Shown: one piece after another, positions 1 to 46,846 of the stretch
Layout of the letters: each line of letters begins with the position of its first letter
How positions within the stretch are numbered: the stretch's first letter is position 1
Assembly (NCBI GenBank): GCA_035946615.1
Contig: DASYZB010000024.1
Location: 1 to 46,846 of the forward strand
Direction: 5' to 3'
Source: Verrucomicrobiia bacterium
GTDB lineage: Bacteria > Verrucomicrobiota > Verrucomicrobiia > Limisphaerales > UBA8199
Length of the DNA: 46,846 bases
The notes under the pieces: model-generated
What the model saw: only the letters and a program-made list of their open reading frames with translations
What the model was told of the DNA's origin: nothing
The model's database searches: none
Program-made: the position numbers and the translations under genes

Positions 1-363
1 GGGCGTTTGTTACTCCTATACGGAGAAACCGCCTCCTTGTTGAGGCTAAAATGCCGGCACCTCCGGGTGTCGCGCCTGCACCGACCGGAACCATTCGAAC
101 TTTAACTACATCTCGTCGGTCTGAGGCTCTGCCTCGCTAGAAACCTATTCCATTTGCCCTCGGAACCGGGCGGTGGACTCTCATTAACACCCCCATTCAT
201 GGCCATGAATGGGGGTGTTAATGAGACCTGCGAAGAACTTTGTCTCACACCCCAAATTCGGCCTCCTAATTAGCAGCCCTGCTTATAGGGTACAGACCCC
301 ATTCCCTTCCGGGCCTTTCAAGCTGATAATGCTCCTGAGCACTTCGATAAAGCGGAAGCAACT
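1..363. other. Non-coding leader region with small hairpins
   Basis: No convincing gene is seen before the response regulator. The first 140 bases contain several short stems: CTCC/GGAG at 13-16 and 22-25, GCCTC/GAGGC at 31-35 and 42-46, CACC/GGTG closing a TCCG loop at 58-69, and GAGGC/GCCTC at 123-127 and 131-135. The repeated GCCTC/GAGGC arms could also pair with each other across about 90 bases, so alternative structures are possible. The palindrome at 179-226 is listed separately. Whether this is a structured RNA, a dispersed repeat or the remains of an element cannot be decided from one copy. Confidence 0.35.
179..226. repeat. 48-bp perfect palindrome
   Basis: Every base pairs with its partner around the centre between 202 and 203 (ATGGCCAT core); symmetry breaks at 178/227. 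Each arm is 24 bases and contains ACACCCCCATTCAT. There is no loop and no following T-run, so it is not a classical intrinsic terminator, though as RNA it would fold into a very strong hairpin. It could be a dispersed palindromic repeat or a large operator. Confidence 0.9.
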
Positions 364-834
364 ATGGACATCCCGCTAACCATCCTGGTGGCAGAAGACG
401 AACTGAACGATGCTTTGTTGTTGCAACGGGCTTTTCTTAAAGCCGGTGTTAAAACCCCCGTGCATTTTGCCGGCGATGGCCAGGAGGTATTGGATTATTT
501 GCAGGGAAAGCCGCCTTTCGAAAGCCCGGTAGAATTTCCCTTGCCCACGCTTCTGCTGCTGGATTTGAAATTGCCCCGGGTGGACGGCTTCGAGGTACTG
601 GAGTGGTTGCGCAGCCAGCCGCGGTTGCGCCGAATGCTGGTAGTAGTCTTTAGTTCGTCTGATGATCCAAAGGATGTCCAGCGCGCCTACGCCCTGGGCG
701 CCAATTCTTACCTTGTAAAGCCAAGAGACCCAAAGGAATTAGTACGGGTGGTCGAACGGCTGCAAAGCCTTTGGTCGTCAATTGAAAGCGAGCCAGCGCC
801 CTTAGGCGCCGAGGTGGCGCTGCTGAACATTTAA
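364..834 (+). CDS. Single-domain response regulator (Rcp1/CheY-like)
   Basis: A stand-alone receiver domain of 156 residues with no output domain, so it probably passes phosphate to or from a partner or acts by protein binding in the cytoplasm. The receiver hallmarks are present: acidic pair E11/D12, phospho-acceptor D67 within LLLLDLKLP, serine at about 97-98 after the beta4 strand, and K119 in LVKP. The long loop before D67 and the LDYLQG motif are typical of the Rcp1 group, which usually works with phytochrome-like or other hybrid histidine kinases. No kinase gene is adjacent. A GGAAG sequence lies five bases before the ATG. The C-terminal 25 residues are variable. Confidence 0.9.
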   Translation: MDIPLTILVAEDELNDALLLQRAFLKAGVKTPVHFAGDGQEVLDYLQGKPPFESPVEFPLPTLLLLDLKLPRVDGFEVLEWLRSQPRLRRMLVVVFSSSDDPKDVQRAYALGANSYLVKPRDPKELVRVVERLQSLWSSIESEPAPLGAEVALLNI

Positions 835-845
835 CCTGAGCCGTT

Positions 846-1760
846 TCAAACCGATTTTGCGGTCGAGGCAGGCGCTGGCTGTTGCGAGGGCCGCCCAATC
901 TGGCGTGAAAGACCCAAAATGAGTCCAGCCACAATGGTCAGGCATCCCCAGAACTGGCCCCAATTAAGCCGTTCGCCAAGCCAAAGGGCCGCCAGGCCAA
1001 CGCCGAACACCGATTGAGTAAAAATAGTCAGAGCGGCCACATTGAGCGGGCATTCCCGGATAACAATAAACCAGATGCTGTAGCCAACAGCAGTACAGAT
1101 AACACCCAACCCAAGCAGTAACAACCAGGCCGTGAAGCTCAGGTTCCGGGCCGCCATCAGCGTCTGTTTGCCATCGATAGCGAGGTTTGCGGCGGTGCCC
1201 ACCCACAGCGAGATGGCCAGCATCTTCATCACACTCGAGCGGGTCACAATGGGTTTGCCCATGACTGAGTACGCTGCTTCGCAAATGAACGAAGAGAGGA
1301 ATATCAGGCTGGCGGCAAGACCGGCCCACTGAAAGCCAGTCCGGCCTGACCCGTGAAGGAGGGCAACGCCACAGGCCCCCAAAGCGAAGCCGGCCAAACG
1401 GCGTGGTCCGATATGCTCGCGCAGGAACAGGGCGGCGGCCAAAGAGGTCACCAGCGGCTCAAAAGCAGTCAAAACGGCAGAATTGCCCGCAGAACCGAGC
1501 TGATTTCCATAGACTTGGAGGCGCTGCCCAACTACATAAAGGACCAGGCCCATTGCGCAAGTCACCCACAGATCACGTCCTCGCGGGGCGTGCCCAGGCA
1601 ACCAAGGCCAAGCAAAGAGCAAACAAAGTGCAGCCACGCCGAAGCGCAGTGTCACAATGCCGCCGGTGGGAAGGCCCGGCCCAATCAGTTTGTACGCGGA
1701 ATAAACGGCAGCCCAACAAAAGTTCATCACCAGGAGAATTATTAAATATGCGGGCTTCAT
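846..1760 (-). CDS. EamA/DMT-family transporter
   Basis: A 304-residue inner-membrane protein with about ten hydrophobic segments arranged as two EamA repeats (roughly residues 5-135 and 150-290), the pattern of drug/metabolite exporters such as RhaT or YdcZ relatives. The family moves small metabolites or amino acids; the substrate cannot be read from the sequence. Each repeat ends with the usual glutamate-containing segment (FLREHIG and WLGERLNWGQFWG). It converges with the response-regulator gene, 11 bases apart, and diverges from the macA-like gene. No clear ribosome binding site precedes the ATG; a perfect 12-bp palindrome lies upstream at 1781-1792. Confidence 0.88.
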   Translation of the reverse strand: MKPAYLIILLVMNFCWAAVYSAYKLIGPGLPTGGIVTLRFGVAALCLLFAWPWLPGHAPRGRDLWVTCAMGLVLYVVGQRLQVYGNQLGSAGNSAVLTAFEPLVTSLAAALFLREHIGPRRLAGFALGACGVALLHGSGRTGFQWAGLAASLIFLSSFICEAAYSVMGKPIVTRSSVMKMLAISLWVGTAANLAIDGKQTLMAARNLSFTAWLLLLGLGVICTAVGYSIWFIVIRECPLNVAALTIFTQSVFGVGLAALWLGERLNWGQFWGCLTIVAGLILGLSRQIGRPSQQPAPASTAKSV

Positions 1761-1780
1761 CTGCGTCTAATGGCGCAGAA

Positions 1781-1792
1781 CAAAACGTTTTG
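1781..1792. promoter_or_regulatory. Perfect 12-bp palindrome between divergent genes
   Basis: CAAAACGTTTTG lies 20 bases upstream of the eamA start and 126 bases upstream of the macA-like start. An almost identical string, CAAACGTTTTG, occurs at 9944-9954 in the hisA/outer-membrane-protein divergent region. The shape is that of a small-repressor operator, but no cognate regulator is evident. Confidence 0.25.
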
Positions 1793-1918
1793 CCTTAGAA
1801 CTGGCAAGCTTGGATTTGGCGAGCGGGCGAGCTGTTGCTGTAGATGTCCTGTTGCCTCCCCATGGGCGATTCGCTTTGGCTTGCATCGCAAGCGACGGTC
1901 TTGTCGGAAGTTTCGAAC

Positions 1919-3211
1919 ATGAAAAAATGGATCATTCTGATCGCTGTCGCCGCCGCTGGCGCAGGCGGGTACTTCGGGTGGAAGCAATGGCAAAAGAAAG
2001 CGGCCGTTGCGGATGGTCCGGACCGGCCGACAACAGCGGTGACGGAGCTTAGGGACATTAATTTTGCCGTCAACGCAGCCGGCGAGATAGCCCCCGCCGA
2101 GCAGGTCTCGGTGCGGCCCGAGATCAATGGATTGCTGCTGACCTTGCCAGTGGATGTGGGGGATCATGTGAAGAAAGACGCGTTGTTGTTCAAGCTCGAT
2201 GACAGCGAATTGCAGCAAACAAGGGCCTCGAATCTTACCGATATCGACAAGGCCAAGCTCGGAGTCGAGAAGGCCGAACGTGATTTCAAACGGGCTCAAC
2301 AGTTGCTGGCGGATAAACTCATTTCGCAAGAGGTCTTCGACGATACCAAAACTGATTTTGACCTTGCCAAAAACAGCCTGGAAAGCGCGCAAAAGGTCCT
2401 GGCCATCACCGAGGAGCGACTGACCAAAACGGAAGTCCGGGCGCCGTTTGATTGCACGGTACTGACGCGACCTGTTTCGATTGGACAAGCGGTTTCCGGT
2501 TCGGGCGGATTCAACAGCGGCACAGAAGTGCTGACAATTGCCGACCTGAACTCGATGGTGATTAATGCGCAAGTCAATCAGGCGGACATCCCGCGGCTCA
2601 AGGCGGGCGAGCCGGTGGAGGTGACCATCGAAGCGGTGCCGGGTCTGCAGGCGACCGGCGTGGTTGAGCGCATCTCGCCCCAGGCAACGATCAAAAATAA
2701 TATCAAAGGTTACCCGGTGCGCATTGTGCTCAAGAACGTCGATCCCCGTGTGCGGCCCGGCATGACAGCCAACGCCCGCATCCCTGTCGCCACGGCCGCC
2801 AACGTCACCGCCGTCCCTCTTGAAGCTGTCTTTACCGAGAAAAACCCGGATACGGGCGAAATGGAGCGGTTTGTCTATGTGCAGCATGGCGGCAATTTCG
2901 AAAAGAGGAACGTGAAGGTGGGCATCTCCGATTTTTTTTATGCTGAGATACAGGACGGTTTGAAACCGGGGGAGGTGGTCTCTTTGGAAATGCCCTCTGA
3001 CGAACAAGACAAGCCGAACGGGCAACTTGCAGGCCAGCACGCGGTGGCAGAAACCGCTCCGTCCGGGGCCAAACCAGCCGTTGTTGCGAGCGTCAGCCGG
3101 ACTAATGCCCCGGCGGCCCTGCCGGGCGCTGCGCCAGCCGAGCCGGCGCCCAAGCTCCCTCCGGCCGCCGTCCAGCCGGGCGGCAGGGCCTCGGCTGCTG
3201 GAAAATCTTGA
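1919..3211 (+). CDS. MacA-like periplasmic adaptor (HlyD/RND membrane fusion protein)
   Basis: A 430-residue adaptor linking an inner-membrane ABC transporter to an outer-membrane channel. It has one N-terminal membrane anchor (residues 3-20), a barrel-sandwich/lipoyl half with the VRPEINGLL motif, a helical hairpin rich in charged residues (about 110-165), the second lipoyl half (VRAPFDCTVLTRPVSIGQ), and beta-barrel and membrane-proximal domains to about residue 355. The tail is a low-complexity Ala/Pro stretch. The ATG at 1919 is chosen over one 75 bases upstream because it begins directly at the membrane anchor and follows GGAAG. It ends one base before the ATPase gene, so the two are surely co-transcribed. 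Confidence 0.9.
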   Translation: MKKWIILIAVAAAGAGGYFGWKQWQKKAAVADGPDRPTTAVTELRDINFAVNAAGEIAPAEQVSVRPEINGLLLTLPVDVGDHVKKDALLFKLDDSELQQTRASNLTDIDKAKLGVEKAERDFKRAQQLLADKLISQEVFDDTKTDFDLAKNSLESAQKVLAITEERLTKTEVRAPFDCTVLTRPVSIGQAVSGSGGFNSGTEVLTIADLNSMVINAQVNQADIPRLKAGEPVEVTIEAVPGLQATGVVERISPQATIKNNIKGYPVRIVLKNVDPRVRPGMTANARIPVATAANVTAVPLEAVFTEKNPDTGEMERFVYVQHGGNFEKRNVKVGISDFFYAEIQDGLKPGEVVSLEMPSDEQDKPNGQLAGQHAVAETAPSGAKPAVVASVSRTNAPAALPGAAPAEPAPKLPPAAVQPGGRASAAGKS

Positions 3212-3212
3212 T

Positions 3213-3977
3213 ATGGCCCTGGTTGAACTTCGAAAGGTAAGCAAAATCTATCGCGTTGGAGAAGAAGAGATTCGCGCGCTGGACGACGTGACCCTCGATA
3301 TCGAGGAAGGGGAATTCATTTCGATTATAGGCCCTTCCGGCAGCGGCAAATCGACTCTGATGCACATCCTGGGCTGTCTGGACTCACCGACACAGGGCAC
3401 GATTAGGCTGGATGGCATCATGATCCACAACGCCACCGCGCGGGCTTTGGCAGCTATCCGGAACCGGAAAATAGGGTTTGTATTTCAGTTTTTCAATCTG
3501 CTGCCCAAATTGAGCGTGATGCAGAATGTTGAGTTGCCGATGATTTACAGCGGTATTCCAGGCAAGGAACGCCGGGAACGAGCCATGGCCTCTTTGGAAG
3601 CGGTCGGCATGGCCAATCGGGCCAAACACAGGCCCAGCCAGCTTTCGGGCGGCCAGCAACAGCGCGCCGCAATCGCCCGAGCGCTGGTCAACAGTCCGAG
3701 GATTGTCTTTGCGGATGAGCCGACCGGCAATCTCGACTCGCACACGGGCGAGGCCATCCTCCAGCTCTTTCGACAGCTCAGCCAGGAAGGGCGCACGATT
3801 GTGCTGGTCACTCACGACCCTGAAATTGCCGCAGTCACTCCGCGCCGAATCGAAATCCGCGATGGGAAGGTGGCGGTGCAGGTGGATTTGGCGCTGGCTG
3901 GCCTGGACCGGCGGCAAGCGCCGCAAAGCTCGACGTTTCCCACGCCTGCTAAATCAGCCGCGGGTGTGCAGTCCTAA
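3213..3977 (+). CDS. MacB-type ABC transporter ATP-binding protein (LolD-like)
   Basis: A 254-residue ATPase that powers the following permeases. Walker A GPSGSGKST is at residues 40-48, the Q-loop in FVFQFFNLLP near 90, the signature LSGGQQQR at 144-151, Walker B IVFADEP near 164-170 and the H-loop VTHD at 199-202. In MacB proper the ATPase is fused to the permease; here it is separate, as in LolCDE or YknYZ. The start lies one base after the adaptor stop. The last 25 residues are an unconserved Pro/Ser tail. Type: mechanotransmission (MacB superfamily) ABC system; cargo is unknown. Confidence 0.93.
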   Translation: MALVELRKVSKIYRVGEEEIRALDDVTLDIEEGEFISIIGPSGSGKSTLMHILGCLDSPTQGTIRLDGIMIHNATARALAAIRNRKIGFVFQFFNLLPKLSVMQNVELPMIYSGIPGKERRERAMASLEAVGMANRAKHRPSQLSGGQQQRAAIARALVNSPRIVFADEPTGNLDSHTGEAILQLFRQLSQEGRTIVLVTHDPEIAAVTPRRIEIRDGKVAVQVDLALAGLDRRQAPQSSTFPTPAKSAAGVQS

Positions 3978-4102
3978 GGACGTGTTGGGAAAATGATTGG
4001 CTCCCCTTGCTCCTCGTTCTGGTGGATGGCCTCGATTTTTCAGGACGTTTCGAGAGCGCCGGCGTCCGATTCATTCTCAACACGCGCTCGGGGGTCACGA
4101 TC

Positions 4103-5545
4103 ATGAGGGCCTCAAAGGACATGCTGGACAGCGAAACGCTTCGCCCCGCATCGGCCCAACTTGGCATCACCATCCAAAGTGGCTTGCGCGAAATCTGGGC
4201 GCACAAGTTCCGTTCTATGCTGACGATGCTGGGGATTATTCTGGGCGTCGGGAGCCTGGTAGCGATGTCCGCCCTGGTGACTGGGATGGAAAGGGGCGCC
4301 AAGGAAGCCTTGATCGCCATTGGAGGCCTGGAGAAGGTCCGGGTCGAGGCCCAGGAACTGCCGGTCGAACAACGGTACCTGGCTGACGAAGCGGTGGGTA
4401 TCACGGTTAATGATGTCTATGCCTTGGAGCAAAGCGCGCCGCTGGTCACCCGCATTTCGCCTGAGATGAGATTCCCCGCCACTTTTTCGGCCAACGGCAA
4501 GCGCTTCCGCCCGTGGAATTGCGTCGGGGTATGGCCCGTGGCGGTTGAAATGAATGAACACGTAATCGAGCACGGGCGGATGTTCAATGAATTGGATGAT
4601 GAATTGGCGCGCAGCGTTTGCGTCATTGGCACCGACGTGCGCGACCGGCTTTGGGGTTCGCCGGAGGAAATGGGCCGCGAGATCGTTCCGGTCGGCGAGA
4701 CGGTATTTATCAATGGCGTGCCGTTCACCGTCATCGGCATGTTCAAGCATTATGAGAGCGAACACGATCGCAAGGCCCGTGAATTGGCTCAAGCAGAGGC
4801 GGCCAAAAAGGGAGGGGCCGCCACGCGCCGTCGCGCAGGCCGCTCGCGAAGCGGAGGCGTGTTTGCCTGGAAGAATCGAACGGTCTATCTGCCGCTCAAT
4901 ACGGTTTGGATGAAATTCCGCTCGGGAGCGACCTGGACGGCCATTACTGCTGGAGGCAATAACAGCACGGCGACCGGAGCGACGGGCGACCCCCGCCTTT
5001 CGAGCCTTGAACTCAAGATAGCCAGCGTGGACCTGCTGCCCCAAGCGCTGCAACAGGTGCGCAACGTCCTGATGAGCACCCACAGGGGCATCGAGGATTT
5101 CACCTTCCGCACGCAGGAAGATTGGGCGGACCAAATCAAGACATTCATCCATAATGCCCGGTTAAGCGGGGGCCTGATAGCCGGCATCAGCCTGCTGGTG
5201 GGAGGCATTGGAATTATGAATATCATGCTGGCCAGCATTTCCGAGCGGGTTCGGGAAATCGGCATTCGTAAATCGGTTGGCGCCGCCACGAGCGATATTT
5301 TTATACAGATTCTGGTCGAATCAGTGGTCATCGCGATACTGGGTGGATTAGTGGGCCTGGTTTTCTCATTTGTGTTTGTTTCCTTTATCAGTTCGGTATC
5401 GCCCACTGGCAATGCGCCGGTGGTGACCGCCACCGCGTTGGCCGTGGCTTTCGGTTTCAGCGCATTGGTGGGCGTCCTGGCCGGCATTTTTCCCGCTATT
5501 AAAGCTGCCAACCTCAACCCGATCCAAGCTTTGAGGTATGACTAA
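4103..5545 (+). CDS. MacB-like ABC permease, first of a pair
   Basis: A 480-residue permease of the FtsX/MacB fold: an N-terminal transmembrane helix in the conserved segment HKFRSMLTMLGIILGVGSL, a large periplasmic domain (about residues 60-350), then three C-terminal helices with the SERVREIGIRKSVGA coupling motif. An ATG at 4103 after GGGGGT is preferred; an upstream TTG in the same frame would add 32 residues unlike the family. A short Arg/Lys-rich insertion lies near residue 235-255. It is closely related to the next gene, so the transporter is probably a heterodimer of the two permeases with two copies of the ATPase. Confidence 0.88.
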   Translation: MRASKDMLDSETLRPASAQLGITIQSGLREIWAHKFRSMLTMLGIILGVGSLVAMSALVTGMERGAKEALIAIGGLEKVRVEAQELPVEQRYLADEAVGITVNDVYALEQSAPLVTRISPEMRFPATFSANGKRFRPWNCVGVWPVAVEMNEHVIEHGRMFNELDDELARSVCVIGTDVRDRLWGSPEEMGREIVPVGETVFINGVPFTVIGMFKHYESEHDRKARELAQAEAAKKGGAATRRRAGRSRSGGVFAWKNRTVYLPLNTVWMKFRSGATWTAITAGGNNSTATGATGDPRLSSLELKIASVDLLPQALQQVRNVLMSTHRGIEDFTFRTQEDWADQIKTFIHNARLSGGLIAGISLLVGGIGIMNIMLASISERVREIGIRKSVGAATSDIFIQILVESVVIAILGGLVGLVFSFVFVSFISSVSPTGNAPVVTATALAVAFGFSALVGVLAGIFPAIKAANLNPIQALRYD

Positions 5546-5560
5546 GCCACTTCAGGCCCC

Positions 5561-6913
5561 ATGCTCTCGTTAAACACTATTATAGTCGGTCTGAAGGAGG
5601 TCTGGGCCCACAAGTTCCGCTCGGTGCTGACGATGCTTGGGATTATCCTGGGGGTTGGCAGCCTGGTGGGGATGGCCGCTATCATCAAAGGAATGGAAAA
5701 TGGGATGAAGGAAACGATGATAGCCATGGGCGGCGCGGACAAAGTGCTCCTCGAAGACCAGGATGTGCCTGCGGAGCAGGAGCACCTGGCCGATCAAGCC
5801 CCAGGCCGGACCATGGTGGATGTGGATGCCCTGCGCCAATGCGCCCCCCTGCTCCGGCTGATCTCGCCGGAAATGGCCATCAATGGCGTGTACGTCACCC
5901 ATGCCGACAAAATGGTTGTCCCCTCCGAGACGGTGGGGGTATGGCCCGCCGTGCTCGATATGAACCTCCACACCCTCCAGTATGGCCGTTTTTTTAGCGA
6001 CCTGGACGAGGAAAAGGCCAACGCGGTTTGTGTCATAGGCACCGGCATCCGGGATGAACTCTTCGGCTCACCGGACAAGGTCGGCAAGGAGATCGTCCCG
6101 ATTGGGGAGACGATCAACATCAACGGACAGCCTTTTACGATTGTCGGCATGTTTGCCCATTACGAAAGCGAACAGGACAAGAAGGAGCACCAATTAGCCA
6201 AGGAGCGGGCGCCTATAGTCCAGGCCGGCCCGGCGCGCCGGCGCGGATGGGGACACGGTAACTGGGCCTTTTACCGAAAAAACAATACGCTCTACATGCC
6301 ATTGAACACGGCCTGGATGCGATTCCGGGCAGCGGGTAATGACGATGGAGTGCCGGACAACCATCTTTCTGACATCGATATTAAGGTCAATAGCCTCGAA
6401 CAACTCGAGCCGGCGCTGCAGCAAGCGCGCAATGTGCTGATGTTAACTCATCGGGGCATCGAAGATTTCGGGTTTCGAACACAGGAGAATCAGTTGGAGA
6501 GCATTAACCAACAAATCCACAACGCACGGATGAGCGGCGGCTTTATCGCGGGCATCAGCCTAATCGTTGGAGGCATCGGGATTATGAATATCATGCTGGC
6601 CAGCATCAACGAGCGGATTCGCGAGATCGGCATCTGTAAAGCAGTCGGAGCAACCGGCGTGGCGATTTTCATCCAGGTCCTGATCGAGAGCATGGTTATT
6701 GCCCTGTTAGGGGCGGGAGTGGGGGTCGGTTTTTCCTACGCATTCGTTTGGTTGCTTGAGCACGTGAGCCCCGTGTCCAATGCGCCGGTCATTACTCCAT
6801 TGGCGATGCTGGTTGCCGTAGCTTTCAGCGCGGCGGTGGGGATTTTCGCCGGACTTTTCCCCGCCATCAAAGCGGCGCGCCTGGACCCGATACAGGCCTT
6901 GCGCTACGAATAA
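5561..6913 (+). CDS. MacB-like ABC permease, second of a pair
   Basis: A 450-residue paralogue of the preceding permease with the same layout: first helix in HKFRSVLTMLGIILGVGSL, periplasmic domain, and three C-terminal helices with NERIREIGICKAVGA. The two align along their whole length, including the RTQE segment before the second helix, showing a tandem duplication followed by divergence. It starts 15 bases after the first permease and ends the four-gene operon. Its stop lies six bases from the convergent SGNH hydrolase stop; a weak GCGC/GCGC stem covers the junction. Confidence 0.88.
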   Translation: MLSLNTIIVGLKEVWAHKFRSVLTMLGIILGVGSLVGMAAIIKGMENGMKETMIAMGGADKVLLEDQDVPAEQEHLADQAPGRTMVDVDALRQCAPLLRLISPEMAINGVYVTHADKMVVPSETVGVWPAVLDMNLHTLQYGRFFSDLDEEKANAVCVIGTGIRDELFGSPDKVGKEIVPIGETININGQPFTIVGMFAHYESEQDKKEHQLAKERAPIVQAGPARRRGWGHGNWAFYRKNNTLYMPLNTAWMRFRAAGNDDGVPDNHLSDIDIKVNSLEQLEPALQQARNVLMLTHRGIEDFGFRTQENQLESINQQIHNARMSGGFIAGISLIVGGIGIMNIMLASINERIREIGICKAVGATGVAIFIQVLIESMVIALLGAGVGVGFSYAFVWLLEHVSPVSNAPVITPLAMLVAVAFSAAVGIFAGLFPAIKAARLDPIQALRYE

Positions 6914-6919
6914 GCGCGT

Positions 6920-8263
6920 TTATTGCGCAACGATCTGAATTGTGTGGGTGACCGGGACGAATGCCGTGTGGATGGCGGCTTCGAGCGGTTGGCGCTCCTG
7001 TTCCGCCCGGCTGGCTACTCCCTCCATATCCTTTTTGGCTTCCGGGCTGCGGAACAGCTCCTTGATCTCCCGGGTCTCAAAGGCCTGCTTGGCGGCAACG
7101 GCGGCATCCACTTTCGCGAAGGCTTCGCTGAACGGATTGTTGGGGAATTCCTCGGCAAGATTAACGCCGCGAGCCAGTTGTTCAGCGGAAAAAGTGTTGC
7201 TTTCACCGCCCCAAATCACCTTGTAACTCGAGCCAGGAGCATTTTTAAACCGAAGCATCAACCGGTTGAGTTCCTTGTTGAAAGGGACCAGCGTCATACC
7301 CGAGCGAATGCTGCTGTCCTTCGAGACGTCATCATTGCCACATGCCGGATAGCCGGCAACGGCCTCGCTGCTCAACTCGCAAGGACAAAACGGATAGCGC
7401 GAGCTGCGGATTTCGAATATGCCGTCCTTTGCAGAACGCAGTTGATGGCCTCGAGAAGTTTTCATGCGGTTTCGCTTTAAATCGACGGTGAAGGTGCCCA
7501 GGTCGCCATTGAGGCCAAGGGCTTTCAGAAAGGCATAAGCCATGATCGTGTGGCCGGCCCAGCCCGGGTGAACGCCATCCTTTCCACAAATGGCATAATT
7601 GGCGCCGTACTCCTGCTGCGCCTCGGCGCCGGCGGTGACCATGGGCCAGAATACATCCGCAAAACCGACGCGCTCCTGGCGGGCAATTTCAATGCCGATA
7701 TTGCGCAGATTGCAAAGATTGAGATTCAGGTCATCCACCGTGCCCGTTGCGCTCTTGACCCAGAACGGCACCTTGCCCACGCAGCCCGCCGAGCCCTCGA
7801 CCACTCGCACTCCGTTCGCCTTAAAGGCCTCCACGATACCCGTGGAGTACTTGCGGTAAGCCCGCCCAATACGCTCTTCGTAAGAGCGGTACTCGTGGTC
7901 GTTCATGCCGTAGCACGTCGTAGCGATGGTCGGTTTGAAACGCAGGCAATCATTGGTCATACGGGCCAGAAAACCGTCTGCCCGCTCCCCGCTCCAGCCA
8001 TATTGCCTCACCCTGATTTCGAGTTCCGGCACGCAGACCGTCAGGTAATCTTCCATTAGCCGCGAGTACATCTTTTGCTCGGTAATCGAGTCGCCGCAAA
8101 TCGCGAGCCGATCGCCATGGCGCAAAAGCAGGCCCGCAGGTTGCGGCGCTTTAAGAAGCTGGAACTTTGCCAGCGCCGGGTCCGCAAGGTTGGCTTCAAA
8201 AGACCAAACCGGGGTGGAACAGGAAACGACAAGAGCCAAGACGAGAGTGATTTTCAAACGCAT
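6920..8263 (-). CDS. Secreted SGNH/GDSL-family hydrolase
   Basis: A 447-residue exported esterase-type hydrolase. An N-terminal signal peptide (about residues 1-22) is followed by block I ICGDSIT with the catalytic serine at 59, block III GMND, and block V KDGVHPGWAGH with the Asp/His pair. The SGNH domain fills roughly residues 45-250; the C-terminal half is a domain of unknown function ending in alternating charged helices. Such proteins in Verrucomicrobiota and Planctomycetota usually deacylate polysaccharides or other secreted substrates. It is transcribed away from hisA, 183 bases after the DUF2062 gene. No clear ribosome binding site is seen. Confidence 0.85.
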   Translation of the reverse strand: MRLKITLVLALVVSCSTPVWSFEANLADPALAKFQLLKAPQPAGLLLRHGDRLAICGDSITEQKMYSRLMEDYLTVCVPELEIRVRQYGWSGERADGFLARMTNDCLRFKPTIATTCYGMNDHEYRSYEERIGRAYRKYSTGIVEAFKANGVRVVEGSAGCVGKVPFWVKSATGTVDDLNLNLCNLRNIGIEIARQERVGFADVFWPMVTAGAEAQQEYGANYAICGKDGVHPGWAGHTIMAYAFLKALGLNGDLGTFTVDLKRNRMKTSRGHQLRSAKDGIFEIRSSRYPFCPCELSSEAVAGYPACGNDDVSKDSSIRSGMTLVPFNKELNRLMLRFKNAPGSSYKVIWGGESNTFSAEQLARGVNLAEEFPNNPFSEAFAKVDAAVAAKQAFETREIKELFRSPEAKKDMEGVASRAEQERQPLEAAIHTAFVPVTHTIQIVAQ

Positions 8264-8445
8264 TCAAACAATGTTTTTGCTTTAACGACACAATGGCGCC
8301 CGTATCCACCAGAAACGAAGCAGTATAGGGCGGCTTGGATTTCTGTAGATTCGAGACGGACGCCGTCACATGCGCGCAACCCATAATGCGCGGGAAACTA
8401 AGCCGATGCCAAAATCGTGTCAATCCCAGCCCGGCTTGGCTTCGT

Positions 8446-8964
8446 TTAACTCGGATTGGGCGGATGGTCCGGCGGTGGGGTTTGGGTTGCCTTTTTTCGC
8501 TGGTGCCGCGCAACGATTTGGCGTGTGAGCAGAAACGAGATGAGGGCAAAAGGCGCAGCGCAGACGCTGCCGCCCACCAGCAAGGGTTTGCCCACGGAAA
8601 AGAAAGTGGTCCAGCGCCACCAGGAAAGCCCTCTCCATTGAAAATGAGTGATGGGCGGAGGCAATTCATGGGGGTGGCTTAGAATCCAATAACCAATCGT
8701 GTATTCCCAACGGTAAATCAGAGGCATGAAGGGGAAAATAACATCATGCAATGTCCCTGCTATTACAGCAGCCAGGATGTTGCTGCCGGTTATCCAGGCA
8801 AAAAAGATGGCCGAGAGCGTTTTCAATCCCAGCAAAGGGGTAAATCCGAAGAAGACGCCAATAGCCACACCGCCGGCTATGGCTTGGGGTGTGTCGCGAA
8901 TCGCCAGCAACTTCAACGAATGCTCGTGCAGCCAGCGGTGCAGGTTAAAATCGAATTTCTTCAA
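8446..8964 (-). CDS. DUF2062 membrane protein
   Basis: A small inner-membrane protein (172 residues) of the DUF2062 family, recognised by the segment TPQAIAGGVAIGVFFGFTP and following hydrophobic stretches at about 30-50, 53-70 and 130-150. Its role is unknown; some relatives are fused to glycosyltransferases. The open frame extends upstream over hisA, but sequence like the family begins at a TTG (8964, MKKFDFNLHRWL), which I take as the start; no ATG is available in frame nearby. The last 20 residues are Pro/Lys-rich. It follows hisA on the same strand, 65 bases downstream. Confidence 0.75.
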   Translation of the reverse strand: MKKFDFNLHRWLHEHSLKLLAIRDTPQAIAGGVAIGVFFGFTPLLGLKTLSAIFFAWITGSNILAAVIAGTLHDVIFPFMPLIYRWEYTIGYWILSHPHELPPPITHFQWRGLSWWRWTTFFSVGKPLLVGGSVCAAPFALISFLLTRQIVARHQRKKATQTPPPDHPPNPS

Positions 8965-9029
8965 TGTAATTATTTTTTGAGTTCTCGACTGGTGGAAGTG
9001 CCGTGGACCAGGCACCCCGCGCCTTCCGG

Positions 9030-9818
9030 TTATTCGGGTGCTGCGGCCTGATGAGCCGCCTGCCAACGCCGGTTGAACCCGACGGCCTCGGCATACCGCA
9101 CGCCTGTGCCGCCGAAGATGTCTAACGCCGCGCCGATGGTCAAATCGATGCGACCCTGCCCTGTCCGCGTGACCTGTTCGAGGTCGCGCAATGAGTTTGC
9201 GCCTCCAGCGTAAGTGACCGGGTTGGTAGTCCACTCTGCCAGATGCCCCACCAATTCCAAATCGACTCCCCGGCAGAGACCTTCGACATCGACGGCATGG
9301 ATGAGAAACTCGGCGCACCAGGGCGCCAGGCGATCGAATATCGCGGGGCTGAGTGTCACATCAGTGAATTTCTGCCAACTCTCGGTCACGACCACGTACT
9401 CATGACCTCGCTTGCGGCAGCTCAGGTCCAATACCAACCGCTCCTTCCCAATTTCCTGCCGCAATTTGCGCAGCCGCTCCCAATCCAGAAGTCCTTCCCG
9501 GAAAATCCAGGAGGTCACAATCACGTGCGACGCCCCCGCATTGAGCCAATCGCGCGCATTATCAGCAGAAACCCCTCCCCCCGCTTGTAACCCGCCAGGG
9601 AACGCGCCCAAGGCCGAGCGCGCCTGCGCTTCATTTCCAGGGCCGAGCATGATGACGTGGCCGCCACGCAGGTCGTCACGTTTGTACAGCTCAGCGTACC
9701 AGGATGCCGGGCGTTCGGAAACGAAATGGGTTTGTAGTTTTCCCGGATCGCCTGCAAGCGTCCCACCCACGATTTGTTTCACTTTGCCCTCATGCAGATC
9801 GATGCACGGACGAAACAT
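9030..9818 (-). CDS. hisA: HisA of the eukaryotic type (ProFAR isomerase)
   Basis: A 262-residue TIM-barrel enzyme that isomerises ProFAR to PRFAR, the fourth step of histidine synthesis. It begins CIDLHEGKVKQIVGGTL and carries the signature strings of the yeast HIS6/plant group rather than of ordinary bacterial HisA: VIVTSWIF, LVLDLSCRK, FLIHAVDVEGLC and ALDIFGGTG. This group is known from fungi, plants and scattered bacteria. No other histidine gene lies beside it. The ATG is immediately preceded by GGGAGG with no spacer, an unusual arrangement. Function is assigned from sequence resemblance I recall, not from a search. Confidence 0.88.
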   Translation of the reverse strand: MFRPCIDLHEGKVKQIVGGTLAGDPGKLQTHFVSERPASWYAELYKRDDLRGGHVIMLGPGNEAQARSALGAFPGGLQAGGGVSADNARDWLNAGASHVIVTSWIFREGLLDWERLRKLRQEIGKERLVLDLSCRKRGHEYVVVTESWQKFTDVTLSPAIFDRLAPWCAEFLIHAVDVEGLCRGVDLELVGHLAEWTTNPVTYAGGANSLRDLEQVTRTGQGRIDLTIGAALDIFGGTGVRYAEAVGFNRRWQAAHQAAAPE

Positions 9819-10125
9819 CCTCCCACACTAAAACCCTGCGAGCGAAATTCAAAGCGCAATATACTGGACATGCGGGAGCCGGGAGCTTGATTGGGGCTCA
9901 GGCCCCCACTCCAAGGGCGCAATGGTTGGGCGAATGCCAGTCTCAAACGTTTTGATTCAACCAGCTATCAGCGAAATCATTTTCACTGACACCGAATCGT
10001 GAGAGCTATGTGAGGCGCTCTGAACCCGCCCCGCCGCCGGCACGCGCACAAAGGATGGTTGACAGTTTAGCCCATTAAACCTATATGCGAGGGCAAGGCA
10101 GAGTGAACAACTGCATGAAAACTTT
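9819..10125. other. Divergent intergenic region, hisA / outer-membrane protein
   Basis: No gene is seen. It holds the promoter at 10059-10087, an AAACGTTTT palindrome-like string at 9944-9954 resembling that at 1781-1792, and a TATATT on the minus strand near 9860 that might serve hisA. Confidence 0.5.
10059..10087 (+). promoter_or_regulatory. Sigma70-like promoter of the outer-membrane protein gene
   Basis: A perfect -35 TTGACA (10059-10064), a 17-base spacer and a -10 TATATG (10082-10087) point to transcription starting near 10094, giving a leader of about 32 bases before the ATG at 10126. Confidence 0.65.
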
Positions 10126-10785
10126 ATGAAAACAACTCTTGGATACATCACAGCCCTGGCGCTGGGTTTCGGCATGGCTTGGGCGCAAGACACCGGCTTC
10201 TACGTCAAAGGGGATTTGGGGGGCAATATCACGCAAGATATCAACCTCAAAGAGTTCTTCGGCCCGGTCGCTCCCGGGAGCAAGATTGCGTTGGACCCTG
10301 GATTCCGCGCGGGACTGGCGGGGGGCTACCAGGTGACAGAATGGTTTGCCGGTGAAGTCGAGGCGGGCGTCATGGAGAACCGTATCCATTCGATTACCGA
10401 TGCGACTCGCATCCACGATGCTAATTTTGCCAATATTCCTTTTCTGTTGAACGCCAGACTGCAGTGGCCGACCCCCTGCCCATTCACTCCATACATTGGC
10501 GCGGGCGTGGGTTTCTCGGAATCCATTTTTGATGTCGGCAACATCACCATCAATGGAATTGACATGCACGGCAGCAGCGCGGATGCCGTGTTTGCTTATC
10601 AGGCCTTCGCCGGGATTCGCTATCGATTGAACGACCGGATGGGCTTAAACCTCGAGTACCGTTATTTTGTGGCCGCCAGCCCCAGTTGGCAGGCCGATTT
10701 CACATTTAATACCGTGAGCGACACTGTCCGTTTTGGCGAGGCGCGCACCCACGCGATCAGCCTGGCATTTGATTTCCGTTTCTAG
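10126..10785 (+). CDS. Outer-membrane beta-barrel protein
   Basis: A 219-residue exported protein with a signal peptide (cleavage likely after AWA, residue 20) followed by alternating polar/hydrophobic strands ending in a C-terminal phenylalanine (FDFRF), the usual outer-membrane insertion signal. The GAGVGFSES and GIRYRLNDRMGLNLEYRY strings match the eight-stranded OmpA/OmpW-like porin barrels. Function may be structural or small-solute passage. A short upstream frame (ATGAAAACTTTATGA, 10113-10127) overlaps the start and could affect translation. It stands alone under its own promoter; thiG follows 54 bases later. Confidence 0.85.
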   Translation: MKTTLGYITALALGFGMAWAQDTGFYVKGDLGGNITQDINLKEFFGPVAPGSKIALDPGFRAGLAGGYQVTEWFAGEVEAGVMENRIHSITDATRIHDANFANIPFLLNARLQWPTPCPFTPYIGAGVGFSESIFDVGNITINGIDMHGSSADAVFAYQAFAGIRYRLNDRMGLNLEYRYFVAASPSWQADFTFNTVSDTVRFGEARTHAISLAFDFRF

Positions 10786-10839
10786 GCTTTCTTAGCCTCC
10801 TGTCTCGACAAATCCGCGCGCCCGGCTACATTGGCGCGC

Positions 10840-11628
10840 ATGTCGGCAAGCGGCCAACCATTGGTAATAGCCGGGCGCATCTTTCGCTCGCGCCTGATCG
10901 TCGGCACCGGGAAGTTTCCTTCCCCGGAATCGATGCGGGCGGCGTTGGAAGCCAGCGGAACAGAACTGGTGACGGTCGCGTTGCGCCGGGCGGATTTGAG
11001 CGGCAAAAAGGACCCGTTCGCCAATATTCTCGAATATATCGATCCCAAGCGCTTTCTGTTATTGCCCAATACCAGCGGGGCAATGAACGCCCAGGAAGCG
11101 GTCCGCCTGGCGCGGTTGGCGGCGGCGGCGGGTTTGCCCAAATGGATTAAGCTTGAGATACATCCTGACCCGCGCTATTTGCTGCCCGACCCTATCGAGA
11201 CGCTTGCAGCAGCGGAGATTCTAGTTAACGAAGGCTTCACTGTGCTTCCCTATATTAATGCCGATCCGGTTTTGGCCAAACGCTTGCAGGACTGCGGCAC
11301 GGCGACGGTCATGCCGCTGGGCTCGCCAATCGGCTCCAATCGGGGCATCCAAACGCGGGATCAAATTCGTATCATCATCGAGCAGGCGACGGTTCCTGTG
11401 GTAGTCGATGCCGGATTAGGAGCGCCCAGCCACGCGGCAGAAGCGATGGAAATGGGGGCCGATGCGGTGTTGGTCAACACGGCCATTGCCATTGCCAGCG
11501 ATCCGAACCGGATGGCCATCGCTTTCAAGATGGCGGTCGATGCAGGCCGGGTGGCATTTGAATGCGGCGTGGCCGCCCAACAGGAGGCCTCCAGCCCTAC
11601 CAGCCCCTTGACGGCGTTTCTGGATTAG
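10840..11628 (+). CDS. thiG: Thiazole synthase
   Basis: ThiG (262 residues) condenses deoxyxylulose phosphate, dehydroglycine and ThiS thiocarboxylate into the thiazole phosphate of thiamine. The family signatures are clear: [12 protein letters not shown] at the N terminus, the Schiff-base lysine in [29 protein letters not shown] and the phosphate-binding [23 protein letters not shown] 10840 is preferred to a TTG nine bases earlier. No thiS, thiH/thiO or thiF is adjacent, so partners are encoded elsewhere. The gene ends two bases before the heptose kinase gene, with which it must be co-transcribed although the pathways are unrelated. Confidence 0.95.
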
Positions 11629-11630
11629 CC

Positions 11631-12638
11631 ATGAACAGACTATCGCTCGGGCGCGTGCGGCAACTGCTCGCTACGGCGGCCAAAAACCGCATCGTCGTTC
11701 TGGGCGATGTGATGCTTGATCAGTTCATCTGGGGCAGTGTGGCACGCATCTCGCCGGAGGCGCCTGTGCCGGTGGTCGATTTCGAGCACGAGAGCTGCAT
11801 GCCGGGGGGCGCGGCGAACGTGGCGCGAAACTTGACCGCCCTGAATGTGCCGACCGAACTGCTGGGTGTTGTCGGACGGGACCACCCGGCGCAGCAGCTC
11901 AAACGGCTGCTGCTTGACCACCACATTCAGTGCGCGGGCCTGGTTTCCAGCGCCGCCCGCAGCACGAGTGTTAAAACCCGCATTGTTGCACATAAACAGC
12001 AAGTTGTGCGGATTGATCGAGAAACACGCGATGGCCTGAATGATTCGCTGAATCGACGCCTGCTGGGAACGCTGGATTCAATGGCCAACCGCATTGCTGC
12101 AGTGATAGTTTGCGATTACGGCAAAGGAGTGGTCACCCAATCGCTCCTGGAGGGCATTAAACAACTCTGCCGCGCGCGGGGGATTTGGCTTAGCCTGGAC
12201 CCGAAGCCCGTGCACCACCTCAACCTGAGCGGTCTTTCGCTCATCACACCGAACCGCAAAGAGGCCTTCGAGCTGGCACGGCTCCCGGACGATACTCGTC
12301 ATCACGACCCGCTGGCCGATAGCAACCTGCTGCGTGTGGCTGGGTGTTTGCTCGAGGAATTGCGCCCCGCCTTGCTGCTCATCACACTCGGCGAGCTGGG
12401 GATGTTGCTTTGTGAGCGGGGCCAAAAACCGTTCCACATCCCGACGGTCGCTCAGGAGGTCTTTGATGTATCCGGCGCCGGCGATACGGTGATTGCCTCG
12501 TTTACCCTGGCTATTGCGGCAGGGGCTTCGCCGGTTGAGGCAGCGATCCTTTCCAATCACGCCGCGGGGTTAGTCGTGGGCAAGATCGGCACCGCCACCG
12601 TCAGTGCCGATGAACTGGCGGGCAGCTTTAAAAAGTGA
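11631..12638 (+). CDS. hldA: Heptose-7-phosphate kinase (RfaE domain I)
   Basis: A 335-residue PfkB-type kinase that makes heptose-1,7-bisphosphate for ADP-heptose and the LPS inner core. The N-terminal DVMLDQFIWGSVARISPEAPVPV and CMPGGAANVARNL blocks identify RfaE domain I, and FDVSGAGDTVIASF near residue 280 is the ATP-binding/catalytic GAGD motif. The adenylyltransferase half found in enterobacterial HldE is missing, so a separate hldC-type gene is expected elsewhere. The stop overlaps the panB start. Its presence implies a heptose-containing LPS or S-layer glycan. Confidence 0.9.
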   Translation: MNRLSLGRVRQLLATAAKNRIVVLGDVMLDQFIWGSVARISPEAPVPVVDFEHESCMPGGAANVARNLTALNVPTELLGVVGRDHPAQQLKRLLLDHHIQCAGLVSSAARSTSVKTRIVAHKQQVVRIDRETRDGLNDSLNRRLLGTLDSMANRIAAVIVCDYGKGVVTQSLLEGIKQLCRARGIWLSLDPKPVHHLNLSGLSLITPNRKEAFELARLPDDTRHHDPLADSNLLRVAGCLLEELRPALLLITLGELGMLLCERGQKPFHIPTVAQEVFDVSGAGDTVIASFTLAIAAGASPVEAAILSNHAAGLVVGKIGTATVSADELAGSFKK

Positions 12639-13468
12639 ATCCTCAAGCAACCACCTCGGTGAAGGCCCCAGGCCCCGGCGCCATCACCCCAGGTAAAATA
12701 ACCGCCGAGGGGGTCCGCGCCATGAAAGCGCGGGGAGAAAAAATTCCTGCCCTGACGGCCTATGATTTCCCTATGGCACGGTTATTGGATGAATCGGGCA
12801 TTCCGTTGTTGCTGGTGGGTGATTCGCTCGGAATGGTGGTGCTGGGCTACCCTAATACGACCCATGTGACCATGGCGGAAATGGAGCATCATGTGCGGGC
12901 GGTTGCTCGGGCGCGGCCACGCGCGCTATTGGCTGCGGACCTTCCTTACCGCACTTATGAAACGGTGGAAAGCGCCGTTGCCAACGCAAAGCGGCTCGTT
13001 GCTGCGGGCGCCGAGGCTGTCAAAGCGGAAGGGGGCCGTGAAATCCTGGCTCAGGTCCGGGCAATTCTTGCCAGCGGGATTCCTTTTCTGGGCCACCTGG
13101 GCATGTTGCCTCAGCGCGTTCTGGAAGAAGGCGGCTATCACATCAAAGGCAAAACGGAACCGGAGCACGAGGCGCTGCTTGCCGATGCTCAGGCGCTGGC
13201 AACCGCAGGGGCTTTTGCTGTTGTGCTGGAACTTGTCACGGCCAGCGTCGCGCGCGAGGTGACTCGCCGTATTGAAATTCCCACCATAGGCATCGGCGCC
13301 GGCTCGGATTGCGACGGGCAAATCCTTGTCACACCCGATTTGCTGGGGATGTTGCCTTGGTACAATCTCAAACACGTCAGACCCAGACTCAATGCGGCGG
13401 AACAAATGCGGGCAGTAATCAAAGATTGGAGCGACGGGGTTAAAAAACCTCTCGGAAACACGGGATGA
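12635..13468 (+). CDS. panB: Ketopantoate hydroxymethyltransferase
   Basis: PanB (277 residues) transfers a hydroxymethyl group from methylene-THF to ketoisovalerate in pantothenate synthesis. Family motifs are seen in order: ITALTAYDF-like KIPALTAYDFPMARLLDESG, LLVGDSLGMVVLGY with the metal-binding Asp, DLPYRTYE, AVKAEGG, FLGHLGMLPQ, and TIGIGAGSDCDGQILVTPDLLG. It starts with GTG whose last two bases form the stop of the previous gene (GTGA overlap), a sign of translational coupling. The first 25 residues are a Pro/Gly-rich extension not needed by the enzyme. Confidence 0.94.
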   Translation: MNPQATTSVKAPGPGAITPGKITAEGVRAMKARGEKIPALTAYDFPMARLLDESGIPLLLVGDSLGMVVLGYPNTTHVTMAEMEHHVRAVARARPRALLAADLPYRTYETVESAVANAKRLVAAGAEAVKAEGGREILAQVRAILASGIPFLGHLGMLPQRVLEEGGYHIKGKTEPEHEALLADAQALATAGAFAVVLELVTASVAREVTRRIEIPTIGIGAGSDCDGQILVTPDLLGMLPWYNLKHVRPRLNAAEQMRAVIKDWSDGVKKPLGNTG

Positions 13469-13917
13469 AGAAACTCACGCACATCGACGCGCGCGGCGAG
13501 GCTAAAATGGTAGATGTCTCCGGGAAACCTGTTCTGGTTCGCCAGGCGGTTGCCACCGGAGAGATACGCCTCGCAAAGGCTACCATCCGATTAATTGAAT
13601 CGCAGACCATCGCCAAGGGCAATGTGTTCGCCACCGCGCGCCTGGCGGGAATTTTGGCCGCCAAAAAGACGGGCGAACTCATCCCACTTTGCCATCCCCT
13701 GCCTCTGACTCATTGCGAGGTGAACTTCCAAATGCCTTCAAGCCGCGACCGAATACGCATCACTGCGTCTGCCAAAATTGCCGCACAAACGGGCGTCGAG
13801 ATGGAAGCCCTCACTGCGGTGAGCATTGCGGCGCTTAGCATCTATGATATGTGCAAGGCGGTTGATAAGAACATGCGCATCGGGGAGATTCGGTTGGTCT
13901 CAAAGATTAAGGGTTGA
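13465..13917 (+). CDS. moaC: Cyclic pyranopterin monophosphate synthase
   Basis: MoaC (150 residues) makes cPMP, the first stable intermediate of molybdenum cofactor. Signature segments include VDVSGKPVLVRQAVATGEI, KKTGELIPLCHPLPLTHCEVNF with substrate-binding histidine, TGVEMEALTAVSIAALSIYDM and the catalytic KAVDKNM lysine. The ATG overlaps the panB stop by four bases (ATGA). It sits directly upstream of modABC, tying cofactor synthesis to molybdate uptake. Confidence 0.95.
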   Translation: MKKLTHIDARGEAKMVDVSGKPVLVRQAVATGEIRLAKATIRLIESQTIAKGNVFATARLAGILAAKKTGELIPLCHPLPLTHCEVNFQMPSSRDRIRITASAKIAAQTGVEMEALTAVSIAALSIYDMCKAVDKNMRIGEIRLVSKIKG

Positions 13918-13964
13918 AGGGGGAGAATGGTCCATTCCGGTGAGCAAATGATTGTCCAGAGCGG

Positions 13965-14729
13965 ATGAAACTGGAGTTGAAAAAGCAAATCTTTCTTTTG
14001 TTCATTGGGTTGGCGATTCTTGGGCTCCCTGCCCGCGCGGCCGAAGTCAGCGTATTCGCCGCTGCCAGCTTGACTGATTCGCTTCAGGAAATAGCCGCGA
14101 CCTACGAGAAACATTCGGGAGACCGGCTCGAATTTAACTTTGGCGCCTCAAGCATGCTGGCGCGGCAAATCCAGGAGGGCGCTCCAGCGGATGTTTTTTT
14201 CTCGGCAGATGAGGCCAAGATGGATGCTTTGGAGAGAACGGGACTGATTGTGAAGGAAACCCGCAAGAGCCGGCTTTCAAATGCGCTCGTGATCGTGGTC
14301 GCCGCTGACAGCGCGCTGAAAATCGCCGCTCCCGAAGACCTCGCGAGGCCACTTGTGAAGCACATCGCTCTGGCCGACCCTGAAGCGGTGCCGGCCGGCA
14401 TCTATTCCAAAGAATTCCTGGGAAAGCGAAAGCTGTGGACAGCGGTCGGAAGCAAAGTGGTTCCAACAGAGAACGTGCGGGCCGCTCTGGCGGCGGTCGA
14501 GTCGGGGAACGTGGAAGCCGGGATGGTGTACCAAACCGACGCCGCTATTTCCAGCAAGGTCAAGGTGGTTTGTCGGATCCCCGCAAGCGAGGGACCGGCC
14601 ATCAGCTACCCGATTGCGGTGCTCAAAGAGTCCAGGAACATCGCTGCCGCGCGAAAGTTCGTGGAGTACCTCGGTTCGGCGGATGCGAAGCGGATATTTA
14701 AAAGCTACGGTTTTATTGTCCTAAAATGA
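13965..14729 (+). CDS. modA: Molybdate ABC transporter substrate-binding protein
   Basis: A 254-residue periplasmic binding protein with a signal peptide (cleavage near ARA, residue 26). The oxyanion-binding elements of ModA are recognisable: VFAAASLTDSLQEIA, FNFGASSMLARQIQEGAPADVFFSADE, VPAGIYSKE and the GNVEAGMVYQTDA segment. It captures molybdate or tungstate and delivers it to ModBC. It begins 47 bases after moaC; the gap holds no obvious Moco riboswitch. Confidence 0.94.
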   Translation: MKLELKKQIFLLFIGLAILGLPARAAEVSVFAAASLTDSLQEIAATYEKHSGDRLEFNFGASSMLARQIQEGAPADVFFSADEAKMDALERTGLIVKETRKSRLSNALVIVVAADSALKIAAPEDLARPLVKHIALADPEAVPAGIYSKEFLGKRKLWTAVGSKVVPTENVRAALAAVESGNVEAGMVYQTDAAISSKVKVVCRIPASEGPAISYPIAVLKESRNIAAARKFVEYLGSADAKRIFKSYGFIVLK

Positions 14730-14823
14730 ATAAATGCCTTTTGCGCGTTGTTCGCCGGTGTTTGGGCTCAAGCTGTGTTGCGGCACACTCGACAATGTGA
14801 GCAAATAGCTTTATCCCCATCCA

Positions 14824-15492
14824 ATGGAAACTGGCGAATGGCAGCTTGTGTGGTTCACCATTTGGGTTTCCATTCTCAGCACAGTGCTGATCCTCCCCTT
14901 TGGGTTGGGCATAAGCTGGCTGCTCGCGCGCCGGCAATGGCCGGGTAAATCCCTCGTCGAGACCATTATATCCCTCCCGCTGGTCATGCCGCCGGTGGCC
15001 ACAGGGCTCATTCTGCTGAAATTCCTTGGGCGCCGCGGGCCGGTTGGTGGTTTTTTGCACACTCATTTTGACTTTGATATCGTCTTTACCTGGCGAGCGG
15101 TGCTGGTGGCTTTATGCGTCATGTCATTCCCCTTGTTGGTGCTGTTGGCGCGGACCGCTTTCGAGGAGGTCAATCCACGGCTGGAAGAGATAGCCCGCAC
15201 CCTTGGGGCTGGAAACATTCGGGTATTCTGCACGATTACTTTGCCGCTGGCAGCGCGCGGGATTGCAGGGGGAATGCTGCTGGCATTTGCGCGGGCTCTG
15301 GGCGAGTTCGGCGCTACAATCATGGTTGCAGGCAATATCCCTGGCCGCACTTCCACGCTTTCGCTGGCCATTTTTAAATCCGTGCAACTGGGCCATGACG
15401 CCAATGCCTTTCGTTTGCTCGGCGTCTCGGTTGGGCTGGCGTTTACAGCGGTGTGGGCAAGCGAATGGCTCATACGAAGAAAAAAGCGCTGA
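14824..15492 (+). CDS. modB: Molybdate ABC transporter permease
   Basis: A 222-residue permease with five hydrophobic segments and the EAA-type cytoplasmic loop EIARTLGAGNIRVFCTITLPLAARG that docks on ModC. ALGEFGATIMVAGNIPGRTSTL is the typical ModB ending. It lies 94 bases after modA, a somewhat long gap that includes a small GTGT/ACAC hairpin, and one base before modC. Confidence 0.93.
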   Translation: METGEWQLVWFTIWVSILSTVLILPFGLGISWLLARRQWPGKSLVETIISLPLVMPPVATGLILLKFLGRRGPVGGFLHTHFDFDIVFTWRAVLVALCVMSFPLLVLLARTAFEEVNPRLEEIARTLGAGNIRVFCTITLPLAARGIAGGMLLAFARALGEFGATIMVAGNIPGRTSTLSLAIFKSVQLGHDANAFRLLGVSVGLAFTAVWASEWLIRRKKR

Positions 15493-15493
15493 C

Positions 15494-16570
15494 ATGGGCC
15501 TGCTGCTCAAAAACGTTTCCCTGCCGCTCACGCCATTCTTGCTGGAAGTGGATGCCGAACTGAAGGGTCGTATGACTGTCATTTTTGGCCCCTCGGGCTC
15601 AGGCAAGACCTCGTTGCTCGACCTGGTGGCTGGCCTGCGCCCGGCCCGCTCTGCGCTCATTCAACTCGACAACCGGGTGCTCCTGGATACCTCGCGGGGC
15701 ATCTCGGTGCCGACACGCCGCCGTGGCATGGGCTATGTCCCTCAAGACCTGGCGCTGTTCCCGCACCTTTCTGTTCGGCAAAATCTACTCTATGGCTCCA
15801 AGCCCAGCGCTGAAGGCAGCCGTCTATTCTCCTTTGAGCACGTGCTTGAGGTTCTGGACATTCAGCCTCTTGTCCAACGCGGTGTCAGGGAACTTTCCGG
15901 GGGCGAGAAACAGCGTGTGGCCTTGGCGCGCGCGTTGCTGGCGTCGCCGCGGTTGCTGCTGCTGGACGAACCGCTGGCCAGCCTCGATCTCGGTTTGAAA
16001 ATGCGGATCATTCCCTACCTGGGTCGCATCCGCGACGAGTTCGGCATCCCGATGCTTTACGTGACGCACGACCGCCACGAACTGCTGGCGTTGGCCGATG
16101 AAATGGTCGTTTTAGTTAACGGCAAGGTGGCACAAACCGGCCCTGTGCGGGAAGTGTTAAGCCGTCCGGCCAGCCTTGCCGTCGCGGGCCTGCTCACAGT
16201 GGAAACCATCCAACAGGGGCGCATCGTTAAAACGGGGGACGAACTGGTGACAGTGGCCGTCGGTCCGGTTTTGCTGAACTCGACAGAGCGAACGCTGCCG
16301 GCGAACATAGTTGAAGTTTATGTCTGCATCCGTGCCGAGGATGTGGTTCTGGTGAAAGGGGGCAACAGCCCAAGCAGCGCGCGCAATCGTTTGGGCGCAA
16401 CCATACAATCTCTTGCCCACGAAGGCGCGCATATGCGGGTAGAACTGGACTGCGGGTTTAGACTCACAGCGATGCTGACCAAGCAAGCTTGCGAAGAAAT
16501 GGCGTTGAAGCCCGGCGAGGCCGTCATGGCCCTGGTGAAAGCGCCCCATATTCATTTGATTCCCCGATAG
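15494..16570 (+). CDS. modC: Molybdate ABC transporter ATP-binding protein
   Basis: A 358-residue ATPase. Walker A GPSGSGKTS is at residues 32-40, signature LSGGEKQR near 135, Walker B LLLLDEPLASLD, and the H-loop VTHD. The C-terminal 70 residues (LGATIQSLAHEGAHMRVELDCG onward) form a TOBE/Mop domain, which in ModC can bind molybdate and inhibit transport. The chosen ATG follows the modB stop by one base; the longer open frame upstream overlaps modB and is not real. A hairpin follows the stop. Confidence 0.94.
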   Translation: MGLLLKNVSLPLTPFLLEVDAELKGRMTVIFGPSGSGKTSLLDLVAGLRPARSALIQLDNRVLLDTSRGISVPTRRRGMGYVPQDLALFPHLSVRQNLLYGSKPSAEGSRLFSFEHVLEVLDIQPLVQRGVRELSGGEKQRVALARALLASPRLLLLDEPLASLDLGLKMRIIPYLGRIRDEFGIPMLYVTHDRHELLALADEMVVLVNGKVAQTGPVREVLSRPASLAVAGLLTVETIQQGRIVKTGDELVTVAVGPVLLNSTERTLPANIVEVYVCIRAEDVVLVKGGNSPSSARNRLGATIQSLAHEGAHMRVELDCGFRLTAMLTKQACEEMALKPGEAVMALVKAPHIHLIPR

Positions 16571-16584
16571 CACCGGAATGCCCC

Positions 16585-16609
16585 GGACTCCCGGCGTTTC
16601 GCCGGGTCC
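16585..16609 (+). terminator. Hairpin after modC, possible terminator
   Basis: GGAC-CCGGCG pairs with CGCCGG-GTCC around a TTT loop, with a two-base bulge (TC) on the left arm. It lies 15 bases after the modC stop. No T-run follows, so termination efficiency is uncertain. Confidence 0.4.
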
Positions 16610-16731
16610 TCAAGCCAAATCCTCGCCAAACCTCGCCAGGATAATATTGACGGAGACTGCATCCTGGCGTGTGAGCAATGTGACTCTGTGCCGGTCCATC
16701 AGTTGTCAAAGTCGCCCAGAGGCCGGCCGGC

Positions 16732-17151
16732 ATGGAGACAGCGGACTTGAATTACGACTGGCTGACGAAACTGCTCAACCAGATGCCTCGAGAAATTCGG
16801 CACATTTTGGTGTCCGATCAGCCCCGGGGCGAAGGAGGTTCGCGGGTAGTATTAACCGCGAGCACGCCCGAGTTGCAGCGGTTTGTTCTGAGGTATCTGC
16901 AAGACACCAATGCCTGGAACGCGCGCTCGAGGTGGAAGCGGAGATCGAGGCCGTGAGGAGCGGAAATGAATTGCGCGGCGGCGTCCAAAGCGGCGTCGCG
17001 CTTCGCTTGCCGCCGCACTCCAAAAGGACGCGCCGGCATCGCGCCAGTCGAGGGAGACAGATTCAAGAGAACGATGTTGGCGATGTTGCAAGGCTGCAAG
17101 GATGACGTTGCGAAGCCTCTGGCGGCAGCCTATAATAGCGGAAAATCTTGA
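16732..17151 (+). pseudogene. Broken small gene interrupted by frameshift and repeat
   Basis: The first 62 codons look like a real protein (start METADLNYDWLTKLLNQMP), not one I recognise. The reading then fails: adding one G in the TGG run near 16917 would continue as an acidic helix (ERALEVEAEIEAVRSGNEL), whereas the frame as it stands stops at 16956. A GC-rich repeat-like stretch follows (16971-17030), and the original frame resumes to a stop at 17149-17151 that overlaps the ATG of the next gene (TGATG). This overlap suggests the gene was once translationally coupled to the zinc-ribbon/TPR gene. A sequencing error in the G run is an alternative for the first defect only. Confidence 0.45.
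16971..17030. repeat. GC-rich hairpin repeat inside a broken gene
   Basis: A compact GC-rich stretch with stem arms GCGGCG (16990-16995) and CGCCGC (17011-17016) and an inner GCG/CGC. On the minus strand it reads ECGGKRSATPLW, a string I associate, from memory only, with dispersed repeats in Verrucomicrobiota. Its position where the surrounding gene loses its reading frame supports an insertion. Confidence 0.35.
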
Positions 17152-18611
17152 TGGCTACTCCGGATGGTGACCTGTTGAATACCGAGCGGCCCATCATCCA
17201 CGGCACGTTGGATGAGGTCCCTCGCTGTTCACAAGAATTAAGGCTCATTTGCGGTCAATGCGGCGAGCGCGGGGTGTATGATGTCGGGACGATCTTTGCC
17301 GATATCGAGGGGAAGGGAGCGTCGGCAAAGACATGGTACGGCTTTGGGAATTATTTTCGTTGTCATAAATGCGGCGCGGCTGGGCCGTGGGAGATAGATA
17401 ACTGGCTGAAGCTGGCAACGCTGCTGTTGCGGACGAACCTGAGCGGCAGGGTTGAGGGGATTCAGGCCGGCCGCTGTCATTTATTCGATGGGACGCTTGT
17501 ACAGTCGCCGGCGATGGGCCAGGAACACCTGCTAAAGCTCCTGAGGCAGTCGCCCTATGATGCTTTCCTTCACACGCGCCTGGGCAACCTGATGCGGGGG
17601 TGCGGGCAGAAGGCCCAAGCTGCGGAATGGTACGAGAAGGGGTTACGGCTTGATCCGGGAGATATTGAGGCGCGGTATCACCTCTGGCGCTTCGCGGTCG
17701 AAGCTCGAGACGCTGAGTCGAGCGCGCTGCATGCCCGGCAGTTGGTGCGGCATTTGCTGGAAGGGCGCAAGACCGAAAGGGAGGAACTCAACGAGGGGAT
17801 CGCGTTAGCCCTGGTTGATGGGCTCCGGGAGGCAAGCCAGGATTTTCGAGAGCGGTTCCTGACGGTTGACCAGGAAGGCTCTGGCCTTAAGGAAGACCTC
17901 TTCATTGGCGGGGTGTTGGCCCAGACCGGAGAGGAAGAGGAAATAATCCGAGAGGCTGCACAGCGGTTGCTGGGAAGCAAAGCCGCTTCTGAAACCCCGG
18001 CTGTTGCGAGAGCAGCCGCCCAGTCGGGACCGGATACGAGTCCGTCAAATCTCGCGTTGACTGCTTCACTGGCTGAGTTGGTTCGAGAGCATGGATTGAA
18101 TTCAGAACTCCTGACAGCGGTCTTCGAAGACGAAGGCCGGCGTGGCTTACGCATTTCCGATAAGCACGAGGTCCGGGTTTCGGATGGCGAAAAAATGGTT
18201 GTCTGGCGCGCGCCTGCAATCAGGGAGCTGTTTCGAGGCAACCGCCAGCCACCACCGGATATGGATCATTATCCGGAGGCCTACACAGCGCATTTCTGGT
18301 TCATCGAGGAGCGTGTGCTGGCTCTGTGCGACGTTCTGGGCGACCGGACAGACCAGGAGATGGAGGAGGTCTATGCATCCTTGCGGCGGCGGCCAGACGG
18401 GCGAAGCCTCGGGCTGGCTCACGATTTTTTGTGGCAGGTCTCGGCGCTGTTGCTGGGCTGTTATCCATTAAGCGAGGCCGAGTACGCAGCTTTGATCGGG
18501 GCTTTGCTCAACTCCACTCGGAAATGGGGGTTGCGCCCGGTGTCGCGTTTTTATCTTAAGTATCTGCGCGAGGCTATTGACGAGGACGGTTCCCAGGGCT
18601 TGCAACCTTGA
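17151..18611 (+). CDS. Zinc-ribbon and TPR protein of unknown function
   Basis: A 486-residue soluble protein. Residues 34-37 and 71-74 form a CxxC...CxxC zinc ribbon (CGQC, CHKC). A TPR-like stretch follows (about 120-180: FLHTRLGNLMRGCGQKAQAAEWYEKGLRLDPGD), then an acidic helical region. The C-terminal half (about 300-480) is a distinct domain with many aromatic residues (DMDHYPEAYTAHFWFIEER) that I cannot assign. No signal peptide or membrane segment. A similar zinc ribbon plus TPR layout occurs in SEC-C-like or metal-trafficking proteins, but no function should be inferred. It lies between molybdate uptake and mogA, so a link to molybdenum is possible but unsupported. Confidence 0.7.
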   Translation: MATPDGDLLNTERPIIHGTLDEVPRCSQELRLICGQCGERGVYDVGTIFADIEGKGASAKTWYGFGNYFRCHKCGAAGPWEIDNWLKLATLLLRTNLSGRVEGIQAGRCHLFDGTLVQSPAMGQEHLLKLLRQSPYDAFLHTRLGNLMRGCGQKAQAAEWYEKGLRLDPGDIEARYHLWRFAVEARDAESSALHARQLVRHLLEGRKTEREELNEGIALALVDGLREASQDFRERFLTVDQEGSGLKEDLFIGGVLAQTGEEEEIIREAAQRLLGSKAASETPAVARAAAQSGPDTSPSNLALTASLAELVREHGLNSELLTAVFEDEGRRGLRISDKHEVRVSDGEKMVVWRAPAIRELFRGNRQPPPDMDHYPEAYTAHFWFIEERVLALCDVLGDRTDQEMEEVYASLRRRPDGRSLGLAHDFLWQVSALLLGCYPLSEAEYAALIGALLNSTRKWGLRPVSRFYLKYLREAIDEDGSQGLQP

Positions 18612-18659
18612 TCGCCGCCTTTAGAAAAGAAACTTCCGCGCGCCAGAAAGGAATAAACC

Positions 18660-19142
18660 ATGCAGATTTTGGCCGGCATTATCACGATTTCGGACCGAGC
18701 ATCGAAGGGGCTTTATGACGACTTGGGTGGACCTGCATTAAAGGAAGCGGCCGAGGGGCTCGGATGGAAGGTGGTGGCGGACTCGCTCGTGGCGGATGAA
18801 AAGCGCGAAATTCAACGGGCTGTTCGCGAACAAATCGCCAAGGGTTGCCACCTCATCCTGACCACCGGCGGCACGGGCGTTGCGCTTCGGGACGTGACTC
18901 CCGAGGCGCTGCGCGAAATTGCAGCGCGCGAGCTGCCCGGGTTCGGCGAGGCCATGCGGATGGAATCCCTCAAGATCACGCCCAACGCCATTCTGTCGCG
19001 CAATTTGGCCGCTGTGGTGGAAAAGGCGTTGGTCATTTGCCTGCCTGGAAAACCGAGTGGGGCAGTCGAGTGCCTGGGGTTTGTTGCCAAGGCGATCCCG
19101 CATTGTGTTGAGGTGCTTCAGGAAGTGCCGACCAGTTGCTAA
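18660..19142 (+). CDS. mog: Molybdopterin adenylyltransferase (MogA/MoaB)
   Basis: A 160-residue enzyme that adenylylates molybdopterin before metal insertion. GIITISDRASKGLYDDLGGP, ILTTGGTGVALRDVTPEA and ICLPGKPSGAVECLGF are the substrate-binding motifs. A good ribosome binding site (AAAGGA) lies about eight bases before the ATG. With moaC and modABC nearby it completes a small molybdenum cluster; no molybdoenzyme gene is in the window. Confidence 0.92.
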   Translation: MQILAGIITISDRASKGLYDDLGGPALKEAAEGLGWKVVADSLVADEKREIQRAVREQIAKGCHLILTTGGTGVALRDVTPEALREIAARELPGFGEAMRMESLKITPNAILSRNLAAVVEKALVICLPGKPSGAVECLGFVAKAIPHCVEVLQEVPTSC

Positions 19143-19632
19143 GGAATAATTTGAGAAGACGCATGTGGAGATCATAAACGAGTTGGCTACTGTCGGATTT
19201 CTGATCGAGGATTTATTTGTTGTGGTTCGGCGCAACAAGCCTGGTGTCAGCCGAATGCTAAAACAACTCCACGCCAGGAAGAACCACTTTTACTTTCTGG
19301 TATTTCGAAAATTCGCTAAGATAAAGTATCCGCCTCTAAGAAAAACTAAAGCATCCCTGGTTCCAGCAATTCGATATGTGACCGTTCCCATGCACTGAAC
19401 GCCTGGCCCGAAGCCGGAGCGGAACGGAGCGAGCCGAGGGGTTATGGCGGCAGGCGAAGTGAAGCGTGGCTGAGGGAGGGCGTTGAGTGCAGAACCGTGT
19501 AAATGTTCCCATGCAAGGCGTTTTGTCTGCGCGGTTTTCGGGGGCGACAGGGGAAAAGCCGGGCAGTCTAAACGCCGAGCTAACGGCCGCGTTTCAAGGT
19601 TGCATTAGGTTAAGCGCAAGGGTTCATCTCAT
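19143..19632. other. AT-rich and repeat-containing gap
   Basis: No supported gene. 19160-19400 is clearly richer in A/T than the surroundings and has an open frame from a GTG at 19165 (77 codons) without ribosome binding site or recognisable similarity. 19391-19491 is the hairpin element listed separately. 19500-19630 shows nothing. Confidence 0.5.
19391..19491. repeat. 101-bp element with inverted termini (MITE-like)
   Basis: The ends TGCACTGAACGCC and GGCGTTGAGTGCA are inverted copies with one mismatch in 13. The same 11-base string GTTCCCATGCA lies across the left boundary (19384-19394) and again just outside the right end (19505-19515), suggestive of duplication or slippage. There is no coding capacity. 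It sits between mog and the decayed sco copy. Confidence 0.4.
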
Positions 19633-20017
19633 TCATTGCGAGGCGACAACTTTGGATGCTGCCAGCGCTTCACGCACCATTCGTTCTACCTCGTAAGGGG
19701 TCCAGTCATTGCTCTTCCACAACTGCACGAGGCGTCCGTCCGGACCGATAAGCGCCGTGCGAAAATCGTGCGCAATCAGGCCGTTTTCCTGCGCGTAATA
19801 TAAGCCTGTCAATCCAGCGACGCAACTGATCTGGTCGGCGTTGCCTGTGGCGAAGCTCCGGTCTTTCTCGTTTGCTTCATAGCGGGCGGCGTAAGCCTTC
19901 AGCACATCAGGACGATCAAAATCCGGGCGCCTGCGTGTCGGCTGACGGTTTGCAACCCGAAAGAAGCGCCAATCCTGCCGCCGCCAGCGAAATAGATGGA
20001 AAAAACATCATCTTCAT
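19633..20017 (-). pseudogene. SCO1/SenC lipoprotein gene with internal deletion
   Basis: The first 33 codons encode a lipoprotein signal (MKMMFFPSISLAAAGLALLSGCK, lipobox cysteine 22), then the frame ends at a TGA. One base out of frame, the sequence resumes as the C-terminal half of an SCO protein, from PDFDRPDVLKAYAARYEANEK to the histidine ligand in GLIAHDFRTALIGPDG. The middle of the protein, including the copper-binding CxxxC, is missing. The join therefore looks like an out-of-frame internal deletion. An intact SCO gene lies 300 bases upstream on the same strand. The promoter of this remnant still has a Crp/Fnr-type box and -10 hexamer. Confidence 0.8.
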
Positions 20018-20024
20018 AAGCGCG

Positions 20025-20066
20025 ATGTTAGGTCGAGAGCGGCTGGAGTTCTTTGAGCCAAGTCAA
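20025..20066 (-). promoter_or_regulatory. Crp/Fnr-type class II promoter before the sco remnant
   Basis: Box TTGA-GCCAAG-TCAA at 20053-20066 (palindromic half-sites, read on either strand). On the minus strand the hexamer TAACAT at 20030-20025 is exactly 29.5 bases from the box centre, the spacing of class II sites centred at -41.5. The implied start, 20018, is one base before the ATG at 20017. Confidence 0.65.
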
Positions 20067-20316
20067 GGAATTGGAAGATTTACCCGCTTCCGTGGCAAAA
20101 GACGTGGAACCGGCGCCATCCACCCTGGCGCGCCAACATGTCATGTGTATCGCATTACGATGCATTGACTCATCCTCGGATGCTTGGCTGAACACGCCTA
20201 CATCTATTTTGTCATTCAATGCTCAAAAATTGGTGAGGCGAAACCCCGAGGCTAAATCGCGATGAGCCTGCCGGCTGCCAGGGGTGTCGCCAGCCAGTTC
20301 ATCCCGATCAATGGTT
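20067..20316. other. Gap between the two sco genes
   Basis: Nothing convincing. A 63-codon minus-strand frame (20028-20219) runs over the promoter and has no family resemblance. Confidence 0.4.
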
Positions 20317-20949
20317 TTAATTTCGGTTCGTTTTGACCAACTCTCCAAGGAGACGGACGGTTTCCTGGGTGTCCTGGTTCAAACCGACCTGTTGGTGGAC
20401 AATCTCGCCTTTTGCGTTCAGAATTGTGATGATGTTCGAGTGGGCGAATTGCCCTGCGGCGCTCTCTTTAAATTTGACGCCGAGTAAAGCGGCCAGCTCC
20501 AGCACGTCGTCCGGAGGACCCAGCATCAGTGTCCAGCTTTTGAGTGGCAAATCCCGCGTCCGCCGGTATTCGGCCAGCGCCGCTGGAGTGTCGCGCTCGC
20601 AATCAAACGAAACGAGCGTGAAGCCGACGCTGCCCTGCAATTGGGCCGGCAAGGCCGCTTCGATGCGTTTCATGTCATTCACGATAATCGGACAGGCAAA
20701 CTGGCAATTCGCGAAAAACATCGCCATGACTTGGGGCCGTCCGGCGAGCGCGCTCAACTTGATATGTTTCCCCTGGTCAGTCGTCCATGTAGATTCCGTC
20801 TGGAAAACGGATTTGTCAGTAAATGCTGCCGACGCCTCTGCCTTGACGCAGCAAGAAGGCTGCGCGGCGACTGGGGACGATTGTGTCACACAACTCCCCA
20901 GCGTGAGGATTGCAAGGCTGACGAATACTGTTTTTGGGTTGGGTTTCAT
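20317..20949 (-). CDS. SCO1/SenC copper-chaperone lipoprotein
   Basis: A 210-residue thioredoxin-fold lipoprotein that delivers copper to, or reduces, periplasmic copper enzymes. Lipobox LGSC places the lipidated cysteine at 20. The copper ligands are complete: C82 and C86 in NCQFACP and H170 in FAHSN. The Cys pair C33/C34 in the linker is unusual. The ATG overlaps the nirV stop by four bases (ATGA), and nirV overlaps nirK, so the chaperone is made together with the copper nitrite reductase it probably serves. Confidence 0.9.
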   Translation of the reverse strand: MKPNPKTVFVSLAILTLGSCVTQSSPVAAQPSCCVKAEASAAFTDKSVFQTESTWTTDQGKHIKLSALAGRPQVMAMFFANCQFACPIIVNDMKRIEAALPAQLQGSVGFTLVSFDCERDTPAALAEYRRTRDLPLKSWTLMLGPPDDVLELAALLGVKFKESAAGQFAHSNIITILNAKGEIVHQQVGLNQDTQETVRLLGELVKTNRN

Positions 20950-21776
20950 AAATCTTTCGCGCAACGGAAGCCGAGATTGTGGACGCAATAGCCCGCTTTG
21001 AGGCTGCTACGGAATGCGTAGCGCATGAAGGCCGGATAATCTTGAACGTCCGCCGCTCCTTGAGCGCCACCACCACAAAACAGTTGGCGATCCAGTCCGG
21101 TGTCGCCCTGTGCGCCGCCGGCGAGCAGGGCCGAGTTGAAATCGGCCACCCATTCCCAAACCAGTTCGTGCAAATCGTGAATTCCCCAGAAATTCGTCTG
21201 GTCCAAACCCACAGGTGAAAGTTTCGCCGTCGCGGGAGTGCAGTACCATTTCAGCACTTGGCGTTTGAACTCCGGGTCCTGCTCGCCGTTGGCTTGCGTC
21301 GAACTGGCCGACGCGGCGTACTCCCATTCGGTGACGGTTGGCAACCGTTTGCCTTTCCATTGCGCGTAAGCTTTGGCGGCAAACCAGGAAACGTCTGTCA
21401 CCGGGACACTGGCGGGCGCGTTGGAACCGGGGTCGAGATCGCCGGCCCAATTCTTGAGATAGAATTCGTCGGCGAAAATCTTTTTCACCCGCGAGCGTTG
21501 CCAGCGATGATTGGCCCGGACGAATGCCAAAAAGTCGCCGTTTGTGACGGGCAGAATATCGAGGTAAAACGATTTAACCCGAACCCCTTTGGGATCTGAT
21601 TCCGAGCGAAAAAGCGGATGATACATTCCGGTTGGAACCAAAGCCATGCCGGTCGGCGGAGTTTGTCCAAGCATTGGAACAACTGCGCCGAGAAGCGCAA
21701 AGAGCGCCACAACCCAAATTCGATTCCAGGCCTTGAAAGCGGTTTTTTTCACTGACTTGTGTGCGTATCTATTCAT
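20946..21776 (-). CDS. nirV: NirV-like formylglycine-generating-enzyme-fold protein
   Basis: A 276-residue exported protein with an N-terminal hydrophobic segment (about 20-38) and the SUMF1/FGE-sulfatase fold: [68 protein letters not shown] and LGFRCAKDL. NirV proteins of this fold are regularly paired with nirK in denitrifiers; their role in copper nitrite reductase maturation is not established. The start overlaps the nirK stop by eight bases. The enzyme-type cysteine pair of true FGE is not evident. Confidence 0.85.
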
Positions 21777-23325
21777 AAGGGTTGGCCTGGGCCGGAGGAG
21801 CTTCGTGCCGGACCTTGGCGACTTCCTGGATGGTCACGGCGGCGTTGGAATTTCCCCAGCTATTGCCCACATAGGTCAACACATTCGCGATTTGTTCGTC
21901 CGTAAGGTAAGGCAGCGGTATCATCGTTCCGTTATAAGGTTTGCCATTGACGACAATTGGACCGCTGCGGCCCGAGATTACACCGCGAATGATATTCTCC
22001 TTGTCTTTGGTCGCAAGAAAGTCCGAGAGCGCCAGCGGAGGAATCTGCCCTGGAAGCCCCTGGCCGTTGGGCTGGTGGCAGACAAAACAGGTTTGCATAA
22101 AGACCCCTTTACCTTTTTGGATTTGAATCTGCTTGTTCAAATCGGCGATCTTTGGATTGCCTTTAATCTGCTGCGCAACTTCCGCTGTCAATGCGAGGAC
22201 TCTCTTTTCAGCCTCCGAACCAGCTTCGGCCGCCTTGCCGATATAAGTGGCATCCACCTCCTTGCCGGAATAGACGAGCAGATTTTGCGGTCCGTCCACT
22301 TTCAACATGCCGAGTGCTCCCTTGTTGAAGGCGCGGAAGATCGCGTGATCAACCAGAACATACGTGCCGGGCGCATGGGCCTTGAAATCCACCACGACAG
22401 CCGAACCGGGCGGCACTGGCGTGGTTTGGACGTTATGCAAAACGTTAGTCATCGTGCCGTCCTCGTAGAGGGTGTCGAATTGTCCACCGATGATGTGAAA
22501 CGAGGAAGTAAGATTCGGCCCGCCGTTGCCAAAGAATAGCCGGGTGGTTTCGCCGACTTTCGCCTTTAAAGCCCGATCGCCGACGAGCGAGTCCACCGCG
22601 CCGTTGAACACCACGTACGGCGGCTTCTCGTCCACCGCCTTAACCATGTCGAAGCCCTGCAAGCCTTCCTCGCCAAACTGGCCGGTGGCGTAAAACTCGC
22701 CCTGCATGACGTAATACTCATGGTCCACCGGCGGCAAACCTTCCTTCGGCTCAACGAGAATCAAACCATACATGCCATTGCCGATGTGCATGCCCACTGG
22801 CGCGGTCGCGCAGTGATAAACAAAAAGGCCGCAATGAAGGGCCTTGAACGAGAACACAGACGAATGCCCCGGCGCGGTGAACGATGAAGCCGCGCCCCCG
22901 CCCGGTCCACTGACCGCGTGCAGGTCAATGCTGTGTGGCATTTTATTATCTTGATGATTGTTCAAATGAAACTCCACCTGGTCGCCTTCGCGGATGCGAA
23001 TGAAACTTCCCGGCACATCGCCGCCAAAGGTCCAGAAGACATACTGGACACCGTCCGCCAGGCGCTTGGTTACCTCCCTGACCTCCAGATTGACGATTAC
23101 TTTGGTGGGGTGTTTGCGCCTGATGGGCGGCGGAACATTGGGCGCTTGCGCCAAGATCGCGGTTTCAACTCCGGTGACGCCAGGGTCAATCACTTTTGCG
23201 CCATTAGGCTGCGCAGCCGTTTCGTCCTGCCCGACTGACACTTGGCCTGCCATCAAACCTGCCACAAGCGCGGCGGCGGCAGACTTCCGCAGGATTGGAA
23301 CAAATCGAATAATCATCATCCTCAC
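21769..23325 (-). CDS. nirK: Copper nitrite reductase fused to cytochrome c
   Basis: A 518-residue periplasmic enzyme reducing nitrite to nitric oxide. After a signal peptide come two cupredoxin domains with all copper ligands: type 1 copper H131, C172, H180 and M185; type 2 copper H136, H171 and H327; active-site D134 and H277. A C-terminal cytochrome c domain follows (CFVCH at 413-417, likely Met ligand M468), so electrons can enter within the same chain, as in Ralstonia-type fusions. The listed start is GTG; ATG codons at 23319 and 23316 sit closer to GAGG and may be used. It is co-transcribed with nirV and sco downstream and with the hemerythrin-containing genes upstream. Confidence 0.95.
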
Positions 23326-23383
23326 AAGTCAAAGTTTATGGCAGCATTGGCTGGATGTTCGGCGTTGGGCGGATTCAGACTTC

Positions 23384-23716
23384 TCAGTGGCCCCCCTCCA
23401 TTTCTTTGATGTAATAGCCACGTTGGTGGATGGCCTGCTCGGCCTCCGCCGAAGCCGATGCGTTCGGATGCCGGGAACCAGGAACCTCGAATATCTGGTT
23501 GATGGTCCGTTCTATTTCTGCCGAGGCTGATTCAATATGACAGAACTCGCATTCCCTGTTGGTCAGAGTTTGGCCCTCCTGGCCAACACTCTTCAGGTAT
23601 TCGCGGCCGAAGGCGAGCACTCGTTCGTGCGATTCGCCTTCGGGCACGATGACGTCAAAGTGCATCGTTTTACCATCCTTCTTCACCACGTAGGTGTCAT
23701 AAACAGCAACTTTCAT
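23384..23716 (-). CDS. DUF2024 family protein
   Basis: A 110-residue soluble protein starting MKVAVYDTYVVKKDGKTMHFDVIVPEG, the hallmark of DUF2024, a small family often found beside nitrogen-oxide or thermal-response genes and of unknown role. It contains CEFCH at about 71-75, which resembles a heme or metal site, but there is no signal peptide, so a zinc or iron site is more likely. AAGGTG precedes the ATG at a good distance; the methyltransferase stop is five bases upstream. Confidence 0.8.
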   Translation of the reverse strand: MKVAVYDTYVVKKDGKTMHFDVIVPEGESHERVLAFGREYLKSVGQEGQTLTNRECEFCHIESASAEIERTINQIFEVPGSRHPNASASAEAEQAIHQRGYYIKEMEGGH

Positions 23717-23721
23717 AATTT

Positions 23722-24528
23722 TCACCTTTCTAATTTGGTTCCAACCAGCATGATCGCCGCCATATTTGATCTGTGTTTCACAAAAATCCGGCGCATGGCT
23801 AGGACGCGCTGGCGGGCTTCTTTATCCCAGAGCAGATTTTTTACAAAGCGCAAAGCGCCCCAGAATCCTTCATCCTGAATCAGCCGATCCGGTTCCAACA
23901 ACCGCATCGGGCGCTGGACTTCAGATTGCACTTTGAACCCTTCGGCTTCCAAAACTGCGCGCCACTCCCTCGCAGTCAGCGGCCTGGCTCCAACATGGAT
24001 CGTCCGGGAAAGGGCGTGTTTGATTTCCCGTTTGATTTTGTCATCCAAATCGTCCGGGGCGAGACACAATTCGTGAAGACCGTAGCGGCCGCCCGGCTGC
24101 AACAGCCTCGCCGCCTCCCGCACGATCTGATGTTTCTGCTCGGTTCCTTGCATCGTCAACATCGCCTCCCCGTAAACGACCGTGGCCGACTGGTCTGGTA
24201 GCGGCGCCTTTGCGGCATTGCCGACGAGGCATTGCCGGTGATTGCCGGCCAGCAGATGGCGGACGCGGGCAGCGGCTGCCTCGTCGTCCTCGATAGCCGT
24301 ATACGAGGCAGGATGCAGTTTCAGGGTCATCCGCGCCGTCACGCCCAAACCGGGAGCAAACTCCACCACCGCATCGGATGGCTGGATCGCCAGGGATTCC
24401 AGCAACTGCCGCGTCAGGTTCAATCCTCCGGGCCGCAACACTCGTTTGCCCAGCCGGGCGAGCAGCCAATGTCCCGGCATTTTGCTGGCCGACAACTCGG
24501 ACCCCGGCAAGGTCATTCTATCTGTCAT
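23722..24528 (-). CDS. Class I SAM-dependent methyltransferase
   Basis: A 268-residue methyltransferase with motif I VVEFAPGLGVTARM (about 58-71), an acidic residue after the second strand (AIEDDEAAA), motif IV region VVYGEAMLTMQ and LLQPGGRYGLHELCL. Substrate is unknown; the genes around it suggest a role in nitrite reductase maturation or nitrogen-oxide stress. An in-frame GTG six bases upstream is a possible start. Lies between the hemerythrin-like and DUF2024 genes in the nirK operon. Confidence 0.85.
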   Translation of the reverse strand: MTDRMTLPGSELSASKMPGHWLLARLGKRVLRPGGLNLTRQLLESLAIQPSDAVVEFAPGLGVTARMTLKLHPASYTAIEDDEAAAARVRHLLAGNHRQCLVGNAAKAPLPDQSATVVYGEAMLTMQGTEQKHQIVREAARLLQPGGRYGLHELCLAPDDLDDKIKREIKHALSRTIHVGARPLTAREWRAVLEAEGFKVQSEVQRPMRLLEPDRLIQDEGFWGALRFVKNLLWDKEARQRVLAMRRIFVKHRSNMAAIMLVGTKLER

Positions 24529-24556
24529 TTGCACATGTCATCTTTCTTTATTCACA

Positions 24557-25177
24557 TCAGGTTTTAAGAGACTGATCGTGTTGCTCGAATCGGAGTTTCA
24601 GATACTCGCCAATCAAGATTGCGGCGGGATAAAACACCACCTCGTCCGTCCACGCCCGCAGCATAAGATGTTCGGTGAATGCCACTAGTCTGAGTTTTCC
24701 CTCCGCGCCTGCCGCATGCGCCACTTTGCGCGATGCCTCGATGATGGCTATATGCTCCCTCATGATTTCGAACATGCGGGACTTCAAATGCTCGGCCTTC
24801 AGGGGAACGCTCCTCATTTCGGCAGTGATCTTGCCTTGCGCCAGCGGAACCAACAGTCCCAAGATTTGGAGCAAGTCTTCCTCTTCCTTCAAAAGGTGCG
24901 GCTGCAGAACTTTTAGAAGTTTCCTGGCTGCCTTGGCAGTCTTGCCGCCGGAAAGAATGGCGCGCTCAAGAGCGGCACACAGATCGTTCTGGTCAATCCT
25001 CAATGGTTCCGGGATTTTGAACTCCTGCGGTTGATCGCTTTGATTCTCGCGAGTGGTGAGCGCTTTTTCCCGGCGCGCTCTGGCTTGGCCGCAAGAGCAT
25101 AAGGCGGAGCCGGCCGCCCGGCTCTGGCCTGAATGACGGATGCCGGATGAATTCGAGACTTGATTTTGAATTTTCAT
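24557..25177 (-). CDS. Hemerythrin-like (HHE) domain protein
   Basis: A 206-residue cytoplasmic protein whose residues 60-200 form a four-helix bundle of the HHE type: HLLKEEEDLL, MREHIAIIEASRKVAH and FTEHLMLRAWTDEVVFYPAA carry the His/Glu ligands expected for a di-iron site. Such proteins bind oxygen or nitric oxide or act in iron-sulfur repair (as YtfE/RIC). The first 50 residues, rich in Ser, Ala and Arg with SALCSCGQ, are unlike the family and may be a translated non-coding leader; a later start is possible. Its place in the nirK operon fits nitric-oxide handling. Confidence 0.8.
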   Translation of the reverse strand: MKIQNQVSNSSGIRHSGQSRAAGSALCSCGQARARREKALTTRENQSDQPQEFKIPEPLRIDQNDLCAALERAILSGGKTAKAARKLLKVLQPHLLKEEEDLLQILGLLVPLAQGKITAEMRSVPLKAEHLKSRMFEIMREHIAIIEASRKVAHAAGAEGKLRLVAFTEHLMLRAWTDEVVFYPAAILIGEYLKLRFEQHDQSLKT

Positions 25178-25210
25178 AAATCTTGATTTTCTATGCGTTA
25201 AAATTGCGGC

Positions 25211-25558
25211 TCAGGGACGAGTCATAGTCAGGATCATCTTGAAGCGCTGGAGTGCTTTGAGCGCGTGGGGCTGCTGGGCGGGCATCAGGATCAATTCACC
25301 GCCCTTGACATGATGCGGCTGGCCGGAAATTGTGATTTCCGCTTCGCCTTCGACTATCTGGACCAGGGCGTTGAACGGGGAAGTGTGCTCGCTCAAACCT
25401 TCCCCTTGATCGAAGGCAAACACCATGACCTTGCCGTTGGCGCCTTTTAAAATTTCCCGGCTGACAATCGCCCCGCTCTGGTAATCCGCCAACGCGGCGA
25501 CATTAACCGCGCGGGCAGGCTCCAACTTGTCTTCCGTTGAATTCTTATTCTGAGACAT
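25211..25558 (-). CDS. Cupin-domain protein, leftward operon copy
   Basis: A 115-residue single-domain cupin: SEHTSPFNALVQIVEGEAEITISG is cupin motif 1 and GGELILMPAQQPHALKAL motif 2, with one His in each able to bind a metal. The sequence is clearly paralogous to the cupin beginning the rightward operon (26869). These small cupins recur near DUF2249 and hemerythrin genes; function unknown. The longer open frame overlaps tetR and is not used; the ATG at 25558 overlaps the tetR stop by 14 bases. Confidence 0.85.
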   Translation of the reverse strand: MSQNKNSTEDKLEPARAVNVAALADYQSGAIVSREILKGANGKVMVFAFDQGEGLSEHTSPFNALVQIVEGEAEITISGQPHHVKGGELILMPAQQPHALKALQRFKMILTMTRP

Positions 25559-26243
25559 AATTGTGATCTTTCTTTGTGGCGCTGAATTTGGCTTCCCTGT
25601 TTCGTGTTCCAGAGCCAACTCTGGAACACGTCCGATTTTCGTCCTTCCGCAGCATCTGGCGATACAAATGCCACGCCCGCTCGGTGTGCCGAACGACATC
25701 AAAGGCTCCGTTGCTCATGAGCCAGAGGATGATGGCCGGTTGGACCAGGCCCAAAAACATTACCGCGGCCGTGTCCGGGGAAATGTTGGCCCGGATTTGG
25801 CCTTGCCGCCGACCTTCGGCGATGATGCCGGCGATTTTTTGCAGATACGCCTCAAGGACCTGATGAATCCGCCGTCTCCGGGCGGAGCTACCGGCGAAGA
25901 TTTGTTCGGAAAATATCACCCGGGGAATGCCTGCATGGTGGCGAACCACTTGGATGTGCCGCATCAAGAGAAGATGAAGGCGCTCCAGCGCATCGGGGGT
26001 CGCCCGGCAAACTGTTTCGACATTGGCCAGCAGAATCTTGGAGATCAGGTCGAGCACCGACTCCAGCACTTCGTCTTTGCCGGAGTAATGACGATAAATG
26101 GCCGAAGGCACGACGCCGACTTCCCGGGCCAAAGCCGCGATATTGAGATGATTCAGACCGCGCCGGGCGATCAGGACCAGCGCCGCGCGGGCAATCTGTT
26201 CCTGACGAATCTCGGTCTTGATATTCCTCGCACGCCGGTTCAT
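25545..26243 (-). CDS. TetR/AcrR-family regulator of the nirK operon
   Basis: A 232-residue repressor. The helix-turn-helix lies at about residues 28-50 (NHLNIAALAREVGVVPSAIYRHYSGKDEVLE); the remainder is an all-helical ligand domain. The effector is unknown. ATG 26243 is preferred to a GTG at 26273 because the latter lies within a near-perfect palindromic operator that probably belongs to the untranslated leader. It is the first gene of the leftward operon and so likely represses its own promoter together with nirK. Confidence 0.87.
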   Translation of the reverse strand: MNRRARNIKTEIRQEQIARAALVLIARRGLNHLNIAALAREVGVVPSAIYRHYSGKDEVLESVLDLISKILLANVETVCRATPDALERLHLLLMRHIQVVRHHAGIPRVIFSEQIFAGSSARRRRIHQVLEAYLQKIAGIIAEGRRQGQIRANISPDTAAVMFLGLVQPAIILWLMSNGAFDVVRHTERAWHLYRQMLRKDENRTCSRVGSGTRNREAKFSATKKDHNYVSE

Positions 26244-26251
26244 CCTATATG

Positions 26252-26273
26252 GTGAAAGTGAATTCACATTCAC
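26252..26273. promoter_or_regulatory. Putative TetR operator over the nirK-operon start site
   Basis: A 22-bp inverted repeat built around GTGAATTCAC with outer GTGAA/TTCAC arms; only one of eleven pairs is mismatched. It covers the transcription start predicted from the Crp/Fnr-type box (26267) and lies just upstream of the tetR ATG, so a bound repressor would block initiation. Confidence 0.6.
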
Positions 26274-26315
26274 ATCCTATGGCCGTACCAGACTGTATTC
26301 CTTGACTTAAGTCAA
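26274..26315 (-). promoter_or_regulatory. Crp/Fnr-type class II promoter of the nirK operon
   Basis: Box TTGA-CTTAAG-TCAA at 26302-26315, inside a 24-bp perfect palindrome (26297-26320). On the minus strand TAGGAT (26279-26274) is 29.5 bases from the box centre and gives a start at 26267, 24 bases before the tetR ATG. In the plus direction the same box is 55 bases from the DUF488 ATG, but the hexamer at the matching place (TACCTC) is poor. Confidence 0.7.
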
Positions 26316-26363
26316 GGAATTGCACGATATGTGAGATTACCTCGGGGAAATGGAAGAACGACT

Positions 26364-26774
26364 ATGATTCGAATCAAACGAGTTTATGAACCAGTCGGCA
26401 GAACGGGCGAACCTCGGTTTCTAGTCGAACGCCTTTGGCCTCGGGGCATTAAGAAAGCTGCGCTGCACATGACGGGCTGGATCAAGGGTGTTGCGCCCGG
26501 CGATGCGTTGCGCCGCTGGTTCAATCATGATCCGGCTAAATGGGAAGAGTTCCAGCGCCGCTACCGGGCCGAGTTGGACGGCAAACCTGAGACCTGGCGG
26601 CCATTGCTTCAAGCGGCTGGAAATGGCGATGTGACGCTGCTGTTCAGCGCGCATGACATTGAACACAACAACGCAGTCGTGCTAAAGGTTTATCTTGATG
26701 AGCGGCTCAGGGAGAGGAAAAAGAGGGCAGGGCGTGGACGAATGCAACCGGTTTCGCCGCGGTCTTGCGTCTAA
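26364..26774 (+). CDS. DUF488 family protein
   Basis: A 136-residue soluble protein with the DUF488 pattern: IRIKRVYEPVGRTGEPRFLVERLWPRGIKK, then WFNHDPAKWEEFQRRY and VTLLFSAHDIEHNNAVVLK. The family is widespread and has been linked to heme or stress responses, but its biochemical role is unsettled. GGAAG lies eight bases before the ATG. It is divergent from tetR and shares the Crp/Fnr-type box region, so it may be co-regulated. The last 20 residues are Arg-rich. Confidence 0.85.
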   Translation: MIRIKRVYEPVGRTGEPRFLVERLWPRGIKKAALHMTGWIKGVAPGDALRRWFNHDPAKWEEFQRRYRAELDGKPETWRPLLQAAGNGDVTLLFSAHDIEHNNAVVLKVYLDERLRERKKRAGRGRMQPVSPRSCV

Positions 26775-26819
26775 TTGGGTCGAAATTCTTGATCATTCGC
26801 AGGGCGAAATGAAAAATCT

Positions 26820-26861
26820 TTGACCCAGGTCAAAGCGTCAATTGCCTTTCGCGGTCAAAGT
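26820..26861 (+). promoter_or_regulatory. Crp/Fnr-type box of the rightward operon
   Basis: TTGA-CCCAGG-TCAA at 26820-26833. The class II geometry puts the start at 26868, one base before the ATG at 26869; the hexamer at the -10 place, CAAAGT (26856-26861), matches the consensus at only three positions, so strong activator dependence would be needed. Confidence 0.55.
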
Positions 26862-26868
26862 TAAGCGC

Positions 26869-27264
26869 ATGAAGGAACAACCGCTCATTGATTCCGCCAG
26901 CGAGAAAATCCTCTCGTTGCGCGCTGAAACCCAATACGCGCCCAACGGCATTGTCGGCCGTACCCTGCTGCGCACCGCCAATTCGCGCACGGTGCTTTTC
27001 GGTTTCGCGGGGGGGGGGCAGGAACTGACCGAACATACTTCCACCCAACATGCGGTGATTCAGATTTTATCCGGCTCGTGCGAATTTTTCCTGTCGGGTA
27101 TGCCGCGAACCCTGAAGACCGGCGATCTGTTGTATATGTCACCCAACCTCACGCACGCGGTGAAAGCCATGGAGCAATTCTGCATGTTGCTAACCTTGTC
27201 CAAGCCAGCCCGGATTCCTGATCCGGCGCCGCAAATTCAAACCGCGTTGGCTGCCCAAGTCTGA
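26869..27264 (+). CDS. Cupin-domain protein, rightward operon copy
   Basis: A 131-residue cupin paralogous to the one at 25211-25558: TEHTSTQHAVIQILSGSCEFFLSG and GDLLYMSPNLTHAVKAM are the two motifs, with metal-binding His in each. It opens the rightward operon. The ATG coincides with the start predicted from the Crp/Fnr-type box, which implies a leaderless message. A TTG 27 bases upstream is possible but would lie upstream of that start site. Function unknown. Confidence 0.85.
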   Translation: MKEQPLIDSASEKILSLRAETQYAPNGIVGRTLLRTANSRTVLFGFAGGGQELTEHTSTQHAVIQILSGSCEFFLSGMPRTLKTGDLLYMSPNLTHAVKAMEQFCMLLTLSKPARIPDPAPQIQTALAAQV

Positions 27265-27282
27265 ACTCAAATCATTTTCGCC

Positions 27283-27801
27283 ATGAACAAAAAGACCGTA
27301 ACCCTGGATGTGCGAGATGACATTCGCTGTGGGCGTGAACCGTTCTCAAAAATCATGAAAGCCGCCGCCGCGATGCAGGCGGATGAAAGTTTGCTGCTGA
27401 TCGCACCTTTTGAACCGGTGCCGTTGTTTCGGGTTTTGGAAAAGCAGGGCTTCGTCCACGATGGCCAAGCCACCGAGTCTGGCGATTGGGAAATCCGGTT
27501 CACGCGCCAGTCAGGCGCAACCCCGACGGAAGCCGCGCTGGCGTCTTCTCCCGTTCGGCAGAGCAACGGAATTGCACCGGCTCCCGCGCAAATCGTGGAG
27601 GTGGACGCCCGGGGACTTGAGCCACCGCAACCCATGATCAAAATTCTTGAAGCTCTGGTCGCGCTTCCTGCGGGCGCGGAACTCCGCGCCCGGACGGAGC
27701 GCCGCCCCATGCATCTCTATCCACACCTTGAAGAACGTGGTTTCACTGCGGCAACCGAAGAACAATCTGATGGAAGCTTCCTTACCCATATCAGCCGTTA
27801 A
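27283..27801 (+). CDS. Protein with two DUF2249 domains
   Basis: A 172-residue soluble protein made of two DUF2249 units: residues 5-75 (LDVRDDIRCGREPFSKIMKAA, LLIAPFEPVPLF) and 105-172 (VDARGLEPPQPMIKILEAL, LRARTERRPMHLYPHLEERGF). The fold resembles TusA/SirA. The domain is repeatedly found with nitric-oxide and denitrification genes and hemerythrins, but its job is not established. It follows the cupin by 18 bases and overlaps the next gene by 32. Confidence 0.85.
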   Translation: MNKKTVTLDVRDDIRCGREPFSKIMKAAAAMQADESLLLIAPFEPVPLFRVLEKQGFVHDGQATESGDWEIRFTRQSGATPTEAALASSPVRQSNGIAPAPAQIVEVDARGLEPPQPMIKILEALVALPAGAELRARTERRPMHLYPHLEERGFTAATEEQSDGSFLTHISR

Positions 27802-29218
27802 TCCGCCCACGGCGCGTCCGGCTGTTGCTGCGCCGCTCTTGGGGGCAACCGCGCCCTCGGTGACGTTACCGCTGATATTCACCCTGACCGGTTTGCTCGC
27901 GCTCTGCGTGGGCATCGTCTGGCTCGTGATCCAACCCAGCATCCTTGCCACCTACCACTACAACCAGAACGTCATCGCCGCGACCCACCTGTTTGTGCTG
28001 GGTTGGATTTGCTCCGTCGTCATGGGGGCGATGTATCAACTGGTGCCGGTCGCGCTCGAAACCAAGCTTTACAGCGAAAAACTCGCGCGCTGGCAATTTG
28101 CCTTTCATGTGGTGGGATTCGTTGGAATGGTCTGGATGTTTCGGGTTTGGAATATGGAACAAGTTGGGCATTTCGGCACTGTGCTGGCGGTGGGCGTCGG
28201 CCTTTTCGTGTATAACATCGCGCGAACCCTTTGGCGTGTGCCGAAGTGGAATGTCACAGCCACGTCTGTGAGCGCGGCGCTTGCTTGGATTTGCCTGACT
28301 ATAATTCTGGGCCTCTGCATCACGGCGGCGAAATCAAGCACCGAATACGAATTTGGATCCGAACGGTCTCCCACCGGGACAGTGGCCGCGCTCCTTCACG
28401 GAGTAAGGTTGGGGACGGCTTTTCTAAGGCCCTCTGGGGGTATCAGCACTATGCACGCTCATGCGCATCTGGGTGGCGTGGGTTTCTTTATGATGCTGAT
28501 CGTTGGTGTATCCTACAAACTCATCCCGATGTTCACGCTGAGCGAAGTGCAGAACCAGCGCCGTGCGGTGGGCAGTGTCATCCTGCTCAACGTTGGGCTG
28601 GCGGGTTCTTTCGTAACGATTCTGCGCCACAGTCCGGTGAAGCCGGTTTTTGCCCTGATGGTGGTTGCGGCGCTGGCGGTTTACGGCTGGGAACTCAAGG
28701 CCATTCTGCGCGCCCGCAAACGCCGGGCGCTGGATTGGGGAGTCAAGTGCTTTTTGACAGCCATCGTGCTGCTATTGCCGCTGTCCGTACTGGCGGTTGT
28801 GCTGTCCTGGCCCGCTTTGCCGCAGAACACATTTAGCGGACAACTCGAAAACCTCTACGGTTTCCTCGGACTGATCGGAGCGGTCACCTTGGCTATCACC
28901 GGCATGCTCTACAAAATCATCCCCTTTCTTGTCTGGTTCGGCCGTTACAGCCGGCAAATCGGCCGCAGTAAAGTTCCCGCGCTGGCGGACCTTTATTCCG
29001 CCCGGCTGCAAGCGCTGGGTTACTGGGCCTGGCTGACCGGGCTTGCCGTAACGGGTGCAGCCATCGTCTTGTCCTGCGAAACAGGCATCCGCATCGGTTG
29101 CGGTTTCCTGGCCCTGGGAGTGGCGACTCTCGCGCTGAACGTCGGCAAAATGCTCTCCCATTATTTCAAACTAAGTCCATTTCCTGTGCCAATTTCAACC
29201 TTGTCCAAAACAGCATGA
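27770..29218 (+). CDS. 12-TM membrane protein resembling heme-copper oxidase subunit I
   Basis: A 482-residue protein with about twelve hydrophobic segments. Three related blocks, each ending Y-x-(L/I)-(V/I)-P, occur at intervals (Y89-P93, Y249-P253, Y381-P385), so the protein seems to be built from three four-helix units, as is subunit I of heme-copper oxidases and nitric-oxide reductases. Histidines suited to metal binding lie in the first two units (H73; H229, H231 and H233) but not at the matching place of the third (NLYGFLG), so a canonical set of six ligands is not present. NnrS-like or NO-binding function is possible. The ATG chosen lies inside the previous gene. Confidence 0.65.
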   Translation: MEASLPISAVNPPTARPAVAAPLLGATAPSVTLPLIFTLTGLLALCVGIVWLVIQPSILATYHYNQNVIAATHLFVLGWICSVVMGAMYQLVPVALETKLYSEKLARWQFAFHVVGFVGMVWMFRVWNMEQVGHFGTVLAVGVGLFVYNIARTLWRVPKWNVTATSVSAALAWICLTIILGLCITAAKSSTEYEFGSERSPTGTVAALLHGVRLGTAFLRPSGGISTMHAHAHLGGVGFFMMLIVGVSYKLIPMFTLSEVQNQRRAVGSVILLNVGLAGSFVTILRHSPVKPVFALMVVAALAVYGWELKAILRARKRRALDWGVKCFLTAIVLLLPLSVLAVVLSWPALPQNTFSGQLENLYGFLGLIGAVTLAITGMLYKIIPFLVWFGRYSRQIGRSKVPALADLYSARLQALGYWAWLTGLAVTGAAIVLSCETGIRIGCGFLALGVATLALNVGKMLSHYFKLSPFPVPISTLSKTA

Positions 29219-29532
29219 CCAACAATGAAATCACCGAAGAGGCCATCCGTGAAGCCTTGCGTCAGGTTATTGACCCGGAACTGGGCTGCAACATTGTGGA
29301 CCTGGGTTTGATTTACAAGGTCTCCATCACGGGCCAAAAAGCGACCGTGGTGATGACGCTCACCACGCCCGGCTGCCCAATGCACGAAAGCATCCGTTGG
29401 GGCGCGCAGCAGGCGCTGCTCAACCTCGCCGGAGTGGAGTCCGCCGAAGTCGAAGTGGTCTGGGAACCGCCGTGGCACCCCTCCATGATGACCAAATTCG
29501 GACGGGATGCCACCGGCGTTGGAAGTTTTTAA
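29215..29532 (+). CDS. MIP18/PaaD-type iron-sulfur assembly protein
   Basis: A 105-residue protein of the metal-sulfur-cluster-assembly (DUF59) family: EALRQVIDPELGCNIVDLGLIYKV and VMTLTTPGCPMHESIRWGAQQAL with the conserved Cys. Relatives (SufT, PaaD, CIA2) help to insert iron-sulfur clusters. In this place it may repair or build clusters damaged by nitric oxide. The ATG overlaps the previous stop by four bases (ATGA). The ending WEPPWHPSMMTKFGR is typical of the short bacterial group. Confidence 0.88.
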   Translation: MTNNEITEEAIREALRQVIDPELGCNIVDLGLIYKVSITGQKATVVMTLTTPGCPMHESIRWGAQQALLNLAGVESAEVEVVWEPPWHPSMMTKFGRDATGVGSF

Positions 29533-29571
29533 CATGAACAACACTCAGTCAAATACAAACTAATCACATAT

Positions 29572-29886
29572 ATGAACAAAACAGCGCAAAGCGAAAACCT
29601 AATAGGGCCGGATCAAGTCATGGACGTGCGACCCATCCCCTGTTCGGTTAAACACGGCCTGATTATTCAAACGTGGCTCAACCTGCCGGTCGGTGGTCAT
29701 TTCATCCTGCTCAACGACCACGATCCCGTACCGCTCTATTACCAATTCTCCGCCCAATGGCCCGGAGCGTTCACCTGGGAGCACCTGGTCAAAGGACCGG
29801 AGGAATTCCGCGTCAAGATCACTAAACTCAAAGCTTCGGAGGAAGCTGTGGCCGAAACGGAATCCGCCTGCGGCTGCCGCCACTAA
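29572..29886 (+). CDS. DUF2249 protein
   Basis: A 104-residue single DUF2249 domain with the full motif set: MDVRPIPCSVKHGLIIQTW, HFILLNDHDPVPLYYQFSAQWPGAFTWEHLVKGP. The NDHDP-PLYYQ string marks the group usually beside hemerythrins. The tail CGCRH could bind metal. It starts 39 bases after the MIP18 gene and ends 7 bases before the hemerythrin remnant. Confidence 0.87.
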   Translation: MNKTAQSENLIGPDQVMDVRPIPCSVKHGLIIQTWLNLPVGGHFILLNDHDPVPLYYQFSAQWPGAFTWEHLVKGPEEFRVKITKLKASEEAVAETESACGCRH

Positions 29887-29893
29887 GTGGTGA

Positions 29894-30067
29894 AGTCGCA
29901 ACTTTGCGACCGACGACGAAGAGGGGCGTTTGGAAACAGCCCTGCGCCTCCACAACCACCAGGAAGAAGAAGCGCTTTATCCCGCCATGGATCAAATCCT
30001 GAATGACGAACAACGGGCGGCCGTCTTTGTCGCCATGAAAAAGTCAAAGAAAACCGGAAACCATTAA
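29894..30067 (+). pseudogene. Hemerythrin-domain remnant, 5' end lost
   Basis: No start codon precedes it; the open stretch begins after a TGA at 29891-29893. It encodes the last 57 residues of an HHE protein, with the ligand segment TALRLHNHQEEEALYPAMDQIL and a Lys-rich end. Its N-terminal helices are absent. It follows the DUF2249 gene directly, the usual place of a hemerythrin in such clusters, so it is probably the decayed last gene of the rightward operon. Confidence 0.75.
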
Positions 30068-30137
30068 GCCACGGCGCGATCATAGTGCATAGTGGAACGC
30101 CGTGTTCATTTTTGATCTGGTTGTGATGGAACGGGGA

Positions 30138-30533
30138 TCAGACTTCCGGGGCTTTTCTAAAACCATCCAGCCAGTGGCGCAGGCTCATGACTGGATGTTC
30201 CCATACCATGCGCGGCCCGGCATAACGCATCACCGCCTTTACCTGCTCGCGGCGGTCGCGCTGGTAGCAATGGACAGGACAGTTCGCGCACGTCGGTTTT
30301 TCCGCGCCGAACCGGCAGCGTTCCAGCCGCACCGCTGCATAATCCAAAAGCCTTTGACATTCCGGGCATGGCGCCTCCGACATGCCATGATGATCCCGGC
30401 AATAGATTTTTATCACCACTTCCATTGTCTTCCATTCCCGGTTCAGCCGCGTGTCCGGGAAAGCAATGGGTTTGGTTTCTCGTGTGACGCTGGCGATAGT
30501 GTCCGATGCGCTTTGGTCAACGGTAATTTTCAT
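30138..30533 (-). CDS. YgbA-family protein (nitrous oxide-stimulated promoter family)
   Basis: A 131-residue protein with the YgbA pattern: VVIKIYCRDHHG, CPECQRLLDYAAVRLERCRFGAEKPTCANCPVHCY and VMRYAGPRMVWEHPVMSLRHWLDG. The many Cys suggest an iron-sulfur or zinc site. In enterobacteria ygbA belongs to the NO-responsive NsrR regulon; its function is little known. The ATG at 30533 is exactly the transcription start predicted from the Crp/Fnr-type box (see promoter), implying a leaderless message. Confidence 0.88.
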   Translation of the reverse strand: MKITVDQSASDTIASVTRETKPIAFPDTRLNREWKTMEVVIKIYCRDHHGMSEAPCPECQRLLDYAAVRLERCRFGAEKPTCANCPVHCYQRDRREQVKAVMRYAGPRMVWEHPVMSLRHWLDGFRKAPEV

Positions 30534-30539
30534 GCCATC

Positions 30540-30581
30540 ATTATCGCACACCAATCGCAAAAGCCTGTTGACGCAAGTCAA
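30540..30581 (-). promoter_or_regulatory. Crp/Fnr-type class II promoter of the ygbA-like gene
   Basis: Box TTGA-CGCAAG-TCAA at 30568-30581; GATAAT at 30545-30540 on the minus strand is exactly 29.5 bases from its centre. The start site so defined is 30533, the A of the ATG. Confidence 0.75.
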
Positions 30582-30622
30582 AGTTCTGATCAATTTATCG
30601 CCCGCGAAAAAGGCACAATTTA

Positions 30623-30664
30623 TTGATCCAAATCAAATCGGCGTCCGCCAGGATGGACGATAAT
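30623..30664 (+). promoter_or_regulatory. Crp/Fnr-type class II promoter before the regulator gene
   Basis: Box TTGAT-CCAA-ATCAA at 30623-30636, a textbook FNR/DNR sequence; GATAAT at 30659-30664 is 29.5 bases from its centre. The start would be near 30671. The downstream unit is the DGC/DUF2249 remnant and then the Crp/Fnr gene at 31026, so the regulator may control its own synthesis. Confidence 0.75.
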
Positions 30665-30690
30665 TGTCCTATTGGAAACACAACAAGTTT

Positions 30691-31023
30691 ATGAACAGCG
30701 AAAATCCAAGTCCACCAGCCCCAAGCAAACCAACCACCGTAGTCTATGCCTGTTCCGGCTACTCGGACGCAGGTGAAATCGCCGACCGCATCGCGCGTCA
30801 TCTCACGCGCGACGGCCCGGCAAAGATGTCCTGCCTCGCCGGCATCGGCGACCATTCCCTGAAATCCATAAGCGGGTGAACGCACTCAAACCGGACGAAG
30901 GCTTGATTGTTGTCGCGCCGTTTCTGCCTTGTCGAGCGGCTGGCTGGCGCCGGTTTCGCCAGCAAGGTCCAGCGCGGCAAGGGTAGCGACTGGCTGGTTT
31001 ACTTTTGGCGCAAGGGTGTTTGA
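30691..31023 (+). pseudogene. Fused remnants of a DGC zinc-protein and a DUF2249 gene
   Basis: The first 53 codons resemble the start of a DGC-domain (putative zinc-binding) protein: VVYACSGYSDAGEIADRIARHL and KMSCLAGIG; the second Cys of the usual CSGCSD is Tyr. The frame then stops at 30879. One base out of phase, PEIHKRVNALKPDEGLIVVAPFLP is part of a DUF2249 domain, which breaks again near 30932 and ends in a third stretch (LVERLAGAGFASKV to DWLVYFWRKGV, stop 31021-31023). Two indels or deletions are thus needed. The whole lies between a strong promoter and the Crp/Fnr gene, two bases upstream of its ATG. Confidence 0.75.
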
Positions 31024-31025
31024 AT

Positions 31026-31748
31026 ATGGTCGTGTCTGCACTGACCGAATTCAAAAAAAGCGCGATGATCATTTCATTGCGAGGCTGCCAGCTTTTCACC
31101 GGGCTGCCCTCGGCTGATTTGGAAAACATCGCCGAAGTGACCGTCGTAAAAACGCTGGAAAAGGGCGCCTATCTTTTTCACGAAGGGGACCCAGCTCACG
31201 GATTTTATGTCGTGCGGCGCGGCGCGGTAAATGTCCATCGGGTCAACGCGGCGGGGAAGGAACAGGTTATCCATGTTTTCCGTGCTGGGGATACGTTTGC
31301 CGAAGCGGCGCTGGCCTCGACAACCGGCTATCCCGCTGATGCGCGCGCATTGGAATCAACTCAGGTGTTGTTGGTGCAAAAGGACGGAATCTTGGCGTTG
31401 TTGAAACGCCAACCTGAACTTGCCTTGCGAATGCTCGGCTCCATGAGCAGTCATCTGCGGGTGCTGGTCAGCCAACTTGAAGATTTGACTCTCAAAGACG
31501 TGGAGACTCGCTTGGCGAACTGGCTTGTCAAACGATGCCCCAATCTCCAAAGCGACCAGCCTGTTCGCATTGAACTCACGATGGCCAAACGCGTGCTGGC
31601 GTCGGAATTGGGCACGGTCAGTGAAACCTTGTCCCGAACCCTGGCAAAATTCCGGGAGCAGAAACTTCTGACAGTGAAAGGCAAAACTATTGTGGTTCTG
31701 TCCCCAGCGAAGCTGCACGCGCTTCTGCGCCGGAATCTTGGGGAATAG
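31026..31748 (+). CDS. Crp/Fnr-family regulator (DNR/NnrR-like)
   Basis: A 240-residue activator: cyclic-nucleotide-type beta-roll (residues 20-130, with HEGDPAHGFYVVRRGAVNV), dimer helix, and winged helix (about 180-235). The recognition helix contains E200, S203 and R204 (VSETLSRTLAKFR), the E-x-x-S-R set that in FNR and DNR reads TTGA half-sites, matching the five boxes nearby. The N-terminal cysteine cluster of FNR is missing (only C21 and C171), so it is not an iron-sulfur oxygen sensor; a heme NO sensor like DNR/NnrR is likely. ATG 31026 directly follows the decayed gene. Confidence 0.9.
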   Translation: MVVSALTEFKKSAMIISLRGCQLFTGLPSADLENIAEVTVVKTLEKGAYLFHEGDPAHGFYVVRRGAVNVHRVNAAGKEQVIHVFRAGDTFAEAALASTTGYPADARALESTQVLLVQKDGILALLKRQPELALRMLGSMSSHLRVLVSQLEDLTLKDVETRLANWLVKRCPNLQSDQPVRIELTMAKRVLASELGTVSETLSRTLAKFREQKLLTVKGKTIVVLSPAKLHALLRRNLGE

Positions 31749-31767
31749 ACGATGCGATACCTGCCGA

Positions 31768-32196
31768 CTATTTTTCGGTGCGGCCAAGCCGCCCAAGCAA
31801 GTGGCTGATCTCTGGTCCGATTCGTTTCAATTCTTCGCGATGGACAGCGGAAAGTTTGTCCAAGACTTCTTCGCCGCGACTGGTCAATTGAATGAGAACC
31901 TGGCGGCGATCCGAGGCAGACGGCAGACGCGCGACCAGTTTCTGCACCATCAACCGATCAACCAACCCAACTGCGCTGTGGTGGCGAAGCTGTAATCGCT
32001 CCGCCAATTCTCCCACCGTGATTTTGTCTCTACCTGGAAAACCCTTGATGGCCAGCAACGCCTGATGCTGTTGCGGAGTGATGCCAGCAGCTTGGGCGGC
32101 CCTCTCGCTAAAACGGATGAATCGCCGAAGCGCATAACGAAATGTTGCTAGCGTTTCATAATCCGTCTTAAGGAGTTGTCTCAGTCTTGCCATCAT
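31768..32196 (-). CDS. MarR-family regulator
   Basis: A 142-residue winged-helix repressor: RFIRFSERAAQAAGITPQQHQALLAIKG, then the DNA-reading helix VGELAERLQLRHHSAVGLVDRLM and wing DRRQVLIQLTSRGEEVLDKL. Ligand and targets are unknown; it converges with the Crp/Fnr gene, 19 bases apart, and faces the pilT-like gene across a 473-base gap. Two adjacent ATG codons start the frame. Confidence 0.9.
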   Translation of the reverse strand: MMARLRQLLKTDYETLATFRYALRRFIRFSERAAQAAGITPQQHQALLAIKGFPGRDKITVGELAERLQLRHHSAVGLVDRLMVQKLVARLPSASDRRQVLIQLTSRGEEVLDKLSAVHREELKRIGPEISHLLGRLGRTEK

Positions 32197-32669
32197 TCAT
32201 GAGCCTAACAGTTGGGTCTCCAAAGCCAACGCCTGTTTGACGATTAGCTTGCCGCGCTATATTCGGCGCCAGGGATACAGAGCACAATAACGCAGTCGCA
32301 TTGAGGGAATACGTGAGGGATGGGAAACCTCGCGGGCCTCGGATTCAGGCGGCCGCCCAAAAATCGGGGTTTTTGAGCAAGCCCTGGAGATCCTCTTGTA
32401 GTTCTCCCTGTTCGGCATGGCACTCGGTAAACAAAGTCCGTCAAAAGCTTTCCGATCTGGGGTTTTTGATGTCTCCGCTCTGGGACCTCCGGATGACCTG
32501 ATAAGCTTTTTCAATGACGTGCGCCGACAAGCGCGGCATGAAATCAGAAGGACGGCGGCTTCGGAAGCAATATTTTGATTTTCTTTATGGCAAGGGGAGT
32601 TCATTCAAGTTCACTGCAAGCCTGCACCCAGGCTTTGCAAGACGTTGGGTTGCGGGATATGATGCGGGG
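32197..32669. other. Gap between marR and the pilT-like gene
   Basis: No supported gene. TTGACG followed after 15 bases by TATATT (about 32239-32265) is a poor plus-strand promoter candidate. GGGGTTTTTGA occurs twice (32366-32376 and 32459-32469). An open frame joins the pilT-like gene from 32514 but does not resemble the family. Confidence 0.4.
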
Positions 32670-33875
32670 ATGGATTTGGACTCATTGGTAGGCGCCGCCG
32701 CCAATAATGGGGCGAGCGATTTGCATCTGGAACCCGGATTGCCGGCTGCCATCAGGGTGCGAGGGGCGCTGCGCACGCTTGAAGAACCGCTGGCGGCCAA
32801 GGTCCTGGTTGAATGGGCCCGCAACGTGATAGGCGAAGAGCAATGGCCGCGCTTCCTGGAAAGGCGTTCGTTTGATTTGTCGAAAACGCTTCAGGGCGTT
32901 CGCTGCCGGATTAATGTGCTGCAGAGCTCGCGCGGGGTTGGATTTGCCATCCGCCTGCTGGCCTCATTCCAGGCGACGCTCGAAAAGCTGAACCTGCATC
33001 CGGACCTGAGAAAGCTGGTGGAACACCATAACGGGCTGATCCTGGTCAGTGGCGCCACCGGTTCGGGCAAATCCTCGACATTGGCCGCCCTCATCCAGGA
33101 GATTAACCTCACCGATACACGCCACATCGTCACGATTGAAAGCCCCATCGAGTTTACGTTTCGCCCGCGCCGCGCCTATATCCGGCAGCGGGAAGTCGGG
33201 CGAGACACGCCCAGTTTCGAGCAAGCGCTGCTGGACGCCTTGCGCGAGGACCCGGACGTGCTGATGGTGGGGGAGATGCGGGACCCGGAGACCATGCGCC
33301 TGACCTTGAGCGCCTCGGAGACCGGGCACCTGGTCATGGCAACTGTTCACTCCTCGAATTGCGCCGAGGCCCTGCAACGGGTCATTTCCGCATTTCCAGC
33401 CGAAATCCAAAACGGCATCGCCGCCCAACTGGCTGACTGCCTGGTGGCTGTTATTTCACAGCGGCTGCGGTTCCGGCCAGACCTGAATATCCGCGTGCCC
33501 GAGTGCGAGATTCTCATGGCAAGCCACGCGGTCAAGAACTTCATCCGGAACGGGGATTTCTTTAAGATAGCTTCCTCGCTGGAAACGGGAGCCGAGCACG
33601 GGATGTGGAGTTTTCAACGGTACCGCAAGTGGCTCGAGACTCGAACCAATTGGTCCCTCCCCGGCCAGGCCCAGCAATCCGCCGAGAGCGAACCGCCGGA
33701 GACCGCCGCGCCGGGCCCGGTCCTGCCTGCATTCCTGGCCCCGCCAAAGCCAGCGTCGGGCGAAAAGAAAGCCGCGCCTGCTCCGTCGGTCGGCGAGTCC
33801 AAATCCTCGCAGCGCATCGAGATTGAACCTGTGGAGAGTGAGTTTGGGAAAATCCTGAAAAGGCCCGGAGAGTAA
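32670..33875 (+). CDS. PilT-like secretion/twitching ATPase
   Basis: A 401-residue AAA+ ATPase of the PilT/PilU type that would drive pilus retraction. The N-terminal ASDLHLEPGLPAAIRVRG segment, Walker A GATGSGKSS at 128-136, the Asp box TIESPIEF, Walker B DPDVLMVGEMRDPET near 195-208 and the His box ATVHSSN are present. Beyond residue 330 there is a Pro/Ala-rich tail absent from ordinary PilT. No pilus structural gene is nearby; the SLBB gene follows two bases later, an unusual partner. ATG 32670 fits the family N terminus; the longer frame upstream does not. Confidence 0.88.
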   Translation: MDLDSLVGAAANNGASDLHLEPGLPAAIRVRGALRTLEEPLAAKVLVEWARNVIGEEQWPRFLERRSFDLSKTLQGVRCRINVLQSSRGVGFAIRLLASFQATLEKLNLHPDLRKLVEHHNGLILVSGATGSGKSSTLAALIQEINLTDTRHIVTIESPIEFTFRPRRAYIRQREVGRDTPSFEQALLDALREDPDVLMVGEMRDPETMRLTLSASETGHLVMATVHSSNCAEALQRVISAFPAEIQNGIAAQLADCLVAVISQRLRFRPDLNIRVPECEILMASHAVKNFIRNGDFFKIASSLETGAEHGMWSFQRYRKWLETRTNWSLPGQAQQSAESEPPETAAPGPVLPAFLAPPKPASGEKKAAPAPSVGESKSSQRIEIEPVESEFGKILKRPGE

Positions 33876-33877
33876 AC

Positions 33878-34393
33878 ATGGTTTTGTTCGGTCAAGTGGT
33901 TCGGCTATCCGCTTTCCAGTTCGGCGCGAGGCGCACTGAACTGCGGGCGCGCTCCGCCAGAGACCTGCCAGGTGTCGGGTCGGCGCTCGTGGTTTATGTG
34001 GGTGTGGTCTTGCTATTGACGTTCATTTGCGCTGGTTGCGTGTCCAAAGCTACCGCCAAGGCCCAGGCCCGGGCGGCTTTTCTGGCCGGAGAGCAGCAAG
34101 CCTTCCGTCAACAACAAGTCGCCGGCACGGGCGTCACCATCCGAGGCGAGGTCACCAACAACATCGTGCCCTGGACAACCGGGCTCACCCTCGCCCAAGC
34201 GCTTGTGGCCGCCGGCTATTTTGGCCCTGAACCCAAGGACATCATCATCGTGCGGGCGGGCCGCGCGATTCGGGTTGACCCTCAACAACTGCTCAAGGGC
34301 GAAGACGTGCCCATCCAACCGGGCGACCTGGTCCAGATTGAGTCGCCTCCTTCCACCTCGATTCCGCAGCGAGGAGGGACTCAATCTCCATAA
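33878..34393 (+). CDS. Exported single-SLBB-domain protein
   Basis: A 171-residue protein with a long basic N terminus, one hydrophobic segment (about 35-52, ending in a possible lipobox cysteine at 54), and one SLBB domain (about 85-160: VTIRGEVTNNIVPWTTGLTLAQALVAAGYFGPEPKDIIIVRAG and VPIQPGDLVQIESPP). SLBB domains occur in polysaccharide export (Wza) and in competence or vitamin-binding proteins. The atypical -3 residue makes lipidation uncertain. Co-transcribed with the pilT-like gene. Confidence 0.75.
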   Translation: MVLFGQVVRLSAFQFGARRTELRARSARDLPGVGSALVVYVGVVLLLTFICAGCVSKATAKAQARAAFLAGEQQAFRQQQVAGTGVTIRGEVTNNIVPWTTGLTLAQALVAAGYFGPEPKDIIIVRAGRAIRVDPQQLLKGEDVPIQPGDLVQIESPPSTSIPQRGGTQSP

Positions 34394-34452
34394 GAATCAG
34401 GCAACCTGGTGGCGATTAGCAGGAGAATCAAAACGGGGGCTGGCGTCCGGGA

Positions 34453-37400
34453 TCAGGCACGAGCTGATTTGGACCACCTGCGGAGCAGCGCGCAAGCCAG
34501 TAACCCGGCAACCGCCACCCCGCCGAGTTTAGCCGCGGTCCGAATATGTGCAGCGCGGAATTCGGCTTGCCGTTCACGCTCGAACCGCTCTTCGGGCCGT
34601 TGACCCTGCGGACCTTGGCTTCCCTCGCGTAAAGCCAATTGGAGGACCTGGGCCAGATGCAAAGCCCGCCGGTCAGTGCCTTGCTCGATTTGCGTTTTGC
34701 AGCTAAACCCGTCCGCGATGATTAGGTCTTCGGAGACGGCATTGCGCACCTCCGGCAATAAGACCCTCTCGCCGCATTTTATGGAAACCTCGTAGGGATC
34801 GCCTTTTTCGAATCCAAACGACCCGGCCATGCCGCAGCAGCCAGAGTCGAGGACTTTGAAATCCAAGCCCATGGCCTTGAGCACCTCCTGCTCGGCTTGG
34901 ATTCCCATGACGGCTTTGTGGTGGCAATGGCCGTGAACCAAGGCGTGACGGTGCAGTTGAGGAACTGGATAATCCGGGGCATACCGGCGTAGGAACTCCG
35001 CAAGGGTGAAGGTCCGTTCGTGGAGCCGTTTGGCGTCTGCATTGTTGGGATAGATGTTCGTCAATTCGTCACGGAACACGGCGCAACAACTCGGTTCGAG
35101 GACGACCATGGGTGTGCCGGCTTCGATTTGTGGCCGCAGTTTGCAAAGAATATCGGCCAGCCACGATTTGGCTTGTGTCAACATGCCGTAGTCATAGAGG
35201 GGCCGGCCGCAACACATATCCTGCATCGGCACAACCGCGCGGAAACCGGCATTTTCCAAGACTTCGACTGCGGCTTTCGCGACGCTGGTATGGAAGTAAT
35301 TGTTGAAGGTGTCAGCGAAAAGCAGGACCGGAGGGGCCTGGCGGTTCTGCGGTCGCCGGGCGCGAAACCATTCCTTGAAGCTCTGCGGGGCGAACAGCGG
35401 GATGCTGCGCTGTGGGGCCATCCCGGCCCCCCATTTGGCAAAAGCTCGCAATACAGGGGTTTGGGTGAACAAGTTGACCAGAGTTGGCGCGACACCGGCC
35501 AGGCGCGACCAGATATGGACAAGACCAAATGCGTAGGCATGGCGTGGCCGCAGACGGCCCTCGTAATAGTGGGAGAGGAATTCTGCCTTGTACGTCGCCA
35601 TATCCACGTTGACCGGGCAGTCGGATTTGCAGCCTTTGCAGGAGAGGCATAAATCCAGCGAATGCTTCACGGCCTCGCTTTTCCAGCCATCCTTGAGTTC
35701 ACGCCCGTTCAACATCTCCCATAGCAGCCTGGCCCTGCCCCGGGTGCAGTGTTCTTCTTCCAGAGTGACCTGGTAGCTCGGACACATTGTTTGGCCGCCT
35801 TTTTTGCGGCAATCACCCACGCCGACGCAGCGCAAGGCAGCCCGCGCAAAGGTCCAGTGGTCCTCGGGATAGCTGAAATGAGTCTTGGGGTTCGGGGGGG
35901 AGTAGTCGGTACCGATGCGCAGGTTGGCATCGACCGGGTAGGCATCGATGAGCTTGCCCGGATTCATCTTCCAGTGCGGGTCCCAGATACGTTTAAATTG
36001 CCGGAATGCCCGCATGAGTTCTGGACCAAACATCTTGTGAATGTAAGGCGCGCGGGCCTGGCCATCGCCGTGTTCGCCCGACATGGAGCCACCGTAGCGC
36101 ACGACGAGATCAGTGGCTTCCTCCATGAAATTTTTCCAGGCCTTGATACCGTCGGCCGTGTAGAGGTCGAAAGGTATTCTGCAGTGGATGCAACCTTGAC
36201 CCAGGTGGCCATAAAGTGACGCGGTGTACTGATACTTATCCATCAGCTTGCGCAATTCCCGCAGGTAAGGCCCTACCGCTGGCACCGGCACAGCGGAATC
36301 TTCGAAACCGGGCCAGTTATCGGGATGGTTGGGAACCCAAGCGGTAGCAGCGAGGCCGCTTTCCCGAATTTTCCAGAGCTTCTCCTCTTCCTCCGGCTCA
36401 TCGAACAGCCTGGCCGACGGCGGGTTTTTGACATGTTCGAGTTTGGCCATGCAACGACGAGCCTGGGCATCGGTGTCTTGCTTCGAGTCGCCACCAAACA
36501 AGACAAAGAGCCAGCCCTTGCCTTCGGGCAGAAACTTGAGATTTGAGGTGTGCGTCTTTTTGAGCTTCATCCATTGAATGAGGGTCTCGTCGATGCCTTC
36601 GAGGCCGATGGGTTGCAGTTCGAGGATTTCCATCAGATGATCGGCGGCGGAATAAATGTCCGGGTAACCAAAAACCAGGAGAGTTTTGGCTTGAGGGTCA
36701 GGCACCAGGTGCAAGGTCGCTTGGAGGATCGTCACGAGCGTCCCCTCGGAACCCACCAGGGAGCGGGCCACGTTGAAGTGGTGCTCCGGCAGCAACTCGT
36801 CGATGTTATAGCCTGAAACGCGCCGAGGCAGTTTCGGAAAATGATGTCGCAGTTGCTCCTGGTACTCGTCCCGCAGGTCCCGGAGTTGTCTGTAAATCTT
36901 CCCCTGCGCGCCGCCCCGCCGGATAATGCGCTCCAACTCCTCGGGTGAGGTCTCTCCGACCCTCATGCGGGCACCGTCATAAGTGAGCACATCCAGTTCG
37001 TGTGTGTTATCCGACGTGCGCAACCCAAAGCCATGTTTGCCGGCCAGCAATGAATGGGTGCCGCAGGAATTATTGCCCAGCATACCGCCAATGGCGCAAT
37101 GGGAATGGGTCGCCGGGTCGGGGCCAAAGGTCAGCTTGTGTTGTTTGCTGGCAGCGTGCCGCAGTTCGTCCAGGACGCATCCGGGTTGCACGCGGGCCAG
37201 TTTCCTTGTTGGATCGATTTCCAGAATCCGGTTCAGGTGCTTTGTGAAATCCAGGATAACCGCCACATTGCAACATTGGCCAGCCAGGCTGGTGCCCCCG
37301 CCCCGGCAGAGCACTGGGGCCTCAAACTGATGGCACGCCGCCACCGTTTCCTGGACATCCTCTTCGTCCCGTGGGATGACCACGCCGATGGGGACCTGGC

Positions 37401-37575
37401 GATAATTCGAGCCGTCGGTCGCGTAAAGTGCGCGGCTGCCAACATCAAAGCGAACTTCGCCCTTGATTTTGCGTTTGAGCACCGCTTCCAGGCGCGCGGT
37501 ATTGACATCGGACCTTTGTTCCGGCTTAGCCGTGCTGACGCGGCGTTGGTCCTTGGCAATCGTTTCAGCTAACAT
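34453..37575 (-). CDS. FAD/iron-sulfur D-2-hydroxyacid dehydrogenase (YdiJ-type)
   Basis: A 1040-residue two-part enzyme. An FAD-linked oxidase half (about 15-530, with VLCRGGGTSLAGQ, GPDPATHSHCAIGGMLGNNSCG and the VGSEGTLVTI motif) is fused to an iron-sulfur half: two ferredoxin-type Cys clusters (CVGVGDCRKKGGQTMC; CLSCKGCKSDC) and two CCG domains (DMCCGRPLYDYG, SGCCGMAGSFGFEKG). This is the layout of E. coli YdiJ, which oxidises D-2-hydroxyglutarate; the substrate here could also be D-lactate or glycolate. A C-terminal hydrophobic helix (about 1013-1030) may anchor it to the membrane. GGGAGG precedes the ATG at a good distance. Downstream of the SDR gene in one unit. Confidence 0.9.
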   Translation of the reverse strand: MLAETIAKDQRRVSTAKPEQRSDVNTARLEAVLKRKIKGEVRFDVGSRALYATDGSNYRQVPIGVVIPRDEEDVQETVAACHQFEAPVLCRGGGTSLAGQCCNVAVILDFTKHLNRILEIDPTRKLARVQPGCVLDELRHAASKQHKLTFGPDPATHSHCAIGGMLGNNSCGTHSLLAGKHGFGLRTSDNTHELDVLTYDGARMRVGETSPEELERIIRRGGAQGKIYRQLRDLRDEYQEQLRHHFPKLPRRVSGYNIDELLPEHHFNVARSLVGSEGTLVTILQATLHLVPDPQAKTLLVFGYPDIYSAADHLMEILELQPIGLEGIDETLIQWMKLKKTHTSNLKFLPEGKGWLFVLFGGDSKQDTDAQARRCMAKLEHVKNPPSARLFDEPEEEEKLWKIRESGLAATAWVPNHPDNWPGFEDSAVPVPAVGPYLRELRKLMDKYQYTASLYGHLGQGCIHCRIPFDLYTADGIKAWKNFMEEATDLVVRYGGSMSGEHGDGQARAPYIHKMFGPELMRAFRQFKRIWDPHWKMNPGKLIDAYPVDANLRIGTDYSPPNPKTHFSYPEDHWTFARAALRCVGVGDCRKKGGQTMCPSYQVTLEEEHCTRGRARLLWEMLNGRELKDGWKSEAVKHSLDLCLSCKGCKSDCPVNVDMATYKAEFLSHYYEGRLRPRHAYAFGLVHIWSRLAGVAPTLVNLFTQTPVLRAFAKWGAGMAPQRSIPLFAPQSFKEWFRARRPQNRQAPPVLLFADTFNNYFHTSVAKAAVEVLENAGFRAVVPMQDMCCGRPLYDYGMLTQAKSWLADILCKLRPQIEAGTPMVVLEPSCCAVFRDELTNIYPNNADAKRLHERTFTLAEFLRRYAPDYPVPQLHRHALVHGHCHHKAVMGIQAEQEVLKAMGLDFKVLDSGCCGMAGSFGFEKGDPYEVSIKCGERVLLPEVRNAVSEDLIIADGFSCKTQIEQGTDRRALHLAQVLQLALREGSQGPQGQRPEERFERERQAEFRAAHIRTAAKLGGVAVAGLLACALLRRWSKSARA

Positions 37576-37613
37576 AATCAGGTCCTCCCTTGTGGCTGGC
37601 GTTGAACTAAAAC

Positions 37614-38639
37614 TTAGCTCTTCCCGTTGGCTTTCTTCAGCGCCAGTCCCAAACCCACTCCGACGACACTGGCGACCAAAACTCCAAGCCACTCCCTATT
37701 TTTGGATGCCCAAACTTCAGGGCTAAAGGAACGCGAACAGGAATCGAACGAGCCGTGCGCCCCATGATCGCGGCCATGCTCGCCATCGAGGGGCTCCCAG
37801 AGGTTGTCGGGTTGGTTGGGGTCTCGCGGTTCAGGAGTCTGCTGAGCGGCATAGGCCTTGGTGGCCAAGTAGCGATCCAGCAGTCCGGGTATGATCTTGT
37901 TGCCTTCAACCGCCTGGAGGGTAGGTAATCCGACCAATAGCTCACGGCGGCGGTGGTGCGCCGCCCAGTAGATAGCCTCGGCGGGAACTTCGGGCTGGTA
38001 AATGGGCGGCACAGGTTGCGCCTTGTGCGGCAGGCGGCTTTTGGCCCAGGAGAATTGCGGCGTGTTGACTGCCGGCAAGTCCACAATGGTCACATGCACC
38101 TGGCTTTTATCATGCATCAACTCAGAGCGCAGCGAGTCGGTGAAGCCGCGAATGGCGGCCTTGGCGCCACAATAAGCCGCCTGCAAAGGGATGCTGCGGT
38201 GGCCCAAAGCGGAACCGACTTGAACAATGGTCCCGCGATTACGCGGCAGCATGCGTTTGAGGGCAGCCATCGTGCCGTACACCGTCCCAAGATAAGTGAC
38301 CTCGGTCACCCGGTGAAACTCCTCCGACGAAATCTCCTTGAATGGCGCGAAGACCGAGGTCATTGCGTCATTGACCCAGATGTCAATTTGGCCGAAGGCC
38401 TCCTCGAGTTGTTGCGCCGCGGCTTCGACCTGCTCGGGATGGGCCACATCGGCTGGCAAGACCAGCGCCTCGCCCCCCAGTTTTTGAACGTCTTCGCGCG
38501 CCCCCTCGAGCCCTTTGATCCCGCGCGCCAGCAGACCTATTCGTGCCTTGCGTTTGGCAAAGGCTTGAGCGGTAGCCCGGCCAACCCCAGCCGATGCGCC
38601 GGTAATCATGACTACCTCCGGCCTCTTTGAATCATTCAT
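37614..38639 (-). CDS. SDR oxidoreductase with C-terminal membrane tail
   Basis: A 341-residue short-chain dehydrogenase: TGASAGVG (13-20) binds NAD(P), and S143, Y156 and K160 form the catalytic triad. The usual NNAG is VNDA. After the Rossmann domain comes a 60-residue hydrophilic region and a hydrophobic helix near the C terminus (WLGVLVASVVGVGLGLAL), probably a membrane anchor. GAGGAG lies seven bases before the ATG; the longer upstream frame is not supported. It precedes the YdiJ-type gene by 38 bases and diverges from a Gfo/Idh/MocA gene. Confidence 0.9.
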   Translation of the reverse strand: MNDSKRPEVVMITGASAGVGRATAQAFAKRKARIGLLARGIKGLEGAREDVQKLGGEALVLPADVAHPEQVEAAAQQLEEAFGQIDIWVNDAMTSVFAPFKEISSEEFHRVTEVTYLGTVYGTMAALKRMLPRNRGTIVQVGSALGHRSIPLQAAYCGAKAAIRGFTDSLRSELMHDKSQVHVTIVDLPAVNTPQFSWAKSRLPHKAQPVPPIYQPEVPAEAIYWAAHHRRRELLVGLPTLQAVEGNKIIPGLLDRYLATKAYAAQQTPEPRDPNQPDNLWEPLDGEHGRDHGAHGSFDSCSRSFSPEVWASKNREWLGVLVASVVGVGLGLALKKANGKS

Positions 38640-38851
38640 GCTGGACTCCTCTTTCACGACACGTTTCCTTTCTCGAAAGCCATACAAAACACTTTTGGAG
38701 CAGAAATTCCGCCTGAGCATTCCGCGGTTCAAGCATCGGCTCTGCTTGGGGTCTTGCGCTATGGGGACATCGCCCAAGATGGGCCGGAGCGGCTGGGAGT
38801 CTCCGCAATTCCGAATTGAGTCCAGGATTGGCAGCCGATACATTTCGAGCA

Positions 38852-40174
38852 ATGAGCAGCCCGAAACATCCTTCCAGATTAACTCGCCGCCAGTTTCTCG
38901 CCCGGACGGGGGCGGCCATAACACTGCCCAACCTGATTCCGAGCCGTGGCTGGAGCGCGCCGGCGCCCTCTCAGCGCATTGCGCTGGGCGTGGTCGGGTG
39001 TGGCAACATGGGCACTTCCAATATGCGGGCGTTCCTGCAACAAAAGGACTGCCAGGTGGTGGCGGCCTGCGATGTCGATAAAGAACATCTGGCGCATGCG
39101 GTGGGCATCATCAACCGCCATTACAACAACACCGACTGCAAACCGCACCACGATTTCCGCGAGCTGATGGCCCGCCCCGATATCGACGCGGTCATGCTCG
39201 CCGCTCCCGATCACTGGCACGAACTTCTCGCAGTCCAAGCCGTCCGGAGCAAGAAAGACATTTACGGCGAGAAACCGCTGGCCCACACCGTTGCCGAACA
39301 GCAGGCCATTGTCCGTGCTGTGAGCGAAAACCAACGCATCTGGCAGACCGGCTCCTGGCAACGCTCAGTGCCCCTGTTTCGGAAGGCAGCCGAAATTGTT
39401 CGTAACGGACTCATCGGCGATATCACGCACGTGGATGTGGGGCTGCCGGAGGGCAACCGCAACTCGGGCGGGGTGGCCAAGATCATGACCCCCAGCGAGC
39501 CGCCTCCGGAACTGGACTATGACCTCTGGATTGGTCCGTCCAAAATGATGCCTTATATTCAAGGCCGAGTGCACCGGAACTGGCGCTGGAATTACAATAC
39601 CGGCGGCGGCCAGTTGATGGATTGGATTGGACACCACTGCGACATCGCCCATTGGGGTTGCGATTTCGATAACTCCGGCCCTTACGAATTGGACGGTCGA
39701 GGCGAGTTCCCACCCAAGGACGCCGTCTGGAACACCTGCACCAAGTACCGCATCGAGCTTAAATATCCGCGCGACATCACGATGACAATTGCCGGCGGGT
39801 ACCCTGATGTCCGCAGCGGTGTAAAATGGACGGGCACAAAAGGCTGGGTTTGGGTTGACCGCGGCGCCTTCGAGGGCTCGAACGAGGACTGGCGCGATTA
39901 CCGCGACCTCCCGGAAGAGCTACGCAAGGTCAACCTGTACGTGTCCAACAATCATTACCGCAATTTCCTCGACTGCGTGAAATCACGCAAACCGACCATC
40001 ACCCCGGCCGAGACGGCCCACCACTCGGCAATCCCTGGTCACTTGGGCCTTATTTCGATGCTGGTCGAGCGCAAGCTCAAGTGGGATGTCCCATCCGAAC
40101 GCATCCTGGACGACCCGGAGGCCAGCCATCTGCTCACCCGGCCATTCAGGGCGCCATGGAAGATGGAGTCCTGA
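38852..40174 (+). CDS. Tat-exported Gfo/Idh/MocA oxidoreductase, copy 1
   Basis: A 440-residue NAD(P)-dependent sugar or inositol dehydrogenase family protein. The twin-arginine leader (LTRRQFLARTGAAI, Arg 12-13) sends it folded to the periplasm. The Rossmann motif LGVVGCGNMG, the EKP motif in IYGEKPLAHTV and the C-terminal domain with WNYNTGGGQLMDWIGHHCDIAHWG are typical of the verrucomicrobial/planctomycetal group. The substrate is unknown. Alternative starts upstream lack a leader. It is a paralogue of the gene at 44649. Confidence 0.92.
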   Translation: MSSPKHPSRLTRRQFLARTGAAITLPNLIPSRGWSAPAPSQRIALGVVGCGNMGTSNMRAFLQQKDCQVVAACDVDKEHLAHAVGIINRHYNNTDCKPHHDFRELMARPDIDAVMLAAPDHWHELLAVQAVRSKKDIYGEKPLAHTVAEQQAIVRAVSENQRIWQTGSWQRSVPLFRKAAEIVRNGLIGDITHVDVGLPEGNRNSGGVAKIMTPSEPPPELDYDLWIGPSKMMPYIQGRVHRNWRWNYNTGGGQLMDWIGHHCDIAHWGCDFDNSGPYELDGRGEFPPKDAVWNTCTKYRIELKYPRDITMTIAGGYPDVRSGVKWTGTKGWVWVDRGAFEGSNEDWRDYRDLPEELRKVNLYVSNNHYRNFLDCVKSRKPTITPAETAHHSAIPGHLGLISMLVERKLKWDVPSERILDDPEASHLLTRPFRAPWKMES

Positions 40175-40207
40175 GGTCTAGGAACAAACTGATTCTGCAC
40201 CCGGCGA

Positions 40208-40648
40208 ATGAAGGTTGTGGGTTTTGGCGTTGCGATGCTACTGGTGGCAGCCGCTATCTGGTACACAGTGGCGCATCGCCGCGCGCCGCCCGTTCCCAAG
40301 GTGCCTGCCACGATGGAGGAATTCAAACAATGGCCTGGGGCTAGTCTGACAGCCCAAGCGGGCGAGTTTCTGATAGGACTGGCCAGAGCCGGGAAGCTGC
40401 CGGGCTTTTCGGCAGGTGAGCACGGCACGATGCACGCTGGCATTGTTGATGCCCACGGAAGCACCGTTTCCGGGGCGGCATCAGAGCCGTATCCGGTCTC
40501 GCGGTCGGTCCACTTTCAGAAGGAGGGAGACACATCTGATTACTTTTATGTTGTGGTGCGTGAATCCCAAAGCGCCCCGTGGAAGCTCCAGAAGGCCTGG
40601 CGGACGGATGGCGAAGGGCGAGTAATCCAGAATTATGCTGTCCCTTGA
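40208..40648 (+). CDS. Hypothetical exported or anchored protein
   Basis: A 146-residue protein not recognised. An N-terminal hydrophobic helix (3-20) is followed by a linker and a soluble domain (about 36-146) with SVHFQKEGDTSDYFYVVVRES and a C-terminal WRTDGEGRVIQNY, resembling a compact alpha+beta domain. It starts 33 bases after the oxidoreductase stop and is on the same strand. A start codon of the next, broken gene overlaps its end. Confidence 0.6.
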   Translation: MKVVGFGVAMLLVAAAIWYTVAHRRAPPVPKVPATMEEFKQWPGASLTAQAGEFLIGLARAGKLPGFSAGEHGTMHAGIVDAHGSTVSGAASEPYPVSRSVHFQKEGDTSDYFYVVVRESQSAPWKLQKAWRTDGEGRVIQNYAVP

Positions 40649-40985
40649 ACAGCGCGCAGAAGCGGACAACAACACTCTTGGAAAACACGGTCTCCTATTC
40701 AGAAATCGCATACGGAGGGCCGAAAAGCTCGATGATCACCACCATAGCTACTGGGGCCTGCGCGTTGCAGAGCGGTTCGAGCAGAAGTTCGGCAACGGGG
40801 CCAGGGTGTGGGAAAACGCAGAATGGATACCGCAGGTGGACGACTTTAAGAATTGGATTCTTAACGCCGAAGCCGGGGTTTCAGCGCCAATAGCCAAGTC
40901 GCTGGATGTGCGCCTGACCATTCAGGACACTTACAATAACGAGCCTGCTGCTGGCCGCCTGAAAAACGATCTCAGGTTGCTGTAA
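40635..40985 (+). pseudogene. DUF481 outer-membrane protein remnant, both ends lost
   Basis: The 116-codon frame has no signal peptide yet matches the C-terminal part of DUF481 (YdiY-like, salt-induced outer-membrane) proteins: YWGLRVAERFEQKFGNGARVWENAEWIPQVDDF and SLDVRLTIQDTYNNEPAAGRLKNDLRL. It stops where the final beta strand, normally ending in aromatic residues, should follow. It overlaps the 3' end of glgA on the other strand by 55 bases. The most economical reading is a deletion that joined the ends of two convergent genes. DUF481 identity is from memory of the family. Confidence 0.65.
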
Positions 40986-42409
40986 ACCTCAACAAATTGC
41001 GCTGCGGTCCGGTCCCAGGAAAAATCTGCGGTCATGGCATTCTGGCGAAAATGTCGCAGGAGTTCCTTTTCGGCATAAAGGGCCATGGCCTTGCGAAGTC
41101 CCTTGGCCAGCGCGGAACCGGAGTACTCGTAGAACTTAATGCCGTCGGCTTTTGCAGGGTCTTCCTTGATATCCACCACCGTATCATCCAATCCGCCGGT
41201 GGCGCGCACGATAGGAATGGTTCCATACCGCAGACTGTACATCTGGTTGAGACCGCATGGCTCGAACCGGGAGGGCATCAGGAAAAAATCGCATCCAGCC
41301 TCAACGCGGTGGGACAGGCCCTCGTCGAATCCAATGCGCACGGAGGCGCGGCCCGGGAAGCGGCGGGCCAGGTCCTGGTAAGCCCTTTGAAAGACGGCAG
41401 AGCCGGTGCCCAGGAGCGCGAATTGGATATTGGCGCTGAGCATTTCATCGAGGGCATCCAGCATGATATCGACCCCTTTCTGCTCGACCAACCGGCCGAT
41501 ATTGCCAAATAACGGAATCGAAGGGTCCACTGGCAAATCGAATTCCTTTTGCAGCTCGGCTTTATCGGCTTCCTTTCCGGCAAGGTCCGCCTTCGTGTAA
41601 GGATAAGGCAAATAAGGGTTCTTTTCCGTATTCCATTCGTCGTAATCGACCCCATTGATTATGCCGAGCAGCCGGTCCTGGCGGCTTCGCAACAGACCAT
41701 CCAGGCCGCACCCGAACTCCTGGGTTGTAATCTCGCGCGCATAACGAGGGCTGACGGTCGTAATGAAATCGGCGTAAGCGATGCCGGCCTTGAGACAGTT
41801 GGTCTGCCCATAAAACTCGACCCCAGCCGGCACAAAATAGTCCCAAGGCAGATTCGTAAGCTGGTATTGGGAAGCTGGAAACAGGCCCTGATAGAACAGG
41901 TTGTGAACGGTCATGCAGACCCGGGGCGCATCAGTCCAGCCCGGCAGGCGCCGTTGATGGTGCAGCAGCAGCGCCGCCATGCCGGTTTGCCAATCGTTCA
42001 GATGCACCCACTCCGGTTTCCAAGGCAGATGCAAGCCGAGGTGCGCGACGGCTTTCGAGAAGAAGATGAATCGCTCAGCGTTGTCTGAGTAATCCACATC
42101 GTCTTTCTGGTACAACGTCGAGCGTTGGTAAAAGCCTGGTTCATCGATGAAATAGACCGTCAGCCCCGGGGCAGTTTCCAATTTCCAGACCTCGCCCCGG
42201 ACCCGGCGCAAGCCCAAAGGGAAATCGAGCGATAGATCGATTGGCTGAAGTCCAGGAAAACGCTCACGAACGCCCAGGTACAGGGGAGTCACCATTCCAA
42301 CCTGATGTCCGGCCCGGGCCAAGGTTTTGCCGAGCGCGCCCACCATATCCGCAAGACCGCCGGTCTTGGAGTAAGGATGGATTTCGCTGCTGGCCAGAAG
42401 AATCCTCAT
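40931..42409 (-). CDS. glgA: Glycogen synthase (GT5)
   Basis: A 492-residue ADP-glucose-dependent glycosyltransferase. The N-terminal substrate loop SKTGGLADMVGALGK, the middle VHLNDWQTGMAALLLHHQ, and the C-terminal nucleotide-binding FFLMPSRFEPCGLNQMYSLRYGTIPIVRATGGLDDTV are all present. It extends glucan chains for storage. The last dozen residues (SFFRRPAAGSLL) come from sequence antisense to the DUF481 remnant and are probably a readthrough tail replacing the natural end. serS follows upstream on the same strand, 23 bases apart. Confidence 0.95.
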   Translation of the reverse strand: MRILLASSEIHPYSKTGGLADMVGALGKTLARAGHQVGMVTPLYLGVRERFPGLQPIDLSLDFPLGLRRVRGEVWKLETAPGLTVYFIDEPGFYQRSTLYQKDDVDYSDNAERFIFFSKAVAHLGLHLPWKPEWVHLNDWQTGMAALLLHHQRRLPGWTDAPRVCMTVHNLFYQGLFPASQYQLTNLPWDYFVPAGVEFYGQTNCLKAGIAYADFITTVSPRYAREITTQEFGCGLDGLLRSRQDRLLGIINGVDYDEWNTEKNPYLPYPYTKADLAGKEADKAELQKEFDLPVDPSIPLFGNIGRLVEQKGVDIMLDALDEMLSANIQFALLGTGSAVFQRAYQDLARRFPGRASVRIGFDEGLSHRVEAGCDFFLMPSRFEPCGLNQMYSLRYGTIPIVRATGGLDDTVVDIKEDPAKADGIKFYEYSGSALAKGLRKAMALYAEKELLRHFRQNAMTADFSWDRTAAQFVEVYSNLRSFFRRPAAGSLL

Positions 42410-42432
42410 AGGGCGGTAACAACAATCGGTGC

Positions 42433-43737
42433 TTATTCAGGGGGGATTCTGTTGGTTTTGAGATAATCCTGCAGCGGGGGCGGTACGGCGAGGCTCCCAT
42501 CGGGTTGTTGGCAGGTTTCTATGAGCGCAACGAACAGGCGCGCCAGAGCCGTGCCGCTGCCGTTCAGAAGGTGCGGGAACTGGTTCTCGCCTGTCTCTGT
42601 CTTGAAACGCAGGTTCATCCGGCGCGCCTGGAAATCCTCGCAATTGGAAACGCTCGAAACTTCGAGATAGCTGGCCTGACCCGGCGCCCAAACTTCGATG
42701 TCATAAGTCTTGGCGCTGGCAAAACTCATATCGCCAGTGCACAGCAGCACCACCCGGTAATGCAACCCAAGCAACTGCAGCACCCGCTCGGCGTCCGCCA
42801 GCATTTTCTCTTGTTCGATGTACCCCTGCTCGGGTTTGACGATCTTGATCAACTCGACTTTATCAAATTGATGGACCCGGATCAGGCCCCGGGTGCCCAC
42901 GCCGGCCGCGCCGGCCTCCCCTCGAAAACAGGGCGTGTAGGCGCAGTAATAGACCGGCAGTTGGCCCTGCGGCAGGATTTCCTCCCGATGAATATTGGCG
43001 ACTGGCGTCTCGGCAGTCGGGATCAGGTAGAGCTTTCCGAGTGTTGCCGCATCGAGGCCCTCCTGCACCCCGTAGTATTGATCGGCGAATTTCGGGAACT
43101 GGCCGACCCCCTCGAGACATTGCGGTCCAACCATGAATGGCGGCGAGACTTCCGTGTAGCCGTTCTGCAGGGTGTGCAGGTCCAGCAGAAACTGTATCAA
43201 GGCCCGCTCCAGCCTAGCCCCCCAATGCGTGTAGAGCACAAATCCGCTCCCGGACAGCTTCGCCGCGCGAGTGAAATCGACCAATTTAAGCTGCTCGCAA
43301 AGCTCGACGTGCGATTTCGGTTTGAAAGTGAAGACCGGTTTTTCCCCATGAAGCCGGACGACCGAATTCTCTTCAGCAGTCTTTCCGACGGGCACCGATT
43401 CGTGCGGGACATTGGGCACACGCAACATCAATCCTCTCAAGCTGGTTTCCAACTCTCCAGCCTGGCTATCCAATTGCGCGATGCGCTCGCCGGTTTCCCG
43501 CATTTCTTTCTTTTTGGATTCAGCCTCCGCCAGCTGCTTTTGGCTCATCAACGCGCCGATCTCCTTGGAGACCCGATTGCGCTGCGCCTTGAGCGTTTCG
43601 ACTTCGTTAAGGACTTTGCGCCGCCGTTGATCTGCATCGAGGACCTTATCGACCCAAGCCTCATCCCCTGCCCCGCGTGTGGCCAGGCGTTGACGCACAA
43701 AATCTGGCCGCTCCCTAATGAGTTTGATATCGAGCAT
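42433..43737 (-). CDS. serS: Seryl-tRNA synthetase
   Basis: A 434-residue class II synthetase that charges tRNA-Ser. It has the N-terminal coiled-coil arm (about 30-100, rich in Glu/Lys/Gln), motif 2 with YCAYTPCFRGEAGAAG and motif 3 at the end (NGSGTALARLFVALIE). It is complete and of normal length. Upstream a TATAAT hexamer ends six bases before the ATG, so the message probably has no leader and no Shine-Dalgarno sequence. glgA follows. Confidence 0.96.
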   Translation of the reverse strand: MLDIKLIRERPDFVRQRLATRGAGDEAWVDKVLDADQRRRKVLNEVETLKAQRNRVSKEIGALMSQKQLAEAESKKKEMRETGERIAQLDSQAGELETSLRGLMLRVPNVPHESVPVGKTAEENSVVRLHGEKPVFTFKPKSHVELCEQLKLVDFTRAAKLSGSGFVLYTHWGARLERALIQFLLDLHTLQNGYTEVSPPFMVGPQCLEGVGQFPKFADQYYGVQEGLDAATLGKLYLIPTAETPVANIHREEILPQGQLPVYYCAYTPCFRGEAGAAGVGTRGLIRVHQFDKVELIKIVKPEQGYIEQEKMLADAERVLQLLGLHYRVVLLCTGDMSFASAKTYDIEVWAPGQASYLEVSSVSNCEDFQARRMNLRFKTETGENQFPHLLNGSGTALARLFVALIETCQQPDGSLAVPPPLQDYLKTNRIPPE

Positions 43738-43743
43738 CGGCGC

Positions 43744-43771
43744 ATTATAGGTGCGAGCAATCTTTGTTCAA
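43744..43771 (-). promoter_or_regulatory. Promoter of serS, leaderless start predicted
   Basis: On the minus strand: -35 TTGAAC (43771-43766), 16-base spacer, -10 TATAAT (43749-43744). A start six to seven bases further is the A of the serS ATG at 43737. Confidence 0.65.
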
Positions 43772-43808
43772 GGTTTAGCCCGAAAAAACCCGGAGCTGGT
43801 TGCCCCTA

Positions 43809-43940
43809 AGAGCCTGTTTTAAAAATTGAATTGCCGCCATTCGTCCTCGTCCTCGTTCTTTAAAGACTGGAAAATCGAGGACGAAGGACGAGGACGAGAA
43901 CGAGGAGGAACGGGAGCCGTCCATTTTCCAAACAGGCTCT
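43809..43940. repeat. 132-bp inverted-repeat element with CCTCGTCCTCGTTCT core
   Basis: The outer ends AGAGCCTGTTT (43809-43819) and AAACAGGCTCT (43930-43940) are perfect 11-base inverted copies. Inside, 43841-43853 pairs with 43885-43897 (13 bases). The string CCTCGTCCTCGTTCT (43845-43859) recurs exactly at 46071-46085. It fills the serS/MOSC intergenic region, carries no gene and looks like a non-autonomous mobile repeat. Confidence 0.6.
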
Positions 43941-43942
43941 AA

Positions 43943-44428
43943 CTAAGCAACGCGAATCTCATCGCCCACACGAATCCACCCTGAGCGGCGAACTTCGGCC
44001 AGCACCCCCTGCCGGTTATTCTTCATCCGCTCGCGCAAGCCCTGGCAGATGGCGTCCATCTTGGCGCACGGCTCGCGCGGCCCATACACATACAAAAGCG
44101 ACTCTCCGATCTCGATTTGCCGGCCAATCAAAGAGACCAGGTCCAGCCCGGTCGTCTCGACATTCGAGCGCACCGCTCCCGGCGGGATGCAGCCGAGTCC
44201 CAGGCTGTGGGCGTGGGCCGCTATTTGCTCCCGTTCGATTAAGGTGACCTGGCGCCGGCTGGGCTGGCTCGTTTCGCGACTAACCCGGCCAAAGTAACGC
44301 GGTTCGCCAGCAATGCCTTTGGCCTCGATAAGTTGGATTTCCTGGACGCTTTTCAAACACTCGCCAGGTTCACTGGGGTGCAGGTGCAGGGAAGCCACGC
44401 GGCCAGATACAGCAGCGGCATTGTTCAT
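43943..44428 (-). CDS. MOSC-domain protein
   Basis: A 161-residue stand-alone MOSC (molybdenum cofactor sulfurase C-terminal) domain: ASLHLHPSEPGE, GIAGEPRYFG, LIEREQIAAHA, GAVRSNVETTGLDL and PREPCAKMDAICQGL with the conserved Cys that handles sulfur or binds cofactor. Proteins of this type sulfurate or carry molybdenum cofactor. Together with moaC, modABC and mog elsewhere in the window it shows active molybdoenzyme metabolism. The stop is three bases from the repeat end. Confidence 0.9.
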   Translation of the reverse strand: MNNAAAVSGRVASLHLHPSEPGECLKSVQEIQLIEAKGIAGEPRYFGRVSRETSQPSRRQVTLIEREQIAAHAHSLGLGCIPPGAVRSNVETTGLDLVSLIGRQIEIGESLLYVYGPREPCAKMDAICQGLRERMKNNRQGVLAEVRRSGWIRVGDEIRVA

Positions 44429-44648
44429 TGACGCTCGAAATTATGGGCCGGAGAAACAGCCGGGGCAATAAACAATTTGAATGAGGCGAATCAGGCTTCC
44501 AAGCCGCCAAACCCAAGGATCTACAGTGCGACCGGAACAGGCGCGCGCACCCGCCGGCTGGGACAACCTTCGCCAACCGTGTCGATTGGGGATGGCCTCA
44601 TTAATTTTCTTCTCGAATTTAGCCGGGCTATGTGGCGTCATTAGTCTT

Positions 44649-46064
44649 ATGAAGACATCGCTCACGAAATCCGGAATCTCTCGCCGCCAATTCCTTGCCG
44701 CCACCGGGCTGGCCGCTGTTGCCGCGCCCACGCTCATTCCAGCCAGCGCCTTGGGCCTCCAAGGCAACACCCCTCCCTCCGAACGGGTCACCCTGGGAGT
44801 GGTGGGCTGGGGGATGCAGGGGCCCGGCAATACCGCTGAGTTCCTGCGAATTCAGGAATGCCAGGTCGTGGCCTCATGCGATTTGGATAAGGACCACCTT
44901 CAATCGGCCGTCGATACGGTTAACGGCCATTACAAGAACCAGGACTGCAAGAGTTATCATGATTATCGCGAGCTGATGGCCCGCAAGGACATCGATGCGG
45001 TCATGCTGGCGGTGCCCGATACCTGGCACGCCCTGGTCGCAATCGAGGCAGCCCGCAACAAGAAGGATATTTACGGCGAGAAACCTCTGGCTCGCACCAT
45101 CGCCGAGCAGCAGGCCATTGTGAAGGCCGTTGAGCAAAACAACCGGATTTGGCAGATGGGCTCCTGGCAACGTTCCCAAGCCCCTTTCCGCAAGGCGGCT
45201 GAAATCGTCCGCAACGGTTTGATCGGCAAGGTCACGCGCGTCGAGGTGGGCCTGCCCCGCGGGCATTTTGATTTTGCCGGCACCTCCAAAGAGCTGCTGG
45301 CCAAGCTCGCCACGCTGCCCGACAAACCAAACGACCTGAGCAAGGTTGTTCCGGGAACGCCCGCCTGGGACATGGCCGTCAGCCAGCCTCCGCCGGAATT
45401 GGATTATGACATGTGGATTGGCCCTTCGCAAATGGAACCCTATATCAAAGCGCGCGTCCATAGGAACTGGCGCTGGAACTATAATATCGGCGGCGGCCAA
45501 TTGATGGATTGGATCGGCCACCATTGCGACATTGCCCATTGGGGCCTGAACATGGACCAAACGGGGGGCCCGCTCGAAGTCGAAGGCACCGGCGAATTCC
45601 CCCCCAAGGATGCACTCTGGAATACCTGTTCGAAGTATCGGATTAACTGCAAATACCCGGAGGACATCGCGATGGTTATCGCCGGGGGCTACAGTGATAT
45701 ACGCAGCGGCGCCAAGTGGATCGGTACCGAAGGCTGGGTTTGGGTGGACCGCGGCGGCTTCGACGCCTCCAACGTGGATTGGTTCCGCGAAATCCCTCCG
45801 GACCGTTACAAGGTCAAGCTCTATCGCAGCGATAATCACCAGAAGAACTTTATCGATTGTGTCAAAAGCCGGAGGCCTACCATCACCCCCGCCGAAACGG
45901 GCCATCACTCGACCATACCCGGGCATCTGGGGCTCATTGCCATGCTGGTGGGACGCAAGATCAAATGGGACTCAACCAGCGAGACCATTGTCGATGATGA
46001 AGAGGCATCCAGACTGCTCTCCCGCCCCTACCGGGCGCCCTGGAGTTTGCAAAACGCGAGCTGA
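44649..46064 (+). CDS. Tat-exported Gfo/Idh/MocA oxidoreductase, copy 2
   Basis: A 471-residue paralogue of the gene at 38852. Tat leader GISRRQFLAATGLAAVA (Arg 12-13), Rossmann motif LGVVGWGMQG, EKP in IYGEKPLARTI and WNYNIGGGQLMDWIGHHCDIAHWG are shared. It has an insertion of about 27 residues after RGHFDFAG (HFDFAGTSKELLAKLATLPD) lacking in copy 1. ATG 44649 starts at the leader; the longer frame upstream overlaps the MOSC promoter region and is not used. Periplasmic role and substrate unknown. Confidence 0.92.
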   Translation: MKTSLTKSGISRRQFLAATGLAAVAAPTLIPASALGLQGNTPPSERVTLGVVGWGMQGPGNTAEFLRIQECQVVASCDLDKDHLQSAVDTVNGHYKNQDCKSYHDYRELMARKDIDAVMLAVPDTWHALVAIEAARNKKDIYGEKPLARTIAEQQAIVKAVEQNNRIWQMGSWQRSQAPFRKAAEIVRNGLIGKVTRVEVGLPRGHFDFAGTSKELLAKLATLPDKPNDLSKVVPGTPAWDMAVSQPPPELDYDMWIGPSQMEPYIKARVHRNWRWNYNIGGGQLMDWIGHHCDIAHWGLNMDQTGGPLEVEGTGEFPPKDALWNTCSKYRINCKYPEDIAMVIAGGYSDIRSGAKWIGTEGWVWVDRGGFDASNVDWFREIPPDRYKVKLYRSDNHQKNFIDCVKSRRPTITPAETGHHSTIPGHLGLIAMLVGRKIKWDSTSETIVDDEEASRLLSRPYRAPWSLQNAS

Positions 46065-46070
46065 GGATGC

Positions 46071-46137
46071 CCTCGTCCTCGTTCTCGTCAGATCGTAGCA
46101 GCCGGCACCACGTCGGCTGCTACGAACCAGGACGAGG
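46071..46137. repeat. Hairpin repeat sharing the CCTCGTCCTCGTTCT core
   Basis: Begins with the same 15 bases as the element near 43845. CCTCGTCC (46071-46078) pairs with GGACGAGG (46130-46137), and a perfect 12-base inner stem TCGTAGCAGCCG/CGGCTGCTACGA lies at 46093-46104 and 46114-46125. It follows the oxidoreductase stop by six bases and may serve as its terminator. Confidence 0.6.
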
Positions 46138-46302
46138 AGGAAGGCGGTTCTCTTGCGGCTGTTTCCGGTTCCCGGGTATTTTTTAGCCGCGAAAGACCGC
46201 AAAGATCGCAGAGAAACTGAACGAGCTCGCGAGTGAGGTTATCGGCGAACTCCTGGCCCCTTCACCGCGTTCAAGTTGCTCAAAGCCCTCGCGGGTTGAC
46301 AT
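46138..46302. other. Intergenic remainder with a purine-rich motif
   Basis: No gene seen. 46182-46215 reads AGCCGCGAAAGACCGCAAAG and onwards, a phased CGCAAAG-like repetition that I have the impression recurs in verrucomicrobial intergenic DNA; only one copy is present here. Confidence 0.3.
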
Positions 46303-46776
46303 TTAAAGAGCGGCGAGTCTTCGAGCTGTTTCCTGGATTGATTTCCAGGCTGCGCTGACATGCCGCGCTTCGGTATGGGTCTGTCCCACGCAAAACCTGA
46401 GTGTATAACGTCCATTCAGGATCGAATGGGTCAGGTACAGCTTGCCACTCCTATTCAGGCTTTCCAACAGGCGCCGGTTAAATTGGTCTCCAGCCCGATG
46501 GTCAAAGCACACCAGGTTCAACGGCGCTGGGGCCGGCAATTCAAAATCGGCCGAGGCCCGCACCCAACGCGCGAACTCCTGGGCCAGGGCGATATGGCGG
46601 CGGATGTGATACTGCAGCCCGGCCACTCCATAATGCCGGATAACAAACCAGAGCTTGAGCGCGCGAAAGCGCCGGCCCAGCGGCACCTGCCAATCCCGGT
46701 AGTCTATCCCTGATCCGCACGTAATTTTCTGAAAAGACGAAAAAACTGCTTCTAGGCGCATTTTTTCTGTTGACAT
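46303..46776 (-). pseudogene. Aromatic-amino-acid decarboxylase remnant, N-terminal part lost
   Basis: Codons from about 46715 leftwards match the C-terminal third of group II PLP decarboxylases: IDYRDWQVPLGRRFRALKLW, VIRHYGVAGLQYHIRRHIALAQEFARWV, LNLVCFDHRAGDQFNRRLLE and THSILNGRYTLRFCVG. The PLP lysine and substrate-binding N-terminal two thirds should lie upstream, but the sequence from 46715 to the end of the window is AT-rich and unrelated. An ATG at 46776 opens the frame by chance. A truncated pseudogene is likeliest; a novel short protein is possible. Confidence 0.65.
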
Positions 46777-46846
46777 GATATAGATAGTATGTCTGTATCA
46801 CACGCATGTCTGCGCGCATACCCACTCAACATAAGTCCCCCTTCGA

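Follow-up and report, generated by a model that had tools for sequence, protein, structure and literature searches.

A heme-copper oxidase-fold protein with a putative single displaced heme, encoded in a putative denitrification-associated operon of a Verrucomicrobiia bacterium

The locus and its neighbouring genes

The window (the whole stretch of DNA analysed, 46,846 nucleotides) contains an open reading frame on the plus strand that starts with an ATG at 27770, ends with a TGA at 29216-29218 and encodes a protein of 482 aa. The following genes and sites were found around it:

21769-23325 (-), NirK with a C-terminal cytochrome c fusion (TIGR02376, 6.3e-103, above cut-off; Cytochrom_C)
25545-26273, TetR gene, divergent from the DUF488 gene
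26302-26315, perfect FNR-type palindrome TTGACTTAAGTCAA, in the intergenic stretch separating TetR from DUF488
26331-26774, DUF488 gene, divergent from the TetR gene
26820-26833, FNR/Dnr-type palindrome TTGACCCAGGTCAA upstream of the operon (exact match)
26842-27264 (+), cupin, first gene of the putative operon; an ATG at 26869 is also a possible start (Pfam Cupin_2; homologue in 19 loci)
27283-27801 (+), double DUF2249 protein with a TusA-like C-terminus, overlapping the start of the 482-aa ORF by 32 bp (PF10006, 5.5e-33; adjoins the gene in most loci)
27770-29218 (+), oxidase-fold gene, 482 aa, 12 TM (Pfam COX1, 7.7e-13; AF2 pLDDT 88.9; Foldseek and VIA matches to CcoN and NorB)
29215-29532 (+), DUF59/MIP18 (FeS_assembly_P) protein, its ATG overlapping the stop of the 482-aa ORF in ATGA (PF01883, 1.4e-23)
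29572-29886 (+), DUF2249 protein (PF10006, 2.2e-22)
30138-30593 (-), YgbA_NO family protein (PF11756, 1.3e-41)
30568-30581 and 30623-30636, two FNR/Dnr-type palindromes at the start of ygbA (exact matches)
31005-31748 (+), Crp/Fnr-family regulator (PF00027, PF13545; homologue in 19 loci)

The 32-bp overlap with the DUF2249 gene and the ATGA shared with the DUF59 gene indicate a tight putative operon. Exact FNR/Dnr-type palindromes occur four times in the window, against 0.18 expected. A box of the FNR type was present 0.05-1.3 kb upstream of the gene in 15 of the 18 verrucomicrobial loci, and in a relative such a box lies directly upstream of the qNOR gene (L118:4330). Over the compared loci, homologues of the DUF2249 (27), cupin (19), Crp/Fnr (19), DUF59 (19) and NirK (10) genes recurred. 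In an Ignavibacteria locus (L020), the upstream gene has the architecture DUF1858-DUF2249-DUF2249, which is that of Thermus DrpB, a membrane-associated protein that controls nitrate respiration (PMC6282519). DUF2249 genes are also induced in denitrifying Haloferax (PMC11218638). The NO or denitrification setting that had been predicted for the gene is borne out by NirK-cytochrome c, DUF2249, DUF59, YgbA, Crp/Fnr and the FNR-type palindromes, although a gene neighbourhood tells the process and not the activity.

Elsewhere in the window, FGE-like and SCO1 genes accompany NirK-cytochrome c. On the minus strand of 20317-23325, the NirK-cytochrome c gene is followed by genes for an FGE-sulfatase-like protein and SCO1, and the same trio is found in L008, L014, L015 and L016, suggesting a set for maturation of the NirK copper site. 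The gene at 24557-25177 (-) is hemerythrin-like by eye and resembles the C-terminal half of L119:7414-8475; it had no Pfam or NCBIfam match.

Fold, internal repeat and distribution

The sole Pfam match of the 482-aa protein was COX1 (E 7.7e-13, 48.5 bits, above the curated cut-off). A search of solved structures with the lone sequence gave nothing useful; the family profile was needed, and it matched CcoN with E values of 1e-7 to 2e-6. The AF2 model (29-row alignment, no cofactor) had a mean pLDDT of 88.9 and a pTM of 0.88, and its 12 TM helices fall into three sets of four. By VIA the model matched CcoN (9g6b, 8smr and 3mk7) with Z 34.5-34.6 over about 390-400 residues at an rmsd of 2.7-3.0, and NorB with Z 32.8 (4xyd) and 30.9 (3o0r); Foldseek agreed with VIA (1.8e-6 to 9g6b). 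As modelled, the protein is a member of the heme-copper oxidase (HCO) / NO reductase superfamily with the 12-TM, pseudo-threefold subunit I fold. The original prediction of kinship to subunit I is supported by the COX1 match, the profile matches to solved structures and the predicted fold, including the comparison with CcoN (Z 34.5) and NorB (Z 32.8) that had been proposed as its check. Annotation by Pfam would read 'cytochrome c oxidase subunit I' and would thereby point wrongly to an enzyme of respiration or NO reduction in partial denitrifiers; the ligand analysis below speaks against this.

Three blocks ending in Y-x-(L/I)-(V/I)-P had been noticed in the sequence, and these were found as YQLVP (89-93), YKLIP (249-253) and YKIIP (381-385). 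They belong to three arcs of four helices, at about aa 25-158, 159-320 and 321-470. Profile alignments of arcs 1/2, 1/3 and 2/3 scored 73, 81 and 82 bits (E 2.5e-12 to 1.2e-13). The corresponding arc-versus-arc scores in CcoN/cNOR were 32, 69 and 56 bits, so the internal threefold repeat is clearer in the 482-aa family.

A protein search of 84,980 genomes yielded 33 related loci, in Verrucomicrobiota (mostly Limisphaerales), Ignavibacteria/Bacteroidota, one Deltaproteobacterium, Bacillota (Metabacillus) and Chloroflexi. Metabacillus malikii DSM 29005 is a cultivated carrier of the family. Within its own family and order the gene is patchy, a full-length copy being present in about 15 of 58 genomes.

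Conserved histidines and the predicted heme pore

In an alignment of 35 sequences, comprising relatives from several phyla, H73 (TM2) and H231 (TM6) were the only invariant histidines (35/35); the same two were found in an earlier alignment of 32 sequences. Within the motif helices, histidines had been reported in the first two blocks only. This distribution stands (H73 in TM2, H229/H231/H233 in TM6, none in TM10), but H233 (26/35) and H229 (21/35) are variable. Histidines also occur outside the motif helices, for instance H63, H113 and H464. The codons concerned are:

27986-27988 (+), H73, TM2, position P-20, putative heme b ligand 1 (35/35; aligns to CcoN H349)
28460-28462 (+), H231, TM6, position P-22, putative heme b ligand 2 (35/35; register of CcoN H60 and of the NorB TM2 His)
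28466-28468 (+), H233, TM6, position P-20, where CcoN has its CuB ligand H207; paired with Y363 (His in 26/35)
28856-28858 (+), Y363, TM10, position P-22, where CcoN has its heme b3 ligand H347 (Tyr in 26/35)

Registers were counted by hand on the CcoN and NorB sequences, taking the Y-x-L-I-P proline of each arc as zero and going backwards. In these proteins the low-spin heme b ligands are at P-20 of arc 3 and P-22 of arc 1, the heme b3 ligand is at P-22 of arc 3, and the CuB ligands are at P-20 of arc 2 and in the HH pair of TM7. We take the corresponding CcoN residues to be H349 (arc 3 P-20), H60 (arc 1 P-22), H347 (arc 3 P-22) and H207 (arc 2 P-20). Because the CcoN and NorB ligands sit in those registers, the rule read from these sequences is that P-20 of an arc faces P-22 of the next arc. 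H73 occupies P-20 of arc 1 and H231 occupies P-22 of arc 2; the two make up a full bis-His pair, moved on by one arc relative to CcoN and NorB. The remaining registers are occupied by A71 (arc 1 P-22), Y363 (arc 3 P-22) and F365 (arc 3 P-20). When the family profile was aligned to CcoN structures, arc 1 fell on TM9-11 with H73 on H349, and an arc 1-to-CcoN-type match was seen many times in scans of the relatives' genomes. The HMMER alignment of block 2 to CcoN TM1-2 is weak and places H60 two residues ahead of H231; the registers rest on the proline count.

Since H73 and H231 are in low-spin registers but on arcs 1 and 2, a heme b bound by them would lie in the pore that the oxidases leave empty. 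No oxidase or NO reductase of solved structure is known to hold a heme in the pore between arcs 1 and 2. This heme is proposed because two histidines occupy homologous registers; the AF2 model contains no cofactor. The HH pair of TM7/TM11 is absent from the 482-aa protein, the equivalents of CcoN H347, H207 and the TM7 HH are not kept as invariant histidines in the family, and no second conserved ligand set for a high-spin heme and CuB was present in the 35-sequence alignment. An enzyme of this superfamily would need six histidines, of which two bind the low-spin heme, one the high-spin heme and three CuB (or FeB); the family has two invariant ones. From these sequence data we infer one heme b and no O2- or NO-reducing centre; the unusual pocket probably houses the only heme that the protein keeps, and with all ligands of the binuclear centre gone the protein is not expected to be an oxidase or NO reductase. 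The original suggestion of a 'divergent, incomplete oxidase-type NO protein' holds for a one-heme, catalytically empty HCO homologue; an NO-reducing enzyme is not supported, every heme b3-CuB ligand being lost.

The residues at positions 233 and 363 combine as H-Y in 25 of the 35 sequences and as E-F in four, the rest being single other combinations. Their MI-APC rank was 211 of 71253 column pairs, with phylogeny not removed. This covariation fits a contact across the old catalytic pore as given by the register rule, which is suggestive only, and lineages with H233/Y363 may have a second site in that pore.

The position of the histidine pair raises the matter of arc order. Against the arcs of CcoN/cNOR, family arc 1 scored best on arc 3 (83 bits versus 56 and 41), family arc 2 on arc 1 (68 versus 48 and 25) and family arc 3 on arc 3 (54 versus 38 and 18). 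Whole-length scores were 160 for the order 3-1-2, 145 for 2-3-1 and 109 for 1-2-3; with the histidines masked they were 145 (3-1-2) versus 103 (1-2-3). The shifted preference held separately in the verrucomicrobial half and the other half of the family. A-type subunit I, used as a control, scored best in the canonical order 1-2-3 (178 versus 104 and 150), with all arcs on the diagonal. With A-type arcs as reference, family arc 2 had no preference for arc 1. A true circular permutation is favoured against the CcoN/cNOR arcs and not against the A-type arcs, and family arc 3 matches arc 3 of CcoN, not arc 2. Because the A-type arcs fail to reproduce the arc 2 preference, permutation is unproven and our claim is limited to a shifted heme site. 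A different pore kept from a symmetric ancestor explains the arc data equally well.

Proposed role, alternatives and related proteins

The computed features (the fold, the loss of catalytic ligands, the invariant histidine pair, the operon and the FNR-type boxes) are likely to describe a subunit I fold of the three-unit HCO-homology (HCOH) type, without the heme b3-CuB centre and with one bis-His heme b (H73 and H231), that is an accessory of the NO/denitrification regulon. Heme binding, the choice of pore, a redox or sensing role and the partner contacts are the inferred parts of this proposal. Under Fnr/Dnr-type control, the oxidase-fold protein would be made together with the DUF2249 and DUF59 proteins. 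Its heme b, in the H73/H231 pore, could be reduced from the quinone pool or could react in the membrane with NO; the DUF2249 and DUF59 partners in the cytoplasm might couple the heme to iron-sulfur protection or signalling. NnrS, which guards iron metabolism against NO, offers an analogy for such a protective role. We place protection or redox chemistry ahead of sensing, and regard DUF2249, the oxidase-fold protein and DUF59 as a conserved candidate gene set for NO tolerance outside Proteobacteria.

That no other NO reductase accompanies the gene had been noted from the sequence, and this is true both of the window and of the genome assembly (96% complete), in which a search for norB and norZ found neither. 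The other PF00115 matches in this genome were three oxidases of the caa3 type, one CcoNO and a single CcoN-like paralogue that lacks the usual histidines. Flavodiiron proteins (ODP domain), Hcp and globins were absent from the same genome, with positive controls detected. These absences, the NirK in the window and the H233/Y363 covariation (25 H-Y, 4 E-F) would suit a cryptic NO reductase or NO dismutase, in which the single heme and H233/Y363 form an unorthodox site that stands in for the missing enzyme. We consider this very improbable: nine of the 35 sequences have Glu, Ile, Leu or Ala at position 233, the TM7-type HH pair is absent, and a gNOR-like protein is present in Ignavibacteria. Moreover, in a near relative (G202) a true qNOR, NirK-cytochrome c and a family member are found within about 14 kb on one contig, the qNOR about 10 kb from the member, so the family does not replace NO reductase. 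Two other genomes (G206 and G210, assemblies of unstated completeness) had no COX1-family protein beyond the 482-aa family and single-arc proteins. The family therefore seems independent of a canonical oxidase or NO reductase, and an electron-transfer role in these genomes cannot depend on one.

A membrane sensor of NO or nitrite, passing the state of its heme to the adjacent DrpB-like DUF2249 protein and Crp/Fnr without any protective chemistry, is unlikely, though less so than a cryptic reductase. The DrpB architecture in L020, the role of DrpB in membrane-associated control of nitrate respiration (PMC6282519) and the Crp/Fnr genes at 19 loci are in its favour, but the work on Thermus DrpA/DrpB describes no oxidase-fold partner and the DUF59 partner indicates iron-sulfur maturation instead. 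Just as improbable as the reductase is a cofactor-free protein of this fold, for instance one that serves as a gas channel or as a scaffold subunit; the same genome does have a CcoN-like paralogue without the usual ligands beside an ActF-like gene (L038), but in the 482-aa family two histidines are invariant over phyla, in the exact registers of a heme pair. Membership of the NnrS family proper, one of the original suggestions, is the least credible reading and was rejected. Both kinds of protein have 12 TM helices, two key histidines and a setting of NO genes, and TM9-12 of NnrS is weakly similar to the single-arc neighbours of relatives. Nevertheless, PF05940 was unmatched even at E 10, hhalign gave E 0.004 with a probability of 8.7, and the heme-type histidines of NnrS sequences are in arcs 1 and 3, not in arcs 1 and 2. 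The NnrS profile did give matches in other genomes of the phylum.

Compared with known systems, the proposed one-heme protein shares with CcoN (3mk7, 8smr, 9g6b) and NorB (4xyd, 3o0r) the fold (Z 31-35) and the low-spin registers P-20 and P-22; it differs in lacking heme b3 and CuB and in having the heme pair one arc further round the ring. With NnrS, a presumed heme protein, it shares 12 TM helices and the NO regulon, but there is no significant sequence kinship and the histidines are on another pair of arcs. The HCOH proteins, which Pei, Li, Kinch and Grishin are said to have described in 2014, reportedly comprise single-unit 4-TM and three-unit 12-TM forms, the latter with two conserved histidines; they reportedly include NnrS, and many are said to be tied to denitrification. 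The 482-aa protein has three homologous 4-TM units whose relation to HCO TM9-12 can be detected, and two conserved histidines (H73 and H231, 35/35) that would serve one heme. It thus resembles the reported three-unit HCOH form in its 12 TM helices, homologous units, histidine pair and link to denitrification and DUF2249. It would belong to an already known HCOH kind, in which the displaced heme pore might already have been described. In its citing passage, PMC11218638 refers to Pei et al. 2014 for a link of DUF2249 to the HCO superfamily, and citing papers credit that work with novel HCO homologues tied to DUF2249 and N-oxide functions.

One oxidase-fold arc also occurs as a separate gene for a 4-TM protein (L027:4000-4452; also in L020, L021, L022, L023, L024, L028 and L029), two genes downstream of the family member in several of the L020-L029 loci. 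These proteins of 151-158 aa have the pattern SAHTHLILVGS...WFFPRP, with the P-22 and P-20 histidines both on one helix, and match Pfam COX1 at 1.3e-8 to 2.8e-9. By VIA, a single-arc model matched TM9-12 of oxidases, the last arc, with Z up to 15.9, followed by styrene oxide isomerase and MAPEG trimers; Foldseek gave no significant match for this model (best E 0.25). The single-arc HCO homologues, DUF2871, styrene oxide isomerase and MAPEG are alike in being one four-helix unit of the same fold. They differ from the 482-aa protein in having four helices and in being expected to trimerise, with P-22 and P-20 histidines sharing a helix. A homotrimer with three hemes is plausible.

If the heme b does occupy the HCO fold's third pore, the one between arcs 1 and 2, this would together with the single-arc proteins support an ancestor with three equivalent heme pores built of three 4-TM units; we hold this whole reading tentatively, as slightly less probable than its opposite. 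If true, the oxidases, which use two pores, and the 482-aa family, with a different pore or a permuted order, descend from a three-pore ancestor. The register rule makes a symmetric single-arc ancestor of the oxidases testable, and is a fast test of heme-capable pores in any HCO-fold protein.

Two further proteins of the superfamily were observed. The CcoN-like protein of 514 aa at L038:1330-2874 (G000:C134:22332-23696), which adjoins the ActF-like gene (alternative complex III), has no His at the ligand positions of TM2, TM6, TM7 or TM10; together with similar proteins in relatives (L064, L069, L073) it would suggest stepwise ligand loss. At L119:4239-5870 (-) a NOR/oxidase-type subunit of 543 aa is encoded that has Asp and no His in TM6 (gNOR-like). 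Its neighbours are CoxB-like, single-arc and hemerythrin-like genes and Crp/Fnr, and a second copy of the single-arc gene is located at L119:6531-6995.
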